A program made the translations under genes and the position numbers. The notes beneath the pieces are model-generated. The model was not told where the DNA came from. It worked only from the letters and a program-made list of their open reading frames with translations, and made no database searches. A stretch of 64,000 nt of DNA. Origin: Apibacter adventoris (GTDB lineage: Bacteria > Bacteroidota > Bacteroidia > Flavobacteriales > Weeksellaceae). Below, in pieces: positions 1 through 64,000 of the stretch (position 1 is the stretch's first letter; each line of letters starts with the position of its first letter). The stretch is taken from the NCBI RefSeq assembly GCF_002964975.1, contig NZ_PSZM01000046.1, forward strand, positions 310,001-374,000, in the 5' to 3' direction.

Positions 1-510
1 TCCACTTGAATTTTTCCAAATAAAAATATCTCCTTTCTGTGGTTTATAGGTTGTATTATCATGCTTTGTTAAATAGGTAGAGTGTTTTTCTCCAAAATCA
101 TGAAGTATTCTGGTATTTCCTCCCATTACTTTTTCACTCCATTCAATTTTATGTAAATAACGGCATACTAATTCTGAACAATCCATGGTATTTTCTCCTG
201 ATTCAGAGGTCCGATTTGAATCATTAGCATATTTCACTTTATAATTTTTGATTCTCACTTCTGACTGATCAATGCATTTAGTCAATAGCCAATCTATACC
301 TTGTTGTATTTTTAAATCAAAATTATTAAAATTTAGTTTTTCTTCAATATTTCCACATTTTTCTACCTTAAATTCAATTCTGCTTCCTGTTTTATATTCT
401 CCAGAATATGTTTTTTTACCATCTTTTGAACTATATATCCATTTTCCCCCTATATAAGATGCTTTTCTTTTAGGATAAGAAGTTGTATCAATAGTTATTA
501 AATAACTAAA
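1..510 (-). pseudogene. Start-less NlpC/P60-like module (orphan T6SS toxin tip?), partial at window edge
   Basis: Reading the minus strand from 510 down to 1 gives an uninterrupted frame of about 170 codons that runs off the window. It begins directly after the tandem TAA TAA that ends the upstream lipoprotein gene and is in the same frame. There is no ATG, GTG or TTG in roughly the first 70 codons. Near its C-terminal part it reads TMDCSELVCRYL and then YKPQKGDIFIWKN. This is the Cys-nucleophile block and the following PxxGDI block of NlpC/P60-type peptidoglycan hydrolases; the His block would lie outside the window. The position after an effector gene and its immunity-like genes, without a start codon or delivery domain, is the layout of displaced C-terminal toxin modules in polymorphic-toxin loci. 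It could instead be the remains of a decayed effector. The reading frame is certain; the role is inferred. Confidence 0.6.
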
Positions 511-513
511 TTA

Positions 514-1773
514 TTATTCACCATCATTTAAAGGTGCTACTTCCTTACTCCAATACTCCTCGGCTTTCTTATACCTTTCTTTAAATTGGGATAAATTATA
601 GAAATTATTTTTTTCAAATTCTTTTTTATACAAATGCTTATAATCCATTAGATAGGTCCATCCCATAAATTTATATGGATCTTCTTTTCCTAAATTTTCA
701 CTGTATCTAAACTTTTCTCCAAAGTTGATTATATGGGCTATTATTTCACTTTTTTGTGATAAAGATATTTGATTAATTAAATCATTAGGATTATTATTTT
801 CATAATCTAAAATATACTGAAGATATTTTAACAAATAAATTAAATATTTTTCTTTTCTATCTTGTGAAAACTCATTAATAATATCAAAGGAATTAGTATG
901 TATAGAAATAGTATTATTGCAATTTTTAGTCCAAAATATTTTACCAAAATCATCTTTATTTTTCTCATCATAAGAAGTGTTTTCAACTACCCATTTTAAT
1001 AATTTTTTATCCTCAGCATAACCAAAGGTAGTTACTAAACTTTTCATAAAATATTCATCATTATTGATTAACCAAGAAAATTGGCTCTGATCATCATTAA
1101 ATAAATATTTATTGCGAGATATTAATAATTGTTGGTTGAAACGTCTTTGTTGGGATAAATCTTTAATGTCTTTCCATCGTGGAATCTCTATATCCAATTC
1201 CAAATCTGGCTCTTGTTTTATAATTTGATTTTCCTCTATTTTTTTTAGATCTGGATATTCTTTCTGATAATCTATTAGTTCAGGGATAGCATATAAGCTC
1301 GTGATGAAATTATTATTCTTGATTATAAAAAATCCGTTGTAAATAGTACTTCTGCTGTAAACAATATCTCTACTACATTTATCAAACAAATCTATGTATA
1401 AATATTTTTTATCTGAATTATTATCTATTATTCGGTTTAATTTTAGCTTAATTTTTTCTTTAAATTCTGACTGTGTAGGAATTTTGTATCCTTGTGATAC
1501 TAAAATATTTTCAATTATGGAAATAGTTGCCTCTAAATCTTTTTCAGAATAATCATGAGATTCATATTCATCTCCTAATGGAATACTATTTCCATCTTTT
1601 AATTGAGATTTTAATACTTCTTTTATCATAGTATCTATAACCTCATTTTCTGCCGATGCACCATTTTCTAATTGATTATTCAATACTTTTTCTATATTGA
1701 CATTCTCTTGTTCCTGACAAAAAACTAAAGACAAAGTGAGTACATAAACCAAAATAAATAATTGTATTTTCAT
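514..1773 (-). CDS. Lipoprotein, candidate immunity protein (paralog 2)
   Basis: A 419-aa protein with a lipoprotein signal: hydrophobic segment, then a LVFC lipobox with Cys19. I do not recognise the family. Residues of about 190-260 closely match the neighbouring 432-aa protein: both contain RFNQQLLISRNKYLFNDD, then LINNDE, then SLVTTFGY.EDKKLLKW. The ATG overlaps the TGA of the upstream paralog by four bases (ATGA), so the two are translationally coupled. They follow the gene for a secreted peptidoglycan hydrolase, and a periplasmic lipoprotein is the expected form of immunity protein for such an effector. The divergent ends of the two paralogs suggest each may match a different toxin tip, one of them perhaps the orphan module just downstream. 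The immunity role is inferred from context only. Confidence 0.65.
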   Translation of the reverse strand: MKIQLFILVYVLTLSLVFCQEQENVNIEKVLNNQLENGASAENEVIDTMIKEVLKSQLKDGNSIPLGDEYESHDYSEKDLEATISIIENILVSQGYKIPTQSEFKEKIKLKLNRIIDNNSDKKYLYIDLFDKCSRDIVYSRSTIYNGFFIIKNNNFITSLYAIPELIDYQKEYPDLKKIEENQIIKQEPDLELDIEIPRWKDIKDLSQQRRFNQQLLISRNKYLFNDDQSQFSWLINNDEYFMKSLVTTFGYAEDKKLLKWVVENTSYDEKNKDDFGKIFWTKNCNNTISIHTNSFDIINEFSQDRKEKYLIYLLKYLQYILDYENNNPNDLINQISLSQKSEIIAHIINFGEKFRYSENLGKEDPYKFMGWTYLMDYKHLYKKEFEKNNFYNLSQFKERYKKAEEYWSKEVAPLNDGE

Positions 1774-3068
1774 TTTGAGTAAGGTCCTTTCATATAAGTG
1801 GCTCTGTATAGGTAGTCCATAGGTTGAGGATCATCTGCCAACGTTTGATCATTTTCAAACATATCTTTTTCCTGCTCTGCTTGTTGGTACCATTTTTTTA
1901 AATTAGGTAAATTATAGTAATTGTTTTTCTCAAATTCTTTTTTATATTTTTTATCAGGATCCTGATAAAAAATAAATTTACCTAGAAACATTTGATTATA
2001 GCCATATTCTTTATTATACTTATATTGTTCTCCAAAAGCCAGTAAATAGGCTGCAATTTTAGCTTTTTGCTGGAAATTTAGTCCTGTTTCTTTTTCATTA
2101 TTAACCAGATAATTAATATATTCCGCTAGATATAAAATATATTCTTCATTACCATATTTGGAGGAAGGTTTAACTAATTCTTTTATAAGATTTAAAGTAT
2201 TAGGATGTAGTTTTATCTCTCCATTACATTGTTTCGTCCATAAAAAATTTCCATAATTTTCTAAGATTTCATCAGGCGGATATTTTTGATATTTAAATCC
2301 TTGTTTTTCAAAAGCCCATTTCAGTAATTTCTTATCTTCGGTATATCCAAAGGTAGTAACCAAAGATTGCATAAAATCTTCGTCATTATTAATCAACCAG
2401 GCAAACTGGCTTTTATCATCATTGAAGAGGTATTTGTTTCTGGAGATCAATAATTGCTGATTGAAGCGCCTTTCTTTAGGCAGATTTTTCAAATCTTTCC
2501 ATCTAGAAATTTCCTGTTTTGTACCATCTGCATAAGTTATATTAAATGGTTTTTCTTCATATTTTGAAACATCAGGATATATTTTCTGATAATCTAATAT
2601 ACTTGGTAAAGAATAAAAAGTTGTAATAAATCTATGATTTTTATCTACATAAATATAATCTATACCTGTGTATACAGGTTGATAATCAATTACTTTATTA
2701 CATTTATCATGTTTATCAACTTTTAAATAGGAATTTTCTGACTTATTATCAATAATTCTTCCAAAAATATTATTAATTTTTTCATTAAAAATTCCCTGCT
2801 CAGGTATTTTATATCCATTATTATTTAAAATGGTGTCTTCAATAGAAATTAAAGCATCTAAATCTTGTTTAGTATAATATTCATTCTCTCCCCAATATTC
2901 TGATCCTGGACCTGATTTTATTTGCTTTATTAATATTTTTTTTACTTCAGATGTTTCCATTTCATTTTCTAAAATTTTTTCATTAGTTTGATTTATAATT
3001 TTTTTTTCCTGACAGTTTGTTAGTGAAAAAAAAGTCATTGTGCTTATGAATAATAATTTTGTTTTCAT
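1770..3068 (-). CDS. Lipoprotein, candidate immunity protein (paralog 1)
   Basis: A 432-aa protein with signal peptide and lipobox LTNC (Cys19), followed by QEKK, so it is probably a membrane-anchored periplasmic lipoprotein. It has no domain I can name. It is a clear paralog of the next gene downstream, with the most conserved stretch around residues 200-270. It starts 10 bp after the stop of the 1412-aa effector and is therefore almost certainly co-transcribed with it. As the first gene after a two-domain cell-wall hydrolase, it is the best candidate for the cognate immunity factor. The duplication could extend protection to related effectors of other strains. The sequence shows the lipobox and paralogy; the protective role is inferred. 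Confidence 0.65.
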   Translation of the reverse strand: MKTKLLFISTMTFFSLTNCQEKKIINQTNEKILENEMETSEVKKILIKQIKSGPGSEYWGENEYYTKQDLDALISIEDTILNNNGYKIPEQGIFNEKINNIFGRIIDNKSENSYLKVDKHDKCNKVIDYQPVYTGIDYIYVDKNHRFITTFYSLPSILDYQKIYPDVSKYEEKPFNITYADGTKQEISRWKDLKNLPKERRFNQQLLISRNKYLFNDDKSQFAWLINNDEDFMQSLVTTFGYTEDKKLLKWAFEKQGFKYQKYPPDEILENYGNFLWTKQCNGEIKLHPNTLNLIKELVKPSSKYGNEEYILYLAEYINYLVNNEKETGLNFQQKAKIAAYLLAFGEQYKYNKEYGYNQMFLGKFIFYQDPDKKYKKEFEKNNYYNLPNLKKWYQQAEQEKDMFENDQTLADDPQPMDYLYRATYMKGPYSK

Positions 3069-3078
3069 AATTATAATA

Positions 3079-6000
3079 TTATCTTGAACTTTCCCCTTTG
3101 CTAGTATCTTGTGTTTTTTGCTTAAGTTTTCTATTTGCTTCTTTTATAGTTGCATACTCATCATTTTTATTTAGTTTATCTTCTTCTTTAATAATATATC
3201 CTTTAGGTTTGAAAAAACCCCTAAATATTTTAAACGTAGTTTTCTTCTTGTTCATTGGAAAAGCTTTACCATGAAATCGATAGTTAGGAGATAGAGTAAT
3301 CATATCACCTTGATTACCTCCTAAAACGGCATATGTATCCTCTTTGTCTAATAACTTACCAAAGACAAAAGTAACATGTCCTGAACTTTTTATATTTGTT
3401 CCAGTTGAATCGCAATCGGAAAATACAGCTATAGCTCCAAAAAAAACATCACAACCTTCTACAGAACTGTGAGTTAGAAAATCTCTAGACCCAGCAGAAT
3501 GAGGTGATTTATATTTTGGATTTGAATTTTCTAATACCCAACATATAAAAGAAGAGCACCATGCCGTTCCTGATCCGGCTGTTAATCCGCCCCCTTCTTT
3601 ATGATATTGCCTAATTCTTGAATCTATACTACTCTCATTTTTTCCACCATAATTAATTATTTCCTGTATGGCAACATTCATCCACGGTGCTCTATCTCCA
3701 GTAAATTCTAATTCCTCATTTCCTTTACAACGTTTATCAAACTCAAAAACCTCATTTTTTAGTATATCAAAAGCTTTTTTTCGGGTAGTCCATCCATAAG
3801 GATTGGTTTCTAATTTTTGTCCCTTAGGGTATCCATTGAGCATCTTAGCCTGAAGCCAGAAATATTTTTCATCTTCTTCCACCAAATGAGAAACCTCATT
3901 TAATTGTTTCCCTAAAGCCTTGGAAAAATACTCTGCCCGAAATTTAATATATTCAGTATTTGAAGCCGAAGACCAGTTAGGCACAGATTTTCCGTTGGTT
4001 TTATCAGTCCAGAACCAACCGGCACTGTCTATGGCATAATGAATTTGAGTGCAGAGTAAGTCCGGTTGAGAAATAATATTTTTATTTCCTACAAAGTCTG
4101 CATATTTTTCATAAGGTCCCGCTTCGTTATAAAGGCCTGAACTGTCTTGTATCCCGGTTAGCTGGTGGAATCCCCTCCCTTTATAAATAGATTTACTGGA
4201 ACTGTACTCACTCAGGTCTTCTCCTAATAATCTGAATCTTGTTTCGGCGTATCCTAATGCAATAAACACAATTTTTTGCATACAGGTATTAATATTGTAG
4301 CCGGTAAATATGCGGTTAAATTCATTAACCGTTCTTTCCAGTTTTTTATCATCTAAATTTTTTTGTCTGTCCCATAAGGTAGCGTCTATCTTTTCTTTTG
4401 AAAAACCATTTATTTCCGAAGACCATAGTTTGAAAAGCATATCTTTAAAAAACTCTACAGTAAGAGGTTTATGACAATAACAGTCTTTTTTCTTTTTACT
4501 ATCCCCTCGTTCCACCAATACCGGAGAAATAACCTGCTGGTCTTCTATCGTTCCGGTTTCGGAAACATAGAGCGGATTATAAAAATGGAAAAATTTAGAT
4601 ACCACGTCTTTCAGCTGCTCTGCCGTAGGGGTTTGGCCTTCTTCCAGTGTAGGCATTACAATGCCAACTTGTGTGGCATCTTTATTTAGCTCTTTATCAA
4701 ACGGAAGGCTGTCCAACGATTTGAGTTGCGAGCCTACTTCTACCAGTTCAGTCTCACCTTTGTCATTCTTTTTTTCCTTAAATACCGTCACATAGAACAA
4801 TTGAGGGTCTCCGTCGGCATCTTTTTTCTCCGGGGTAAAATCCAATGCCAATAAGCCGTCGGTACCTACTTCCTGAGCTTCGTATTTTTTCACCTGCGCG
4901 GTGGCAGCAAAGGCCTTTTCTTTGTTGTTGTAGGTCTCCTTCATATCGTCCTTTAGCAATTGTTTATACACAATTACCACCAATTTTTCTTTAGGCATAC
5001 CTACGGTATTTACCCAAATGGTATGTTTTGCCCCATATTTGGTTGGACCCACCTGTATATTGTCTGCCGCTTCGTTAGAGAAATTAATGGCCGTAATGCG
5101 GGGCGGAGCAGGTACTTTGAGGTATTCTCCGGGGTCCAGCACTAGATACAGATTCTTACCCTCGCTAACTACTATTTCCACTTCCTTGCCGCTTTGTTTA
5201 TGGGTAAGGGATATTTTGGAAAGGTCGAGCGGCTTACCATTCGCAAATTCCAGCGTAAAAAGCAGGTTTGCCTGCCGGTCAGGAGCAGGATTAATTTTTT
5301 GTATTTTTTCTTTAATTTCTTTGTCGGCAATAAATGATACCTGACAACTTCCTTTATCATTCAGCGTAGTTTCTATTTCTTTTAACAGACAATCTTTTTG
5401 AGTAAAAGTTTCCTGCGGATCAAATTCCGGATGTTCTACCCAAACTTTAATTTTTACCGGGGTAGAGGAGAGCCCTTCCAGAGAGATATGAATATAGTTT
5501 TCCTCTTCCCATCCGGTTTCGGCCCTTTTTTTTCCATTAGCATAGCACCACAGGGCTTTATCGAGTGAGGCACCTGCGGCTTCTATAGTTTTTTCTACAG
5601 GGCGGTTGCTTACCTCTGTACCTTCCAGATAGGCAGAAAACTTTACTTTGCCCGGTTTTTTAAATTTTAAGGTAGCTTCTTTTTCATCTGCTGACAAGTT
5701 AAATATAGCAGAAGGATCTTGAGGTTTGTTCCATAGAATGTTTTCACCGGTTACCAGAGACATAAGTAAGTGAGTTTCATATGTAGCTACGGCACCCACC
5801 GGTATTTTTACAGGCCCGCCAATACTTTCCATACGGTTTTTTGCTACTTCAATAAGGGCGGTATCCGATCCTTTTCCTATAGTGGTAATTTGGGATTTGT
5901 CTTCCCCAAAAACCTGAAATTTATAAATTCCATAAGGGTCGGTTATAATCTGTTGTTTTTTTCTAAATTCTTCCATCAGGGCCGAAACACTCATCCTTAC

Positions 6001-7317
6001 CTCACTTCTAAGCCCTAAAGCTATGGCTTTTCCGTTATCTTTCTGCACAAACCAAAAAACACGGTTTCCTAACCCCACAGTGCCCCCGTAATCAAAGGTA
6101 ATACCGGAAGCCGTCAAATGGAAAGATCCGGTTTTCCGTATCTTTTCATCTCCTTTGTTTACAATATCTTTAGCGGAACGGTTTTTAACTTTTACAGTCA
6201 GTGTTTTTTTATCTGGAACCATTCCCTGTTTTATAAGAGTACTGTCTTCCAGTTCTACAATGTAAGATCCGTTGTTCTGAAAAGTGGAAACAAGAGATCC
6301 GGAAAGAATACCTGCACTAGTAGTACTATTTTTACGATCAGCAGAAAAACCTGGGGCATTGGTATATAAAATGTTTCCCTTCGCGTCTTTTATTCGCCAT
6401 ACAATACTTGAAGACGCAATAATCTGGTTTTTATAATCAATCGGGAAAGTGTATTTAGGGGTAAATATAGCATATGTTTTTTTGGGTATTTCTGCAGTGT
6501 TTCCCATTTTAGCCTTGTATAAGTTTAAGTTAATCCCTTCCAGCTTATTATGTTTACGGTTAATAACAATTTTGGTAGATTCTCCCGAAGGAATTTGCCC
6601 ATATCCGTAAATGGTCGTCTTACCTTCCGGCAGGTCCTCTAATTTTACATTGAGTGTGCTTCCGTGTTCCAGATAGGTTTTACTGCGATCTTTTTGAGTA
6701 TCTCCTTTATAGAAGGCCCAACTCACCAGGCTGGCATCTTCATTTTTTCCTACGGTAGCTATAAGTGTGATGTTTTTTATACTTCCCCCTATTTCAAAGG
6801 CAACTTCGCGGTTCGCCGGTATAGATTGCATAGGAAAAGTATAAGGAAGAATATCTATTTTACTTACAGAAGGCTGCTTTTTACCTTTAGTAGCTGCCAG
6901 TTGCGGGCTAAGCATAAAGATGTCATAGGAATCTTTGTTGTCTTTTTTGTAAATTCGGGAAGAAGGTTGGGAGGTTTGCCCATGGTGGGCAATGGTTACC
7001 ATTCCTTTATATTTACACTTTCCCTGAGATTTATCTATAAGGATTTTCTGTTTTCCAAATTCGGCATTCTCATAATAATCGCTCCACGAAATATCGGGGG
7101 TACAGGCAGGTTGGGGATTACTTCTTTTACACGAGACAAAGTTCATATGGTCTTTATCGTCCTCTAGCCAGGTGGCTATTTTCTTTTCATTAACAAAATA
7201 TTTGTTATCTTCTTTGTGTTTTATTTTGAGTGAAGACTTGGGTAGGCTCCCCAGAGAACATTTTACCTGAGCGCCTTCTACTACTATTACTCCTTGGGTT
7301 TTGGTATTATCTGCCAT
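3079..7317 (-). CDS. T6SS effector: DUF4280 (PAAR-like) + GH19 + TIGR02594-type amidase
   Basis: A 1412-aa modular protein. Residues 1-115 match the DUF4280 PAAR-like family, with conserved Cys (KCSLG, SCKRS, ACTP, GKCKYKG) and the ending HHGQTS; this would cap VgrG. A long region of Ig-like/beta-rich sequence follows to about 930. Residues of about 945-1190 resemble GH19 chitinase/lysozyme: AETRFR carries the candidate catalytic Glu, and YKGRGFHQLTG and the SAGWFW block follow. Residues of about 1205-1370 match the TIGR02594/CHAP-like group: PWM..A..E, then TAWCSSFICW with the catalytic Cys near 1253, SGHVTFVFG with the His near 1314, and LGGNQGD. Both enzymatic domains are expected to cut peptidoglycan in the periplasm of target cells. 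Its start overlaps the upstream 303-aa gene by 11 bp. The last ~200 codons are much more AT-rich than the middle, suggesting module replacement. Confidence 0.85.
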   Translation of the reverse strand: MADNTKTQGVIVVEGAQVKCSLGSLPKSSLKIKHKEDNKYFVNEKKIATWLEDDKDHMNFVSCKRSNPQPACTPDISWSDYYENAEFGKQKILIDKSQGKCKYKGMVTIAHHGQTSQPSSRIYKKDNKDSYDIFMLSPQLAATKGKKQPSVSKIDILPYTFPMQSIPANREVAFEIGGSIKNITLIATVGKNEDASLVSWAFYKGDTQKDRSKTYLEHGSTLNVKLEDLPEGKTTIYGYGQIPSGESTKIVINRKHNKLEGINLNLYKAKMGNTAEIPKKTYAIFTPKYTFPIDYKNQIIASSSIVWRIKDAKGNILYTNAPGFSADRKNSTTSAGILSGSLVSTFQNNGSYIVELEDSTLIKQGMVPDKKTLTVKVKNRSAKDIVNKGDEKIRKTGSFHLTASGITFDYGGTVGLGNRVFWFVQKDNGKAIALGLRSEVRMSVSALMEEFRKKQQIITDPYGIYKFQVFGEDKSQITTIGKGSDTALIEVAKNRMESIGGPVKIPVGAVATYETHLLMSLVTGENILWNKPQDPSAIFNLSADEKEATLKFKKPGKVKFSAYLEGTEVSNRPVEKTIEAAGASLDKALWCYANGKKRAETGWEEENYIHISLEGLSSTPVKIKVWVEHPEFDPQETFTQKDCLLKEIETTLNDKGSCQVSFIADKEIKEKIQKINPAPDRQANLLFTLEFANGKPLDLSKISLTHKQSGKEVEIVVSEGKNLYLVLDPGEYLKVPAPPRITAINFSNEAADNIQVGPTKYGAKHTIWVNTVGMPKEKLVVIVYKQLLKDDMKETYNNKEKAFAATAQVKKYEAQEVGTDGLLALDFTPEKKDADGDPQLFYVTVFKEKKNDKGETELVEVGSQLKSLDSLPFDKELNKDATQVGIVMPTLEEGQTPTAEQLKDVVSKFFHFYNPLYVSETGTIEDQQVISPVLVERGDSKKKKDCYCHKPLTVEFFKDMLFKLWSSEINGFSKEKIDATLWDRQKNLDDKKLERTVNEFNRIFTGYNINTCMQKIVFIALGYAETRFRLLGEDLSEYSSSKSIYKGRGFHQLTGIQDSSGLYNEAGPYEKYADFVGNKNIISQPDLLCTQIHYAIDSAGWFWTDKTNGKSVPNWSSASNTEYIKFRAEYFSKALGKQLNEVSHLVEEDEKYFWLQAKMLNGYPKGQKLETNPYGWTTRKKAFDILKNEVFEFDKRCKGNEELEFTGDRAPWMNVAIQEIINYGGKNESSIDSRIRQYHKEGGGLTAGSGTAWCSSFICWVLENSNPKYKSPHSAGSRDFLTHSSVEGCDVFFGAIAVFSDCDSTGTNIKSSGHVTFVFGKLLDKEDTYAVLGGNQGDMITLSPNYRFHGKAFPMNKKKTTFKIFRGFFKPKGYIIKEEDKLNKNDEYATIKEANRKLKQKTQDTSKGESSR

Positions 7318-8218
7318 GTGGATCTGCTTTTTTTTCGGATTCTTCTTCTTTTTCTGTAATGAAAAAAGAGAAAGTTCGGGGGGTAGATATTTTTCTCATA
7401 CTTATGCTGTGGTAATTCATTTCTATTTTTTCAGAATAGCTATATTTTTTATCAGAGGAATAAACTTTGATTTCTGCGGTTTTAGTAAGTAACTTTCCGG
7501 TAGATTTTTCCCAACAGGCTGTAACTTCGCAGTTTGCCTGCATTTTTTCCTTGGTAATATAAGCGTGGGTATATTTTTTTAATTTTAATAACTGATTAAT
7601 GTTTTCAATAAAATTATCTTCCCATGGTTGAGGACTCCCGATATAGCGTGAATTGATTTCATTTTCTTTGATTTCCGTCTGCACGGTTCCTACAAAATAT
7701 AGGGTTCCTGCTTTTAGTACATTCCACCGGCAGGGTTTCTCTTTCTGATCTTCTGATATTCCTAAAAAATACAACCGCCAGAATGCTTCTTCCTGAATTT
7801 TCTGTTTGAGTTTTTCTTCGGTTTCCATGGCTTTTTCATACCCGATTCTCAGGCTTTCGGCAAAGTCTCCTTTATATTTATTTTTTAGTACTTCTTGGGA
7901 TTTTTTCCGCCAGTCTTCTTTCCAAAGGTTATAGGCGGGTATTTTTACATAATTTTCATAAGGAGTTACTTCTATAATTAACGGGTACATAGCTTGCTCC
8001 AAATCACATAATAAACGAATGTGATGATCTTTTGGGGGTTGGGAGTTTATCCTGTAATTTTCTTTGGTAAAAATCCTTTGGATGCTTGTACCTTGTATAA
8101 AACAACTAATTCCCATATCAAAGTTTATCCTGCTTTGTTTGTTTTGGGAGCGTTCTTTTACTTCCAGCGTATGGTCTACTTTATATATGTGTGTGTTTTT
8201 CCAGTCTTTTACTTGCAT
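7307..8218 (-). CDS. Unrecognised protein co-translated with T6SS effector; possible adaptor
   Basis: A 303-aa protein without signal peptide or membrane segment and with a highly charged C-terminus; I do not recognise the family. It has a central Glu/Lys-rich helical stretch (residues about 115-150), and a segment AGTLYFVGTVQTEIKEN near residue 190. Its last codons overlap the start of the DUF4280 effector gene by 11 bp, so the two are translationally coupled. In T6SS loci the gene immediately before an effector is often a loading adaptor or chaperone. This size and cytosolic character would fit, but nothing in the sequence proves it. A short degenerate piece of what looks like a second copy lies just upstream (8245-8334). 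Confidence 0.6.
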   Translation of the reverse strand: MQVKDWKNTHIYKVDHTLEVKERSQNKQSRINFDMGISCFIQGTSIQRIFTKENYRINSQPPKDHHIRLLCDLEQAMYPLIIEVTPYENYVKIPAYNLWKEDWRKKSQEVLKNKYKGDFAESLRIGYEKAMETEEKLKQKIQEEAFWRLYFLGISEDQKEKPCRWNVLKAGTLYFVGTVQTEIKENEINSRYIGSPQPWEDNFIENINQLLKLKKYTHAYITKEKMQANCEVTACWEKSTGKLLTKTAEIKVYSSDKKYSYSEKIEMNYHSISMRKISTPRTFSFFITEKEEESEKKADPHGR

Positions 8219-8244
8219 AGGTAATTTCTTTGCGTTTTCCAGGA

Positions 8245-8334
8245 TTAGAGTATCATTCTATTTTTTATCTTTTTATTTAGTTCTACTTCGTTTTTTACTT
8301 TTACAATTCCTTTTATATATAGAGTTCCATTATT
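8245..8334 (-). pseudogene. Degenerate fragment resembling the middle of the 303-aa gene
   Basis: In the 232-bp gap upstream of the 303-aa gene, one minus-strand frame reads NNGTLYIKGIVKVKNEVELN, then more charged residues, then a stop. This lines up with AGTLYFVGTVQTEIKENEIN of the intact neighbour: GTLY, one G, one V and the E..N spacing match, and both are followed by basic residues. It has no start codon or other domain. The likely origin is decay of a tandem copy, or a recombination scar from insertion of an effector set. The match is short, so chance similarity is possible. Confidence 0.3.
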
Positions 8335-8450
8335 TTAGCTAGGGATATTTTTTTACTCATGTAAAATTTCTTTGTTTTTTTAATGATTATAAAAAGTTAA
8401 TACTTTCATATGGTTCGTTTTTTCATATTCAAATCATTTAAAACATTATT

Positions 8451-8867
8451 TTAAAATTTATATAATTTTAACAAAATGAATACTAATACAGTGCTAATAA
8501 TCAAGTATATATAAGAGCTAGATAATACACTTATAAGTTCATCCGATAAGGTATAACTACTCCATGCCGAAACTCTGTCTGAAAAAATATTATAATTATT
8601 AAAAAAAACTAGTATTACAAATACAAATGAAAAAAATATTGAAATATTCCAATTTTTCCCCCATATTTTTTTTAATAAAACTAATAAAATAAAAATAAGA
8701 CTTATATAAGCAGAAGATAAAAAAATATCTCTTTTATATGAACAATTAAAGCAAGATGATGAAATATCATTTGAGTATTGATGCATGGAAAAATAAGTAG
8801 AAAAACATGCTAAAATGTATACAATTATAGTAAAAATAATTATTTTATAATATTTCATATTACTCAT
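8451..8867 (-). CDS. Small membrane protein with four TM segments, candidate immunity
   Basis: A 138-aa, very hydrophobic protein with about four transmembrane segments (near residues 6-26, 47-65, 73-90 and 115-135). The first extracytoplasmic loop carries a CFNC motif. There is no recognised family. The gene follows the 94-aa membrane protein by four bases and with it follows the DUF3289-like effector gene, all on the same strand. Polytopic membrane proteins of this size next to an effector are commonly immunity proteins for toxins that act on the inner membrane or enter from the periplasm. The role is inferred from position. Confidence 0.55.
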   Translation of the reverse strand: MSNMKYYKIIIFTIIVYILACFSTYFSMHQYSNDISSSCFNCSYKRDIFLSSAYISLIFILLVLLKKIWGKNWNISIFFSFVFVILVFFNNYNIFSDRVSAWSSYTLSDELISVLSSSYIYLIISTVLVFILLKLYKF

Positions 8868-8871
8868 TTAT

Positions 8872-9156
8872 TTATATCTTTTTTAAAATATACATGAAAA
8901 ATATACATAATAGAATACTAACTAAAAACATAAATAAATTATATTTTAAAGTATTTTTTATTTTAAATATGTACGCTATTATTTTTACAATTATCCAAGA
9001 AATAATCCCTGCAAAAAAAGGATATGTATTTAAGGCTATCCATTCTCCATAAGGGAATCCGCCAAAATATAAAATAAACAGCATAAAGGAAATTATTAGG
9101 ATGATTAATAATTCTAATAAACTCCTTTTGGTAAGCAAATAAAAAACAACTTTCAT
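8872..9156 (-). CDS. Small membrane protein with three TM segments, candidate immunity
   Basis: A 94-aa protein with a short basic N-terminus (LLTKRS), three predicted membrane spans (about residues 14-32, 43-64 and 73-91) and a KK end. There is no recognised family. It starts only four bases after the stop of the DUF3289-like effector gene, which makes it the closest candidate partner for that effector. Together with the next gene it could form a two-component membrane immunity complex, or the second gene could be a later, unrelated addition. No experimental family is known to me. Confidence 0.55.
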   Translation of the reverse strand: MKVVFYLLTKRSLLELLIILIISFMLFILYFGGFPYGEWIALNTYPFFAGIISWIIVKIIAYIFKIKNTLKYNLFMFLVSILLCIFFMYILKKI

Positions 9157-9160
9157 AGTA

Positions 9161-10519
9161 TTAAAATTTACTGGTAAAAGAAACTTTGGTTATAAAAGGT
9201 TTATACCCTCTAAAATGTTGTAAAATAAACCAGGCTATAAAAATATCATAATCATACTTTTCAATATCCGGATAATCTAAACCAAAATGATCATAAAAAT
9301 TAAAATATAATTCGCCATGCGGATCATTATTAGTCATATAGTAATTGGAAAGATATATTTGAAATGCCCACACATCATTTATAGCAATTTGAATTCCCGA
9401 CAATGCATCTGTATAATTATTAAATCTTGGTTTATTTACTTGTTCATCTTTTGGTTTTTTAGAATCCACCATATCTTCATATATTATCCCTGTTCCATCA
9501 TCTTTGATTTCTAAAATTGATATATCTGAACTATATTTTTTCAAATATTTCACAACATATTTTTTTACTTCATTCACAAATTTTATAGTATTTTCATGTT
9601 GAATAACAGCATTTGTTAAATCAATATGTGAATATTCTCCTCCTTCATTTCTTTGCATTTTAGCTATCATTCTTTTTATATTGTCTTCCAATTTACTCTG
9701 TGAAAAAGATTCTGCATTATTATTAAAAATTTCAAATAATTCTGCGTCTGTCTTCTTTGAAAAATTTTCCACTTTTTTAATTAACTTATCTGCTTTTTCA
9801 TCAGCATAATCATCCCTCGATGTAATATTAAACCATCTTTCCTGCTTATTGGTATCATAAATTTCCTGTCTTAATTGATTTCTTAATTTAGTAAATCCTG
9901 CTTTATTTTCTGTATAATCATTGTATAATAAGTCTATAGCTGTTTCATTGGAACTGGTTTTCTTTCCTTTTACTGTAATTGTCTTTTTTCCTTTTCTTCC
10001 AATGCTTTGTATAATCAACATTGGAAACTTTATTTCAAAAATACTTGTTTCAATACAAACTTCATCTATAGGTTTTTCTAAATAAGCATAAACTGTAAAT
10101 TTTAAAGCTATTCTATTCTTAGGTATTTTAAAGGAGACTTCTTTTTTGCCTATTACAGAAGGATAATTTATGTATAATTCATTATCATCATATTTAGTAG
10201 CCCACTTTAAACCTTTAATTTCATATTCTTTGAAGTCACGATTAAATTGAATTACTTTGTATGTATACCATTTTTCTTTTTTCAATACACTAACCTTTTG
10301 TCCCTTTTCATCAAAAGGTCCATCTAATTTTAATACCCGTAAGGGAGGAGGAGGAACATAATTATTTAGATATTGTACTCCGCCCTGCTTTCCGTTCATA
10401 ATTACTTGTGTAGGAGAATTAAAAGTCAAATCTCCTTCAGTAGCTGTAAGAGTGATGGATTTTTTAGCTGTTTTTACACTTTCCCCACCTACGGTACGTA
10501 CTATTTTTCCTCCAGACAT
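9161..10519 (-). CDS. T6SS cargo effector with C-terminal DUF3289-like domain
   Basis: A 452-aa protein encoded 14 bp after vgrG. The N-terminus (MSGGKIVRTVGGES.., about 50 residues of short beta-repeats ending GKQGGVQY) is of the type seen on Bacteroidota T6SS cargo, and a proline hinge (NYVPPPPL) follows. The middle is beta-rich. From about residue 200 it is helical and charged. The last 90 residues (PRFNNYTDALSGIQIAIND.., YDHFGLDYPDIEKYDYD, FIAWFILQHF.GYKPFIT) match my memory of DUF3289, a domain of unknown activity carried by enterobacterial VgrG-associated proteins. No catalytic motif is evident. The following membrane proteins would suit a toxin acting at the membrane or in the periplasm. 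The DUF3289 assignment is from recall and was not searched. Confidence 0.7.
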   Translation of the reverse strand: MSGGKIVRTVGGESVKTAKKSITLTATEGDLTFNSPTQVIMNGKQGGVQYLNNYVPPPPLRVLKLDGPFDEKGQKVSVLKKEKWYTYKVIQFNRDFKEYEIKGLKWATKYDDNELYINYPSVIGKKEVSFKIPKNRIALKFTVYAYLEKPIDEVCIETSIFEIKFPMLIIQSIGRKGKKTITVKGKKTSSNETAIDLLYNDYTENKAGFTKLRNQLRQEIYDTNKQERWFNITSRDDYADEKADKLIKKVENFSKKTDAELFEIFNNNAESFSQSKLEDNIKRMIAKMQRNEGGEYSHIDLTNAVIQHENTIKFVNEVKKYVVKYLKKYSSDISILEIKDDGTGIIYEDMVDSKKPKDEQVNKPRFNNYTDALSGIQIAINDVWAFQIYLSNYYMTNNDPHGELYFNFYDHFGLDYPDIEKYDYDIFIAWFILQHFRGYKPFITKVSFTSKF

Positions 10520-10533
10520 AACAATAAGTTATT

Positions 10534-12444
10534 TTAGTGTAAACTGGTTTGTTGAGCGCTATTAGATTTTACTATAGCTCCACTTTCCAGGTTAATTGTA
10601 TCTTCATTACTCGTATAAGTACTCTTTTTTGTAGTTTCAGTAATTTCTTTTGCCTTACTATCCCTATATGCTCCGGCACTTTCAAATATATTATGTGCAG
10701 ATAAATTATAATCATCTCCTGCCATGGCAGATATATTTTCCCCGGCACTCATACTTATATTTTGAGAAGCGGATACCACTACGTTTTTTGCATCTATAAA
10801 AAGGGTTTCCGGTGCATAGGTTTTTATATTACCCTGTCCGTCCATAAACATTTTATTTCCGCTGGGGTCTTCTATAAGTATAGAACCCTGTTCCTGGGCA
10901 TCATTAAAAACAATCTTGGTACCACTTCGGGTCTGTATGACTTTAATATCGTTTCCCTGGGTGTAATATTCTGCAATCTCTCCTCCATTATAAGCCGTTC
11001 CCAACACAATAGGAGCTTCGGCATTTCCTCCCTGAAACGCACACAATACGGTTTCCCCGATCTCAGGGTTGAAATAAGTCCCTTTGCCTCCTCCGGAATG
11101 GGGCTGAATTACCTGTACCCAAGGAGTCTGGCTGTTAGCCCTCCTTTGCCAGGCAAACTGTACCCTTACCCTTCCCATTTTCAGGGGGTCTCGGTTGTCC
11201 TTTACAGTGGCATGTTGTATCTGGGCTTTGGGAGCTTCAACCTCGTTATAGTATGGAGGAACCGGTAAGTCTTTAGGTACTCCGACAAAGGTATTGGTAT
11301 ACCCTTCTCCATCTGCAAAGGTGTGGACGATTTCGGTTATCTTATACGATTCTATGGGTACCCGTCCGTTTTTGAATATTTCATGCCCCGGAATCCAAGC
11401 CATCATCTTAACCACATCACCGACACGTAAGCAAGGATTATTACTGGTAGCTTCCACATAGACTAAATTCTGCCTTTTCTTCATATCTCTTTCCAATGAT
11501 CGTTGCATATCCAACGAGCCGTTAAGCAATAAGCTCTGATCGTAATGGGCCGTAGGAGATACATTATATAGGTTTTTGGATGCATTGTAGGCAAATTGCT
11601 GAAAAGGGTTATTAGAGGATTGTATGCTTTGGGTTTTGGAATCTAGCAAATAGTCTGTTCCTTGTTTGGCATCATAGGCCGTATAGGAAAAATTCTGGGG
11701 CTGCACTTCCATCTTAATTTCATAATCGTAAACATCTTCTCCTTCCATTAACTCAATAATTTTACCTCCCCAGGCAGAAAAACAAAACTGTTCTCCATTG
11801 TAGTAAAAATATTCTCCAAACCTTTTACTTAGCTGCTGTAAAAACTGAAAATCGGTGCTGTTGTATTGTACTATATAATTCAGCCTTTCATTATAATTAG
11901 GATTAATATGAAAGCTTATAACATTTTGCGGATAGTCTTTAATTACTTCTTTAATAATTTCCTCAAAGGTCTGGTTTTCAAAACTGCGGCAATGGAGCCC
12001 GTTTTCCATAAGAATGGAAGGAGAAGTCCCCCGAAAAACAATCTGGCGAATTCCTTCTTTTTTAGGCATGGAAAGTTGGGTAATGATTCCGGTAAAAATA
12101 GAGGTAGTTTTTCCGAACTGTCGGAATTGGAAGCTAATCCTTTTTCCTAAATATTCTCTGGAGTTTTGTAAAAGGTAAGTGGTATGATTCTCTCCGAATT
12201 CGTCGGGGTCACAAATAAGGGTAAATTCGTGTAGGTCATTGATTTTTTGCCTGATTTCTAATCGGATATTTGTTTGAGTGAAAAAATCAACTCCATTGAT
12301 CTTTATTTTAACTGATACTAAATGGGAATCTCCGTATAAGTCTTCTTTTATTCCTCCGTATTTTGCAAAATAAGAGGACTTATTTTGGGAGGAATTAATT
12401 TGAAAAAGAGGGTTTTTCTCTTCATTGGGGTTAGTTGTGTTCAT
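10534..12444 (-). CDS. vgrG: Type VI secretion VgrG spike protein (TssI)
   Basis: A 636-aa spike protein, the usual size for Bacteroidota VgrG. Residues 1-380 form the gp27-like part (VDFFTQTNIRLEIRQKIND; the tail-protein block FQFLQQLSKRFGEYFYYNGE). The gp5-type OB fold starts near 420 (LKMGRVRVQFAWQRR, then TPWVQVIQPHSG, GKGTYFNPEIGE and AFQGGNAEAPIVLGTAYNG). A C-terminal beta-helix follows with repeats such as SAGENISAMAGDDYNLSA. There is no C-terminal enzymatic extension, so it acts as carrier. It is the first gene of the minus-strand island; the two downstream effectors, one with a PAAR-like head, are its likely cargo. The core T6SS genes are not in the window. Confidence 0.93.
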   Translation of the reverse strand: MNTTNPNEEKNPLFQINSSQNKSSYFAKYGGIKEDLYGDSHLVSVKIKINGVDFFTQTNIRLEIRQKINDLHEFTLICDPDEFGENHTTYLLQNSREYLGKRISFQFRQFGKTTSIFTGIITQLSMPKKEGIRQIVFRGTSPSILMENGLHCRSFENQTFEEIIKEVIKDYPQNVISFHINPNYNERLNYIVQYNSTDFQFLQQLSKRFGEYFYYNGEQFCFSAWGGKIIELMEGEDVYDYEIKMEVQPQNFSYTAYDAKQGTDYLLDSKTQSIQSSNNPFQQFAYNASKNLYNVSPTAHYDQSLLLNGSLDMQRSLERDMKKRQNLVYVEATSNNPCLRVGDVVKMMAWIPGHEIFKNGRVPIESYKITEIVHTFADGEGYTNTFVGVPKDLPVPPYYNEVEAPKAQIQHATVKDNRDPLKMGRVRVQFAWQRRANSQTPWVQVIQPHSGGGKGTYFNPEIGETVLCAFQGGNAEAPIVLGTAYNGGEIAEYYTQGNDIKVIQTRSGTKIVFNDAQEQGSILIEDPSGNKMFMDGQGNIKTYAPETLFIDAKNVVVSASQNISMSAGENISAMAGDDYNLSAHNIFESAGAYRDSKAKEITETTKKSTYTSNEDTINLESGAIVKSNSAQQTSLH

Positions 12445-12829
12445 ATATAGTCAATTATAAAGAGTTAAATAACAAATATATTATCATATAGGAGCAAATA
12501 TATAAAATAATTTAATATAAAATAAAAAAACTATAAAAATAATTATTTAGGGATATTAAATATATTTTTAATACATATATGTTATATTTATATATTTTAT
12601 TTATGTTTTAATAGTAATAGATGTATTTTTTGTAATCAGTTTTAATTAATTTATTGTTTATATGGAAGTTATAGATAATAGGTAAGGAGATAGAAAATCA
12701 AATATTTTATTTAATATATGGAGCATGCCTTCATTGTCTAAATTTGTATTAGTTTTTTTTACTGTAAAGAGTATTATTAAGCGCAAAACTTTCAATAAAA
12801 TAAAGCATTTTTTGAGCTAAACCTTTTTT
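12445..12829. other. AT-rich gap upstream of vgrG, no gene seen
   Basis: This stretch is mostly A and T with no open frame of note on either strand. It must contain the promoter for the vgrG island, but I see no convincing TTG/TAnnTTTG pair close to the start. Confidence 0.5.
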
Positions 12830-13136
12830 TTAATATTTATGCAATATGGCTAATCTGTGAAATGCAATATATTTTGAATTTGTTTTCCACGGACCTTTTA
12901 TATGTTGGTATGTTTGTTCATTATTAATAATGAGGATAACAATATCCGGCAATGGATAATTATGGATTGCATATCCCCAACTTTTTTTCAAGGTCTTTTA
13001 TTATAATTGAAGGATTAGGATAGATGTCTTGCCATTGATTGCTTCTATCTTTTTTTCTTCTTTGAATAGCTTTATCTAAAATTTTCCAAATTCGATTTAA
13101 TTATTCATTTTTTGCCTGTCTGAAAATTATTTCCAT
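12830..13136 (-). pseudogene. GNAT family N-acetyltransferase pseudogene
   Basis: On the minus strand a start at 13136 reads MEIIFRQAKNE, then an in-frame TAA, then continues LNRIWKILDKAIQRRKKDRS and NQWQDIYPNPSIIIKDLEKK. A frameshift at a run of seven A residues shifts into SWGYAIHNY, PLPDIVILIINNEQTYQHI and KGPWKTNSKYIAFHRLAILHKY, followed by a stop. This is the characteristic N-terminal two thirds of a GNAT acetyltransferase common in flavobacteria: REAK..D..RIWEIL..AI..RK.DGS.QWQ..YPN, then the K.W.T......HR.A...KY block that precedes the acetyl-CoA loop. The acetyl-CoA loop and C-terminus are missing. With a nonsense codon, a frameshift and a truncation it is non-functional. Confidence 0.75.
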
Positions 13137-13451
13137 ATTAAATATTCATTTTCTTAAAATAAAATTTAAAATAAAAATTATTGGTAAAATAGAAATTATA
13201 AACAAAAAATTTTTATTTTATAATTTAATGCAATATCTGAATCGAAAGCAATATCAGTTAGTTATGTAAATGATTTAGTGTATGTTCGCAGTTTCAATTA
13301 TGAGAGTATGCAATACGCATTATTTGTTATTTGAATTTTTATAATAAATATTTTTAAACAATTTAATTAATAGCTAAAAAGTATTATAATTATCATTGTT
13401 CCGTTTTGTGTAATGTTCCGTATTTTTGCTCCGAGAAAAAATGATACACAG

Positions 13452-14369
13452 ATGAATAAAAAACTAAGAGGAGGTATATTTGTCTTTTTAGGGGCATGTA
13501 GTTTTGGGTTATTATCGACAATTGTAAAAAAAGCTTATGCGCAAGATTATAATTTAGGTGAAATTACAGGTTCTCAAACTTTATTCGGAACCTTTTTTTT
13601 ATGGTTAATTTATTATTTACAATTAAATTTTGGGGTAGTAAAAAAAACAAGAAAGCATGAATTTTCAGGACAGGAGCAAAAAACTGCTACAAAATGGTGG
13701 AAAGTATTATTTGCCGGTACTTTCACAGGCTTAGTGGGAATGTTTTATTATAAATGTGTAAGCTTATTACCGGCTTCTATAGCTATTATATTATTAATGC
13801 AATATTTATGGATGAGTATAATTCTGGATGCATTAATTTTTAAGAAGAAACCGACACGTATTCAAATTTTAGCGACAGCTGTAGTTTTAATAGGAACTAT
13901 ATTTGCAGGAGGAATTTTTAATCAGACAATTACCCTCAATATGGTGGGTATTATATATGGTTTATTGGCTGCGTTATCTTATGCTTTATTTATTTTATGT
14001 AGTGGTAGGGTAGGTAATGATTTACCTGTATTCAAAAAAAGTGCATTAATGATTACCGGATCTTTTATTTTGACTTGGGTTGTTTTTAGGCCTACATTTT
14101 TATTTGATGGTGTTTTTATTTCCGGATTATATAAATGGGGGATAGCTTTGGCTTTATTAGGAACAGTTATTCCTCCGCTTTTCTTTTCAATAGGGGTTCC
14201 TAAAGTAGGCATTTCTGTTGGGACTATATTAAGTGCCGCGGAATTGCCGATAGCAGTTCTTTCTTCTTATTTTATATTGCAAGAAAATGTACAAACTCTT
14301 CAATGGTTAGGGGTTATACTTATACTTATATCTATAATAATGAGTAATTTAATTAAAGAAAAAAAATAA
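13452..14369 (+). CDS. DMT-superfamily (EamA) permease
   Basis: From the Met at 13452 this is a 305-aa protein with ten hydrophobic spans in two EamA repeats (roughly residues 1-135 and 150-300). It has GACSFGLLSTIVKKAY at the start of the first repeat and GTVIPPLFFSIGVPKVGISVG near the end of the second. Members export amino acids, nucleobases or other metabolites; the substrate cannot be read from the sequence. A longer start at 13413 would add 13 residues (MFRIFAPRKNDTQ) not typical for the family, so I prefer the internal Met. It is a single gene, separated from its neighbours by AT-rich gaps. Confidence 0.85.
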   Translation: MNKKLRGGIFVFLGACSFGLLSTIVKKAYAQDYNLGEITGSQTLFGTFFLWLIYYLQLNFGVVKKTRKHEFSGQEQKTATKWWKVLFAGTFTGLVGMFYYKCVSLLPASIAIILLMQYLWMSIILDALIFKKKPTRIQILATAVVLIGTIFAGGIFNQTITLNMVGIIYGLLAALSYALFILCSGRVGNDLPVFKKSALMITGSFILTWVVFRPTFLFDGVFISGLYKWGIALALLGTVIPPLFFSIGVPKVGISVGTILSAAELPIAVLSSYFILQENVQTLQWLGVILILISIIMSNLIKEKK

Positions 14370-14535
14370 AGAACTTATTTTTTGAAGGATTAATAAAAAA
14401 TTATTTACAACATAATAAATATAATATTATTGTTAAGAGTAGTTTTTAGCTTTTTGTATAATAATTATATTTAATTGATTTAATTTTATATATATAGTTT
14501 ATATATATTTGTTTTTAATTTAGCAAATAACGTTC

Positions 14536-16164
14536 ATGTTAAAAATATTGAAATTTTTATGTTCTTATAAATATACATTGATTTGTTCATTTTATTTAGG
14601 AGGTATTTGTTATTTATTTGATAAAAATTTTTTGACTTCCTTTTACGGGTTACTGATTATATTAAATATAGTCAGTATTTTAATAATCATAAATATCTTA
14701 GGAAGAATAAAATATACGTTTTTTGTAACATTGATTTTTTCTTTTTTCGTAGCTTTTGATGCCTATTTTGCTTATACATATCATAATCCAATATTTTTAG
14801 GGGGCTTAGCTTCGATTTTTGAAACAAATTTATCGGAAGCTAAAGAGGTCCTAGGGCACGTTGTATTTCCGGCTACAATTATATTTTTATTGAGTTTTTT
14901 TCTCATTTTTATGTCACAAAGAGAATTAAAAAAATCTCAATTATTGTTAAAAAAATCAATCATATTACTAACTGTTTATTTAATTATTATAATACCAGTA
15001 AGTTATTTTTTTATAATAACTAAGGTAGAAAGACTACGTCAGGAATTTCCTGCTAATCCCATTCTTACCCTTCAACGATTATCTTTGCAAACTCTTCCTT
15101 TAGTATATAATGATTGGTTGACCTTTATAGCATATCGGCGGGAGATGTCCAAGTTTCATAAATATGGAAAAGAAAAAAGAGTATTACCTAATGGTATTTA
15201 TTTAAATAAAAACAATTTATCTCCTGAGAAAATATTCTTAATTATTGGTGAAAGCTCTTGGAGAAAACATTATTCCTTATATGGATATTCAGTAGCCACT
15301 ACTCCTTTTCTGGATAGTTTAAATCAAGAAAAAAATGTAAATTTTAAATATTATGATGCAATTAGTCCGGCTCCAATTACTAGGGAGGCACTTAGGATCG
15401 TATTAAGTTTTTCTACACAATTTACTATCCAGCCTTTTTTTAGAGAAAAAAATATTGTTGAATTAGCAAATGATGCTGGATATGAAACTATATGGATTTC
15501 AAATCAGGATCAGATAGGAATGTTTGAAAGTTATGTTGGGTTTATTTCTTCAGGTGCTACTGAGCAATATTTTCCAGAATCACAAGTAAGGAATAAAAAA
15601 AATCATGATTTAGTTTTATTAAATGTATTGAAGAAAAACTATAACAAAAAGGAAAAGCAGTTTTTTGTTATACACTTAATGGGGAGCCATATATTATATA
15701 ATGAGAGGTATGATTCAGCAGATATGAAGGCCATTAAAAAAAGTGAAGATTTTTTTACAATTGATTATGATCGTTCAATTCATCAGACAGATAGGGTTCT
15801 TAAAGGTGTATATAATCTAATGAAAAATAGCTCTTCTTCACTAATGATATATTTTTCTGATCATGGAGAAAAAATTGGGAAAGGTCATGGATTTATGGAA
15901 GATGGTACACCTCAATTTGAAATTCCATATATAACTGTTAATAAAAGTAATTTTGATGTTGATAATGTTATTTTGAAATATATAAACAAAAATACCCAAT
16001 TATTAAACAGTTCTTGTTCAATTTATGTATTAGCTGAAGCATTAGGATATCATGTTCCAGATAAATATAAAAAGCAGGCTATATATGAAGGTAGATATAT
16101 TTTCCATGTTGATTCACAAGTATATCCATATTCTAAAATACAAAGAGAAGATAATAGATTATAG
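14536..16164 (+). CDS. Membrane phosphoethanolamine-transferase-like protein (alkaline phosphatase fold)
   Basis: A 542-aa protein: five membrane spans in the first ~160 residues, then a large periplasmic alkaline-phosphatase-superfamily domain. The metal/active-site blocks are visible: LIIGESSWRKHYSLYGY near residue 237, the nucleophile region PAPITREALRIVLS near 278 (a Thr in the place of the catalytic Thr of EptA/CptA-type enzymes), VIHLMGSH near 380, and IYFSDHGEKIGKGHGF near 440. Such proteins move phosphoethanolamine from phosphatidylethanolamine onto lipid A, core sugars or other surface glycans, which changes charge and resistance to cationic peptides. The exact acceptor is unknown. 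The motif IGES.R.....LYGY fits better than arylsulfatase, which would show CxPSR; that is absent. Confidence 0.8.
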   Translation: MLKILKFLCSYKYTLICSFYLGGICYLFDKNFLTSFYGLLIILNIVSILIIINILGRIKYTFFVTLIFSFFVAFDAYFAYTYHNPIFLGGLASIFETNLSEAKEVLGHVVFPATIIFLLSFFLIFMSQRELKKSQLLLKKSIILLTVYLIIIIPVSYFFIITKVERLRQEFPANPILTLQRLSLQTLPLVYNDWLTFIAYRREMSKFHKYGKEKRVLPNGIYLNKNNLSPEKIFLIIGESSWRKHYSLYGYSVATTPFLDSLNQEKNVNFKYYDAISPAPITREALRIVLSFSTQFTIQPFFREKNIVELANDAGYETIWISNQDQIGMFESYVGFISSGATEQYFPESQVRNKKNHDLVLLNVLKKNYNKKEKQFFVIHLMGSHILYNERYDSADMKAIKKSEDFFTIDYDRSIHQTDRVLKGVYNLMKNSSSSLMIYFSDHGEKIGKGHGFMEDGTPQFEIPYITVNKSNFDVDNVILKYINKNTQLLNSSCSIYVLAEALGYHVPDKYKKQAIYEGRYIFHVDSQVYPYSKIQREDNRL

Positions 16165-16188
16165 TTGTTTGTAGTAATGAATATTTTA

Positions 16189-16196
16189 TATATTTG
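16189..16196 (+). promoter_or_regulatory. Promoter of the SanA-like gene
   Basis: A -7 box TATATTTG lies 19 nt before the ATG at 16216, and a TTTG -33 element at 16168-16171 lies 17 nt upstream of it. This is the Bacteroidota housekeeping pattern. It sits in the 51-bp gap after the membrane transferase gene, so the SanA-like gene can be transcribed on its own. Confidence 0.55.
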
Positions 16197-16215
16197 AATT
16201 GTAAACTTATAATAT

Positions 16216-16863
16216 ATGTTGAGGAAAATTTTAAAAAGCAAAATGTTAAAAGGTTTGATTTTGATTTTTTTAGCTATTATTTTGATATTATTCATTATAG
16301 ACAAAGTTGTCTCATTTAAATCTGAAAATTATATTTATAACCAAATACAAAACATCCCATATAATAGAGTAGGTTTACTATTAGGAACCTCTAAAAAATT
16401 AAATAATGGATGGAATAATTTATATTTTTCTTATAGAATACAGGCTGCAAAACAACTTTATGATGCGGGTAAAGTACATATTTTTGTAGTGAGTGGCGAT
16501 AATAGCCGAAAAGAATATAATGAAGCTCAAGATATGAAAGATGATCTTATCGCTTTAGGTATTCCATCAGATAGTATTTATTTAGATTTTGCCGGATTCA
16601 GAACTTTGGATTCGGTGGTCAGAATGAAAGAAATTTTCGGACAGAATAAATTTACTATAATATCTCAAAAATTTCATAATGAAAGAGCAATACTTATAGC
16701 CAGACATTATAATATGGACGTGGTAGGTTATAATGCAAAAGATGTTAATTCTTATTATGGTTTTAAGACAATGGCTAGAGAAAAGCTGGCTAGAGTAAAA
16801 GTATTTTTAGACTTTTTAACCGGAAAAAAACCTAAATATTTAGGAGATAAAATTCAAATCTAA
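16216..16863 (+). CDS. SanA/YdcF-type DUF218 membrane protein
   Basis: A 215-aa protein with one N-terminal membrane anchor (about residues 11-30) and a DUF218 domain. The domain shows GLLLGTSKKL, the YRIQAAKQLYDAGKVHIFVVSGDN block, the EAQDMKDDLIALGIP block, and TIISQKFHNERAILIARHY. This matches the SanA subgroup of the YdcF family, which affects envelope integrity and vancomycin sensitivity in E. coli; its biochemical reaction is not settled. The gene lies 51 bp after the phosphoethanolamine-transferase-like gene, also an envelope gene, and ends only five bases before the stop of the convergent pth. Confidence 0.85.
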   Translation: MLRKILKSKMLKGLILIFLAIILILFIIDKVVSFKSENYIYNQIQNIPYNRVGLLLGTSKKLNNGWNNLYFSYRIQAAKQLYDAGKVHIFVVSGDNSRKEYNEAQDMKDDLIALGIPSDSIYLDFAGFRTLDSVVRMKEIFGQNKFTIISQKFHNERAILIARHYNMDVVGYNAKDVNSYYGFKTMAREKLARVKVFLDFLTGKKPKYLGDKIQI

Positions 16864-16868
16864 CAAAA

Positions 16869-17435
16869 CTATTTTCCGTTAAACTCATTCATAGTATGAG
16901 TAATTCCTGTAAAAATAAAATTCATTATTGCATCTGTACTTAGATCAATTCTGGGAACTAGAAGTTTTTTTTCTTCATCACTCCATTTCCCTAAAACATA
17001 ATCGATTTGTTTTCCTTTAGCAAAGTTATTTCCGATTCCAAATTTCAGCCTTGGATATTGCTGCGTTTGTAATTTAGATTCTATACTTTTTAAGCCATTG
17101 TGTCCAGCATTGCTACCTTTCGATTTAATTCTAAGGGTTCCAAATGGCAGACTTAGGTCGTCACAAATAATTAGAATGTTCTCTATTTTAATATTTTCTT
17201 TTTGAATCCAATATTTAACGGCATTTCCACTTAAATTCATATAAGTATCAGGCTTAAGAATAAAAGTTTTTCTTCCTTTATATGAAGTTTCATTAATTTG
17301 CCCAAAATTAGATGCTTTAAATGAATTGCCTAATTTTTGTGATAATTGGTCTACAATAAGGAAACCTATATTATGACGGGTCATTTCATATTCTAAACCC
17401 ACATTACCTAAACCTACAATTAGATATTTATTCAT
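16869..17435 (-). CDS. pth: Peptidyl-tRNA hydrolase
   Basis: A 188-aa protein of full family length. It hydrolyses peptidyl-tRNA released from stalled ribosomes. Conserved parts visible: YLIVGLGNVGLEYEMTRHNIGF with catalytic His21 (the usual GNPG is GNVG here), FILKPDTYMNLSG with the substrate-binding Asn, IICDDLSLPFG with the catalytic Asp, and KGSNAGHNGLKSIE. A -7-like TATTTTTG about 20 nt before its ATG suggests its own promoter. It lies 29 bp downstream of the glycosyltransferase gene on the same strand. Confidence 0.97.
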   Translation of the reverse strand: MNKYLIVGLGNVGLEYEMTRHNIGFLIVDQLSQKLGNSFKASNFGQINETSYKGRKTFILKPDTYMNLSGNAVKYWIQKENIKIENILIICDDLSLPFGTLRIKSKGSNAGHNGLKSIESKLQTQQYPRLKFGIGNNFAKGKQIDYVLGKWSDEEKKLLVPRIDLSTDAIMNFIFTGITHTMNEFNGK

Positions 17436-17464
17436 ACTAAAATATAATATTGCAAAAATATAAT

Positions 17465-18202
17465 TTATTTTAAGTTTTTGTAATGTCTTTTAATTTTTAA
17501 CAATTCAAAAGGAAGTTTTAAAGAATAAGAAAATTTAACTTTGGAGTCACCTACATCTCTCCAATTTTCTAAAGGAATTTCTTTAGCTCGTTTTTCTACA
17601 TTTTTTTTTCCTACAATAGAAATAAACCTAAAAAATATTTCTACATCAAAACTCCAGTTAGAAATAAAAGGATCTTTAAATACTTTTTCAGCTATTTCAG
17701 TAGTAAATACTTTGGCTCCACATTGTGTGTCATATACAGGTAGATCAAGTAAAATACTAGAGAAGGTAGCAAAACCTCTTCCTATTAAATGTCTATAGAG
17801 TTTTCTTTTTATTTGAGAGCCTATCCTACGTATTCTTGACCCAAAAGTGAAGACTAAATTATTATTTAAATAAGAACAAAGTTTTAAATATTCATCTATA
17901 GAAGTGGCTAAATCGGCATCTAAATATCCTAAAGTATCAAATGATTTCCATTTTAAAGCTTTATTTATGCCATTATATATAGCCATAGCTTTTCCCTGAT
18001 TGGGATTTTGATCAATAATTAATACTTTATCCGGAAATTTTTGATTACATATTTTTAAAATATCAAGAGTTTTATCAGAACTACCATCGTTTACGAAACA
18101 AACATAAAGGTTTTTATCCTCAAGCAGTTTTTTTTCAAAATTGATTATGGGAATTCTATTTTCTTCATTATAACAAGGAACGACTATACAGTTTTTTTTC
18201 AT
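17465..18202 (-). CDS. Family 2 glycosyltransferase, dolichyl/polyprenyl-phosphate mannose synthase type
   Basis: A 245-aa GT-A enzyme without C-terminal membrane segments. It shows VVPCYNEENRIP at the start, FVNDGSSDKT, NQGKAMAIYNGI, the DxD-type YLDADLATS, and TQCGAKVFTTE with the WSFDVEI block. This arrangement matches soluble DPM1-like enzymes that load a sugar onto a polyprenyl phosphate for later periplasmic transfer. The acceptor and sugar cannot be told from the sequence. Confidence 0.85.
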   Translation of the reverse strand: MKKNCIVVPCYNEENRIPIINFEKKLLEDKNLYVCFVNDGSSDKTLDILKICNQKFPDKVLIIDQNPNQGKAMAIYNGINKALKWKSFDTLGYLDADLATSIDEYLKLCSYLNNNLVFTFGSRIRRIGSQIKRKLYRHLIGRGFATFSSILLDLPVYDTQCGAKVFTTEIAEKVFKDPFISNWSFDVEIFFRFISIVGKKNVEKRAKEIPLENWRDVGDSKVKFSYSLKLPFELLKIKRHYKNLK

Positions 18203-18642
18203 TTTTTATATTACTTTTTAAAGAACTTTTAGATAACTAAATTTTAAAAATGAGCGGAACAGAAATACCTTTAAATCAGATTTAAAAATTAGTTTTAAGT
18301 CTATTATAATAAATGGTAAATATAAAGTATAAGTATTTAATATTTAATCTATAATTGCCTTTATTATATTTTATTTTAACAAATTTATGAATTATACTAT
18401 ATAATATAATTATAAACTAGTGGTAAAATTAAAAAAAATCTTATTAAGTAAATGTAATTTAAATATAATAATATTTTTAAAAATGATGTATAATATTGTT
18501 ATAGAATAAATATATTTTGGAATAGAATATCAATGAATTTGTTAATTTTATAAATATTTATATTTAAAATATTAAAAATAAATATAAAAACAATAAATAT
18601 AAAGCAAATATTGGGTTAAATATAAATACGAAAAACTTACTG
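18203..18642. other. AT-rich intergenic region, nothing recognised
   Basis: About 440 bp of extremely AT-rich sequence between mfd (which ends here) and the glycosyltransferase gene (which starts here), both on the minus strand. I see no open frame, tRNA or clear terminator in either direction. Confidence 0.5.
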
Positions 18643-21600
18643 CTATTTTAGTATAAAATTATGTATTTGATGAAAAAATTCTAAAACCGATTCTATAGTG
18701 TTTATTTTTTCTTTTTTAAGGTAAAGTAAAATTTCCTCATTCCCACTTTTTTGTTTGAGTGTTGCTTCTTTCGGATATTGCTGTAAGTATTCAATAATTT
18801 TTTTGAAAATCATTGAATTATAATAGGCAGATTGTGCATTAGAAGGAAAATAAGCTAACATGATTTTGTTTTTTAAAACTAATTTCTCTATTCCAATTTT
18901 TTTAGCTAATTCTTTAATACGTATACTATTTAATAAATCTTGAGTTTGTGGCGGAATTGGTCCAAAACGGTCTATAAGATTTTCTGAAAATTTTGAAAGA
19001 TCTTTTTCTGTGTTTATTTCAGAAAGTTTTTGATATAAAGAAAATCTTTCCTCCACTTTATTTACATATTCATCCGGAATTAGTAATTCAAAATCAGAAT
19101 CTATTTGAACATCGGAAATAAAATCCTTTGTTTCATTTTCTTCCTTAAAAAGGTCAGAAAATTCATTTTCTTTTAATTCTTCAATTGCTTCATTTAATAT
19201 TTGTTGATAGGCTTCAAAACCTATATCTGCAAAAAAACCACTTTGTTCTGCTCCTAATAAATCTCCAGCACCTCTTATCTCTAAATCTTTCATTGCAATA
19301 TTAAAACCTGAACCTAATTCAGAAAACTGTTCCAAAGCTTGTAATCTTTTTCGAGCTTCAGAAGTTAAAACATCAAAAGGCGGGGTAATCAAATAGCAGA
19401 AAGCTTTCCGATTAGATCTTCCTACGCGACCTCTCATCTGATGCAAATCTGCTAATCCGAATTTTTGGGCATCATTTACAAAAATGGTATTTGCATTAGG
19501 AACATCTAAACCGGATTCAATAATTGTTGTGGATAACAATACATCATATTCACCTTCCATAAATTTTACCATGACATCCTCTAATTTTTTGCCATCCATT
19601 TGTCCATGTCCTATAGCTACTCTGGCTTGTGGAATTAAGCGTTTTATCATACCCGCTAAGATATCCAGATTTTCAATTCTATTGTTTATAAAAAATACTT
19701 GCCCATTACGGTTAAGCTCATACATAATTGCATCCCTAATCTGTTCTTCGTTAAACCCTATGAGCTGGGTTTGTATAGGCTGACGATTTGGGGGTGGAGT
19801 TTTAATAACAGAAAGATCCCTTGCAGCCATTAAGGAAAATTGTAAAGTTCTGGGGATAGGAGTAGCCGTTAAGGTAAGGGTATCAACAGTAGTTTTTAAA
19901 GTTTTTAATTTATCTTTTACAGAAACTCCAAATTTATGTTCTTCATCTATAATTAATAATCCTAAGTCATGAAATTTAATGTCTTTGCCCACTAGTTGTT
20001 GAGTACCAATAATTATATCAATTTTCCCTTCAGTCAAATCCTTGATAATTTCTTTTTTCTGTTGAGTACTTCTGAAACGATTAAGATATTCTATTCTTAC
20101 AGGAAACTCTTTTAAACGTTTACTAAAAGTTTTATAATGTTGCAGGGCTAAAATTGTAGTAGGAATCATAATGGCTGTTTGTTTCCCGTCTGTAGCGGCT
20201 TTAAAAGCTGCCCTTATTGCTATTTCTGTTTTTCCGAATCCTACATCTCCACAAACTAAACGATCCATAGCAATAGGTTGTTCCATATCTTTTTTAACCT
20301 CTTTTGTAGCTTTCTCTTGATCAGGAGTATCCTCATACATAAAAGAGGCTTCTAATTCATTTTGTAAATAACCATCAGGAGAAAAAGCAAAACCTTTTTT
20401 AGATCTTCTATCCGCATAGAGTTTAATTAAATCAAAAGCAACTTCTTTAACTTTTCTTTTTGCTTTATTTTTAAGATTTTTCCATGCCGGAGAGCCTAAT
20501 TGATTTAAGGTGATTTGTGCGCCATCTTTGCCAGAATATCGAGATATTTTATGTAAAGAGTGTATGTTTACATATAATATGTCATTATTTTTATAAACTA
20601 ATTTTATAGTTTCGTAAATCTTATCATCATTTTTAATTTTAACCAGTCCCATAAACTTACCTACGCCATGATCAATATGAGTAACATAATCGCCTACTTG
20701 TAAATCAGTAAGTTCTTTTAAAGTCAAGGCTTCGGATTTAGAAAAAGAGTTACGTAAGGTAAAACGATGGTATCTTTCAAAAATTTGATGATCTGTATAG
20801 AGTAGAAATTTTGTGTCTTTATCTATAAATCCTCGATGTATATTAGCATTTAATCCGGTAAAGTGGGAATTTTTTTCTTTTTCCTGAAATATTTCTTCTA
20901 GTCTTGCTTCTTGATTTTCTGAAGTAAAAGATATGTAATTTTTAAATCCTAATTTTTCTTTATCATGTAAATCATTTGCCAGAATATCAAATTGCTTATT
21001 AAAACTAGGCTGCTCATTTTGTGAAAGTATGATAGTTTTTTTATCAGGATAATAAGGCATAGAAGAAAATTCAACCCAAGAAAATTGGTTAATTTTTTGA
21101 AGTAATTCTTCTGAATCTATATAAAGTTGTTTTGGAGTACCTCTTTTTATGGTAGAATTTAATTCCTTAAAAATTTGATTTGCCAGATTGTTTTTTTCAT
21201 TAATAATAGTATGGATTAGTTGTAAATCCTTGCTAAAAATAATTGTTTGTTTAGGAAGGTAATCAAAAAAAGGTATTTTACGAGTGTCATGATCCGGGTG
21301 ATCAATATTAGGAATAATGATACATTCCTGGATTTTTTCTTCAGATAATTGACTTTCAATGTTAAATTTACGTATACTTTCTACTTCATTCCCAAAAAAT
21401 CCTATTCTATAAGGCATTTCATCAGAATAGGAAAAAATATCAATAATTCCGCCCCTTACTGAAAATTCCCCTGGCTGAGTAACAAAATCTGTACGGGTAA
21501 ATTTATAACTAAAAAGGACTTCATTTAAAAAATTAGTATCAATTTTATCACCTATCTTGATCGATTGACTTAATTCATTTAGGTTTATATTATTGATTAT

Positions 21601-22002
21601 TTTCTCAAAAATTGCATCAGCGTAAGAAACAATATATTTAGGGCTGCTATTTTTAGATAATTGATTTATAACTTCTGTCCTTAATACTACGTTAGCATTC
21701 TGAACTTCCTCGGTCTGGTAAGGAATAAGATAGGAAGAAGGATAAAATAAAACATTTTCTTTTCCCAATATATCTTCTATTTCATCTAAGACATAAGCGG
21801 CTTCTTCTTGATTAGAAACAAGCATAAGTATAGGAATATTAAATTCCTTATATAAAAGAGAAGTTATAAGGGATGGATAAGATCCGCAAGCATTTTTTAT
21901 GTTGAGATTGAAATGAGTTTGATTTATAGATGCATACAATTCTCTGCCTAAAATGCTATTTTTTAGGAGCGGGAAAATATTTTTCGGAATGAAATTTGTC
22001 AT
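18643..22002 (-). CDS. mfd: Transcription-repair coupling factor Mfd
   Basis: An SF2 DNA translocase that removes stalled RNA polymerase and recruits UvrA. From the Met at 22002 it has about 1119 residues, near normal for the family. Visible parts: a UvrB-like N-terminus; the RNA-polymerase-interacting CarD-like domain LQVGDYVTHIDHGVGKFMG near residue 434; Walker A CGDVGFGKTEIA near 587; the DEEH box (LLIIDEEHKFGV) near 686; TATPIPRTLQ; the helicase C-terminal block QMRGRVGRS; and a TRCF C-terminal domain. The frame is open up to 22080, but the extra 26 residues are not family-like. A -7 box at 22013-22020 would start transcription just before the Met at 22002, so that start is preferred. Confidence 0.96.
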   Translation of the reverse strand: MTNFIPKNIFPLLKNSILGRELYASINQTHFNLNIKNACGSYPSLITSLLYKEFNIPILMLVSNQEEAAYVLDEIEDILGKENVLFYPSSYLIPYQTEEVQNANVVLRTEVINQLSKNSSPKYIVSYADAIFEKIINNINLNELSQSIKIGDKIDTNFLNEVLFSYKFTRTDFVTQPGEFSVRGGIIDIFSYSDEMPYRIGFFGNEVESIRKFNIESQLSEEKIQECIIIPNIDHPDHDTRKIPFFDYLPKQTIIFSKDLQLIHTIINEKNNLANQIFKELNSTIKRGTPKQLYIDSEELLQKINQFSWVEFSSMPYYPDKKTIILSQNEQPSFNKQFDILANDLHDKEKLGFKNYISFTSENQEARLEEIFQEKEKNSHFTGLNANIHRGFIDKDTKFLLYTDHQIFERYHRFTLRNSFSKSEALTLKELTDLQVGDYVTHIDHGVGKFMGLVKIKNDDKIYETIKLVYKNNDILYVNIHSLHKISRYSGKDGAQITLNQLGSPAWKNLKNKAKRKVKEVAFDLIKLYADRRSKKGFAFSPDGYLQNELEASFMYEDTPDQEKATKEVKKDMEQPIAMDRLVCGDVGFGKTEIAIRAAFKAATDGKQTAIMIPTTILALQHYKTFSKRLKEFPVRIEYLNRFRSTQQKKEIIKDLTEGKIDIIIGTQQLVGKDIKFHDLGLLIIDEEHKFGVSVKDKLKTLKTTVDTLTLTATPIPRTLQFSLMAARDLSVIKTPPPNRQPIQTQLIGFNEEQIRDAIMYELNRNGQVFFINNRIENLDILAGMIKRLIPQARVAIGHGQMDGKKLEDVMVKFMEGEYDVLLSTTIIESGLDVPNANTIFVNDAQKFGLADLHQMRGRVGRSNRKAFCYLITPPFDVLTSEARKRLQALEQFSELGSGFNIAMKDLEIRGAGDLLGAEQSGFFADIGFEAYQQILNEAIEELKENEFSDLFKEENETKDFISDVQIDSDFELLIPDEYVNKVEERFSLYQKLSEINTEKDLSKFSENLIDRFGPIPPQTQDLLNSIRIKELAKKIGIEKLVLKNKIMLAYFPSNAQSAYYNSMIFKKIIEYLQQYPKEATLKQKSGNEEILLYLKKEKINTIESVLEFFHQIHNFILK

Positions 22003-22012
22003 AAAAACAGAG

Positions 22013-22020
22013 CAAAGGTA
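22013..22020 (-). promoter_or_regulatory. -7 promoter box of mfd
   Basis: On the minus strand TACCTTTG, a match to the Bacteroidota consensus TAnnTTTG, ends 10 nt before the ATG at 22002. A start of transcription 5-8 nt downstream of the box leaves a leader of only a few bases. There is no clear TTG at the -33 position. Confidence 0.5.
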
Positions 22021-22058
22021 AGGAATTGTTATATTTTGTTTGTTAAAAAAATATAGAA

Positions 22059-22385
22059 ATGTTAGTAGTATGTTTTCCATATATATTTTATGGAGATTTT
22101 CAAGGAATGGCTGTTTTTCCTTTTATTTTTGTTCGATATAAATTTATGAGGAAAGATAAAGTTCTTGTTAATCATGAAAAAATTCATATCAGGCAACAAC
22201 TAGAATTATTATGGATTTTCTTTTTTATTCTTTATTTTGCCGAGTTTTTAATTAAATTAATTAGGTATAAAAATTTAGATAAGGCATATAGGGAAATAAG
22301 TTTTGAGAAAGAAGCATATGCAAATGAGAAAAAAATATGTTATTTGAAACAAAGAAAATTTTGGCAATTTCTTTCATATTATTAG
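22059..22385 (+). CDS. Small membrane protein with HEKIH zinc-peptidase-like motif
   Basis: A 108-aa protein of a small flavobacterial family that I recognise but cannot name. It starts with FPYIFYGDFQGMAVFPFIFV, followed by LVNHEKIHIRQQLELLWIFFFILYF, and ends with YREISFEKEAYANE. HEKIH fits the HExxH zinc signature inside a hydrophobic context, and the downstream EKEAYANE could supply a third ligand (Glu), as in very small gluzincin-like proteins. Whether it is an active protease is unknown. Its start is divergent from mfd, with mfd's upstream region overlapping it. It is followed directly by a perfect 56-bp palindromic terminator. Confidence 0.75.
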   Translation: MLVVCFPYIFYGDFQGMAVFPFIFVRYKFMRKDKVLVNHEKIHIRQQLELLWIFFFILYFAEFLIKLIRYKNLDKAYREISFEKEAYANEKKICYLKQRKFWQFLSYY

Positions 22386-22441
22386 AATAACCAATAAAAA
22401 AGACGGAATATTATAATATTCCGTCTTTTTTATTGGTTATT
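22386..22441. terminator. Perfect 56-bp palindrome, bidirectional terminator
   Basis: Two perfectly complementary 28-base arms meet without a loop at TTATAA. Each arm contains the core AAAAAAGACGGAATATT. It lies between the convergent HEKIH gene (plus) and the lipase gene (minus), and both RNAs would end in a U-run, so it can stop transcription from either side. Confidence 0.85.
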
Positions 22442-22447
22442 TATTAT

Positions 22448-23767
22448 TTATTCATAAAGCTTTAGGTATTGAGACGCTTTTAGATAGTATCCTTCAACTG
22501 CAACAATATGGTCACCCACTGTATTATAAAAGGTAACATTTCCACCATATTGGTTTTGTTGGTTTGCAAAATCTTTTGCATTTTGGTAATATACAGAAAC
22601 ATCGGATACTCCATGAATCATAATAAATCGACATTTATTTTTCCAAGGTTTTACACTATTTTCATCTAATATGGAATTCATGATTGCTAAATCAGGATCG
22701 GTGTCAAGATATTTAATAAATTTTTCTGTATAAATATCAGCAGGATTATGCGGGAAAAATTCGTTAACATAAACATATGTTCCATTAAAGTATGTTAAAG
22801 ATTGAGTATCATAAGGAGGTTTAAGATAATCAGTGATCTTAATTTGTGGATATGCATTTTTTTTGTATCCCCAAAGTCCATAGCTTAAGAAAAAAGTATG
22901 TTGTGTATAGTTGGAATGACGAACAATATCGGCAATTTGTTTAAGATTGCACGGAGTTCCGCCTGTAAACAATAATTTGACTGTATATTTGTTAGATAAA
23001 TCTGTTTCGATTTTTCTGGCTAAGGAAGCAGCTACATACCCTCCTAAAGAGTATCCTGTAATCATTAATTCTTTTTTATATCTATATCCATTTGCAGATA
23101 AAGTAGATTCTGCTGATTTTAGAAGATCAATGGTAGAATTTACCATTGCTTTAGAGTCTAAATAGGGGTGAAAACATTGTCCGTAAGAATCTCCAAAACC
23201 AGGGTAATCGGGAATAAGGACTGCAAATCCGGACTGGGCTTGTAAGGTCCAGAAATATAAATAGTTTAATTCATTGTTTCCGTCAATTAAAGATACTTTT
23301 TTAAAAGCAATTGATGGAGCTAAATTATTATAGGTGTAAGTGGGTGGAGTAGCTATAATAATTCGATAGTTTTTTAAATCGGTGAGGAGGTTTTTTTTAG
23401 GTACCAATAATACTCCGGAAGCATCTATGTATCTTCCTGAGCGATCAGGATGAGGGGTTTTGCATGTAACTTTTAAAGCAACTACACATGGATTGTTGTC
23501 TATAGCTTCTTTAGACTGAATGGAATTTTCAGATTTTACATTTAAGTCTACATTTGAAACTTCAATATTAGATTTTTCTAATTGAGATTTCATCAATTTC
23601 AAATCCGAATAACTAAAAGAATTTATTTCCTCTCCTTTATAGATTATTTTTTGATTGTTAGCATGTGTAGCATCGTTTATCTCTTCGTCATTGCTACATG
23701 AATTTGCTAATAAAGTAAAACTTATTATTGTAGTAAATAATAAAATTCTGTTAAAGTAATGTTTCAT
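22448..23767 (-). CDS. Lipoprotein alpha/beta hydrolase, secretory-lipase-like
   Basis: A 439-aa protein with signal peptide and lipobox ANSC. It is followed by SNDEEIND, acidic residues right after the Cys, as in surface-export signals of Bacteroidota lipoproteins. The hydrolase core shows LIPDYPGFGDSYGQC (oxyanion region) and the nucleophile elbow MITGYSLGGYVAAS with Ser240. A late acidic block follows, FIMIHGVSDVSVYYQN, and then GDHIVAVEGY with the likely catalytic His. This is closest in layout to the secretory lipase/esterase group. It is probably cell-surface exposed and scavenges esters or lipids; the substrate is unknown. It is transcribed alone. Confidence 0.8.
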   Translation of the reverse strand: MKHYFNRILLFTTIISFTLLANSCSNDEEINDATHANNQKIIYKGEEINSFSYSDLKLMKSQLEKSNIEVSNVDLNVKSENSIQSKEAIDNNPCVVALKVTCKTPHPDRSGRYIDASGVLLVPKKNLLTDLKNYRIIIATPPTYTYNNLAPSIAFKKVSLIDGNNELNYLYFWTLQAQSGFAVLIPDYPGFGDSYGQCFHPYLDSKAMVNSTIDLLKSAESTLSANGYRYKKELMITGYSLGGYVAASLARKIETDLSNKYTVKLLFTGGTPCNLKQIADIVRHSNYTQHTFFLSYGLWGYKKNAYPQIKITDYLKPPYDTQSLTYFNGTYVYVNEFFPHNPADIYTEKFIKYLDTDPDLAIMNSILDENSVKPWKNKCRFIMIHGVSDVSVYYQNAKDFANQQNQYGGNVTFYNTVGDHIVAVEGYYLKASQYLKLYE

Positions 23768-23795
23768 ATATAATTATTTTATTTGTTAATGATAT

Positions 23796-23836
23796 AAATG
23801 TAATAATTATTTGATTAAACAATATAAATTACATTT
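23796..23836. promoter_or_regulatory. Inverted repeat upstream of the lipase gene
   Basis: AAATGTAAT (23796-23804) and ATTACATTT (23828-23836) form nine-base arms 23 nt apart, 29-69 nt upstream of the lipase ATG. It could be an operator, but in such AT-rich DNA an inverted repeat of this kind is weak evidence. Confidence 0.25.
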
Positions 23837-24023
23837 ATTATTTTATAAAATATTAATTTACATCACTTTTTATATATTGATAAGATATAATTTTGCAGGA
23901 TGATTATTGCAATAATGTAAATATAGGTACCTAAAAATCTATATATAATGAGTAATAATAAATGAAATCCGTATTTTTTAATTTATAAAAAATACAGGTT
24001 AATGAACGGGAAAATTAATAAGA

Positions 24024-25115
24024 TTATAATTTTTTTATTTCTCCGTTATCGGAAACAATAACGTTACTTTTGGGGAAATCTTCTTTTGTTAAATTTTGTA
24101 TATATTTTAACGCATGATTTTGAGGATCTATTTCAGGTCCTATTTCAGAGTCTTCAATTTGGAAAGTAGAAATTATTTTTCCGGATATGAAATTTCCCTT
24201 AGAATCCAAGGTAATTTTCAGAATAGGGGCTTTACCATTGGCTCCTTTTAAAACTAAATTACCAAAAGTTGCGAAATTCCCTAAACTATAAGCAATAAAT
24301 TTATTTTTATATAATTCTACAGCTCTTGTAACATGAGGGCCACTACCAAAAACTATATCGGCACCGGCATCTATACATATATGAGAAAATTCTTCAACAT
24401 TTCCCCGATTTTCCCCAGCATATGTTTCTTTTTTATGCGGAACGTGTTGATAAGCAGAACCTTCAGCGCCACCATGAAACATAACTATAATTATATCAGC
24501 TTGGGGTCTAACTTTTGAAATAATACGTTTAATATCAGAATAATCTTTTATGCTAACTAATCCAGGATTATGTCCGGCTCCAATAAAAGCATAACGAATC
24601 CCTTTTTTTTCTTTTATAGTATATTCACAGGTATTTAAAATTCCTGCATATTGAATTTTTAAGCTATCTAAATTTTTTTGAGTTTTCTTTCTTCCAATAA
24701 CTCCAAAATCTCCACTATGATTATTAGCTATACTTAAAAAATCAAAGCCGGCTTCTTGTAAATATTTCCCATAAGAAGAAGGAGTACGGAAAACAAAGCA
24801 TAAATTTGGATTGTTGCAATTTTTTGGAACGCCTCCTTTATCGAAAAGAGTTCCTTCTAAATTTCCTAATATAATGTCAGAATTATCTTTTAAAAACGGA
24901 GTTATTTTCTTTAAAATATTATCTTTAGGTAATAAGGATGAAGTAGGATAATTACTTCCTAACATTATATCACCAACAGCTGTGATTGTTACGGTATCTT
25001 GTTTGGTTAATGATTGTAGTGTGTCTTTTTTTTGAAGAACTTCAGTTTTTTCGGTTTTTCCTTTACAAGAAATTATTGAAAAAATAATAAAAAATGAAAT
25101 GAATATTCTCAACAT
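24024..25115 (-). CDS. CapA-family lipoprotein (poly-gamma-glutamate synthesis / metallophosphatase fold)
   Basis: A 363-aa protein with lipobox IISC (Cys17). The CapA domain begins at VTITAVGDIMLGSNYP and continues with DIILGNLEGTLF, FDFLSIANNHSGDFG, YAFIGAGHNPGL, IIVMFHGGAEG, and ADIVFGSGPHVTRAVELYKNKFIAYSLGNF. These are the metal-binding blocks of the calcineurin-like CapA group. In Bacillus, CapA/PgsA takes part in poly-gamma-glutamate export; in Bacteroidota the role of these lipoproteins is unclear. No pgsB or pgsC partner is near. Confidence 0.88.
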   Translation of the reverse strand: MLRIFISFFIIFSIISCKGKTEKTEVLQKKDTLQSLTKQDTVTITAVGDIMLGSNYPTSSLLPKDNILKKITPFLKDNSDIILGNLEGTLFDKGGVPKNCNNPNLCFVFRTPSSYGKYLQEAGFDFLSIANNHSGDFGVIGRKKTQKNLDSLKIQYAGILNTCEYTIKEKKGIRYAFIGAGHNPGLVSIKDYSDIKRIISKVRPQADIIIVMFHGGAEGSAYQHVPHKKETYAGENRGNVEEFSHICIDAGADIVFGSGPHVTRAVELYKNKFIAYSLGNFATFGNLVLKGANGKAPILKITLDSKGNFISGKIISTFQIEDSEIGPEIDPQNHALKYIQNLTKEDFPKSNVIVSDNGEIKKL

Positions 25116-25159
25116 TAAAATTTTTATACTAAATAAACGATACTGATGAAAAAAATATA

Positions 25160-25342
25160 TTATAAATGATCTCCATCATATTTTTTATCATTTTGACCAA
25201 ATTTAAATATTCGCTTACTCCAATATAATAAAAACAAAAATATAGCCGATGCAAAAATCCAATCAATATAAGTACCAATAATTGGAAGTAATTTAAATGT
25301 CCATGTAAAAAACTTACCGATTCCAATAATTATTTCTGTCAT
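25160..25342 (-). CDS. Small membrane protein, DUF6341-like
   Basis: A 60-aa protein with one strong membrane segment (about residues 26-45) and a charged tail, FKFGQNDKK. In flavobacteria a small protein of this form (DUF6341) is typically encoded next to the DUF6427 gene, which is the divergent neighbour here. The overlapping frame at 25129-25326 is less plausible because it lacks this resemblance. The function is unknown and the family call is from memory. Confidence 0.55.
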   Translation of the reverse strand: MTEIIIGIGKFFTWTFKLLPIIGTYIDWIFASAIFLFLLYWSKRIFKFGQNDKKYDGDHL

Positions 25343-25387
25343 GATTAAATGTATTTTTATTTTTACTTTTGTAACAAATATATAAAA

Positions 25388-26206
25388 ATGTATTCAAACT
25401 CCTCACCTCGAAATTATATTTTTGTAATCTTAGGTCTATTTGCTATATTCTTAGGAGTTTTTTTTTATTTTTTTAATCTAAAAAATTATAATCAATCTTT
25501 TTTTTGGGAAATATTTATTATAAGTTGTCTATCTTTTATTATTAATATTGGAATTATAGTTTCAATCAATTTCAAAAATAAAACGAAATTACTTGTACTT
25601 ATTATTTTTTCACTTTTATTTATATCTTCCTTACAAGTTTTCGAATTTATTACTTTAGGGATAGTATATTTACTTTTATCGGTAGTATCATCACTTATTT
25701 TAGGTACATTACCTATGTCTTCTTCTTTGAAATATTTTAATATAGGTATGTTAGTAACAATTTCATCTTTTTTATATTTTCCTACAGCCATTCTTCTTCT
25801 TTTATTTTTTATAGTTACGGTTTTATATTATGAAGAAAAGATCAATATTTCACAATACTTAGCAGGGATATTTGTTACCTTAATTCTCATTATTGAAATT
25901 ATGTATCTTACCGATCAATTCTATAGGATCTTAGATTGGGTAAATCATTTTGAATTTCCTCAATTTCATTTTGAATATCAAATTCCTATTTTAATTGTTT
26001 TGGCATTTATTTTAATTTATGGTTTTGTTAATCAATATACTAATAAAAAAGATATTCATGATTTAAAAATCTTAAATGGCTATTCGGTTTTACTTCTTTA
26101 TTTATTTTCCTGGATTGTTATTTATGCTTTTTTTATGGGAGAAAATTATGGATTACTTCTTTTTGTTAGTTTACCTATCAGTCTAATCGTATCTAAATCT
26201 TTATAG
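25388..26206 (+). CDS. DUF6427 family integral membrane protein
   Basis: A 272-aa protein from the Met at 25388, with about nine hydrophobic segments over its whole length. The start MYSNSSPRNYIFVILGL and the closing MGENYGLLLFVSLPISL fit DUF6427, a flavobacterial family of unknown function. An upstream start at 25349 would add 13 residues (MYFYFYFCNKYIK) absent from the family. It is divergent from the DUF6341-like gene, which is its usual partner. Confidence 0.75.
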   Translation: MYSNSSPRNYIFVILGLFAIFLGVFFYFFNLKNYNQSFFWEIFIISCLSFIINIGIIVSINFKNKTKLLVLIIFSLLFISSLQVFEFITLGIVYLLLSVVSSLILGTLPMSSSLKYFNIGMLVTISSFLYFPTAILLLLFFIVTVLYYEEKINISQYLAGIFVTLILIIEIMYLTDQFYRILDWVNHFEFPQFHFEYQIPILIVLAFILIYGFVNQYTNKKDIHDLKILNGYSVLLLYLFSWIVIYAFFMGENYGLLLFVSLPISLIVSKSL

Positions 26207-26661
26207 GGATATTTTTTGTATTGTTGGTTTTTTATAAAAAAGGTTAAACTTTCAATCATAATTCCTACATATTCATATTAAGAAATAACATATTAAAGCA
26301 TTTTTTATAATAGTTGAAGATATATTCTTGAATAAAATAGATATTCATTAATCCATCTATCACAAAAATGAATCAAATGTTCATTTTCATTGTATATAAA
26401 AAGAAATTAAATATAACTTTATTAACAAAAAAATATAATAATAAAAATAAAAGTTCCTAATTTCAAATCACTTATTTCCCACAACTTTTTTAGATCTTAA
26501 GTATTTTAAGATAATCAAAAAATTCTGATTATGAAAACCTATTTTTCTTTGAAAATTATCAAAAAGAAATTTACTTGATATTTTATGTAGTATATGTAAA
26601 GATAAAACAGGCTTTTTTCGTTAAATTAGCAAAAAAATATATTAAAAGTCAAAAATCTAGA
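26207..26661. other. AT-rich gap before mutS
   Basis: This gap between the DUF6427 gene and the preferred mutS start shows no convincing gene. The mutS frame is open upstream to a TTG at 26575, but the added residues are not MutS-like. I see no clear -7 box close to the start. Confidence 0.4.
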
Positions 26662-29250
26662 ATGAGTAAAGGAATTCAGGAAACCCCATTAATGAAGCAA
26701 TATAATTCTATAAAAGCTAAATATCCGGATGCTATATTACTTTTTAGAGTAGGAGATTTTTATGAAACTTTTGGAGAAGATGCTATAAAAGCAGCAGGTA
26801 TATTAGGAATTGTTCTTACTAAAAGAGCCAATGGAAAAGCCACCCATATAGAATTAGCAGGTTTTCCACATCATTCTTTAGAAGTTTATTTGCCAAAATT
26901 AGTGCGTTCAGGGTTGCGGGTAGCAATTTGTGATCAATTAGAAAATCCTTCTTTAGCTAAAGGAATTGTAAAAAGAGGGGTAACGGAATTGGTAACACCA
27001 GGAGTAACCTTTAACGATAAGGTATTAGAAGCCAAAAGTAATAATTTCTTACTATCAATACATCAAGAAAAAAATCTGTATGGTATGGCTTTGTTGGATG
27101 TGTCAACGGGTGAATTCTTGGTCACAGAAGGAGAAATAAGTAAATTAAAACATTTGATAGATAACTTTAAACCTACTGAAATTATTTATCAAAAAAGGAT
27201 TTCATTACCCATTAAAATACAATCTTATTCTTTTCAATTAGAGGACTGGGCATTTCAATATGACTATGCCTATGAGAAATTAACTAATCATTTTAAAACT
27301 CATAATTTAAAAGGTTTTGGGGTAGAGGCTATGAAACTAGCAATCATAGCTTCAGGAGCTATTTTTGCTTATCTAACAGAAGATACTCATCATAAATTAC
27401 TAGATCATATATCAAATATACAAAGGCTTCCGCAAGATAATTTTGTTTGGATGGATGATTTTACCATTCGTAATTTAGAATTGGTTGGAAACGCAGATTC
27501 ACAATCTGTATCTCTTTTAAAGATTTTAGATAAAACCCGAACGAATATGGGAGGACGTATGCTTCGGCGCTGGATTTTAATGCCTTTGAAAGAAATAGAA
27601 ACTATAAATAATAGATTGTCTATTGTAGATTTTTTTGTAAAATCAACCGATATATCTTATAGGATTGAAGAAGAGTTAAAAGGAATTTCAGATGTGGAAA
27701 GATTATTGGGGAAATTGGCAGGAGAACGTATAAATCCTAAAGAATTAGGCTATTTAAGGGACTCTTTGCAACATTATGAAAAGATTGAAGAAATACTAAA
27801 AAAAGATAAAAAATTCACATTTACATATTTAGGCGAATTTAAAGATTTGCAAAAAATTAATTTTTTATTAGCAAATCACATAAAGGAAGACTTGCCGGTA
27901 GCATTGGCTAAAGGAGAGGTGATAAAAGAAGGGGTGTCAGAAGAACTGGATAAATTAAGGGCAATTAAAAATCACAGTAAAGAGTATTTAGATAATTTAT
28001 GCCTAAGAGAATCTGAAAGAACTGGCATTCCGAGTTTAAAAATAGATTTCAATAATGTATTCGGGTATTATTTAGAAGTTAGGAATACTCATAAAAGTAA
28101 AGTTCCTCCGGAATGGGTAAGAAAACAAACTTTAGTAAATGCAGAACGTTATATTACAGAAGAACTAAAAGAATATGAATCTCAAATATTAGGAGCAGAA
28201 GAAAAAATAGCATTATTAGAAGGGAATTTGTATATAGAATTATGTTCTCAGATTAAAGAACAACTAGTAGATATACAGTATAACACACGCATCATATCTA
28301 TATTAGATATACTTTTAACTTTTGCAAATGTAGCTTTGGAAAATTCTTATACCCATCCACATTTAAATGAATCTAGAATAATAGATATTACAGAGGGTAG
28401 GCATCCCGTTATAGAGAAGCAATTACCCTTAGGAGAATCTTATATTGCTAATTCTGTATATATAGATGATGAGAAGCAACAGATACTTATGATAACAGGA
28501 CCCAATATGGCAGGAAAATCGGCTTTATTACGACAGACTGCCCTTATTGTCATAATGGCTCAAATAGGGAGTTTCGTGCCTGCTAAAAATGCAAACATAG
28601 GAATCGTAGATAAAGTGTTTACCCGAGTGGGAGCTTCTGATAATTTATCTAAAGGAGAATCTACTTTTATGGTAGAAATGAATGAAACAGCAAGCATATT
28701 AAATAATATATCAGATAGAAGTTTAATTCTTTTAGATGAAATCGGAAGAGGTACCAGCACTTATGATGGAGTTTCTATAGCCTGGGCAATTGCAGAATAT
28801 CTGCATGAACACCCAACCCGTCCTAAAACACTTTTTGCTACACATTATCATGAATTAAATGAAATGGCGAATTCTTTTGACAGAATCAAAAATTTTAATG
28901 TAAGCATTAAAGAATTAAAAGATACAATTGTTTTTTTAAGGAAATTGGTGCCGGGAGGAAGTGAACATAGTTTTGGTATTCATGTAGCCAAATTAGCAGG
29001 TATGCCTGTTAAATTAACACATAGGGCAGAAGAAATATTAAAAACCTTAGAAAAAAATAATTCAAGAAAAGAATTGAAAAACCGTACAAAAAACTTAACA
29101 GAAGAAAATATGCAGTTAAGCTTTTTTCAATTAGATGATCCGATTTTAGAAAATATACGAGAAGAAATTATAAAAACTGATATAAATTCATTAACTCCAA
29201 TTGAAGCCTTAATGAAATTAAATCAGATAAAAAAAATGATTGGAGGATAA
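26662..29250 (+). CDS. mutS: DNA mismatch repair protein MutS
   Basis: An 862-aa protein from the ATG at 26662 (MSKGIQETPLMKQYNSIK), the usual length. It recognises mismatches and starts repair with MutL, which is encoded 23 kb downstream. Residues seen: the mismatch-wedge motif GDFYETFG near residue 33 (Phe-x-Glu), the connector and lever domains, Walker A TGPNMAGKSALLRQ near 612, the DEIGRGTSTYDG Walker B/signature block, FATHYHELNE, and a helix-turn-helix dimer end (HVAKLAGMP). It is a complete MutS1. Confidence 0.97.
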   Translation: MSKGIQETPLMKQYNSIKAKYPDAILLFRVGDFYETFGEDAIKAAGILGIVLTKRANGKATHIELAGFPHHSLEVYLPKLVRSGLRVAICDQLENPSLAKGIVKRGVTELVTPGVTFNDKVLEAKSNNFLLSIHQEKNLYGMALLDVSTGEFLVTEGEISKLKHLIDNFKPTEIIYQKRISLPIKIQSYSFQLEDWAFQYDYAYEKLTNHFKTHNLKGFGVEAMKLAIIASGAIFAYLTEDTHHKLLDHISNIQRLPQDNFVWMDDFTIRNLELVGNADSQSVSLLKILDKTRTNMGGRMLRRWILMPLKEIETINNRLSIVDFFVKSTDISYRIEEELKGISDVERLLGKLAGERINPKELGYLRDSLQHYEKIEEILKKDKKFTFTYLGEFKDLQKINFLLANHIKEDLPVALAKGEVIKEGVSEELDKLRAIKNHSKEYLDNLCLRESERTGIPSLKIDFNNVFGYYLEVRNTHKSKVPPEWVRKQTLVNAERYITEELKEYESQILGAEEKIALLEGNLYIELCSQIKEQLVDIQYNTRIISILDILLTFANVALENSYTHPHLNESRIIDITEGRHPVIEKQLPLGESYIANSVYIDDEKQQILMITGPNMAGKSALLRQTALIVIMAQIGSFVPAKNANIGIVDKVFTRVGASDNLSKGESTFMVEMNETASILNNISDRSLILLDEIGRGTSTYDGVSIAWAIAEYLHEHPTRPKTLFATHYHELNEMANSFDRIKNFNVSIKELKDTIVFLRKLVPGGSEHSFGIHVAKLAGMPVKLTHRAEEILKTLEKNNSRKELKNRTKNLTEENMQLSFFQLDDPILENIREEIIKTDINSLTPIEALMKLNQIKKMIGG

Positions 29251-29325
29251 AATAGTTAAAGAATTGATATTTTTAATAATTCGATTTAATAAAAGTTTAT
29301 ATATATATTAAAGTATAAGGCAAAA

Positions 29326-29362
29326 AAACAGGCTGCCTTTAATGTAAATAAACAGCCTGTTT
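29326..29362. terminator. Bidirectional terminator between mutS and the S9 peptidase gene
   Basis: The arms AAACAGGCTG (29326-29335) and CAGCCTGTTT (29353-29362) pair perfectly. An A-run precedes and T-rich sequence follows, in the 143-bp gap between two convergent genes. Confidence 0.8.
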
Positions 29363-29393
29363 CTTTTATAAAGAAAAAAAAACAACAATTATT

Positions 29394-31379
29394 TTATTTG
29401 AGATATTTAGCAAAAAATCCCATCATAGTTTTATAAAGTTCAATACGATTATCTTCATGTCCAAAACCATGCCCTTCGTTATATTTTACCATATAAGGAA
29501 CCTCATATCCTTTATTTCTTAGATTTTTAACAATTTGATCAGATTCATTAATATTCACTCTTGGGTCATTGGCTCCCTGAATAACAAATAAAGGTTTTTT
29601 AATTTTATCGATATTTAAAGCAGGAGAAACCTCTTTCATTATTTTCTGATCTTCTTCACTATCAAAATCATACCATTGCTCTTTAAACTGTCCCATATAA
29701 GGTTTCCAGTATGGAGGAAAAGAATTAAAAAATGTAAATAAATTTGAAACTCCTACATAATCTACTCCGCAGATATATAAATTAGGAGTTTTTACAAGGC
29801 TTCCTAAAGTAGCTAATCCTCCGTAGCTTCCCCCATAAATTGCTATTTTGTTTTCATCAATAAAATCTAAGCTTTTAGCATATGCTACTCCATCTTCCAA
29901 ATCATTCAGCATATTACGTCCGATTTGTTTACTTCCTGCCAATAAGAAATCTTTTCCATATCCGCCGGAACCTCTGTAATTAATTTGGAGTGTAGCATAT
30001 CCTCTACTGGCAAATAATTGGGTTTCAGGATTGAAATGCCATTCGTCCCTAGGCCCATAAGGTCCCCCGTGAGGGTTTACAATTAAAGGTACTTTGTTGT
30101 TTTTAGAGGTTTCTTTAGGAATAGTTATATATCCGTGTAAAGTTAGTCCATCTCGTGATTTAAAGGTCACAGGACGCATTTCTGCCATATCTTGCTCTTT
30201 AAGATTAGGCATTAGATCCATTAAAAGACTTACTTTATCTGCAGTAATATCATATAAATAATATTTTCCATATAATTTGTCACTTCCAACATAAATAAGA
30301 TATTTATCTTCTTTGTCTGTTTTGTTTACCGGTGTGAAAAAATATCCGTTAAACTGCTTTTCTAATTTACTATATATTTTTTTAAATTCAGGACTTACTG
30401 CAATTATTTCAGGTTTTTCACCGGTAAAAGAGATATAATCTAACTCATAATTTCTTTTACGGGAAAAAGAAGCATCAGAAACATCATAGGTAGGATCATT
30501 ATAAATCTTTTTAATTTCTTTATTGTTTTTAAGGTCAAAAAGTAATATTTCGGTTTTATCGCTATTTAGATTTGACGCCACATAAGCATAATCTGGGTTA
30601 GAAGATTGGTAGTCAAACTCTAATATGTTAAAACTATCTTTCCATGTGGTAGTAACAACTTTATTGAAAGGAGATTTATCATTGGTCCTGTAGTATAAGG
30701 AATATTCCGTTCCGTTTTGTTGTTGGGTATAAGCTCTTAAATTTCCGTCCTTATCAAATTCATATCCCATAATAGGAGTGGAAATATCTTTATTTTCAAA
30801 TAATTTGACCAATTCTCCTGTTTTTATATTCAGCTTATAAGGTTCAAATATTTGAGGATTATCTTTATTCATCATAATAATCACATAATCCGGTTGTTCC
30901 TTAAGCACTCGTAGAATTTCTACACGCACATTATCAAAAGGAGTGAGTGCCTTATTATTTTCACCGGTAAGATCTACGGCAAACAATTGGTAATTTTCAT
31001 TTCCTCCTTGATCTTGAATATAAATAAGCCGTTCATTATTTACCCAAGCATATCCTCGTATCAGTTCCTCTTTTTCTTCCAGTATTCTTTTTACTTCGTT
31101 ATTAGAGGTATTCTTAACATATAGATGATTTTTACCTTTTTCATCTTTCTCTCGGTAAGAAAAATATTTTCCATCCGGAGAGAACTTAAATCCGGACTGT
31201 TTAGGTTTCGACCAATAATCTTCAACACTATATTTATAGTTCGATTTATCATAGCTTGCTATTTTTTGAAGTTCTTCTTTACTGGAGGGTAAAGAAATAT
31301 CGCCAGGGAGTTCCTTTATTTCCTGACTATTATATCCAACAGTTGTTGCCATGGCTATACAAATTATTAATTTTTTCAT
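29394..31379 (-). CDS. Secreted S9 family peptidase (prolyl oligopeptidase/acylaminoacyl peptidase type)
   Basis: A 661-aa protein with an N-terminal signal peptide ending near residue 18. Residues of about 40-400 form a beta-propeller that limits substrates to short peptides; the C-terminal third is the alpha/beta hydrolase. The catalytic triad is visible: Ser518 in GGSYGGLATLG, Asp605 in QGANDPRVN, and His637 in YNEGHGFGHE. VNPHGGPYGPRD forms the oxyanion side. It probably cleaves peptides in the periplasm for amino-acid supply. Transcription ends at the shared terminator with mutS. Confidence 0.92.
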   Translation of the reverse strand: MKKLIICIAMATTVGYNSQEIKELPGDISLPSSKEELQKIASYDKSNYKYSVEDYWSKPKQSGFKFSPDGKYFSYREKDEKGKNHLYVKNTSNNEVKRILEEKEELIRGYAWVNNERLIYIQDQGGNENYQLFAVDLTGENNKALTPFDNVRVEILRVLKEQPDYVIIMMNKDNPQIFEPYKLNIKTGELVKLFENKDISTPIMGYEFDKDGNLRAYTQQQNGTEYSLYYRTNDKSPFNKVVTTTWKDSFNILEFDYQSSNPDYAYVASNLNSDKTEILLFDLKNNKEIKKIYNDPTYDVSDASFSRKRNYELDYISFTGEKPEIIAVSPEFKKIYSKLEKQFNGYFFTPVNKTDKEDKYLIYVGSDKLYGKYYLYDITADKVSLLMDLMPNLKEQDMAEMRPVTFKSRDGLTLHGYITIPKETSKNNKVPLIVNPHGGPYGPRDEWHFNPETQLFASRGYATLQINYRGSGGYGKDFLLAGSKQIGRNMLNDLEDGVAYAKSLDFIDENKIAIYGGSYGGLATLGSLVKTPNLYICGVDYVGVSNLFTFFNSFPPYWKPYMGQFKEQWYDFDSEEDQKIMKEVSPALNIDKIKKPLFVIQGANDPRVNINESDQIVKNLRNKGYEVPYMVKYNEGHGFGHEDNRIELYKTMMGFFAKYLK

Positions 31380-31533
31380 TTCATAGAGGTTTTAATTAAT
31401 AAGTTGTTAATTTAGTATTTTTTGTTACAATTAATTTATATGATATTATTCATAAATGAGAATAGTAATAAATAATAGCTGTAATTTATTTTTATATAGA
31501 GTATTTTTGTACACATGTAAATTATATAAGCTT

Positions 31534-32334
31534 ATGTTTAAAAATATTTGTACTTTATTTTTGTTTATGTCATGTATGTTACATAGTACATTTTCTTATG
31601 CATGGGGTATTACCGGGCATAGGGTAATTGCTGAAATAGCAGAAAGACACTTAAATCGCAAAACATTAAAAAAAGTACAGAAATTATTAGGAGGCAAACC
31701 TATGGCTTACTATGCTAATTGGCCTGACGAAATAAAGTCGGATACTCTAAAAATATGGGACAAAACCTTTCAATGGCATTTTATAAATTTTTCTCAAGGT
31801 TTGTCTTTTGATGAATTTTCCTTTAAATTAAAAAATTATCCAACAGAAAACTTATATTCTGCTATTCAGAAATGTCAGGAAACAATAAAAGACAAATCAG
31901 CTTTAACAAAAGATAAGAAAATTGCTTTATTGTTTCTGATGCATATAATAGGGGATTTAGAGCAACCCTTGCATATTGGCAGAGAAAAGGATTTGGGAGG
32001 AAATAAAATAAAGCTCCAGTGGTTTTCGCATCCTACAAACCTGCATTCTATATGGGATTCTAAGTTAATAGATTATTATAAATATAGTTATACTGAGTAT
32101 GCTTCAGTATTAGATACCAATTCTAAGGATCAAAATAAAGTACTTTCAAAGGGAACTTTGGAAGATTGGATTTACGATTCTTATTTGCTTGCTACTCGAA
32201 TATATTCTGAATTGAATTCTTATAAAAAATTAGATTATGAATATGCCTATTATAATAAAGAGATTTTAGAAAACCAGTTATTAAAAGGTGGATTGCGTTT
32301 AGCTAAATTGCTAAATTTATTGTTTAATACATAA
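31534..32334 (+). CDS. S1/P1 family zinc nuclease
   Basis: A 266-aa protein from the Met at 31534. A signal peptide ends just before WGITGHRVIAEIAERHL, in which the mature N-terminal Trp and the His bind zinc, as in P1 and S1 nucleases. Further zinc ligands are seen in FQWHFINFSQ, LLFLMHIIGDLEQPLHIG, DLGGNKIKLQW and NLHSIWDSKLID. It degrades single-stranded DNA/RNA outside the cytoplasm, presumably for phosphate and nucleoside supply. The frame extends upstream to 31456, but those 26 residues would precede a normal signal peptide, so the later start is chosen. Confidence 0.92.
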   Translation: MFKNICTLFLFMSCMLHSTFSYAWGITGHRVIAEIAERHLNRKTLKKVQKLLGGKPMAYYANWPDEIKSDTLKIWDKTFQWHFINFSQGLSFDEFSFKLKNYPTENLYSAIQKCQETIKDKSALTKDKKIALLFLMHIIGDLEQPLHIGREKDLGGNKIKLQWFSHPTNLHSIWDSKLIDYYKYSYTEYASVLDTNSKDQNKVLSKGTLEDWIYDSYLLATRIYSELNSYKKLDYEYAYYNKEILENQLLKGGLRLAKLLNLLFNT

Positions 32335-32344
32335 ACAAAATATT

Positions 32345-33256
32345 TTAGTTGATTTTTTCTTGAAAAGTATATAGCGGATATTTATCTATAGTTTCAAATG
32401 TATACTGATTATTTTCTTTCAGAATAGTAATGAATTTTTTTAACGAATCTGTATATTGAGGTTTACTAAACATTCTGTCATGGACTAAAATTACAATATT
32501 TCCCGGCATATTAGTTTTATTGTTTTTTAATTGTGTCTGTATTTTTTTTATCATTTCGTTAGTAGTTTCAATGGGTATATTACCATTTTTAAATCTCCAT
32601 TCAACGTCCCATCCAAACACAGAATACCCAATGGAATCCAATTTTTTGGCAACAGTATAGGCGGAAGATTCGCCTTTTACCTTTTTATTTATAGCCCAGG
32701 TATTTCTTCCGGGCAACCGGGCAATTTTATTTTTTATACATAACTTATTTTCCGCAGTAATAAAGTCAGTTACAGAAACGTTTGGGCTCTGATAAAAATT
32801 CTTGAATTTATTCCTAAATGCGTGAGTATCACTATGGTTTCCTATAATGAATAGAGAATCAGCTTGGATGGAATCTATTAAATTTTGTCTTTCTTTTCCG
32901 TAAACATGAGTGCCTACCATGAAGAAAGTGGCCTTGACCTTATTTTTTCTTAGAATATTTTTACATATTTGAGTTCCGGGTAATTGTGGTCCATCATCCA
33001 GAGTGAAAAAGATATGATATTTACCGGAATCAGTTTTTATGGGATGAATTTCCTTTATGCCTCTGGTTTGCATACTGACATTTTTTTTATAGATTTTATT
33101 GTAAGATTGAGTAGAATCATAATAATTTTCTTTAGGATGAAGAGCTATTGATTCTTTTATTTTAGAAAATTCACTTTTTAACTGCATTTCCTTTTTACAG
33201 CTGATGATGATTAGTGAAAATATAAGTATTTGAAAAGAGAAAGTATATGATTTCAT
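32345..33256 (-). CDS. Lipoprotein polysaccharide deacetylase (NodB fold)
   Basis: A 303-aa protein with lipobox IISC (Cys20). The NodB domain starts near residue 85: the metal Asp pair lies in FFTLDDGPQLPGT, the second motif is GNHSDTHAF with both His ligands, and later blocks are ARLPGRNTW, SVFGWDVEW and VILVHDR. Such enzymes remove acetyl groups from N-acetylglucosamine in peptidoglycan or surface polymers; the substrate here is unknown. It is divergent from the drug-efflux operon. Confidence 0.9.
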   Translation of the reverse strand: MKSYTFSFQILIFSLIIISCKKEMQLKSEFSKIKESIALHPKENYYDSTQSYNKIYKKNVSMQTRGIKEIHPIKTDSGKYHIFFTLDDGPQLPGTQICKNILRKNKVKATFFMVGTHVYGKERQNLIDSIQADSLFIIGNHSDTHAFRNKFKNFYQSPNVSVTDFITAENKLCIKNKIARLPGRNTWAINKKVKGESSAYTVAKKLDSIGYSVFGWDVEWRFKNGNIPIETTNEMIKKIQTQLKNNKTNMPGNIVILVHDRMFSKPQYTDSLKKFITILKENNQYTFETIDKYPLYTFQEKIN

Positions 33257-33370
33257 TTATATAAATTTAACAAATAATTATAATATATTTAACATTTTTT
33301 TAACTAACATAAATCATGCCAGATATTCATCCTTAGTATTAAGAAGGTTAAATAAAAAATAGATTTAAAT

Positions 33371-33406
33371 AATAGTTGAATATTCAACTATTGTTTTTTA
33401 ACTTTG
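33371..33406 (+). promoter_or_regulatory. Promoter with palindromic MarR operator
   Basis: A perfect 22-bp palindrome occupies 33371-33392 (half site AATAGTTGAAT). The -33 TTG (33376-33378) lies inside it, and the -7 box TAACTTTG (33399-33406) follows after a 20-nt spacer. The operator therefore covers the -33 element of the promoter 22 nt before the marR ATG. Binding by the encoded MarR dimer would block RNA polymerase, giving autorepression of the efflux operon. Confidence 0.8.
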
Positions 33407-33428
33407 CAAGCTGAAAAAAGAAGTACTG

Positions 33429-33866
33429 ATGAGAGATTTTATATATGCATTATTGAGGACTCAAACTGCTTATAGGCAGGTGTTTCAAAGGGAAATGAGG
33501 AAAGAGAAAATAGGCATTTCATTTGAAATGTTACAGATTATGTCTTGTTTGTTTAATGAGGAATTGATGAATCAACAGGATATTGCCAATAAAACATTTA
33601 GAGACAAATCTAGCTTATCATATATTTTAAAAAATTTAGAAAAAAAAGGACTTATTGAAAGGGTAGAAGATACTAAAGATAAGAGAAATAAATTAATTCA
33701 TTTAACTCCTAAAGGGGTAGATATGGAAGCAAAGATACAAAATGTAGTAAAAGGAGTATATAATAATATTTTGAAGACAAAGGGAATAAATAAAAAAGTA
33801 TCGCTCTGTAAAGAATACTTGGAAGATATAGAATTAGTATTTAAAAATAAATTAAATGAAGTATAA
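33429..33866 (+). CDS. MarR family transcriptional regulator of the efflux operon
   Basis: A 145-aa winged-helix regulator of usual length. It has an N-terminal dimer helix, the recognition region MNQQDIANKTFRDKSSLSYILKNLEKKGLI, and the wing RVEDTKDKRNKLIHLTPKG. It heads a four-gene operon whose next gene overlaps its end by 11 bp. A perfect palindrome sits inside its promoter. Family precedent (EmrR/MprA with EmrAB) makes it a repressor released by a small-molecule ligand; the inducer is unknown. Confidence 0.93.
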   Translation: MRDFIYALLRTQTAYRQVFQREMRKEKIGISFEMLQIMSCLFNEELMNQQDIANKTFRDKSSLSYILKNLEKKGLIERVEDTKDKRNKLIHLTPKGVDMEAKIQNVVKGVYNNILKTKGINKKVSLCKEYLEDIELVFKNKLNEV

Positions 33867-35157
33867 AATTGCTTATTTAATTATTTTGTTTACATATTTA
33901 GTAAAAGCACAGAATAATTATTATTTAGGAGTTGAAGAGTTATTTAATTTAGGGATTGAACATAGTACACAATTAAAAGCCTCTCATATAAAAAATAGTA
34001 TTTCAATAGAAAAAGAAGCTTTAACTGAAATTGAACAATTACCATCAATTTCTTTTACTGCAACTAATGGATATGTAGGAAAAGCATCTATTTATGATAA
34101 AAATTTTTCCTTTGCAGAGCATCCTGATATTCCAAATTGGAAACAGAACTATGGTTTAGAGTTAAAGCAAACTATATATCAGGGAGGAAAAATTAAAAAT
34201 AACATAAAAAGTGCATATATATCAAGACAAATATCCGAACTTAGTTTAGAAAAAGATGTTTCGGATATAAAGTTGGTATTAATTAATAATTATTTAGAAT
34301 TATTTCGTTTATATAAACAGAAAGATGTTTTATTAAAAAATATAGAAGAAGCTAAGAAAAGGTTAAATAATATAAAAAATTTAAAAAAAGAAGGTATTGT
34401 AACAAATAATGACGTATTAAGAAGTCAGATCGATGTATCTAATTATGAATTGTCATTAAAAGAAACTCAAGATAATATAATTATAATATCTCAACAATTA
34501 GATATTGTTTTAGGGATAGAGGAAAAAAATATAATTGTACCTGATACCTTATTTTTAGAAAAAAAGATTTTTGTTGAGAATGAAGATTATTACGTGCAAC
34601 AAGGCTACGAAAAATATCCTGAATTAAGAATTTCAGATTATAATATAGAAAAGGCAAAAGTTGATGAAAAAATTGCAAAATCAAAATATTTACCCAATTT
34701 ATTTTTAAGTGCAGGTAATAATTTAGTAAGACCTTTACCAAATACTAGCCCGGTACAAGATTTATACATTAATTCTTGGGGAATTAATTTAGGTCTATCT
34801 TATGAAATATCTTCATGGTTCGATCATAGACACACATTAAACGAAGCAAAATACAATATAAATTTGCAGGAAAATTTAAAAGAACAAACACGCGAAAATA
34901 TTAGGATGAAAGTAAAATCTGCCTATATTAAAAATAAAGAAGCAATGGATAGGATAGAGGTATTAACTAAAACTATACAGCAAGCCAAAGAAAACTACAG
35001 AATTACTAATAATAAATATTTTAATCAATTGTCAATACTTACTGATTTATTAGATGCGTCTGCAGTTCAACTTAATGCAGAATTACAATTAACAACAGCC
35101 AAAGCCAATTTCATATATACCTATTATTTATTATTACAAGCAAGTGGTAATCTTTAA
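33856..35157 (+). CDS. TolC-family outer-membrane efflux channel
   Basis: A 433-aa protein with an N-terminal signal (MKYKIAYLIILFTYLVKAQ). Two OEP repeats of long amphipathic helices start at residues of about 25 and 230, with beta-strand segments between (PSISFTATNGYVG; LPNLFLSAGNNL). It forms the outer-membrane exit duct for the HlyD/MFS pair encoded next. It overlaps marR by 11 bp, so translation is coupled. Confidence 0.92.
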   Translation: MKYKIAYLIILFTYLVKAQNNYYLGVEELFNLGIEHSTQLKASHIKNSISIEKEALTEIEQLPSISFTATNGYVGKASIYDKNFSFAEHPDIPNWKQNYGLELKQTIYQGGKIKNNIKSAYISRQISELSLEKDVSDIKLVLINNYLELFRLYKQKDVLLKNIEEAKKRLNNIKNLKKEGIVTNNDVLRSQIDVSNYELSLKETQDNIIIISQQLDIVLGIEEKNIIVPDTLFLEKKIFVENEDYYVQQGYEKYPELRISDYNIEKAKVDEKIAKSKYLPNLFLSAGNNLVRPLPNTSPVQDLYINSWGINLGLSYEISSWFDHRHTLNEAKYNINLQENLKEQTRENIRMKVKSAYIKNKEAMDRIEVLTKTIQQAKENYRITNNKYFNQLSILTDLLDASAVQLNAELQLTTAKANFIYTYYLLLQASGNL

Positions 35158-35169
35158 TTTAATAAAAAA

Positions 35170-36324
35170 ATGAGTGTAAAAGAAGGAAATTCGCAGAAAG
35201 GATCCTCTGAAACCTCTTCTGCTGAGGAAAGTAAGAATATAATTACAAACAAAAAACTTAAAGAAGGAAGAGAACTACATACTAAACTAAAAAAAAAGAG
35301 ACGAAGAAATATTATAGTTAATACATTTTGTATTATTATTACCTTATTCGGCATAGGTTGGGTAATTCATTATTTTTGGAGATATTATCAGTATGAAGTT
35401 ACAAATGATGCAATTATCGATCAATATATTACGCCTGTAAATACTCGAGTAGCCGGATATATTAAAGAAATAAGGTTTAATGAACATCAAAAAGTAAAAG
35501 CAGGAGATACTTTGGTAATTATTGATGATAGAGAATTTAAAATTAAAGTCATGGATGCACAGGCAGCCCTTAGAGATGCAGAGGCCTCTAAAAATGTTCT
35601 AAGTTCAAATATTGAAACATCGGAAAATACCGAGGCAGTAACAGAAGCCAATATAGCAGAAGCCAGAATAAGGATGGATAATGCCTATAGAGATTATTTA
35701 CGATATGCAAATTTATTAAAGGAAGAGTCTGTTCCACAACAACAATTCGATCAAAAGAGAACAGAATATGAAGCCTCAAAAGCAAAATATGAATCTTTAA
35801 GACGACAAAAACAAACAAACATTTCTTCTACTGTAGGAGTAAGTAAAAAACAAGAAAACGCAGAAGCTTTAATATTAAGAAGCAAAGCTAATTTAGATAT
35901 GGCCAAACTAAATCTATCGTATACAGTTATAACAGCTCCTTATGATGGTTATGTAGGCAGAAGAAATATAGAAAAAGGTGAATTGGTACAGGCTGGGCAA
36001 GTATTGACTAACCTTGTGAAAAATAATAATAAATGGGTGACGGCTAATTACAAAGAAAAACAAATTGCAAATATTCATATAGGACAAAAAGTAAATATCA
36101 AAGTAGATGCTATAAAAAATAGAGTTTTTGAGGGTAAAGTAACAGCTATCTCAGAAGCCACAGGATCTAAATATTCATTAATTCCTACAGATAATTCTGC
36201 TGGAAATTTTGTGAAAATACAACAACGAATTCCGGTGAGAATAGAGTTTATTAATCTACCTCAAAAAGATAAAGATAAATTAAGAGCAGGTATGATGGTA
36301 GAAACAGAAGCATATGTAAGGTAA
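35170..36324 (+). CDS. HlyD/EmrA-type membrane fusion protein
   Basis: A 384-aa protein. It has a charged cytoplasmic N-terminus (Ser/Glu/Lys-rich to about residue 45), one membrane span (about 47-68), a barrel-sandwich half motif (TPVNTRVAGYIKEI..), a coiled-coil hairpin (about 120-250), and the second half motif TVITAPYDGYVGRRNIEKGELVQAGQVL. It bridges the MFS pump and the TolC-like channel. Its stop codon shares its last base with the next start (TAATG). Confidence 0.93.
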   Translation: MSVKEGNSQKGSSETSSAEESKNIITNKKLKEGRELHTKLKKKRRRNIIVNTFCIIITLFGIGWVIHYFWRYYQYEVTNDAIIDQYITPVNTRVAGYIKEIRFNEHQKVKAGDTLVIIDDREFKIKVMDAQAALRDAEASKNVLSSNIETSENTEAVTEANIAEARIRMDNAYRDYLRYANLLKEESVPQQQFDQKRTEYEASKAKYESLRRQKQTNISSTVGVSKKQENAEALILRSKANLDMAKLNLSYTVITAPYDGYVGRRNIEKGELVQAGQVLTNLVKNNNKWVTANYKEKQIANIHIGQKVNIKVDAIKNRVFEGKVTAISEATGSKYSLIPTDNSAGNFVKIQQRIPVRIEFINLPQKDKDKLRAGMMVETEAYVR

Positions 36325-37916
36325 TGCTACAAAGACATATATTTCGTAATAAAGTACCTAAATGGCTTATGAGTGTAGTAGCCTACACTATTATGGCGCC
36401 GATAATGCTTATAAATGGAGCTTATACAGGAAGTTCTATTGATATATCCGGGACTTTAGGAGTTATGTCTGAAGATATTAACATGGCTTACTTCTCATCA
36501 TCTGCAGGTATGTCTGTAGCCTATCCATTAATTATAAAGCTAAGACCTGTATTTGCAATAAAAAATACTTTATTACTAACTTTACTTATGCAGGTGATTT
36601 TAAGTATTATCTGTGCAGAAACAGATAATATGACTATAATAACCGGATGTAGTTTTTTAATTGGCTTCTTTAAAGCATTTGCTTTATTAGAAACATTATC
36701 TATTCTTATGCCGATTCTGAGTCCGGATAATAAGCGTAGCGTATTTTATGCTAAATTTTACCCAATAACATTAGGTTTGAGCCAATTGTCTATGGTGCTT
36801 ACTTCAGAACTAGCCTATCGTTACAATTGGCAGCATATGTACTATTTTATGGTGGCTCTTTTACTAATTGCTATTATTGCTGTTTTACTTACCTTTAGAT
36901 ATGTGAAATTACCTTCTATAATCCCACTATTAGATGCAGATTGGATTAGTGTAGTTTTAATATCCATATTTTATATTTCAGTCATTTATGTATTTACTTA
37001 TGGCAAAACTGATGACTGGTTTTATTCAAGATCTATTACCATTACCACATTTTTTATTATTCCGATCAGTCTTTTACTCTTTATTAGGAGACAATTTTTA
37101 AGAGAAAAACCTTACGCGGACCTTACTATATTAAAAAATACTAATACTTGGTTAGGCTATGTGATTTTGTTTATTGGAATGTTTTATGTTTCTGTGAGCG
37201 TTTTAGTATCCTCTTATGTAACTTCTGTTTTAAGACTAGAAAGTAATCGTTTATATGAATTATATATTATAACTATACCAGGTTTTATATTAGGTAGTTT
37301 TCTTTGTTTATGGTGGTTTAAAAAAGAAAGAAGAGTAAACTTAATAATTTTTATAGGATATTTATGTCTTATAGCTTCTTGTGTACTATTATATTTTACC
37401 ATAAGTCCACAAGGGGAATATAAGTTACTTTATCTCCCTATGTTTTTAAGAGGAATAGGAATGCTTATAATTTTTGTTGTATTTGGTGTTTATGTAGTAC
37501 AAGGAATTCCCGTTACTAAAATAATATTTAATGCTTTCTTATTGATAGGTATTCGATCAGCCTTGGCCCCTGCAATTAGTTCATCTATTTTTACCAATGC
37601 TATTTATCGTTTACAACAACATTTTATAGTTAAATATTCAGAAAATATTACCAATACTAATCCTATAGCAACAGAAAGGTATGAACAGTATTACAAAAGT
37701 GGTTTAGCAAAAGGTTTAGGTGTAAATGAAGCACAACAATACGCTACAACCAATTTATATAATCTTATACAAATACAAGCAATAACGACATCGTTAAAAG
37801 TCATTTTAGGAATTTTAATTATTATAGGAATTATTCTTCTTATTTTTATCTTTATATATCCATTTAATAATCATAAAAAACTTAAGTTTATAAAATTTGG
37901 CAAGGATATGGGATAA
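36324..37916 (+). CDS. MFS drug exporter, EmrB/QacA (DHA2) type
   Basis: A 530-aa protein with about 14 hydrophobic spans. Together with the HlyD-like and TolC-like proteins it forms a proton-driven tripartite pump. It shows the usual DHA2 start (YTGSSIDISGTLGVMSEDI) and a long loop near residues 440-480. The classical motif C glycines are less clear than in EmrB, so substrate range is open. It is the last gene of the marR operon. Confidence 0.88.
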   Translation: MLQRHIFRNKVPKWLMSVVAYTIMAPIMLINGAYTGSSIDISGTLGVMSEDINMAYFSSSAGMSVAYPLIIKLRPVFAIKNTLLLTLLMQVILSIICAETDNMTIITGCSFLIGFFKAFALLETLSILMPILSPDNKRSVFYAKFYPITLGLSQLSMVLTSELAYRYNWQHMYYFMVALLLIAIIAVLLTFRYVKLPSIIPLLDADWISVVLISIFYISVIYVFTYGKTDDWFYSRSITITTFFIIPISLLLFIRRQFLREKPYADLTILKNTNTWLGYVILFIGMFYVSVSVLVSSYVTSVLRLESNRLYELYIITIPGFILGSFLCLWWFKKERRVNLIIFIGYLCLIASCVLLYFTISPQGEYKLLYLPMFLRGIGMLIIFVVFGVYVVQGIPVTKIIFNAFLLIGIRSALAPAISSSIFTNAIYRLQQHFIVKYSENITNTNPIATERYEQYYKSGLAKGLGVNEAQQYATTNLYNLIQIQAITTSLKVILGILIIIGIILLIFIFIYPFNNHKKLKFIKFGKDMG

Positions 37917-37955
37917 ATTTCAAATAATAGTAAAAAATAATAGGGTAAACATTGA

Positions 37956-37963
37956 TAATTTTG
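37956..37963 (+). promoter_or_regulatory. -7 promoter box of dinB
   Basis: TAATTTTG matches TAnnTTTG and ends four bases before the GTG start at 37968. Transcription would begin at or inside the start codon, so dinB mRNA is probably leaderless. Confidence 0.5.
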
Positions 37964-37967
37964 TAAA

Positions 37968-39050
37968 GTGCGGAAAATTATTCACATTGATATGGATGCT
38001 TTTTTTGCATCTATAGAACAGAGAGATAATGAGGAATATAGAGGTAAGCCTTTGGCTGTAGGTTATTCAGGAGAAAGGGGAGTAGTCGCTGCAGCAAGTT
38101 ACGAAGCTCGTAAATATGGGGTACGGTCTGCTATGTCATCAAAATTAGCCCAACAAAAATGTCCGGAATTAATATTTGCTCCCTCACGTTTTGAAGTCTA
38201 CAAAAAGGTGTCTCAGCAGATTAGAGATATATTTTTTCAATATACAGATTTAGTTGAACCATTATCTTTAGATGAGGCATTTTTAGATGTTACACAAAAC
38301 CATAAGAATATGGAGTTTGCTATGGATATTGCTAAAGAAATCAAAGAAAAAATTCTTCTGGAAACTTCCTTAACGGCTTCAGCAGGTGTTTCATTTAATA
38401 AGTTTCTAGCTAAAATAGCTTCAGATTATAATAAACCCAATGGGCTATTCATTATAACCCCACAAAAATCAGAAAAATTTATTGAAAAACTAACTATCGA
38501 AAAATTTTTTGGAATAGGGAAAAAGACAGCAGAGAAAATGCATCGCTTAGGAATAAATACAGGTTGGGATTTAAAACAGAAAACGGAAGAAGAGCTTATT
38601 AATTGGTTTGGAAAGATAGGAAAACAATATTATCTTAATGCTAGAGGTAAAGATAATCGAGAAGTAAATCCTAACAGGATAAGAAAATCTTTGGGAGCAG
38701 AAAATACATTTATGTATGATACAGATTCTTTACCTAAACTTTATAAAGAGCTGGGAATTATAGCGCAAGAGGTAATACAAAGAGTAAAAAAAAGTTCTTT
38801 TAAAGGAAAGACCGTAACCTTGAAAATTAAATATTCCGACTTTAAATTAATTTCTAAAAGCAAAACGCATATAACTTATATAAATGAATACACACTTTTA
38901 TATAAAATCGCTTTAGAACTCCTCAGTGAAGTAGAATTATACAATAAAGTGCGCCTCATTGGTTTAAGCATTAAAAACTCTGAAATAAAAACAGAACAAT
39001 TTATCAAAGAAGGATATCAGTTTAAAATACCTTTTAAAGAGTTTAAATAA
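37968..39050 (+). CDS. dinB: DNA polymerase IV (Y family)
   Basis: A 360-aa translesion polymerase starting with GTG. The catalytic carboxylates are in IIHIDMDAFFASIEQ and LSLDEAFLDVT. The palm block SYEARKYGVRSAMSS, SAGVSFNKFLAKIASDYNKP, a helix-hairpin-helix at FFGIGKKTAEKMHRLG, and the little-finger domain from about residue 235 are all present. It copies past damaged bases with low fidelity. I see no SOS box, and Bacteroidota LexA sites vary, so damage induction cannot be judged. Confidence 0.95.
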   Translation: MRKIIHIDMDAFFASIEQRDNEEYRGKPLAVGYSGERGVVAAASYEARKYGVRSAMSSKLAQQKCPELIFAPSRFEVYKKVSQQIRDIFFQYTDLVEPLSLDEAFLDVTQNHKNMEFAMDIAKEIKEKILLETSLTASAGVSFNKFLAKIASDYNKPNGLFIITPQKSEKFIEKLTIEKFFGIGKKTAEKMHRLGINTGWDLKQKTEEELINWFGKIGKQYYLNARGKDNREVNPNRIRKSLGAENTFMYDTDSLPKLYKELGIIAQEVIQRVKKSSFKGKTVTLKIKYSDFKLISKSKTHITYINEYTLLYKIALELLSEVELYNKVRLIGLSIKNSEIKTEQFIKEGYQFKIPFKEFK

Positions 39051-39093
39051 ATAAATTTTTATTAGTATTTTTATTTGCTATATAATTAGAAAT

Positions 39094-39456
39094 ATGAATA
39101 TAGAAGAATTAAGAGAATTTTGTCTTTCAATAAAAGGTGCCTCTGAAAGTTTTCCTTTCGACGAATATACCTTAGTATTTAAGGTAATGAATAAAATGTT
39201 TTTATACTTCTCCCTTTCACCTAAAAACAATGAATTTTTTGCTAATATGAAATGTGATCCGGAAAAATCAGAAGAATTAAGAGAACAATATGACGGAATA
39301 GATTTTGGATATCATTCAGATAAAAAATATTGGATATCTGTGTATTTAAATAAAGATGTACCAGATCCTTTAATTAAAGATTTAATTAATCATTCCGTAA
39401 GTGAAGTAATAAAAAAATTACCTATAAAAAAACAAAATGAATATAATGAAATATGA
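39094..39456 (+). CDS. MmcQ/YjbR family protein
   Basis: A 120-aa protein of the family's normal length. It starts with MNIEELREFCLSIKGASESFPFDEYTLVFKV and continues with MFLYFSLSPKNNEFFANMKCDPEK and the HSDKKYWISVYLN block. The fold resembles a double-wing DNA-binding or CyaY-like domain; the function is unknown. It is 43 bp after dinB, possibly co-transcribed with it. Confidence 0.88.
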   Translation: MNIEELREFCLSIKGASESFPFDEYTLVFKVMNKMFLYFSLSPKNNEFFANMKCDPEKSEELREQYDGIDFGYHSDKKYWISVYLNKDVPDPLIKDLINHSVSEVIKKLPIKKQNEYNEI

Positions 39457-39499
39457 AAAAAAACATTAAATAAAAGATAACTTAATAGAAAAAATTCAT

Positions 39500-39904
39500 T
39501 TAATTATGATTGTCATTTTTCTTTTTTTTCTTTTTTGTAGTTTTATTTTTTTCTCCATTTATAGCCCTTTCCCTTTTTATTTTTATATATTTTTCAAATT
39601 GTTCAGGAAGTAATATTTCTTTAAGCTTGGAATCGATTTCTCTGTCATTGTTTTCAATCATAAATCTTAATTCAGTAGCGTCGGTACCCTTATCTATAGC
39701 CGATTTTATTTTCTTATTACTTTCCATATATATATCATACAGTTCAAGTTTCTGAAAGTCATCTAAACTTACATCTTTATCTAAGGTTTCCAGTTGTTTA
39801 TCAGTAAGGTCTTTCACATCTAGTTTTGGGTTGTCCTGAGCAATTAAGAAAAAACTTAAACAAAAAGTGAAAATAAATGAAAAAATACAGATTTTACTAT
39901 TCAT
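39500..39904 (-). CDS. Secreted protein with Spy/CpxP-like helices and a lysine-rich tail
   Basis: A 134-aa protein with a signal peptide (cleavage near LIAQ-DNP). The rest is helical and charged. The pattern DKQLETLDKDVSLDDFQKLELYDIYMES followed by EILLPEQFEKYIKIK resembles the LTxEQ..K repeats of Spy/CpxP-type periplasmic proteins. It ends in KNKTTKKKKKKNDNHN. The tail might bind anionic polymers or nucleic acid, but an A-run of this kind is also prone to slippage. The function is not known. Confidence 0.6.
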   Translation of the reverse strand: MNSKICIFSFIFTFCLSFFLIAQDNPKLDVKDLTDKQLETLDKDVSLDDFQKLELYDIYMESNKKIKSAIDKGTDATELRFMIENNDREIDSKLKEILLPEQFEKYIKIKRERAINGEKNKTTKKKKKKNDNHN

Positions 39905-40006
39905 AAATATATGATTTAAACATCCTAAAATTACTAAAATAAATTTATCTATCTAGTTTTAGTTGAAATTTATATTTTTACAATCGCTTATATAAAGTAA
40001 ATTTCA

Positions 40007-40471
40007 ATGAATTCAATTTTAAAAATAAAAAAGAAATTAGCAGATTATTGTGTCTATCAAGATCGAAGTCATTGGGAAGTAGAAAAAAAAATAAAAGAAG
40101 CTTCTTATTTAAATGAAGAAGAAAAAGGGGAAATTATTATATGGCTGATTCAAAATAATTTTTTGAATGAAGAAAGATTTGCTAAAGCTTACGTAAAAGG
40201 AAAATTTAATCAGAAACAATGGGGAAGAAATAAAATAATTATAGGATTAAAACAAAAAAGAGTACCTGAGAAATTAATAGATATTGCATTAAATGAAATT
40301 GATGAAGAAGCATACCAAGCAACCTTAGAAATAGTTGCAGATAAAAAATGGAATTCACTAATTGAAAATACAGCCATTTCCAAAAAAAAGAAACTTATAT
40401 CATTTCTTATTCAGAAAGGATATGAAAATCAATTAATTTATGATTTAATAAAAATTAAATATTCTGATTAA
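40007..40471 (+). CDS. recX: Regulatory protein RecX
   Basis: A 154-aa protein of three repeated three-helix units. It has LADYCVYQDRSHWEVEKKIKEA, LIQNNFLNEERFAKAYVKGK, QWGRNKIIIGLKQKRVPEKLID, and a last repeat ending LIQKGYENQLIYDLI. RecX limits RecA filament growth. Its last 17 bases overlap the end of the convergent thioredoxin gene. Confidence 0.92.
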   Translation: MNSILKIKKKLADYCVYQDRSHWEVEKKIKEASYLNEEEKGEIIIWLIQNNFLNEERFAKAYVKGKFNQKQWGRNKIIIGLKQKRVPEKLIDIALNEIDEEAYQATLEIVADKKWNSLIENTAISKKKKLISFLIQKGYENQLIYDLIKIKYSD

Positions 40472-40757
40472 TTATTTCAACTAGCTCATGCACAGGTTTT
40501 ACTCCACTTTCCCGCCATTTTAGTTTTCCATTTTTAAATAATAATAGTGTAGGAACCGATTGTATTTGATAAAAATTTGCCAATCCAGGATTTTTATCAA
40601 TATCAATTTTTATAATATTAGCATTATTTCCTACTTTATTTTTTACTTCTTTTAGCATGGGAGCCAAAGTTTTACAAGGTCCACACCATTCCGCGGAAAA
40701 ATCTACTAGTACAATTTTATTTTTATTAATTATTTCTGAAAAATTTCCCATATCCAA
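40455..40757 (-). CDS. trxA: Thioredoxin
   Basis: A 100-aa single-domain thioredoxin with redox centre FSAEWCGPCKTLAPML, the cis-Pro loop IQSVPTLLLFKNGK, and the usual Asp/Lys positions. There is no signal peptide, so it is cytoplasmic. It reduces disulfides of ribonucleotide reductase, peroxiredoxins and others. The name is by family; other thioredoxins elsewhere in the genome are likely. Confidence 0.93.
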   Translation of the reverse strand: MDMGNFSEIINKNKIVLVDFSAEWCGPCKTLAPMLKEVKNKVGNNANIIKIDIDKNPGLANFYQIQSVPTLLLFKNGKLKWRESGVKPVHELVEIINQNI

Positions 40758-40787
40758 TCAATTTTTATTACATACCCTCAAAAATCA

Positions 40788-40808
40788 ATCCTATTTATAC
40801 AATAGGAT
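40788..40808 (-). terminator. Possible terminator of the beta-helix lipoprotein gene
   Basis: Arms ATCCTAT and ATAGGAT with a seven-base loop; on the minus strand TGATTTTTG follows. It lies in the 84-bp gap between two minus-strand genes. The stem is short, so this is a modest call. Confidence 0.4.
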
Positions 40809-40841
40809 AAGAAATCTTAATATGTAATATCCAGGGAGTAT

Positions 40842-42251
40842 TTATTTTTGATAAGCGCCTAGATTAGGGTTTATAGTTCTGGAAACACCATTTATATCTT
40901 TAGGAATAGCAATAGAATAGGTTAAATTACCTTTACCTATAGCCGGCGAGGCAGGTTTTAGATTTAATTTAGGATTATTATATCCTGTTTTATAAAAAAG
41001 AGGGTTTTGATTAACTATTATATCTTTAAAATTTGGATTTCCTTGAATAGTTATTTTGTCTGAATTGTTTCTAATAAGATTTGTATCAAAAGTATAATTA
41101 AAAGCCGCATTTTTATTGATATCCAGAAATAAGCTATTAGAGTTTCGAGTCCAAAGAATACAGTTTTTGAAAATAATATTTAATGGGTTGTAAGAAAGGC
41201 TTCCTTTATCAGAATAATAATTTGAAAGATAAACGGCATATCCCGGAGATAAATTTAAATTCCAATAGTTTGAAAATGTACAATGTGTGAAATCATAGTT
41301 ACCGCCATTTTCTATAATTAAGTCACTTTTGCCACAATTATTCATTACTATATTTTCCCCTTTTATAGATCCTTTTATAGAATGAATTCCGGCATCCATA
41401 AAATTTAAAATTTGAGAATTAAAAATATTTAACTCAGAATTTTTTTCTAAAAATAACCCTTGATTACCACCTTTTATAATAGCATAGTTTATATTGGCTT
41501 TAGTATTTTCCATTAAATGAATTTTATTCCAGTTAGCAGGTAGTGTATCATGTTCAATATCATGTCTGTCGCCACGTATTAATACTTTTTCATTTAAAGT
41601 TCCGTTAATAATGAGTTGACATCCTTTATCTATTATTAAAGCCGCGTTTTTATGTAAATATACCTTCGTGCCCTTATTTATAGTGAGCTTGGATCCATTA
41701 ACAAATTTCAAGTTTCCATATATAACTTTAGATTTAGAACTATCCCATATCAAATCAGATTTGATTTCTTTAGTACCGGAAGTAGAAAAATAAAAATCAG
41801 CATTTTCAACTAAAGAAATAAGTTTAACTTTTTGTATGTTTCCTACAGTTTCAAAAATAAGATTTTCATCCACTAAAGCAGTAGGAGAGGTTATAGTTTT
41901 CGGTGCTAATTCAATAAAAATATAAAGACTATCGTGAGCACGTAAGGAAACATTTTGAAAATTGTTATTATTGGCATTTCCTCCGGAAACACCGTCTACA
42001 TTAATTTTAAATTGTGAGTCTAAATTTTTTTCCAGATAAATTCTGGGTATAGTAACATCTTCGTTTTGTTGGTTATAAACTTTTAAGACATAAGTATTTG
42101 AACGATTTTCAGAAAACACAGTATCTAGTATCAAGGTGTCTTTGGAAAATCGTAGGGGTTGACTGGCTAAATCGTAATTGTAATCATCACGGCAAGAAAA
42201 AATAATAATACTGAATAATAATATACAAACTACAGAATATAATTTTTTCAT
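40842..42251 (-). CDS. Surface lipoprotein with right-handed beta-helix domain
   Basis: A 469-aa protein with lipobox IFSC (Cys20) followed by RDDYNYD, an acidic surface-export type signal. Residues of about 35-130 form an Ig-like beta domain (QPLRFSKDTLILDTVFSENR..). From about 165 there are stacked beta-helix rungs: LTINKGTKVYLHKNAALIID, IINGTLNEKVLIRGD, INYAIIKGGNQGLFLEK and more. The end, LKPASPAIGKGNL plus DINGVSRTINPNLGAYQK, is the typical finish of such anchor-type proteins. It is probably a structural or glycan-binding surface protein; no catalytic residues are visible. The 42-bp gap to the upstream beta-barrel gene suggests co-expression. Confidence 0.82.
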   Translation of the reverse strand: MKKLYSVVCILLFSIIIFSCRDDYNYDLASQPLRFSKDTLILDTVFSENRSNTYVLKVYNQQNEDVTIPRIYLEKNLDSQFKINVDGVSGGNANNNNFQNVSLRAHDSLYIFIELAPKTITSPTALVDENLIFETVGNIQKVKLISLVENADFYFSTSGTKEIKSDLIWDSSKSKVIYGNLKFVNGSKLTINKGTKVYLHKNAALIIDKGCQLIINGTLNEKVLIRGDRHDIEHDTLPANWNKIHLMENTKANINYAIIKGGNQGLFLEKNSELNIFNSQILNFMDAGIHSIKGSIKGENIVMNNCGKSDLIIENGGNYDFTHCTFSNYWNLNLSPGYAVYLSNYYSDKGSLSYNPLNIIFKNCILWTRNSNSLFLDINKNAAFNYTFDTNLIRNNSDKITIQGNPNFKDIIVNQNPLFYKTGYNNPKLNLKPASPAIGKGNLTYSIAIPKDINGVSRTINPNLGAYQK

Positions 42252-42292
42252 GGTATGATAATAAAAAAATTTATAATAAATGCTACTTAAAG

Positions 42293-42892
42293 TTAAAACT
42301 TATAACCTATGCTTAAAATTAATGAATTTTGTTTTTTTTCAAGTTGAAATTGTTGTCCGGAATGCTTATTTATAAATTTTGTTTCATTATCATTAAATCC
42401 GAACTCATATCTAACGTCGAATGTAAAAGAAGAAATATCTAAACCAGTTCCTACCTGTCCGGCCAGTGAAAAATCATCAGTTTTTGTTTTTTTAATACCT
42501 TTTAGAGAAATTCCTTCATTTAAAGAAGTAGAAAAAACAGGTCCGGCGTATATTCGGCCTATTCCCAAAAATTTATGACCTACAAGCACAGGTATATCCA
42601 ACCTATTAGAATGAGCAGTAAAATCTCCTTGAGAAAAAGAATTAAAATCTGTTTTCATTGAAGAAAAATATATTTCAGGCTGTAAAAACCAATTTAAAAA
42701 ATGAATTCTGCTATAAGCTCCCATATGCCATCCAATATTATTTTTTGCATGGCTTTCTTTAATATCAGTTACTAAATTTTTTAAATTTCCATCATATCCA
42801 AAAGCCATTCCACCTTTAATACCAAAATTTATTTGAGAAAAGCACACAGTAGGAATTATTAATAAAATAAGTATAGAAAAACCTTTTTTCAT
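42293..42892 (-). CDS. Outer-membrane beta-barrel protein (PorT-like small barrel)
   Basis: A 199-aa protein with signal peptide (ends near TVCFSQ) and alternating beta-strands to the C-terminus, starting INFGIKGGMAFGYDG and ending NSLILSIGYKF with a terminal aromatic. This is the small OMP beta-barrel/PorT group common in Bacteroidota. The role is unknown; being encoded directly before a surface lipoprotein hints at a membrane partner. Confidence 0.85.
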   Translation of the reverse strand: MKKGFSILILLIIPTVCFSQINFGIKGGMAFGYDGNLKNLVTDIKESHAKNNIGWHMGAYSRIHFLNWFLQPEIYFSSMKTDFNSFSQGDFTAHSNRLDIPVLVGHKFLGIGRIYAGPVFSTSLNEGISLKGIKKTKTDDFSLAGQVGTGLDISSFTFDVRYEFGFNDNETKFINKHSGQQFQLEKKQNSLILSIGYKF

Positions 42893-42972
42893 AAGAATGT
42901 TTTTAAATGAAAATTTTTCAAAGATAATTAATAATTATTATATTTGAATTAATATTAAATTATAAGATAATT

Positions 42973-43665
42973 ATGGAAATTGTATATTATGGTCACGGCT
43001 GTTTTTGCTTTAAGACAAGCACATCAAAAATTATTATAGATCCTTTTATTACAGCTAATGAATTAGCTAAAGAAATAAATATAAATGATATTAAAACAGA
43101 TTATATTTTTCTTACCCATGCTCATTTTGATCATATTTTAGATGTAGAAGCTATTGCAAAAAATAATGATGCAACTATATTGGCTAATGTAGAAATAGCA
43201 AGGCATTATGAAAAATTGGGATTTAAAGTTATTCCAATGAATATAGGAGGAGTTAAAAAATTTGATTTTGGAAGAGTTAAAATGGTTTCGGCAGTTCATA
43301 GTTCTACTTTTCCAGATGGAATGTATGGAGGATTAGCAGCTGGGTTTCTAATGAAGATGGACGGAAAAGTAGTCTATTTTTCAGGCGATACTGCATTAAC
43401 TCAGGATATGAAAAATCTTCCTTACGTATACGGTTATATTGATGTAGCTATATTACCTGTAGGAAATACTTTCACAATGGGTGTTTATGATGCAGTAGCA
43501 GCTGCAAAATTTGTTAAAACCCGCAATGTGATAGCATCTCATTATGATACTTTTCCGGAAATTAAAGTTCACAAAGAAAAAGCCAAACATGCTTTCTTGG
43601 CTGATGAAAAACATCTTACTTTTTTACCTATAGGAGGCTCTATTGATATTTCTAAATTTGTTTAA
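42973..43665 (+). CDS. UPF0173 metal-dependent hydrolase (metallo-beta-lactamase fold)
   Basis: A 230-aa protein. The metal signature HxHxDH appears in FLTHAHFDHILDVEA. A later His lies in VSAVHSSTFPDGMYGG, the Asp in VYFSGDTALTQDM, and the last His in NVIASHYDTFPEIK. It matches the UPF0173 group throughout; the substrate is unknown. A -7-like TATATTTG lies about 30 nt upstream. Confidence 0.93.
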   Translation: MEIVYYGHGCFCFKTSTSKIIIDPFITANELAKEININDIKTDYIFLTHAHFDHILDVEAIAKNNDATILANVEIARHYEKLGFKVIPMNIGGVKKFDFGRVKMVSAVHSSTFPDGMYGGLAAGFLMKMDGKVVYFSGDTALTQDMKNLPYVYGYIDVAILPVGNTFTMGVYDAVAAAKFVKTRNVIASHYDTFPEIKVHKEKAKHAFLADEKHLTFLPIGGSIDISKFV

Positions 43666-43730
43666 TCTAAATAAAATATTATACTTTTGCTATAAAATCA
43701 TTTAAAATTGAGTTTTGTTGCTTAACGATT

Positions 43731-45764
43731 ATGAATAGTTTATTGAAAAAAATTGAGACGCCTTTTGATAGTATACCGTTTGAAAATATAAACCAAGAAG
43801 ACTTTAAATCTGCAATAGAATGGGCAATCAAAGAATCAAAAGAAGAAATACAAAAAATAATTGAAAACACAGAACCACCTGGTTTTATCAATACTATAGT
43901 TGCCTTAGAAAATAGCGGTAAAAAGCTTAATATCATTTCAGCTGTTTTTTTTAATCTAAATTCAGCTGAAACCAATGATTATCTACAGAATTTAGCTCAG
44001 GAAATATCTCCTATGCTTGCAGAATATAGCAATGATATTATTTTAAATGAAAAACTGTTTGAAAAAATAAAAATAGTTTATGATACAACACTTAAATCTA
44101 AGCTAACTCAAGAAGAATATAGATTACTAGATAAAACATATAAAGATTTTTATAAAAATGGGGCGCTACTATCAGAAGAAGATAAGCAGAAATTAAGGGA
44201 AATTTCTAACGAATTAGCGACTCTTACCGTAAAATTTGGTCAAAATGTATTGAGAGATACAAATGATTATATTTTACATCTTAAAAATGAAAAGGACTTA
44301 GAGGGTCTACCCGATTTAATTATTAGCATGGCTCGGGAGGAAGCAAAAAAAAGGAAACTAGACGGATGGGTTTTTACTTTACATTTTCCTAGTTATGTTC
44401 CATTTTTAAAATATTCTAAACATAGAGAGTTACGTGAAGAAATTTACATAGCATCTATGCAAAAAGGATTCAAAGATAATGAAAATAATAATGAAAAAAT
44501 TATTCACCAGATTGTAGAGTTAAGACAGCAAAAAGCAGAGTTATTAGGATACAGCACTTATGCAGATTTAATTTTACAAGAAAGAATGGCTTCTAGTCCT
44601 AAGATTGTTTTAGATTTTCTTTTAGATCTTTTGAATAAAGCAAAGCCTTTTGCTGAAAAAGAGGTAAGTGAATTGAAAGAATTGGCAGTGCAAGATGGAA
44701 TAAATGAAATAATGGCTTATGATCATGCATATTATGCAGAAGTTTTACGAAAAAATAAATATGATTTATCAGAGGAAGAATTAAAACCTTACTTTCCCCT
44801 GAAACAGGTATTAAAAGCAGCCTTTGATGCGGCTAATAAATTATATGGATTATCTTTTAAAAAAAGGAATGATATCCAAAAATACCACCCCGAAGTAGAC
44901 GTTTATGAAGTTTTAAATGAAGAGAAAAAAACATATGCGCTATTATATACAGATTTTTTTCCTCGTGAAGGGAAACGGGCTGGTGCATGGATGACTCAAT
45001 ATAAAGGACAATACAAAACTTTACAAGAGAATATAAGACCACATATCTCTATAGTTTGTAATTTTTCTCGGCCTAATGGAGATATTCCATCCTTACTTAC
45101 TTTTTCAGAAGTAACTACATTATTTCATGAATTTGGTCATGCACTTCATGGTATTTTAGCAAACACAACATTTGAGTCTTTATCAGGTACTAATGTATAT
45201 TGGGATTTTGTGGAATTACCATCTCAATTTATGGAGAATTTCTGCTATGAAAAGGAATTTCTAGTTACTTTTGCTAAACATTTCCAAACCGGAGAGGTAT
45301 TAGAAGAAGATAAAATAGATAAAATAGTAGCTTCAGCAAATTTTTTACAAGGTTATCAAACCTTAAGGCAAATAGGTTTCGGTTTATTGGATATGGCATA
45401 TCATACAAATCAATTAAAACCTTCCGATTCTATTGAAGATTTTGAAGAAAAACACATAAAAAAAACTCAGTTATATCCTCATATTAAAAAAACTGCTATA
45501 AGTCCATCTTTTTCTCATATTTTTCAAGGCGGATATGCTGCAGGATATTATTCTTATAAATGGGCAGAAGTTTTAGATGCTGATGCATTTAGTTTTTTTA
45601 AAGAAAATGGAATTTTTGACCCTGAAACTGCAGATAAATTTAAAACTTTATTAAGTAAAGGAGGTACTGATGATCCTATGGAGCTGTATATTGCATTTAG
45701 AGGACGAAGGCCTCAGCCGGAAGCATTGCTTAAAAGAGCGGGATTAATTACCCAAGATGTTTAA
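43731..45764 (+). CDS. M3 family zinc peptidase (oligopeptidase A / dipeptidyl carboxypeptidase type)
   Basis: A 677-aa protein without signal peptide. The catalytic HEFGH is at residues 466-470 in TLFHEFGHALHGI, and the third ligand lies in WDFVELPSQFMENFCYE. The substrate-binding SHIFQGGYAAGYYSYKWAEVLDADAF block is at the C-terminus. It degrades short peptides in the cytoplasm. It is five bases from the stop of the convergent radC. Confidence 0.94.
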   Translation: MNSLLKKIETPFDSIPFENINQEDFKSAIEWAIKESKEEIQKIIENTEPPGFINTIVALENSGKKLNIISAVFFNLNSAETNDYLQNLAQEISPMLAEYSNDIILNEKLFEKIKIVYDTTLKSKLTQEEYRLLDKTYKDFYKNGALLSEEDKQKLREISNELATLTVKFGQNVLRDTNDYILHLKNEKDLEGLPDLIISMAREEAKKRKLDGWVFTLHFPSYVPFLKYSKHRELREEIYIASMQKGFKDNENNNEKIIHQIVELRQQKAELLGYSTYADLILQERMASSPKIVLDFLLDLLNKAKPFAEKEVSELKELAVQDGINEIMAYDHAYYAEVLRKNKYDLSEEELKPYFPLKQVLKAAFDAANKLYGLSFKKRNDIQKYHPEVDVYEVLNEEKKTYALLYTDFFPREGKRAGAWMTQYKGQYKTLQENIRPHISIVCNFSRPNGDIPSLLTFSEVTTLFHEFGHALHGILANTTFESLSGTNVYWDFVELPSQFMENFCYEKEFLVTFAKHFQTGEVLEEDKIDKIVASANFLQGYQTLRQIGFGLLDMAYHTNQLKPSDSIEDFEEKHIKKTQLYPHIKKTAISPSFSHIFQGGYAAGYYSYKWAEVLDADAFSFFKENGIFDPETADKFKTLLSKGGTDDPMELYIAFRGRRPQPEALLKRAGLITQDV

Positions 45765-45769
45765 TATAT

Positions 45770-46447
45770 TTATAAAAGCCCTTCATCAGCAAAGCTTAAA
45801 TAAGAAGATTGTGTGATAATTAAATGATCTATAAGTTTAATATTTAATAGATTACCTCCATCTTTTATTTCTTGGGTAAGTTGTAGATCAGCTTTACTAG
45901 GTTGAGTATTTCCTGATGGGTGGTTATGGGAAATAATTAATGAAACTGCGTTGAGTTCTAAAGCTTGTTTAAAAATTAACCGCATATCTACTACAGTTCC
46001 AGTAATGCCTCCTTGAGATATTTTTTCTTTATGTAGAATAGTATGTGATTGATTTAAAAAGACGACCCAAAACTCTTCTATCATATTATCTCCAATAATT
46101 GGATGTAATAAATTAAAAGCATCTTTAGAAGAAGAAATTTTTTCTTTTTTCAGGGCTTCTTGTATAGATTTTCTTCTTCCAATTTCTAAAGAAGTTATTA
46201 TTTCAATAGCTTTTACTTTTCCAATACCATTAAATTTGCAGAGGTCTTTAATTGATAGTTTAGCTAATTCATTCCAATTACCATTTACAGAAGATAAAAT
46301 TCTTTGAGATAAATGTATACTGCTTTCTTTTTTAGAACCACTACCGATAATGATTGCTAATAATTCTGCATCAGAAAGAGAATTTTTGCCTTTAATTAGA
46401 AGTTTTTCTCTAGGTCGGTCATCTTCAGCAAGAGATTTTATATTCAT
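45770..46447 (-). CDS. radC: RadC family JAB-domain protein
   Basis: A 225-aa protein with an N-terminal helix-hairpin-helix region (LCKFNGIGKVKAIEIITSLE) and a C-terminal MPN/JAMM domain: metal motif ISHNHPSGNTQPSKAD with preceding Glu in MIEEFWVVFLN. Despite its name the family is not clearly a repair enzyme. The next gene upstream on this strand is 28 bp away. Confidence 0.94.
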   Translation of the reverse strand: MNIKSLAEDDRPREKLLIKGKNSLSDAELLAIIIGSGSKKESSIHLSQRILSSVNGNWNELAKLSIKDLCKFNGIGKVKAIEIITSLEIGRRKSIQEALKKEKISSSKDAFNLLHPIIGDNMIEEFWVVFLNQSHTILHKEKISQGGITGTVVDMRLIFKQALELNAVSLIISHNHPSGNTQPSKADLQLTQEIKDGGNLLNIKLIDHLIITQSSYLSFADEGLL

Positions 46448-46475
46448 GTCAAGTATAGTTTAAATTAATTAAAAA

Positions 46476-46997
46476 TTATCCTAAACTTTGGATATCTTTT
46501 TGTAAATATATGATAGCAGATGAAGAAGGAAATGGATGATCCTTAAGTGAATATTTGATTATTTCTTCCTGTAGTGTTTTTCCTGTAGATTCCTCATTTA
46601 AAGATTGTGAAATTTCATTAATAAGTAATTGGGTTGCATTCTTAGCTGAAAAAATAATTTCCCAGGTTTCCGGATGAATATAAACTTGTTGTGCTAAATT
46701 ATGATCAAATTCATTTTGTATAGTTTCAATTAAAGAATATTCGTATCTCTTTAAATCTTGAGTAATGGGAATTCTTTTGATTAAGGCAGTGGGTTTTATA
46801 CGTTCTAAGAATAATACCATTCTTTCATAAGCTTGTAATTTATTGGGTAGAATTTGATGTAAGTTTTGTTGTTTTAATTCAAAATCCCTTTTTTCTTTTT
46901 CTGAATTACAATATCTATTAAAAAGATAAATAAATGTACCTATTATAATTATCAAAATAAAAATATATGATAAAATAAATAAATAAGTAAATTCCAT
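46476..46997 (-). CDS. DUF7935-like membrane-anchored protein
   Basis: A 173-aa protein with one N-terminal membrane span (about residues 6-26), then a soluble helical part. It shows KLQAYERMVLFLERIKPTALIKRI, LIETIQNEFDHNLAQQVYIHPETW and KNATQLLINEIS. This pattern fits a flavobacterial family labelled DUF7935 (from memory). The function is unknown. It is usually near housekeeping genes; here it may share a transcript with radC. Confidence 0.65.
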   Translation of the reverse strand: MEFTYLFILSYIFILIIIIGTFIYLFNRYCNSEKEKRDFELKQQNLHQILPNKLQAYERMVLFLERIKPTALIKRIPITQDLKRYEYSLIETIQNEFDHNLAQQVYIHPETWEIIFSAKNATQLLINEISQSLNEESTGKTLQEEIIKYSLKDHPFPSSSAIIYLQKDIQSLG

Positions 46998-47130
46998 ATA
47001 ACTATTTTTTACAAAAATAATATATTCTGTATTGTAAAGGAAGTATTTTTAAAATAAATATAATAATAAAAAATTTAATACTAACAATGAATATTCAATT
47101 TAATTATTTGTATTTGAACATTCTAAGTAT

Positions 47131-47193
47131 ATGGCTTGTAATAAAAAAGAATGTAAAAAATGTATTAAATCCCAAATGGATAAAATTATTTAA
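47131..47193 (+). CDS. Possible 20-residue Cys/Lys-rich micropeptide
   Basis: ATG to TAA encodes MACNKKECKKCIKSQMDKII, 20 residues with three Cys in a C-x5-C-x2-C arrangement. It lies 51 bp upstream of the tRNA-Asn gene. There is a promoter-like TGTATTTG about 15 nt before the ATG. It may be chance or the remnant of a gene. The Cys spacing is unusual for random AT-rich DNA, so it is noted with low confidence. Confidence 0.2.
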   Translation: MACNKKECKKCIKSQMDKII

Positions 47194-47202
47194 AAAAATC
47201 AT

Positions 47203-47233
47203 TTGGTAGTTAAAGATATTTATTATAGTTTTG
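47203..47233 (+). promoter_or_regulatory. Promoter of tRNA-Asn
   Basis: TTG at 47203-47205, a 20-nt spacer, then TAGTTTTG at 47226-47233, 11 nt before the mature tRNA. This is a full match to the Bacteroidota consensus. Confidence 0.7.
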
Positions 47234-47244
47234 CACACGCAAAT

Positions 47245-47318
47245 TCCTCCTTAGCTCAGTTGGTTAGAGCATCTGACTGTTAATCAGAGGGTCGCTGGTT
47301 CGAGCCCAGCAGGAGGAG
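47245..47318 (+). tRNA. tRNA-Asn (anticodon GTT)
   Basis: A 74-nt cloverleaf. The acceptor TCCTCCT pairs with AGGAGGA, the D arm is GCTC/GAGC, the anticodon arm TCTGA/TCAGA has loop CTGTTAA (anticodon GTT), the variable loop has 5 nt, and the T arm GCTGG/CCAGC has loop TTCGAGC. Discriminator G; only CC of the CCA end is encoded. Confidence 0.97.
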
Positions 47319-47327
47319 CCTTGTTTT

Positions 47328-47356
47328 AAAGGGTTGTAGTTTACTACAACCCTTTT
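47328..47356 (+). terminator. Terminator of tRNA-Asn
   Basis: The stem AAAGGGTTGTAG/CTACAACCCTTT with a short loop is followed by a T-run, 9 bp after the tRNA. Confidence 0.85.
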
Positions 47357-47635
47357 TTTATATTTATGGTAATTAAAACAAACTATTTTTAATTTAAATT
47401 TATATTAAATTCATAGATGAAAATTGATTTAATAATTAATAAATTTAGATTAATATTTTAACAGATTTTCAAATTTTTTTTGTGTTTGTTAGATAATATG
47501 TTAATACTTCTTCTATAAAAAAAGATATTATATATTTTATTGTTATAAAATAAAGCTTATATTATGTAATAATTGTATAATAAATGTAATTTTTTATGTT
47601 TGTATATCCAAAAAATATCATATATTTGAATCGAT
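47357..47635. other. AT-rich gap, nothing recognised
   Basis: There is no open frame of note and no hairpin between the tRNA terminator and the hairpin at 47640. It probably is only spacer DNA. Confidence 0.45.
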
Positions 47636-47851
47636 AAAAAAAGGGCATTGATCTGAGAGATCAACACCCTTTCAAGTTTTGTTACTATATGTTTATTATG
47701 ATTATTTATGAAATATAGATTTTTTTGACGCTTAAACCTATTAAATAATAAAATAAAACATCATTAAGTAACATTTGTACACTTATGTTTGATTTTTAAA
47801 TAAGGTTAATTTTAGGTTTAATGACTTTACATTAAGCCTAAAAGTTTAATC
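47636..47851 (-). ncRNA. Candidate small RNA with own promoter and terminator
   Basis: On the minus strand a -7 box TACCTTTG lies at 47858-47865, so transcription would start near 47851. No open frame follows. About 180 nt downstream a GC-rich hairpin (47640-47672: AAAGGG..TTGATCT pairs with AGATCAA..CCCTTT, with a two-base internal loop) is followed by a run of seven T. The result is a transcript of about 215 nt, free-standing between the response regulator gene and tRNA-Asn. Alternatively this is the 3' untranslated region of the response regulator mRNA. I do not recognise an RNA family. Confidence 0.4.
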
Positions 47852-47944
47852 TTGGAGCAAAGGTAATGCAGCATGTACTTCATTCCTTACGGATTTCCGT
47901 AAAAAAGAGCATTAAATTAAAAGAAGAAAATTGGGTTAGTATTT

Positions 47945-48610
47945 TTATATAAATCCTAATTCAATAACAATGCCTAAAAGTTGTTTAGTGTCTTTAGCAT
48001 CAAAAGATTCTCGTAAAAATGCCAACCTTTTTTCAATAGAACTCTCACTATTAGGACTTATATGTTTTTCCTTTAAATATAATTCTACTTGTTTTTGGGT
48101 AAATCCCTGAGATAATAATTTAAGTAGATTTATATCATATTCACTAAACTCATAAACATGACTTTGTTTAGATTCTTTGTTGTCATGAGAAATATATGTT
48201 TGGTTATTGTTAATTGCAATGATAGCTTTTTTTAGTTCTTTAGAATCGTCTCTCCCTTTAGTTACAAATCCGTTAATTTGATAATCATCAAACATTGATT
48301 TGATTTTGTAAAATCTATTTTCGATCGAAAAGACTATAATTTTAAGATAAGGTTGTTCTTTTTTTGCTTCTTTTATTAATTCTTCTCCTCCAGATATTCT
48401 TTGTTCTCTGTAATCAGAAGCGAAAGATAAATCAGTAATTAATAAATCATAAGGATCCTGATCCAATAGAGCCCTTTGTATTTTTAATAGAGCGTCGTCG
48501 CAATAAAACACCTGATCAATTATAGGTATTATATTTAACTCTTCTATGGTTCTTTTTACTCCAAGGCTATAGCTATCAAAATCTTCTGCAATGAGTATCT
48601 TTCTGAACAT
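47945..48610 (-). CDS. Response regulator (DUF5932-type, LuxR-like DNA-binding end)
   Basis: A 221-aa protein. The receiver domain has acidic pocket residues Glu9/Asp10 (ILIAEDFDSYSLGVKR), phospho-acceptor Asp60 in YDLLITDLSFASDY, a switch Ser (IVFSIE) and Lys in GFVTKGRD. The output domain from about residue 150 is a LuxR-like helix-turn-helix (YDINLLKLLSQGFTQKQVELYLKE...SSIEKRLAFLRESF). The layout fits a flavobacterial group often labelled DUF5932 (from memory). It starts eight bases after the histidine kinase stop and is surely its partner. Targets are unknown; the inverted repeat upstream of the repeat lipoprotein gene is a candidate site. Confidence 0.88.
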   Translation of the reverse strand: MFRKILIAEDFDSYSLGVKRTIEELNIIPIIDQVFYCDDALLKIQRALLDQDPYDLLITDLSFASDYREQRISGGEELIKEAKKEQPYLKIIVFSIENRFYKIKSMFDDYQINGFVTKGRDDSKELKKAIIAINNNQTYISHDNKESKQSHVYEFSEYDINLLKLLSQGFTQKQVELYLKEKHISPNSESSIEKRLAFLRESFDAKDTKQLLGIVIELGFI

Positions 48611-48618
48611 ATTATTAT

Positions 48619-50463
48619 CTATTTTTGTAAATTTATGATAATTTTTACAGAAAATCCCTTTTTATATTCAATATTATATAAAATTTTTCCATTGATTGTG
48701 TTTATGCGATTTTCTATGTTTTTTAATCCTTTACCTGGTTTCCAGTTCTTGGAAGATGATATACCCACACCATTATCAAAATAATCAATTATCAAAACTT
48801 TATTTTTTTCTTTAAATTTTAAAGTAACTAAACTCGACCAGCTATGTTTTTTCATATTAGTCATAAGTTCTATTATAACGTAATATAATTCCTCCTTTAT
48901 TTTAATTGAAATATCTTCCCATATCAATTTATTATTTCCTAAAAGTATAATTTTCGTGTCCTTTTTTCCATAAGGTTGAAGCATGTCTTTCAAGAGATTT
49001 GCAAAATCATTTTTCAAGTCTGTCTTAAACTCTGATTCATGAGATATATTTCTAGATCTGTTATAAAGTTCTTCTAAATTATTTATGATTTTTGATGAAT
49101 TAAGGTCAGAATTATTTTCCAGTTGAATCATTAAATAATAAATTCCGTTGGCTACTTCATCATGGACTTTTTTGGAATATTTAATTTCAGTTTTATGTAC
49201 TTCCTCCAATTTTTCCTGTTTAAACTTTTCCTTTCTCCTTTTGTACCATGTAATTAATATAATTAAAATTATAATTGTAACTCCCGTTATTGAAAATACT
49301 AATACTCGTTGTTTAAGAATTTGATAATTTTTTTGGGCATTTAACGCTTTAAGTTGTAAATTTTCTTCTTTATTTTTTTCAACTTCATAACGTATTAAAG
49401 CAAATTGATTTTTTGCCTTACTTCTTTTAGTTTGTATACTATCATTAAGATGAAAATAGGAAACAAAGTGTTTTTTTGCTTCTGAAGGGTTTTCCAATAA
49501 TGTTAGCTTTTGTAATGCTTCTAATTGATCATCTGGAGTACCCACTTTTTTTGCTATTTTATACATAAGTTTAGCATGATAAACAGCTTTTAAAGGATTT
49601 GTTTTAGCGAAGTATCTTGAAAGATGTGAGTGGTTGGCTATTTGTCCTTGTAAATCATTTTCTTTTTCCCGTATTTTTAAAGTTTTAATAAGCTCGGGCT
49701 CTGCATTGTATTTAGGGGTGTTCAGCCATTTTGCATAAGCAAGATTATCTTCAATTTTAGCTAGAATAATTGGATGATTGTATAATTCAGGTTCTGTTTC
49801 AAGTAATTTTGTTAATTGCTTAATAGCACTATTATATTCTTTATTCTTTAAATATATGACAGCTTGATTGTTTTTGATGGATAGTATGTCAAGTTTGTTT
49901 ACTGTATAATTTAAAGATTTTGTATAGTAATCAATTGCCTGAGCATAATCTTTTTGTTCTGTTTTAGAAATAGCTAAGCAATTGTAAACAGAAGAAATAA
50001 AAGAATTATATTCCGGGGATTTCAAATATTTTAACGCTTCTACTGCCGTCTCTTCACTTCCAAAGTAGTCTCCTTCATTGGCTTGTAGAATAGCCATATT
50101 GATTAAATTAACCCCGATATGGGAAGAATCTTTCTGAATCAGAAATTCTTCTTTTGAATGATTAAAATAATAAAATGCACTATCACTGATATTTTTGTTA
50201 AGATAATAATACCCAACTTCAAAATATATTTTTCCTAATAATAAAGAGTTTTTTTCTGATCGGGCATTTTTGATATCATTAAAAACTTCTTTAAAATTAT
50301 TATCATTATATTGATGTATCTTTAAATTGTTGGAGTTTTCGGAAGGGTTTAAAATAGAGACAGGTGAATCACAAGAATATATAATGAAAAATATATAACA
50401 AAATAAATTTATTTTTTTAAAGATGGAAAGTAAAGAAAAATTATTTTTATTTAAACCAAACAT
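48619..50463 (-). CDS. TPR-containing sensor histidine kinase
   Basis: A 614-aa protein. N-terminal hydrophobic segment ending in IIYSC (Cys30), so the sensor part is exported and may even be lipid-anchored. Residues of about 55-345 hold several TPR units (for example ISDSAFYYFNHSKEEF and YAQAIDYYTKSLNYT). A membrane span lies near 375-400. The kinase part has phospho-His near 432 in KYSKKVHDEVANGIYYLMI (HisKA_3 type), N-box ELYYVIIELMTNMKKHSW, and DYFDNGVGI with GKGLKNIENRI as ATP lid. TPR sensors bind peptides or proteins, so a peptide or surface ligand is likely. It has its own promoter just after the terminator of the repeat lipoprotein gene. Confidence 0.9.
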   Translation of the reverse strand: MFGLNKNNFSLLSIFKKINLFCYIFFIIYSCDSPVSILNPSENSNNLKIHQYNDNNFKEVFNDIKNARSEKNSLLLGKIYFEVGYYYLNKNISDSAFYYFNHSKEEFLIQKDSSHIGVNLINMAILQANEGDYFGSEETAVEALKYLKSPEYNSFISSVYNCLAISKTEQKDYAQAIDYYTKSLNYTVNKLDILSIKNNQAVIYLKNKEYNSAIKQLTKLLETEPELYNHPIILAKIEDNLAYAKWLNTPKYNAEPELIKTLKIREKENDLQGQIANHSHLSRYFAKTNPLKAVYHAKLMYKIAKKVGTPDDQLEALQKLTLLENPSEAKKHFVSYFHLNDSIQTKRSKAKNQFALIRYEVEKNKEENLQLKALNAQKNYQILKQRVLVFSITGVTIIILIILITWYKRRKEKFKQEKLEEVHKTEIKYSKKVHDEVANGIYYLMIQLENNSDLNSSKIINNLEELYNRSRNISHESEFKTDLKNDFANLLKDMLQPYGKKDTKIILLGNNKLIWEDISIKIKEELYYVIIELMTNMKKHSWSSLVTLKFKEKNKVLIIDYFDNGVGISSSKNWKPGKGLKNIENRINTINGKILYNIEYKKGFSVKIIINLQK

Positions 50464-50470
50464 AATTAAA

Positions 50471-50478
50471 CAAAGATA
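50471..50478 (-). promoter_or_regulatory. -7 promoter box of the histidine kinase gene
   Basis: On the minus strand TATCTTTG, a full match to TAnnTTTG, ends seven bases before the kinase ATG. It lies just downstream of a strong terminator, so the kinase/regulator pair is a separate transcription unit from the repeat lipoprotein. Confidence 0.55.
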
Positions 50479-50516
50479 AAGAATTTGATTTTATTAAAAA
50501 AGAATAGTATAAAGAT

Positions 50517-50556
50517 AAAAAAATAGATACTAACTCTTATTAGTATCTATTTTTTT
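50517..50556. terminator. Strong bidirectional terminator after the repeat lipoprotein gene
   Basis: Perfect 17-base arms (50517-50533 and 50540-50556; core ATAGATACTAA/TTAGTATCTAT) with a six-base loop and A/T runs on both sides. It ends the minus-strand repeat lipoprotein transcript. Confidence 0.85.
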
Positions 50557-50653
50557 AGGTTTTTTTAAGATCTTACAAAATATATTTTAAGGCTGTTGAA
50601 TTATAAGATCATTATAAGCATAATAGTATAATTTTCTTTTAAAAGAAATTTTT

Positions 50654-51148
50654 CTACCAATTAGGTCTCCTAGGTAATTGTATAAGTTCCCCGGTAGTAC
50701 TAACCTTTTTGTTATCAAGTTTGTTATCAAGTCTTCTAGGTAATTGAATAAGTTCACCACTTGTATTAACCTCTTTATTATCAAGTTTGTTATCAAGTCT
50801 TCTAGGCAATTGAATAAGTTCACCACTTGTATTAACCTCTTTATTATCAAGTTTGTTATCAAGTCTTCTAGGCAACTGAATAAGTTCACCACTTGTATTA
50901 ACCTCTTTATTATCAAGTTTGTTATCAAGTCTTCTAGGTAACTGAATAAGTTCACCACTGGTGTTAACCTTTTTGTTATCAAGTCTTCTAGGCAACTGAA
51001 TAAGTTCACCACTGGTTTCAGCGGCTTGAATTTTTTGTTGGGATCCTTTTGATATTTCTCCATCAGTAAGATCGTTATAATCCTCTCCAACACAGGATAT
51101 TACTCCTAAACTGGAAATGAGAATACCGATAAGTAAAATTTTTTTCAT
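50654..51148 (-). CDS. Lipoprotein with six tandem GELIQLPRR repeats
   Basis: A 164-aa protein with a signal peptide and lipobox VISC (Cys19), followed by VGEDYND, acidic as in surface-export signals. After a linker (DLTDGEISKGSQQKIQAAE) come six copies of a unit with core SGELIQLPRRLDNK. Four of them carry LDNKLDNK and the spacer (E/K)VNT, giving a 22-residue period. Copy 1 is shorter, and copy 6 ends in TGELIQLPRRPNW at the C-terminus. I do not recognise the family. Each unit holds a dibasic RR that could be a processing site, so it may be a multi-copy peptide precursor, a surface adhesin or a stalk. The gene sits directly upstream of a TPR sensor kinase. Alternative frames open across the repeats are by-products of the 66-bp period. 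Confidence 0.75.
   Translation of the reverse strand: MKKILLIGILISSLGVISCVGEDYNDLTDGEISKGSQQKIQAAETSGELIQLPRRLDNKKVNTSGELIQLPRRLDNKLDNKEVNTSGELIQLPRRLDNKLDNKEVNTSGELIQLPRRLDNKLDNKEVNTSGELIQLPRRLDNKLDNKKVSTTGELIQLPRRPNW
50657..51016. repeat. Tandem 66-bp repeat array (six units)
   Basis: Near-identical 66-bp units encode the 22-residue repeats. Units 2-4 differ by only a few bases, so the array expanded recently. Inside each there is a smaller 12-bp duplication coding LDNK twice, absent from the first unit. The period is a multiple of three, so copy number can change without breaking the frame. Confidence 0.9.
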
Positions 51149-51508
51149 TTTTATTCAACTTTAAATTTTAACATTAGCGTGCTTACTTTAATGGTTATAA
51201 AGTAAGATCACACCCAATTTTCGGGATAATTAAGGAATTAGTATAATAGCAGACATAATAAATATCCCGATATAATTAATATTAGCTACTTTTTATTCCT
51301 TTATTTAATTCATTTTGTACATTTGCTACATAGCATTCAATTGAATTATTTGCAAAGTAAAAGAGTTAAGTCCAAAAAATATGGACAATGTAAAGACTTT
51401 TGAGGGACAAATTAATATTATGTTATATTGAGAATAAAAATCATTATTTTATGATATATTTATTGTTTAAAAAAAGATTTAGAGACAGAATTAAATCTGG
51501 TTTAATTT
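51149..51508. other. Regulatory gap between repeat lipoprotein and the 101-aa gene
   Basis: A 360-bp divergent intergenic region. It holds an inverted repeat at 51182-51206 (described separately), a second weaker pair TCGGGATA / TATCCCGA flanking about 51235-51285, and on the minus strand a TTACTTTGC promoter-like box near 51350. If the latter is used, the repeat gene has a leader of about 200 nt. Confidence 0.4.
51182..51206. promoter_or_regulatory. Inverted repeat upstream of the repeat lipoprotein gene
   Basis: CTTACTTTA and TAAAGTAAG form perfect nine-base arms with a seven-base loop, 34-58 nt upstream of the lipoprotein ATG. It could be a regulator site (for example for the nearby LuxR-like response regulator) or a hairpin in the mRNA leader. 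Confidence 0.45.
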
Positions 51509-51814
51509 ATGGAATATCAAGAGGTAATGAGACAGATTATTTTTTTAGCTTTTTCTAAAGCTGAAAAAGAAACTTTGCAAATATTAAAAACCCCACTTTC
51601 TAAACATATTTCACATGAAATTGAAATCCATTATAAAGTTTATATTAGTGAAAAAACATTTATAAGATATTACGATAAATTTATAAATGAAAAGGAAGGT
51701 TCAATAGCTAATCCAAATAGACGTATAATAGATTTTTTATGTAAATATATTGGATTTGAAAGTCTTATAGATTTTTATAATAAAGTTTATATAAACAAGG
51801 ATTCTTCTTTGTAA
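51509..51814 (+). CDS. Small conserved Bacteroidota protein, possible DNA-binding helper
   Basis: A 101-aa helical, cytoplasmic protein. The pattern HYKVYISEKTFIRYYDKFINEKEGSIANPNRRIIDFLCKYIGFESLIDFYNK resembles a small domain I have seen in Bacteroidota proteins (stress-type S..T..RYY.K, NP....ID.L..Y.GFES..DF), sometimes at the start of regulators. I cannot name it. It is divergent from the repeat lipoprotein and shares its intergenic region, so a regulatory link is possible. Confidence 0.55.
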   Translation: MEYQEVMRQIIFLAFSKAEKETLQILKTPLSKHISHEIEIHYKVYISEKTFIRYYDKFINEKEGSIANPNRRIIDFLCKYIGFESLIDFYNKVYINKDSSL

Positions 51815-51956
51815 AAAAGTGTGGCTTAAATATTGTGAAGTTTAAATAATATCAATTTTTTAGGGAAAATATTTTCCCTAAAAAATTAATATTTGTGTAT
51901 ACTTTGTTTATTACTTTAAAAAAGCATACATAACATTTACTTTTCAAAAGATTTAA

Positions 51957-51964
51957 TAACTTTG
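51957..51964 (+). promoter_or_regulatory. -7 promoter box of mutL
   Basis: TAACTTTG ends five bases before the mutL ATG at 51970, so the mRNA would have almost no leader. Confidence 0.5.
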
Positions 51965-51969
51965 CAAGT

Positions 51970-53730
51970 ATGCCAGATATAATTCATTTACTTCCAGATA
52001 ATGTGGCTAATCAAATAGCAGCAGGAGAAGTAGTCCAAAGGCCTGCATCTGTGGTTAAAGAATTGTTGGAAAATGCTATAGATGCTGGAGCTACTCAAGT
52101 TATATTAATAGTAAAAGAAGCCGGTCGAAATTTGATTCAGGTCGTGGATAATGGTATAGGGATGAGTGTAACAGATGCCCGAATGGCATTTGAACGGCAT
52201 GCCACATCAAAAATATCAAAAACAGAAGATATATTCCATATACAAACCAAAGGTTTTAGAGGAGAAGCACTAGCCTCAATTTCTGCTGTGGCCCAGGTAG
52301 AACTTAAAACTAAAAAAAACGAGGAAGAAATAGGTACACATGTGGTAATAGAAGGAGGAGAATTTATAACCCAAAAACCTATTAATACCGCAACTGGAAC
52401 AGTTTTTTTAGTAAAAAATTTATTTTTTAATGTACCTGCTCGTAGAAAATTTTTGAAATCTAATTCTGTTGAATTAAGGCATATATTAGATGAATTTCAT
52501 AGGGTAGCCTTAGCACATGAAACAGTACAATTCCAATTATTTAATAATGAAGAAGAATTGTTTAGGTTACGTTCGGGGGGAGTATTACAACGAATATCTG
52601 AAATTTTTGGACGTAAAATTCAGCATCAATTAATTCCTGTTTCAGAACAACTAGAGTGGATCCGTTTAAGTGGGTTTATAGGAAAACCGGAAAGTGCGAA
52701 AAAAATAAGAGGAGAACAATTTTTCTTTGTAAATTATCGTTTTTTTAAATCAAATTATTTAAATAAAGCTGTACAAGATGCTTTTGAAAATTTGATTCCA
52801 TCAAAATATTTACCGTCATTTTTTATATATATAGAGATTGATCCTGAAAAAATTGATGTAAATATACATCCTACTAAAACAGAAATTAAGTTTGAAGATG
52901 AGTCCTCTATTTATATGTTGTTAAGAACTACAATAAAAAAATCTTTAGGAGTATATAATGTTGCTCCCAGTTTGGATTTTGATCAGAATCCGGAGTGGAG
53001 TAATTTAAGTTCTGTAAACAAAAATACCTCTATAACAGAACCTAAAATCAAAATTAATCCTACATATAATCCTTTTGAAGAAAAAAAAATTATTACATCC
53101 AAAGAAAAGATAAATTTACAAGAACTTTATGCTTCATCAAGAAAGGAAATATTATCTCCTGAAATATTTGATTTTCCTAACCCTCCTTTAATAGAAGAAC
53201 AATCTTTATTAAGGCTTTCAAATGGAAGATGGGTCATAGAGAAGGAAAATAAATTATGGTTTTTAGATCCTTATAGAATACATCAGACTGTATTATATGA
53301 AAATCATTTAAAAAATTATAAAGGGAATGCTTTAAGCCAGCAGTTATTATTCCCTATAAATCGTCCAGTATATGAAATGGAAAAAGAAAAATTAGATTCT
53401 ATCAAAACCCCTTTATTTGCTTGTGGTTTTGATATGGATATAGAATCTGATATTGTAACGATTACTGCAATTCCTTCAGATATTCCTCAAGAGAAGGTAA
53501 TTGATATTATAGATGATTTATTAATGGAGCTTTCTGACCATTCTGAAGATGAATTTTCTATATTTTTTAGTAAATCTGTTTCTAAAGTTTCAGCCAAAAA
53601 AAGAAATGAATTTATCCAACCTTCACAGTTTTATCCTATATGGAAAAATTTTGAGTCTTTAGGGTGTCCAAAATATAATCCATTTGGAAAGAAGAATTTT
53701 GAACAAACTGTTATTATTGATTTTGATTAA
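51970..53730 (+). CDS. mutL: DNA mismatch repair protein MutL
   Basis: A 586-aa GHKL ATPase that links MutS to strand removal. Motifs: LLENAIDAGAT (Asn/Asp for Mg-ATP), VVDNGIGM, FERHATSKI, TKGFRGEALASI, and the transducer block VDVNIHPTKTEIKFED. A divergent linker (about 330-400) is followed by the dimerisation domain. The endonuclease motif DQHA(x)2E(x)4E is not seen: at that place there is DPYRIHQTVLYE. It may therefore lack the nicking activity known from MutL of many bacteria without MutH. Confidence 0.94.
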   Translation: MPDIIHLLPDNVANQIAAGEVVQRPASVVKELLENAIDAGATQVILIVKEAGRNLIQVVDNGIGMSVTDARMAFERHATSKISKTEDIFHIQTKGFRGEALASISAVAQVELKTKKNEEEIGTHVVIEGGEFITQKPINTATGTVFLVKNLFFNVPARRKFLKSNSVELRHILDEFHRVALAHETVQFQLFNNEEELFRLRSGGVLQRISEIFGRKIQHQLIPVSEQLEWIRLSGFIGKPESAKKIRGEQFFFVNYRFFKSNYLNKAVQDAFENLIPSKYLPSFFIYIEIDPEKIDVNIHPTKTEIKFEDESSIYMLLRTTIKKSLGVYNVAPSLDFDQNPEWSNLSSVNKNTSITEPKIKINPTYNPFEEKKIITSKEKINLQELYASSRKEILSPEIFDFPNPPLIEEQSLLRLSNGRWVIEKENKLWFLDPYRIHQTVLYENHLKNYKGNALSQQLLFPINRPVYEMEKEKLDSIKTPLFACGFDMDIESDIVTITAIPSDIPQEKVIDIIDDLLMELSDHSEDEFSIFFSKSVSKVSAKKRNEFIQPSQFYPIWKNFESLGCPKYNPFGKKNFEQTVIIDFD

Positions 53731-53744
53731 TTAATTTTTTGCTA

Positions 53745-54524
53745 ATGAATAGAGTAATACCACCGGTAACTAAAAATTTATTAATATTAAATACTATTTT
53801 TTTCGCTGCGCGATATATATTGGGAATGAATGGCATAGATTTAGACGTAATTTTTGCATCTTTTTTTCCTTTTTCTCCAAATTTTCATTGGTATCAAACT
53901 ATTTCTCATATGTTTATGCATGGAGGATTAGCTCATTTTTTCTTTAATATGTTTTCTTTATGGATGTTTGGTTCTGCAGTTGAACAGGCATTAGGAACAA
54001 AAAAATACTTAATCTTATATTTTGTTTGTGGCCTAGGGGCATTTGCTCTGTTTAATCTAGTTAATTTTTTTGAATTTAAGCATTTATATGATTCTTTACT
54101 TGCTGAAAATATTCCTTTAAATGAAGTTGGGCAATATTCTAAATTAAGTATTTATAGCTCAGATAACGATATTATGAGAATGCGTTTTCAATGGTTATCT
54201 ACCTTACCTGAAAATACGAATTATAATGTAGCGAAAAGGTTTTATTTAGATTTAGTAACACCTTTGTTAGGGGCTAGTGGTGCTATTTATGGTGTTTTAG
54301 TGGCTTTTGGAGTTATGTTTCCCAATTCTGTTTTAATGTTGATATTTCCTCCTATTCCTATGAAAGCTAAATATTTTATACCTATAATGGTATTAATAGA
54401 ATTATTTCTGGGTGTAAAAGAAGTTCAGGGTGATAATGTAGCTCATTTTGCACATTTAGGTGGAGCAGTATTTGGTTTTTTCTTAACACGTTATTGGGTG
54501 AAAAATAGATATAGGTGGAATTAA
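53745..54524 (+). CDS. Rhomboid intramembrane serine protease
   Basis: A 259-aa protein from the ATG at 53745, with six or seven membrane spans. It has HMFMHGGLAHFFFNMFSLWMFG (the HxxxHxxxN part of the active centre), catalytic Ser178 in GASGAIYG, and catalytic His237 in AHFAHLGGAVFGF. It cleaves membrane proteins within their spans; the substrate is unknown. A longer start (TTG at 53739) would add two residues. It follows mutL by 14 bp, and the next gene is a degenerate paralog. Confidence 0.92.
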   Translation: MNRVIPPVTKNLLILNTIFFAARYILGMNGIDLDVIFASFFPFSPNFHWYQTISHMFMHGGLAHFFFNMFSLWMFGSAVEQALGTKKYLILYFVCGLGAFALFNLVNFFEFKHLYDSLLAENIPLNEVGQYSKLSIYSSDNDIMRMRFQWLSTLPENTNYNVAKRFYLDLVTPLLGASGAIYGVLVAFGVMFPNSVLMLIFPPIPMKAKYFIPIMVLIELFLGVKEVQGDNVAHFAHLGGAVFGFFLTRYWVKNRYRWN

Positions 54525-54539
54525 AAAAAGAAGTTTTTT

Positions 54540-55451
54540 ATGTATAATGATTGGATAAATAAAATAAAATACTATTATAGAAGTGGTACAGAAGGAGTAA
54601 AAATAATCTACATATTTATAATTTCTTCTTTTGTTTACTGGATTTTCAATTTTATTTTGATGAATCTAACAGGTTTTTCATTAGAACCAGTAATTTTTTT
54701 GTCAGCAGATAAATTTATCCCTTATATTTGGACACTTTTTACTTTTCCTATAGTGCAAAAAAATCTTTGGGATTTATTTTTTGCCATGATAATGTTATAC
54801 TTTACAGAAAAGATTTTTAGAATTTATTTTAATGGAAATAGTTTTATTAAATTTTTTGTTTTAGGAAATATTTTCGGTGGAATAATTTTTTTATTATATA
54901 GTTTACTTACCGGATATACTTATATTTTTTTAAATGGTGCTATTGTTGGGATATATAGTGTACTATTTGCTGTTATATCTTATAATCCTAAAATGCCGGT
55001 TTCTTTATTTCCATTACCTGTTCAGTTTCCAATTTATGTATTAGGGATAATTTTTATAGTATTAGACGCTTTTTCAACTTTGAGTTCATCATCTCTTACA
55101 ATGAATGTATTTATAGCAAGAATAGCTGCAGCAGCTTTCGGTTTTTTTTACATGAAATCATTTCAGACAGGAAATGATTTTTTAGGAAAAATAGTTCCTA
55201 ATTTTAATACTTTCTACAAAATATTTTCGTTTATCAAAGTAAGGATTTTTTCTTCAAAAAACAGAAAAAAAGAAAAATTTCAATATCAATCAACCAAATC
55301 AGGTGTTCATACAAATAAAAATTTTAATGAAAATAAAATAGAAAATCAGAAAAAAATAGATGCTATCTTAGATAAGATATCTAAATATGGATATGAAAAC
55401 CTTACAAAAGAAGAAAAAGAATTTCTATTTAATTCTTCTAAAAAATTATGA
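54540..55451 (+). CDS. Rhomboid-like pseudoprotease with DUF6576-type tail
   Basis: A 303-aa protein with about six spans in rhomboid order. The Ser motif GASG is replaced by GAIVGIYSV, and the His block reads NVFIARIAAAAFGF with no His. It cannot act as a serine protease. The C-terminal tail (KKIDAILDKISKYGYENLTKEEKEFLF) fits the DUF6576 domain attached to many Bacteroidota rhomboids. It may bind or regulate substrates of the active rhomboid encoded 15 bp upstream, as iRhoms do in animals; this is inference. Confidence 0.85.
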   Translation: MYNDWINKIKYYYRSGTEGVKIIYIFIISSFVYWIFNFILMNLTGFSLEPVIFLSADKFIPYIWTLFTFPIVQKNLWDLFFAMIMLYFTEKIFRIYFNGNSFIKFFVLGNIFGGIIFLLYSLLTGYTYIFLNGAIVGIYSVLFAVISYNPKMPVSLFPLPVQFPIYVLGIIFIVLDAFSTLSSSSLTMNVFIARIAAAAFGFFYMKSFQTGNDFLGKIVPNFNTFYKIFSFIKVRIFSSKNRKKEKFQYQSTKSGVHTNKNFNENKIENQKKIDAILDKISKYGYENLTKEEKEFLFNSSKKL

Positions 55452-56467
55452 TATTTATTACACATAATAAAAAAAACTATTTATTTTTTAGTTTACATTG
55501 TATAATAGCTTTATTGTTATGTATAGTATATCTTAATAAAATAGTCCAACCCAAAGATTTTCCATATTTGGGGCTTATTTCTTTGATATTTCCCATTTTA
55601 TTTATTTTTCATCTTTTATTTACAATAATGTGGTTAATAAAAAGAGAATTGATATTCATACCTTTTTTATTATTTACGATTTTTTTACTTTTTCCTATAA
55701 AAAAATACATACATTTTGGAAATAAAATCATAGCAAATAAGACATCAAAAAAGCAATTTAAAATTTTAACCTATAATATTCGTTATGCCAACGAAAGTAA
55801 GGATTTAAGGGCTTTAGAAGATTCTGTAATAAAACGAGATATAGATATAGCTTTTTTTCAAGAAATATATACGAGACAGTGGAGGTCCAAAGAAACATTT
55901 TTAGTGGATAGATATAATGCTGTATTTGATTTGGTAGCAATTTCATCAAAATATCCTATAATTAATAAACAAAAGATAATTCTTCCGGGAAATGGTTATG
56001 CTTGTTTGGCAGATATTCAAAAAGACGAATCCATAATCAGGTGTATAAATATTTATTTAGAGCCTATGTTTTTAACAAAAAATATATTTAGAATAGAAAA
56101 AGTAGATGATGCTAAAGATAAAACAAAGGTTGTTGTTGAAAAATTGTCAACAGGATATAAAAAACATCAGGTTCAAATAGATTTATTAATTAAATATATA
56201 AAAGAGTCTCCTTATCCTACTATTGTTTGTGGGGATTTAAATTCAGTACCTTTATCTTATGAATATTTTCATGTAAAAGGAAATATGTTAGATGTTTTTG
56301 AGTTATGTGGATCAGGCTTAGGAATGTCCTTTTATGATTATTTTTATCCAATAAGAATTGATTATATATTTACGAGTCCCGATTTTATTCCTAAAAGCAG
56401 TTATGTAAATAAAAATATAAAATTTTCAGATCATTATCCGGTTTTTGCTTTTTTACAATTAAAATAA
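55448..56467 (+). CDS. Membrane-bound endonuclease/exonuclease/phosphatase (EEP) family protein
   Basis: A 339-aa protein with three membrane spans in the first 90 residues, then an EEP domain. It shows FKILTYNIRYANES, IAFFQEIYTRQWRS (metal Glu), VCGDLNSVPLSYEY (Asp/Asn), and the closing FSDHYPVFAFL (Asp-His). The substrate may be a phosphodiester of lipids or nucleic acid outside the membrane. The start ATG overlaps the previous stop (ATGA), so it is in the same operon as the two rhomboids. Confidence 0.88.
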   Translation: MIFITHNKKNYLFFSLHCIIALLLCIVYLNKIVQPKDFPYLGLISLIFPILFIFHLLFTIMWLIKRELIFIPFLLFTIFLLFPIKKYIHFGNKIIANKTSKKQFKILTYNIRYANESKDLRALEDSVIKRDIDIAFFQEIYTRQWRSKETFLVDRYNAVFDLVAISSKYPIINKQKIILPGNGYACLADIQKDESIIRCINIYLEPMFLTKNIFRIEKVDDAKDKTKVVVEKLSTGYKKHQVQIDLLIKYIKESPYPTIVCGDLNSVPLSYEYFHVKGNMLDVFELCGSGLGMSFYDYFYPIRIDYIFTSPDFIPKSSYVNKNIKFSDHYPVFAFLQLK

Positions 56468-56556
56468 TTCGTTTAAAAAAATTTTCAAATAAAATAAAAT
56501 TAATGGTTATTCTATAAATATTATAAATTTGTATCAGTTTATTAAACATAAATAAG

Positions 56557-58518
56557 GTGCAAAAAAATAATTCAATTACGGCTAAATTTACTTTCGTAGG
56601 TTTAATTGTTACAATGGGGATTGTATTTGGGGATATTGGTACTTCTCCGTTATATGTGATGAAAGCCATAGTAGCCGTAGGTAAAGGTAGAATAAATCAG
56701 GACTTTGTAGAAGGAGCTCTTTCATGTATTATATGGACATTAACTCTTCAGACTACTGTAAAATACGTATTAATTGCATTAAAAGCAGATAATAATGGAG
56801 AAGGGGGAATATTAGCACTTTATTCACTAGTGAAAAAATTAAAAAAAAAATGGCTTTATATTGTTGCAATTTTAGGGGCAGCAGCTTTAGTTTCTGATGG
56901 AGTTATTACCCCTTCAATGACCATTGTTTCAGCTATAGAAGGATTAAAAATTTATAATCCTCATACTCCGGTTATATTTATAACCCTTTTAATTTTAATG
57001 GTATTATTTATTGTTCAGCAATTTGGAACTCAATCGATAGGGAAATTTTATGGACCAATAATGTTTTTATGGTTTATAATGTTAGCTATTTTAGGAATTA
57101 TAGAAGTTATCCCTCATCTTTACATATTTAAAGCTATCAATCCTTATTACGCAGTTAGGCTTATCATAACAGAACCAGAAACTCTTGTTATTATGGGGGC
57201 GGTTTTCCTTTGTACCACAGGAGCAGAAGCATTATATTCAGATTTAGGACATTGTGGAATAAAAAATATAAGAATTAGTTGGTTCTTTGTTAAAACTTGT
57301 TTAATATTAAATTATTTGGGGCAAGGAGCTTGGATTCTTTCAAATCCAGCGGAAGCAAATAGTGGAGGAAATCCTTTTTTTATGATGATGCCCCATGGTT
57401 TTTTAGTAATAGGGGTTACAATGTCCACTTTAGCCGCAATTATTGCAAGTCAGGCTTTAATAACAGGGTCTTATACTATTTTTAGTGAGGCTATGTCATT
57501 AGACTTTTGGCCTAGGCAGCGTATAGAATATCCTTCTTACCAAAAAGGTCAAATGTATATACCGGCAATAAACTGGGGTTTATTGATTTCATGTATTATA
57601 GTGGTGATTCATTTTGAAGAATCATCAAGAATGGAAGCAGCCTATGGTTTAGCAATAACGATAACCATGCTAATGACAACAGTATTGTTAATTTACTATC
57701 TTAATTATAAAAAAGTTAATAAATTTTTGATTTTATTATTTGCAGTAGTTTATATTACTTTAGAAGGTGGTTTTTTCTATGCTAATGTATTAAAATTTAA
57801 AGATGGAGGTTGGATTACAATGCTGTTGGCAGGGATTATAGCATTTTGTATGTATATTTGGTATAATGGTAGAAAACTTAAAAATAAATATGTCCAATAT
57901 GTAAGTTTAAAGCCCTATTTACCTATTATACAGGATATGAAAAATGATAAAGAAATACCTAAATATTCAAATAATTTAGTATATGTAAGCAGAACAAAAA
58001 AACCAGTAGAAATAGAAGCAAAAATTATTTTTTCCATTATAAATAAAAATCCTAAAAGAGCAGATTATTATTGGTTTTTAAGGGTTGAAAATGATTCTAA
58101 CCCCTATACTTTTGAATATGATGTTTTAGAGTTAATTCCAAATACTTTGTATAATGTGAATTTTAAATTAGGATTTAAAGTTGAACCTTTAATCAATATA
58201 TACTTTAATCAAGTATTAGAAGACCTTAAAGCATCAGGAAAAATTAGCCTCATAAGTAATTACCCATCATTAAAGAAATATGATATACCCTCTGACTTTA
58301 GATATATTTTAACTGATAGAGTTTTCAATCAAGAATATTTGTTATCAATAAAAGAAAGGTTTATATTAAGATTTTATAATTTAGTTAAGTATATAGGAAT
58401 TTCTGATACAGCAGCTTTAGGCTTGGATACTTATAATGTACAGGTTGAAGAAGTTCCAATGCTTACAGATGTAATTTATAAAAACAGAATAAAAAGAATA
58501 AAAACAAATCAAATCTAG
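56557..58518 (+). CDS. kup: KUP-family potassium transporter
   Basis: A 653-aa protein starting with GTG. Twelve hydrophobic spans from GIVFGDIGTSPLYVMKAI onward; this first motif and GGILALYSL and ALYSDLGHCG are KUP hallmarks. The soluble C-terminal part runs from about residue 460. It takes up K+ with protons, a low-turgor or housekeeping system. A -7 box TAAATTTG lies 25 nt before the start. Confidence 0.95.
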   Translation: MQKNNSITAKFTFVGLIVTMGIVFGDIGTSPLYVMKAIVAVGKGRINQDFVEGALSCIIWTLTLQTTVKYVLIALKADNNGEGGILALYSLVKKLKKKWLYIVAILGAAALVSDGVITPSMTIVSAIEGLKIYNPHTPVIFITLLILMVLFIVQQFGTQSIGKFYGPIMFLWFIMLAILGIIEVIPHLYIFKAINPYYAVRLIITEPETLVIMGAVFLCTTGAEALYSDLGHCGIKNIRISWFFVKTCLILNYLGQGAWILSNPAEANSGGNPFFMMMPHGFLVIGVTMSTLAAIIASQALITGSYTIFSEAMSLDFWPRQRIEYPSYQKGQMYIPAINWGLLISCIIVVIHFEESSRMEAAYGLAITITMLMTTVLLIYYLNYKKVNKFLILLFAVVYITLEGGFFYANVLKFKDGGWITMLLAGIIAFCMYIWYNGRKLKNKYVQYVSLKPYLPIIQDMKNDKEIPKYSNNLVYVSRTKKPVEIEAKIIFSIINKNPKRADYYWFLRVENDSNPYTFEYDVLELIPNTLYNVNFKLGFKVEPLINIYFNQVLEDLKASGKISLISNYPSLKKYDIPSDFRYILTDRVFNQEYLLSIKERFILRFYNLVKYIGISDTAALGLDTYNVQVEEVPMLTDVIYKNRIKRIKTNQI

Positions 58519-58549
58519 ATATTTTCGTTTACATAAATTTAACTATATT

Positions 58550-59575
58550 ATGAATAATTCCATATTAGTAACAGGAGGATTAGGATTTATAGGTTCACAT
58601 ACAGTTGTAGAACTGATACAATCAGGTTTTAATCCAATTATTGCAGATGATCTCAGTAATTCTGAATTATTTATTTTGGATAGAATAGAACAAATTACGG
58701 GAATAAGACCTAAATTTTATCACTCTGATATTTGCGATATAAATAAATTAAAAAAAATTTTTGAAGAAAATCCCGATATAAAATCATGTATTCATTTTGC
58801 TGCTAAAAAAGCTGTTGGAGAATCTATGGAAATTCCACTAGTTTATTACAAGACTAATTTACTTTCTTTAATAAATCTTTTAGAGGTTATGAAGGAATTT
58901 AAGGTAGATAGTATTGTATTCTCCTCTTCAGCTACAGTTTATGGGCAACCGGAAAAGTTACCTGTAGATGAACATTCTCCTCTTCAAAAATCTTTGTCTT
59001 CATATGGAAGTACTAAACAAATGGCAGAAGATATTTTAGAAAAAACATCCATAGCAAATAACATACAAGTTTTGTCTTTAAGATATTTTAACCCTGTAGG
59101 AGCACATAAATCCTCTTTAATAGGAGAATTGCCTAAAGGAATTCCTTCTAACTTAATGCCATACATAACACAAACAGCTATAGGGATTAGAGAAAAATTA
59201 ACAGTATTCGGTGGTGACTATAATACTCCAGACGGAACTTGTATTAGAGATTATATACATGTAGTTGATTTAGCTAATGCACATGTACAAGCCTGTAATT
59301 ATTTGCTGGAAAAAGAAAATTCGTTAAATTTTGAGGTTTTCAATATCGGAACCGGAAGAGGAAATTCTGTATTAGAAATAATAAAGACATTTGAAAAAAT
59401 AAATAAAATTAAAATTCCGTATATCATAGGTCAACGAAGGAAAGGAGACGTGGAAAGTATATATGCTAGTTGCCAAAAAGCTAATCAAAAATTACAATGG
59501 AAAGCAAAATTCTCTTTAGATGATATGGTTAGGGATTCTTGGAATTGGGAAAAAAATATAATGAGTAAAAAATAA
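58550..59575 (+). CDS. galE: UDP-glucose 4-epimerase
   Basis: A 341-aa SDR enzyme. NAD motif GGLGFIGSHT, catalytic Ser in FSSSATVYGQPE, the YxxxK pair in SSYGSTKQMAED, and substrate-binding LRYFNPVGAH, GTCIRDYIHVVDLANAH and RRKGDVESIYA. It interconverts UDP-glucose and UDP-galactose for cell-surface sugars. Confidence 0.95.
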   Translation: MNNSILVTGGLGFIGSHTVVELIQSGFNPIIADDLSNSELFILDRIEQITGIRPKFYHSDICDINKLKKIFEENPDIKSCIHFAAKKAVGESMEIPLVYYKTNLLSLINLLEVMKEFKVDSIVFSSSATVYGQPEKLPVDEHSPLQKSLSSYGSTKQMAEDILEKTSIANNIQVLSLRYFNPVGAHKSSLIGELPKGIPSNLMPYITQTAIGIREKLTVFGGDYNTPDGTCIRDYIHVVDLANAHVQACNYLLEKENSLNFEVFNIGTGRGNSVLEIIKTFEKINKIKIPYIIGQRRKGDVESIYASCQKANQKLQWKAKFSLDDMVRDSWNWEKNIMSKK

Positions 59576-59656
59576 ATAATAATTTATAAATAAAAATATC
59601 AATACATTACAATATCTAAATATAAAGTAAACATTTTTTATATTTACAACTTATTG

Positions 59657-59664
59657 TATATTTG
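59657..59664 (+). promoter_or_regulatory. -7 promoter box of glyA
   Basis: TATATTTG matches TAnnTTTG and is 19 nt upstream of the glyA ATG at 59684. No clear TTG at -33. Confidence 0.4.
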
Positions 59665-59683
59665 AATAAAATAAAATTAAATT

Positions 59684-60955
59684 ATGAGTCAGGATATAAT
59701 TTTCAATTTAATAAAAAAGGAAAAAGAAAGACAACTTAAAGGAATAGAGCTGATTGCTTCAGAAAATTTTGTTAGTGAAGAAGTTATGCAGGCTGCAGGT
59801 TCTGTGTTAACCAATAAATATGCAGAAGGTTATCCAGGGAAAAGATATTATGGAGGATGTGAAGTTATTGATGAAATAGAGCAATTAGCTATTGACAGAG
59901 CTAAAGAATTATTCGGAGCAGAATATGTTAATGTACAACCACACTCAGGAGCACAAGCCAATGCTGCCGTATTTTTAGCGTGTCTAAAACCGGGAGATAC
60001 TGTTATGGGGTTAAATTTAGCACACGGTGGACACTTAACCCATGGTTCATCTGTTAATTTTTCAGGAATAAACTATAGAGCAGTTTTTTATCAGGTTAAC
60101 AAGGAGGATGGACGTATAGATTATGAGGGAATGTTGGAAACAGCAAAAAGAGAAAAACCTAAATTGATTATTTGTGGAGCCTCAGCCTATTCCAGAGACT
60201 TTGATTATTCAAAATTTAGAGAAGCGGCAGATGAAGTAGGAGCTATTTTAATGGCGGATATTTCCCATCCTTCAGGACTTATTGCCAAAGGTATTCTTAA
60301 AGACCCTATGCCTTTTTGTGACATAGTAACTACAACCACTCATAAAACCCTAAGAGGAACAAGAGGAGGAATTATTATGTTAGGTAAAGATTTTGAAAAT
60401 CCTTTTGGGCAAAAAACTCCTAAGGGAGAAATTAAATTAATGTCACAAGTTTTAGATAGTGCAGTATTTCCTGGTACACAAGGAGGACCTTTAGAACATA
60501 TAATTGCAGCAAAAGCCATAACATTTGGAGAAGCTTTGAGTGAAGGCTATTTTAACTATATATTGCAAGTGCTTAAAAATTCGCAAGCTCTTTCAAAAGC
60601 ATTGATAGAAAAAGATTTTGAAATTATTTCCGGAGGAACAGATAATCATTTAATGCTCATTGATTTACATAATAAAAATATTTCAGGAAAAGAAGCAGAA
60701 AAAGTTTTAGGACAAGCAGATATAACCTGTAATAAAAATATGATTCCTTATGATGATAGAAGCCCTTTTATCACTTCCGGAGTTAGATTTGGAACAGCAG
60801 CCATAACCACAAGAGGTCTGAAAGAAGAAGATATGGGTAAAATAGCAGAATTTATAAATGAAGTGATAAAAGATCCTCATAATGATATAAAAATCAATCA
60901 AATAAAATCTCAAGTAAATTCGATGATGAATTCACGACCTTTATTTCAATGGTAA
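59684..60955 (+). CDS. glyA: Serine hydroxymethyltransferase
   Basis: A 423-aa PLP enzyme. It converts serine and tetrahydrofolate into glycine and methylene-THF. Motifs: [64 protein letters not shown], and the PLP-binding Lys in [14 protein letters not shown]. Full length with the correct C-terminus. Confidence 0.97.
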
Positions 60956-60982
60956 TTAAATAATATCAAATAACAATTAACA

Positions 60983-61015
60983 ACTGGTATAAAAATATTT
61001 ATGCCGGTTTTTTTT
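60983..61015 (+). terminator. Terminator of glyA
   Basis: ACTGGTATAAA pairs with TTTATGCCGGT (with G-T wobbles) around a four-base loop, followed by nine T. Confidence 0.85.
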
Positions 61016-61032
61016 ATACTAAAAAATATACT

Positions 61033-64000
61033 ATGAAAAGAATCACATCCTTTTTTTTATTTCTTATAACCATAAATATTTTTTCCCAAAATAAGACAGA
61101 AGAAAAAATATGGAATTTTCTACTTAATAATAAAAGAAAAGAAGCACGCGAACTTTATGATAAATCATTCTTAAAAACTAAAGACTCTAATTTTAATTAT
61201 TTGTTTTTAGATGCTATAATAAGTATAGAAGAAGGACAAATGTTTTTTGATGATAAATTTGTGAAAAGTTTTGTAAAAATATCACCAGACGCTTCATATA
61301 TATATCCATTAATTAATCAACCATTCATGTTTGTTAATACGGATTTAGGAGAAGATACATATACATGTAAAAAAATGGATGTTTTAGCATCTTCCAAAAA
61401 GTATGAAGCCGAAGATGTTATAATTCAATATAAATTATATTGTGATAAAAAGAGGGGAGATATAGAAAGTTATAATAACTTTACAAAAGCATTGAATAAT
61501 GTAGATAAATGGCAATTTTGTGGAGTTTTTGAGAATCTTAATGGCAGCGGAATTGATATACAGTATGAACCTGAAATCTATGCTAAAAATGACAGATTAT
61601 TTAATGCAAATGCTAATGGAAAAGTAGGATGGTATAATCAAAAATACTATCAAAATATAGGATTTCATTCCTATGACAATGAAAAAGAGTATGCCCCAGG
61701 AATTATTTATGCACAAAGTTTTATTGAAAGCCCTATAGAGCAAACGGTGTTTTTGCAATTAGGTACCAACAATGAATTTAAAGCTTTTCTAAATGATTGT
61801 GAAATTTATTCAACCCACAATAAAGGATATAAAGAAACAGGATCAGTTCTTTTAAAATTAAAATTACCAAAAGGTGTAAGCAGATTATTAATAAAATCAG
61901 AATTAACAGATTCATCGGCATTCTTAGCTAAATTCACAGATGAAAATAAACAAACTCTTACCAATTTAAAATACTGTGATAATTATAAAGAATATAACCT
62001 AAGTAAAATTGAAGATTTAAAATTAGAAGAAGCGGAATTTCATTATGAAACGTTTTTTAAACAAAAAATAAAAGAAGAAACTAATAATATAACCAATAAA
62101 ATTATTTTACTAAATGGCTATTTAGCAAATAAACAGAATACAAAAGCCGATGAAATATTGGATGAGTTTGAAAAAGCATATCCTAAATCATCTTTTATAA
62201 GAAATTTAAGGATTAAATATAATGTAAATATAAATGAAGATGAAAAAAATAAAGAAATAGTTAAAAATATTCAAGTAGATGATCCGGAATATTATGTATC
62301 GTTATTCGATCGAATGGCAGACCAAAATTGGTCATCATCTGTCTCAATTCATGAATTAGAAGAATTAAAAAATAGGCTGGCCAAAACAAAATCTGAAATA
62401 GGAGCACTAACTATGGATGTGTTGATATCGGGAAGAAAGCAGGATATGGTTAAAACCATAAATAAAGTAAAAGAAATTTTAGATGCATCTTATCAAAACA
62501 GTTCTTTTTTAGTATTATTTGCAGATATTTTTGATTATTCAGGTTCTTCACAAGATAATTCCATCATAAGATTAGAAAATGCATTAAAAGAAAAAGATGA
62601 TTTTGCTATTATTTCAGATTTATTAAAAAGATATGATAAGGCTAAAAAATATGAAGAATACGAAAAACTTCTACTTTCACTTATAGAAAAATATCCGGAT
62701 GTTAATTTTTATAGAAAAGAATATATTCAAATTTATAATAAAGAACTAAAATATAATGAATCTTTAAAACAGGCAAAAGAAGCATTGGAAAACTTTCCAT
62801 ATTCATCTTCGATCTTGGCAGATATAGGTTATATTTATACTAATTTAAATAATAAGGAAGAATCTGTAAAGTATCTTAAAAGTGCACTATTGCACAATTC
62901 GGCTAATACGTATCTTAGAAATGTTTTAAAAGATATAAATAAAGAACAAGATGAGATAGATAATATTGCGGTGAAAGATCTTTATTCTTTAATTAAGGAA
63001 AGACGCAATACAAAACTGATAGGAGAAAGTGGTGCTACAAAACTTTTAGATGAATATATTGTTAATATTTTTCCAGAAGGTGGTTCGAAAGGAAAAGAAA
63101 CTATAATCTATGAAATTACTTCAGAACAAGGAGTAGAAGATTTTAAAGAGTATAATGTAAATTATTATAGTAACATCTTAAAATCTGAAATCATTAAGAA
63201 AAACGGAGTAATAGTTCCGGCAGAAAAAAATGCCGGCAATATAGTTTTTACTAATTTAGAAGTTGGAGATGTGATTCTTATTCAATATGATGAGATTGAA
63301 AAAAAATCAGGAAGATTTTTCAAAGATTTTAATGAAGTTTTTTACTTCAATGGCACTTATCCGGTAGTAGAATCAAGATTTACAATTATAGCCCCTGAAA
63401 ATATGAATTATTTTACATTTATAAATAATGGTAAAATAGAGAGTAAAACAAAAAATATAAAAAATAAAAAATATACTACTTGGGTTTTAAAAAATACACC
63501 TTCATTTGATTATAATGAATACTATGCAAAACCGTATTTAGATATTTGTACCTCTGTAGTAGTAGGAACTATAAAATCTTGGGGAGAAATTGCTAATTGG
63601 TATGCCGATGTAGTAAGTAAAGTAATGGTGGAAGATAAAAAATTAGAATTAGCATTTAATGAAATTTTTCCACAAGGGGTAACCTCTCTATCTCAAAATG
63701 AAATTTCAGAGAAAATTTATAACTATATACAAAAAAATATAAAGTATAGTTATATGGATTTTAGACAAAGTGGATATATTCCACAAAAACCGTCCAGAAC
63801 ATTACAAACTAAACTTGGAGATTGTAAAGACTTCTCTGCTTTATTTGTTACCTTAGCTCAAAAAGCAGGTCTTCAAGCAAATTTAGTTTTAGTACTTACC
63901 AATGATAATGAACAATCATCCTTATCATTACCTAATTTAGGATTCAATCATTGTATTGCAAAAGTAAAAATAGATGGTAAAGATGTATTTTTAGAATTGA
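61033..64000 (+). CDS. Secreted DUF3857/transglutaminase-type protein (partial, cut by window end)
   Basis: The frame is open from the ATG at 61033 to the window end, about 989 residues so far. A signal peptide (MKRITSFFLFLITINIFSQ) is followed by a helical TPR-like region (for example LENFPYSSSILADIGYIYTNL). From about residue 660 it resembles DUF3857 (beta-rich; TNLEVGDVILIQYDEIE). A transglutaminase-like core follows: LQTKLGDCKDFSALFVTLAQKAGL with the likely catalytic Cys, and GFNHCIAKVKIDGKD with the His. The family is common and often essential-looking in Bacteroidota, of unknown substrate. The end of the gene is outside the window. Confidence 0.85.
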   Translation, partial: MKRITSFFLFLITINIFSQNKTEEKIWNFLLNNKRKEARELYDKSFLKTKDSNFNYLFLDAIISIEEGQMFFDDKFVKSFVKISPDASYIYPLINQPFMFVNTDLGEDTYTCKKMDVLASSKKYEAEDVIIQYKLYCDKKRGDIESYNNFTKALNNVDKWQFCGVFENLNGSGIDIQYEPEIYAKNDRLFNANANGKVGWYNQKYYQNIGFHSYDNEKEYAPGIIYAQSFIESPIEQTVFLQLGTNNEFKAFLNDCEIYSTHNKGYKETGSVLLKLKLPKGVSRLLIKSELTDSSAFLAKFTDENKQTLTNLKYCDNYKEYNLSKIEDLKLEEAEFHYETFFKQKIKEETNNITNKIILLNGYLANKQNTKADEILDEFEKAYPKSSFIRNLRIKYNVNINEDEKNKEIVKNIQVDDPEYYVSLFDRMADQNWSSSVSIHELEELKNRLAKTKSEIGALTMDVLISGRKQDMVKTINKVKEILDASYQNSSFLVLFADIFDYSGSSQDNSIIRLENALKEKDDFAIISDLLKRYDKAKKYEEYEKLLLSLIEKYPDVNFYRKEYIQIYNKELKYNESLKQAKEALENFPYSSSILADIGYIYTNLNNKEESVKYLKSALLHNSANTYLRNVLKDINKEQDEIDNIAVKDLYSLIKERRNTKLIGESGATKLLDEYIVNIFPEGGSKGKETIIYEITSEQGVEDFKEYNVNYYSNILKSEIIKKNGVIVPAEKNAGNIVFTNLEVGDVILIQYDEIEKKSGRFFKDFNEVFYFNGTYPVVESRFTIIAPENMNYFTFINNGKIESKTKNIKNKKYTTWVLKNTPSFDYNEYYAKPYLDICTSVVVGTIKSWGEIANWYADVVSKVMVEDKKLELAFNEIFPQGVTSLSQNEISEKIYNYIQKNIKYSYMDFRQSGYIPQKPSRTLQTKLGDCKDFSALFVTLAQKAGLQANLVLVLTNDNEQSSLSLPNLGFNHCIAKVKIDGKDVFLEL

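Follow-up and report, generated by a model that had tools for sequence, protein, structure and literature searches.

In the window, that is, the whole 64,000-nucleotide stretch of Apibacter adventoris DNA (contig NZ_PSZM01000046.1) analysed here, a repeat lipoprotein is encoded beside a TPR sensor kinase and a response regulator, and the question that this locus raises is whether the lipoprotein supplies a peptide that the kinase reads. An earlier note had proposed a candidate signalling system at this place. The reading favoured here, with a probability of about 0.7 on comparative sequence evidence, is that the locus represents a peptide-signalling unit composed of a divergent gene (DIV), an exported peptide, a TPR kinase and a response regulator, in which the peptide core is passed on and swapped together with the TPR domain.

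The repeat lipoprotein and its counterparts

The lipoprotein gene (50654-51148, minus strand) encodes 164 aa, with a lipobox judged by eye to lie at Cys19, and its product is proposed to be a multi-copy precursor of the peptide ligand. Six exact copies of the motif GELIQLPRR (50666-51010, minus strand; aa 47-161) start at aa 47, 65, 87, 109, 131 and 153, with a spacing of 66 nt except between the first two, which are only 54 nt apart, and an acidic stretch is found past the Cys in five linked Apibacter copies (e.g., CVGEDYND and CSDDYND). In a search of its own genome the lipoprotein matched itself alone, and in 149 relatives matches with E up to 1 were obtained in 26, itself counted. Apibacter counterparts were weak or missed in this search (E = 0.397 in G006), GTDB contigs gave zero matches, and the best match other than itself, in G050 (8.3e-5, residues 1-70), was rejected, since it concerns an unrelated-looking 170-aa lipoprotein with the signal region alone in common. 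The lipoprotein seemed, in fact, to be an orphan until the neighbours were compared by position. No credible family was found for the lipoprotein or the peptide in Pfam, NCBIfam or PHROGs; the sole match above a curated cut-off, that of RNA_pol_A_CTD to the window's repeats (24.2 vs 23.8 bits), was taken as repeat-driven chance because no single stretch passes the cut-off.

In other genera, the peptide is mostly 45-83 aa long with one motif, and its C-terminal end follows the consensus (S/G)G(E/D/N)xGQxPP…. The ends …DTSGETGQIPPPKK of C. soli (L095) and …IGGNTGQLPPPPSNNP of C. lathyri (L099) come from two environmental Chryseobacterium whose peptide/receptor pairs are swapped. A single C-terminal copy is the rule in most genera seen and tandem multiplication in most Apibacter, the bee symbionts, whose repeats share a loose core with the motif of the other genera and nothing more. 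A lipobox was recognised in only 6 of the 67 pattern-called peptides of named loci, two of these six being from Apibacter.

Recurrence of the locus across Bacteroidota

Of 80 named loci, 64 encode a motif-bearing exported peptide immediately before the TPR kinase gene, against 1.6 expected from the remainder of the same loci. The candidate signalling system of the earlier note is thereby supported in part, and in a more general form. A class-wide draw, in which 13 loci were opened, gave DIV together with the peptide in nine and neither in four; seven of these nine peptides were called by pattern and two by reading the gaps. Close homologs of the kinase thus do not regularly lack such a neighbour, which the earlier note had named as grounds for giving up its proposal. 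Five of the 14 loci L208-L221 (L214 and L216-L219) fell outside the kinase pattern in locus parsing, and reading by hand revealed a peptide in both L218 and L219. The 'peptide' called by pattern in L213 was a false match inside a permease-like ORF, and L221, from the relatives set, was excluded from the class-wide count because it had been chosen for the DIV found there. Among the 88 parsed loci, 12 had no peptide and no DIV, one of them (L109) ending at a contig edge; additionally, L128 carries DIV with no recognisable peptide, L154 and L157 carry a peptide with no DIV found, and in one Apibacter genome (G001) the peptide and the kinase are unlinked. The system was met in Chryseobacterium, Elizabethkingia, Empedobacter, Epilithonimonas, Pedobacter, Flavobacteriaceae and Apibacter.

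DIV, which is missing from the earlier note, is encoded divergently from the lipoprotein (51509-51814, plus strand; 101 aa) as a regulator-like protein homologous to the N-domain of the longer DIV proteins of other genera. Of 79 genomes, 15 were found to have it, and in 13 of these it lies on the same contig as the response regulator and within a few kb of it, and it is a regular partner at peptide/kinase loci, starting mostly ~350-390 nt before the peptide gene in the named ones. Structure prediction gave five helices for the N-domain, with a block pLDDT of 78-92; the fold search returned no PDB match below E 1, and Pfam gave nothing above cut-off for four DIV proteins.

Besides DIV, Pfam assigned the window neighbours on both sides to an M3 peptidase, RadC, DUF7935, MutL, two rhomboid-family genes and an Exo_endo_phos gene, and no exporter or peptide-modifying enzyme was apparent among them. 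Nothing links the M3 peptidase and the two rhomboid-family genes to the system.

The sensor kinase and the response regulator

The kinase (48619-50463, minus strand) was modelled by AlphaFold2 with a mean pLDDT of 85.5 and comprises, in order, an N-terminal signal with a lipobox-like C31, a TPR solenoid, a long helix that includes the membrane segment, and a DesK-like kinase part with H434. The TPR sensor domain (49495-50289, minus strand; aa 59-323) is expected to be periplasmic, since it is flanked by the N-terminal signal and the membrane helix. Among 41 aligned kinases, C31 is kept in 95% and H434/D435 in 100%. Foldseek matched the kinase part to DesK structures (3.6e-7) and recognised in the whole protein a TPR and a DesK kinase, nothing further; LGN/Pins TPR-peptide complexes were among the best 50 PDB matches listed, and RRNPP receptors were absent from these 50. 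The response regulator (47945-48610, minus strand) consists of a receiver and a degenerate LuxR/GerE-type tail and resembles RcsB (PDB profile match, 2.4e-11), its D60 being invariant in 20 rows and aligned with the Asp of RcsB's LITDLS. A DesK-like kinase fold and an RcsB-like receiver and tail are thus both found at the window locus.

The Asn series N161, N198, N199 and N240 of the TPR domain is kept in peptide-bearing and peptide-less kinases alike, and relative to kinase columns TPR columns were not specially kept in the former, the share retained in peptide-less kinases being 0.71 for the TPR vs 0.74 for the kinase part. Faster TPR evolution, which would be a sign of an arms race, was absent between the window and A. 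mensalis (0.55 for the TPR vs 0.56 for the kinase domain).

Peptide ends swapped together with TPR domains

The evidence that carries the argument is the co-variation of the peptide end with the TPR domain. Across 56 loci, the peptide-end label changed three times on the TPR tree, against 15 on the kinase, 14 on the response-regulator and 16 on the DIV tree, and labels shuffled on the TPR tree (n = 200) gave a mean of 18.4 and a minimum of 13. This KK/P label was picked after the sequences had been seen, and both a second label, E/D/N (10 changes on the TPR tree vs 23/23/25 on the others), and a label-free test agree with it. Bootstraps with equal columns left the peptide-end result in place, with a median of 4 changes (2-5) on the TPR tree and 13-16 on the other trees. 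In the label-free test, the peptide C-end correlated with the TPR at rho 0.48, as high as in none of 500 permutations, and with the kinase, response regulator and DIV at 0.24-0.30, whereas the peptide N-end gave 0.12 with the TPR and 0.40-0.43 with the other three, which indicates that the signal-sequence half of the peptide tracks the other genes and not the TPR. With TPR identity allowed for, a weak residual correlation of the peptide end with the kinase, regulator and DIV was observed (0.22-0.26), and the label showed slight clustering on the kinase tree, where 6 of 200 shuffles gave equally few changes. Apibacter forms a separate clade on the TPR tree.

When the kinase was scanned in 60-aa windows, 3-5 changes were obtained within aa 1-338 and 14-18 from window 309-368 onward, so that the co-variation drops sharply at the TPR/membrane boundary, inside one gene. 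Mosaic pairs display the same exchange: L097 and L098 share 30% identity in the TPR vs 94% in the kinase and 95% in the response regulator, and L095 and L117 share 88% in the TPR and 63% in the kinase, with the last 16 peptide residues identical. Given the label changes, the sharp switch at the TPR/membrane boundary and the signal half that tracks other genes, the peptide core and the receptor domain move as one cassette, which is the signature of pheromone 'pherotypes'. Signal and receptor groups that co-vary, as in peptide-pheromone two-component systems, are accordingly present here at the sequence level, as is the other trait of such systems, a small exported precursor encoded beside the kinase, and the binding of peptide by the TPR, to which the earlier note had appealed, gains support from this co-exchange.

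The same data would also fit a peptide that acts in cis as a matched regulatory subunit, an inhibitor or co-sensor of its own cell's kinase that reports, for example, lipoprotein export or envelope state, the pair being co-inherited for the subunit function. This explanation, possible if rather doubtful, would accord with the predicted lipid anchor of the Apibacter peptide, with the six lipoboxes counted above and with the expected periplasmic position of the TPR domain. On the other hand, 61 of the 67 pattern-called peptides have no lipobox, and the pair diversifies and is swapped among close species, as signalling specificity groups do, diversification being less expected of a private subunit. 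An adhesive or structural role of the repeat lipoprotein at the surface, or one as the precursor of an antimicrobial, with the adjacent two-component system simply regulating it, is improbable. Its tandem repeats and lipobox would suit such a role, as would the acidic post-Cys stretch, which resembles the lipoprotein export signals described in PMC5080379, but one would expect a structural repeat protein to be larger than its mostly 45-83-aa, single-motif counterparts, no credible family match was obtained, and such a role leaves unexplained why the peptide end is exchanged along with the TPR domain. Hitchhiking, in which the peptide end and the TPR co-vary merely as neighbours on recombining DNA with no functional tie, is very improbable, since, although the peptide gene adjoins the TPR-coding segment, the TPR/kinase edge is sharp and lies within one gene, a second edge apparently falls inside the peptide gene between signal and core (less surely, the signal part being 18 residues), and DIV, which in the named loci mostly starts closer to the peptide gene than the TPR segment reaches at its distal end, shows no such co-variation.

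Control regions of the peptide and kinase genes

Returning to the signalling unit, it was asked where its peptide gene might be controlled. The earlier note had the response regulator acting at an inverted repeat; this repeat, CTTACTTTA-N7-TAAAGTAAG, is indeed present at 51182-51206, within a long 5' leader (51149-51352, minus strand), but an alignment with the upstream regions of four other Apibacter showed no conservation of its sequence, and the leader RNA gave a weak consensus structure with a covariation term of 0; on these grounds the repeat was rejected as the operator. The Bacteroidota promoter consensus is TAnnTTTG, and a -7-like element, TTACTTTG, lies at 51353-51360 (minus strand), pointing towards the lipoprotein. 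Upstream of it, an operator-like array of three GTC boxes with an 11-bp period occupies 51384-51408 (minus strand); this array is missing from the earlier note. An array of the GTC type was found in 34 of 66 upstream regions vs 0.1 expected, the distance from the final GTC to TTTG being 17, 27-28 or 39 bp. The exact pattern GTCN8GTCN8GTC has one site in the 2.75-Mb genome, at the window locus, against five for the reversed control pattern; the genome-wide regulon scan covered this exact pattern, and sites of a looser pattern may exist.

The array type follows the DIV protein: over 63 loci, six unlabelled ones being excluded, it changed four times on the DIV tree and 11 times on each of the response-regulator and kinase trees, and bootstraps with equal columns gave a median of 3 (2-5) for DIV and 8-9 for the other trees. 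For this reason, the response regulator was rejected as the array binder, and the operator is probably not the inverted repeat but the array, which has a period of 10-11 bp and precedes the peptide promoter.

Between the lipoprotein and the kinase, the strong terminator described previously was recovered as an AT-rich, terminator-like hairpin (50511-50562, minus strand) of -19.1 kcal/mol, whereas 30 shuffles of the window hairpin, the only one so controlled, averaged -7.4 and went no lower than -12.1. Relatives have hairpins of -12 to -19 kcal/mol at the same place. Of 66 named loci, those among the first 40 with a gap of 40-400 nt were folded, 31 in number, and all of them have such a hairpin, as do five Apibacter, two of which belong to the 31. 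A separate kinase promoter, also claimed previously, did not find such backing: a sigma-70 scan of 46500-53000 showed no excess (48 sites vs 45.1 in shuffles), and the single TAnnTTTG in the 190-nt gap, lies 15 nt 5' of the kinase ATG, a site of this kind being missing from 25 of the 31 gaps of named loci. Hence, of the idea that separate units allow strong peptide and low kinase expression, the part that stands is a plausible excess of peptide over kinase output by means of the terminator.

Proposed mechanism and its significance

Upon the computationally observed gene order, array, hairpin and co-exchange with its edges, the following mechanism can be proposed. The small exported protein would carry the ligand in its C-terminal (S/G)G(E/D/N)xGQxPP… end or, in most Apibacter, in tandem copies; the periplasmic TPR solenoid would bind this motif, and the kinase would signal on to the RcsB-like response regulator. 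Putative DNA binding by DIV, with a presumed direction of control, would take place at the array and set peptide production, and the terminator 3' of the peptide gene would hold kinase expression lower. Since each peptide core is passed on and swapped along with its matching TPR domain, species would differ in 'pherotype'. Physical binding of the peptide to the TPR, signalling between rather than within cells, and output genes are what we infer in addition.

Most of what is known of peptide quorum sensing comes from Firmicutes. The adjacency and co-exchange of peptide and kinase point to an unrecognised peptide signalling system: no description of such a peptide/TPR-kinase pair in Bacteroidota was found in the open-licence literature searched, nor one of the system in the three family libraries. 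On a broader reading, rated only somewhat above even odds, Weeksellaceae, Flavobacteriaceae, Pedobacter/Sphingobacterium and Chitinophagales may share a peptide language based on this four-gene locus, in which a periplasmic TPR kinase reads a short exported peptide, the peptide core changes hands together with the receptor domain in pherotype cassettes, and a membrane-anchored DIV is swapped independently with its array; in Apibacter, the peptide would have become a tandem multi-copy lipoprotein and DIV would have lost its membrane and C-terminal parts. The ligand of the periplasmic TPR kinase FimS is still called an open question in the part of PMC11053733 that treats it. Here, natural ligand-receptor swaps are already mapped, so that the ligand of such a kinase can be tested directly and matched and mismatched peptide/receptor pairs are at hand.

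Comparison with known systems

The RRNPP receptors (Rap, NprR, PlcR) resemble the present proposal in using a TPR solenoid as the receptor of a short peptide, and they act as regulators in the cytoplasm of Firmicutes and have no kinase domain. DesK/DesR and RcsB-class proteins are alike in the kinase part and the regulator, with an unrelated sensor domain and locus. The Bacteroidales RiPP clusters likewise involve small precursor peptides of Bacteroidota, with double-glycine precursors; two of the clusters have TPR-like genes, and a further one has a histidine kinase/response regulator pair. However, the passages concerned in PMC10352776 describe modifying enzymes and peptidase-containing transporters, none of which was noticed here, and do not place TPR and kinase in one protein, in contrast to the kinase described here. 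FimS/FimR of Porphyromonas gingivalis, likened by description, also has a periplasmic TPR sensor on a Bacteroidota histidine kinase; a polypeptide ligand is proposed and the signal described as unknown, and the account of FimS in the relevant part of PMC11053733 mentions no adjacent peptide gene or DIV.

Among the closest arrangements is that of ComQXPA quorum sensing in Bacillus, where a pre-peptide gene (ComX) likewise stands beside a histidine kinase (ComP) and a LuxR/GerE-type response regulator (ComA). As related in the parts of PMC4008528 and PMC4408185 on this system, the N-terminal sensor part of the receptor is variable, its cytoplasmic part is conserved and strains form pherotypes. 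No homology to the ComQXPA peptide was detected, and no ComQ-like isoprenyl transferase was found among the window's neighbours by Pfam or among those of relatives read by eye. Unlike ComQXPA, the system described here would employ a TPR solenoid receptor instead of a polytopic membrane domain, and it has in addition the divergent gene DIV, which comes with an array of its own, in a Bacteroidota host.

Organization of the locus in the window

The genes on the minus strand are transcribed in the order repeat lipoprotein (50654-51148; 164 aa), hairpin (50511-50562), TPR sensor kinase (48619-50463; 614 aa) and response regulator (47945-48610; 221 aa), and a divergent regulator-like gene, here called DIV (51509-51814, plus strand; 101 aa), lies beside the lipoprotein gene. 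The lipoprotein contains six exact GELIQLPRR copies in repeats of mostly 66 nt, and the alternative ORFs spanning the repeat array at 50587-51093 (minus strand) and 50744-50941 (plus strand) are most likely by-products of this 66-nt repeat. The acidic stretch following the lipobox Cys resembles, as a matter of resemblance only, the surface export signals that PMC5080379 describes for Bacteroidetes lipoproteins, and surface display of the lipoprotein would then be possible. In the predicted model of the kinase (mean pLDDT 85.5), a TPR solenoid (aa 59-323) is followed by a long helix and then by the kinase domain, the top PDB matches being DesK-type kinases and LGN/Pins TPR domains; the profile of the response regulator matched RcsB.

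A tRNA-like sequence (Asn by eye) was noticed at 47246-47320, with a terminator-like hairpin (47328-47355) after it. Additionally, the locus is flanked within about 8 kb by genes for an M3 peptidase and two rhomboid-family proteins (43731-45764, 53739-54524 and 54540-55451), which could be peptide-processing enzymes or merely conserved mutL neighbours.

Peptide genes and DIV among the relatives

No clear relative of the repeat lipoprotein was found by sequence search in its own genome, the relatives' genomes or GTDB contigs; unlike sequence search, comparison by position reveals a peptide gene upstream of the kinase in relatives. Using a fixed pattern (hydrophobic start plus an (S/G)G(E/D/N)xGQxPP-like C-terminal motif), an exported short peptide was detected upstream of the kinase in 64 of 80 loci from named organisms. 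The expected number was 1.6, estimated from the rest of the DNA in these loci, where one genuine peptide and numerous fragments of DIV are included in the background. These 80 are the best of at least 563 loci and are therefore biased towards near relatives. Typical ends are DTSGETGQIPPPKK, GGENGQTPKK and GGNTGQLPPPFTNP; among the 16 pattern misses, three (L148, L152 and L156) carry such a peptide by a looser pattern and a fourth (L145) has a peptide judged partly similar by eye. By named organism, the peptide-bearing loci belong to Weeksellaceae, Flavobacteriaceae (Lutibacter, Flavobacterium, Psychroserpens), Pedobacter, Sphingobacterium and one Chitinophagales bacterium. In an even class-wide draw, the response regulator occurred in 18 of 395 genomes, at 24 places (E 1e-25); 13 of these places were opened afresh, the remainder having been seen earlier or left unopened, and DIV and peptide were both present in nine and both absent in four. 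A fourteenth locus, L221 of the relatives set, has both.

The two genes go together: in 88 parsed loci both were found in 70, neither in 12, DIV alone in two and the peptide alone in four, one of these last being a false peptide (Fisher p 7e-10; independent tree pairs 6 to 0, p 0.03). DIV was present in 15 of 79 genomes; 13 of these have it on the contig of the response regulator, no more than a few kilobases away, the exceptions being the Apibacter genomes G001 and G003.

Some loci depart from the usual arrangement. Two (L102, L118) have a tandem pair of peptide genes with differing ends upstream of the kinase, and in two others (L059, L060) a pair of adjacent response regulators, both of the same family, comes after the kinase. 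In L150, L161-L163 and L217, related kinases stand in tandem or after another kinase-like ORF, and no peptide or DIV was found there.

Apibacter versions

The kinase/regulator pair is present in seven of nine Apibacter genomes, and the repeat lipoprotein precedes the kinase in five (G000, G002, G006, G007 and G008). Apart from the window, the Apibacter loci with linked and readable upstream DNA are four (L053, L054, L055 and L058), and in these the lipoprotein ahead of the kinase starts in an MKK…SCx(D/E)DYxD-like manner and carries repeats of its own: MDISGETAQNPVR(R/K), TSGETGHVAAENANP and QVGGEQGHIP…. A contig of G003 begins within such repeats, adjoining DIV, and in G001, DIV and the upstream array are on a contig separate from that of the kinase, together with a lipoprotein of 76 aa that ends in one ISGEVKRLNLIP. 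In A. muscae (G002) the peptide is present, and neither DIV, in a search of the whole genome, nor a GTC array, in the upstream region, was found.

By eye, a DinB-like polymerase gene neighbours the kinase/regulator loci L053, L054, L056 and L058. Apibacter genomes also have a second response regulator of the family (L084-L087 and L051, the latter on contig C45 of G000, paralogue at about 50061-50711), followed by umuD- and umuC-like genes, again named by eye; no matching kinase was found within the fetched loci.

The upstream array goes with DIV

Upstream of the peptide lies an array of direct repeats with a 10-11-bp period. GTC boxes make up the array in 34 of 66 loci (expected number, 0.1), and TTTCC or GGAAT units replace them in the same region of other loci; the GTC array of the window (51384-51408) has no second exact copy in the genome. 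In the 37 loci with both elements, the last GTC precedes TTTG by 17, 27-28 or 39 bp, spacings that differ by one helical turn, and TTTG in turn precedes the peptide start by 208-268 nt. Among 63 labelled loci, array type changes four times on the tree of the DIV N-domain and 11 times on each of the response-regulator and kinase trees, indicating that the array goes with DIV and not with the response regulator. The proposal of the earlier note, in which the response regulator acts at an inverted repeat to control the lipoprotein gene, is thus not borne out as regards the partner of this upstream element.

Outside Apibacter, DIV proteins measure about 235-416 aa and have a membrane helix between the N-domain and a C-terminal domain that bears a CMYW-like motif, and the Apibacter proteins (97-145 aa) retain the N-domain alone; no Pfam model scored above its cut-off for the DIV proteins scanned. 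Since the aligned N-domains look different (GGAAT type versus GTC/TTTCC types) and the membrane helix and C-terminal domain are common, domain exchange within DIV is suggested.

The peptide end goes with the TPR domain

For 56 of 64 loci the peptide end was classed as either basic (KK/RK) or P-type, and the eight others, which lacked a label or DIV, were left out. This label changes three times on the TPR-domain tree, compared with 15 on the kinase-domain, 14 on the response-regulator and 16 on the DIV tree; shuffled labels on the TPR tree gave a mean of 18.4 and a minimum of 13 (n=200), and for the kinase tree the observed count was matched or undercut by 6 of 200 shuffles. A second label, based on whether the motif has E, D or N, changes 10 times on the TPR tree versus 23, 23 and 25 for kinase, response regulator and DIV. 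In 60-aa windows along the kinase, 3-5 changes were counted throughout aa 1-338 and 14-18 from window 309-368 on. When 190 columns per part were resampled in 25 replicates, median changes of the end label were 4 (TPR), 16 (kinase), 13 (regulator) and 15 (DIV), and those of the array label 9, 8, 9 and 3, so that end label and array label form a double dissociation between TPR domain and DIV.

The end labels were picked after the sequences had been seen, a choice against which a label-free test guards. The correlation of identity in the last 22 peptide residues was 0.48 with TPR identity, a value reached in none of 500 permutations, and 0.24-0.30 with kinase, regulator and DIV (0.22-0.26 once TPR was allowed for). 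The first 18 residues showed the opposite trend (0.12 with TPR versus 0.40-0.43 with the other three). Within the kinase protein itself, the TPR part correlated with the kinase part at only 0.11, and kinase with regulator at 0.89. Two pairs of loci display the swap directly: L097 and L098 share 94% identity in the kinase and 95% in the regulator, yet 30% in the TPR domain, and their peptides differ; L095 and L117 share 88% in the TPR domain, 63% in the kinase and 45% in DIV, and their last 16 peptide residues are identical. Conservation within the TPR domain gave no independent support for the tie between peptide and TPR.

Comparison with known signalling systems

The exchanged unit seems to start inside the peptide gene, beyond the signal sequence, and to finish where the TPR domain ends; a peptide core serving as ligand of that domain would be expected to leave these edges. 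From such sequence comparisons, we conclude that the window appears to carry a peptide-signalling system in its Apibacter version, with a multiplied motif. In comQXPA, as described in PMC4008528 and PMC4408185, the N-terminal part of the receptor varies, the cytoplasmic part is conserved, and strains divide into communication groups; the joint exchange of peptide core and TPR domain resembles these pherotypes.
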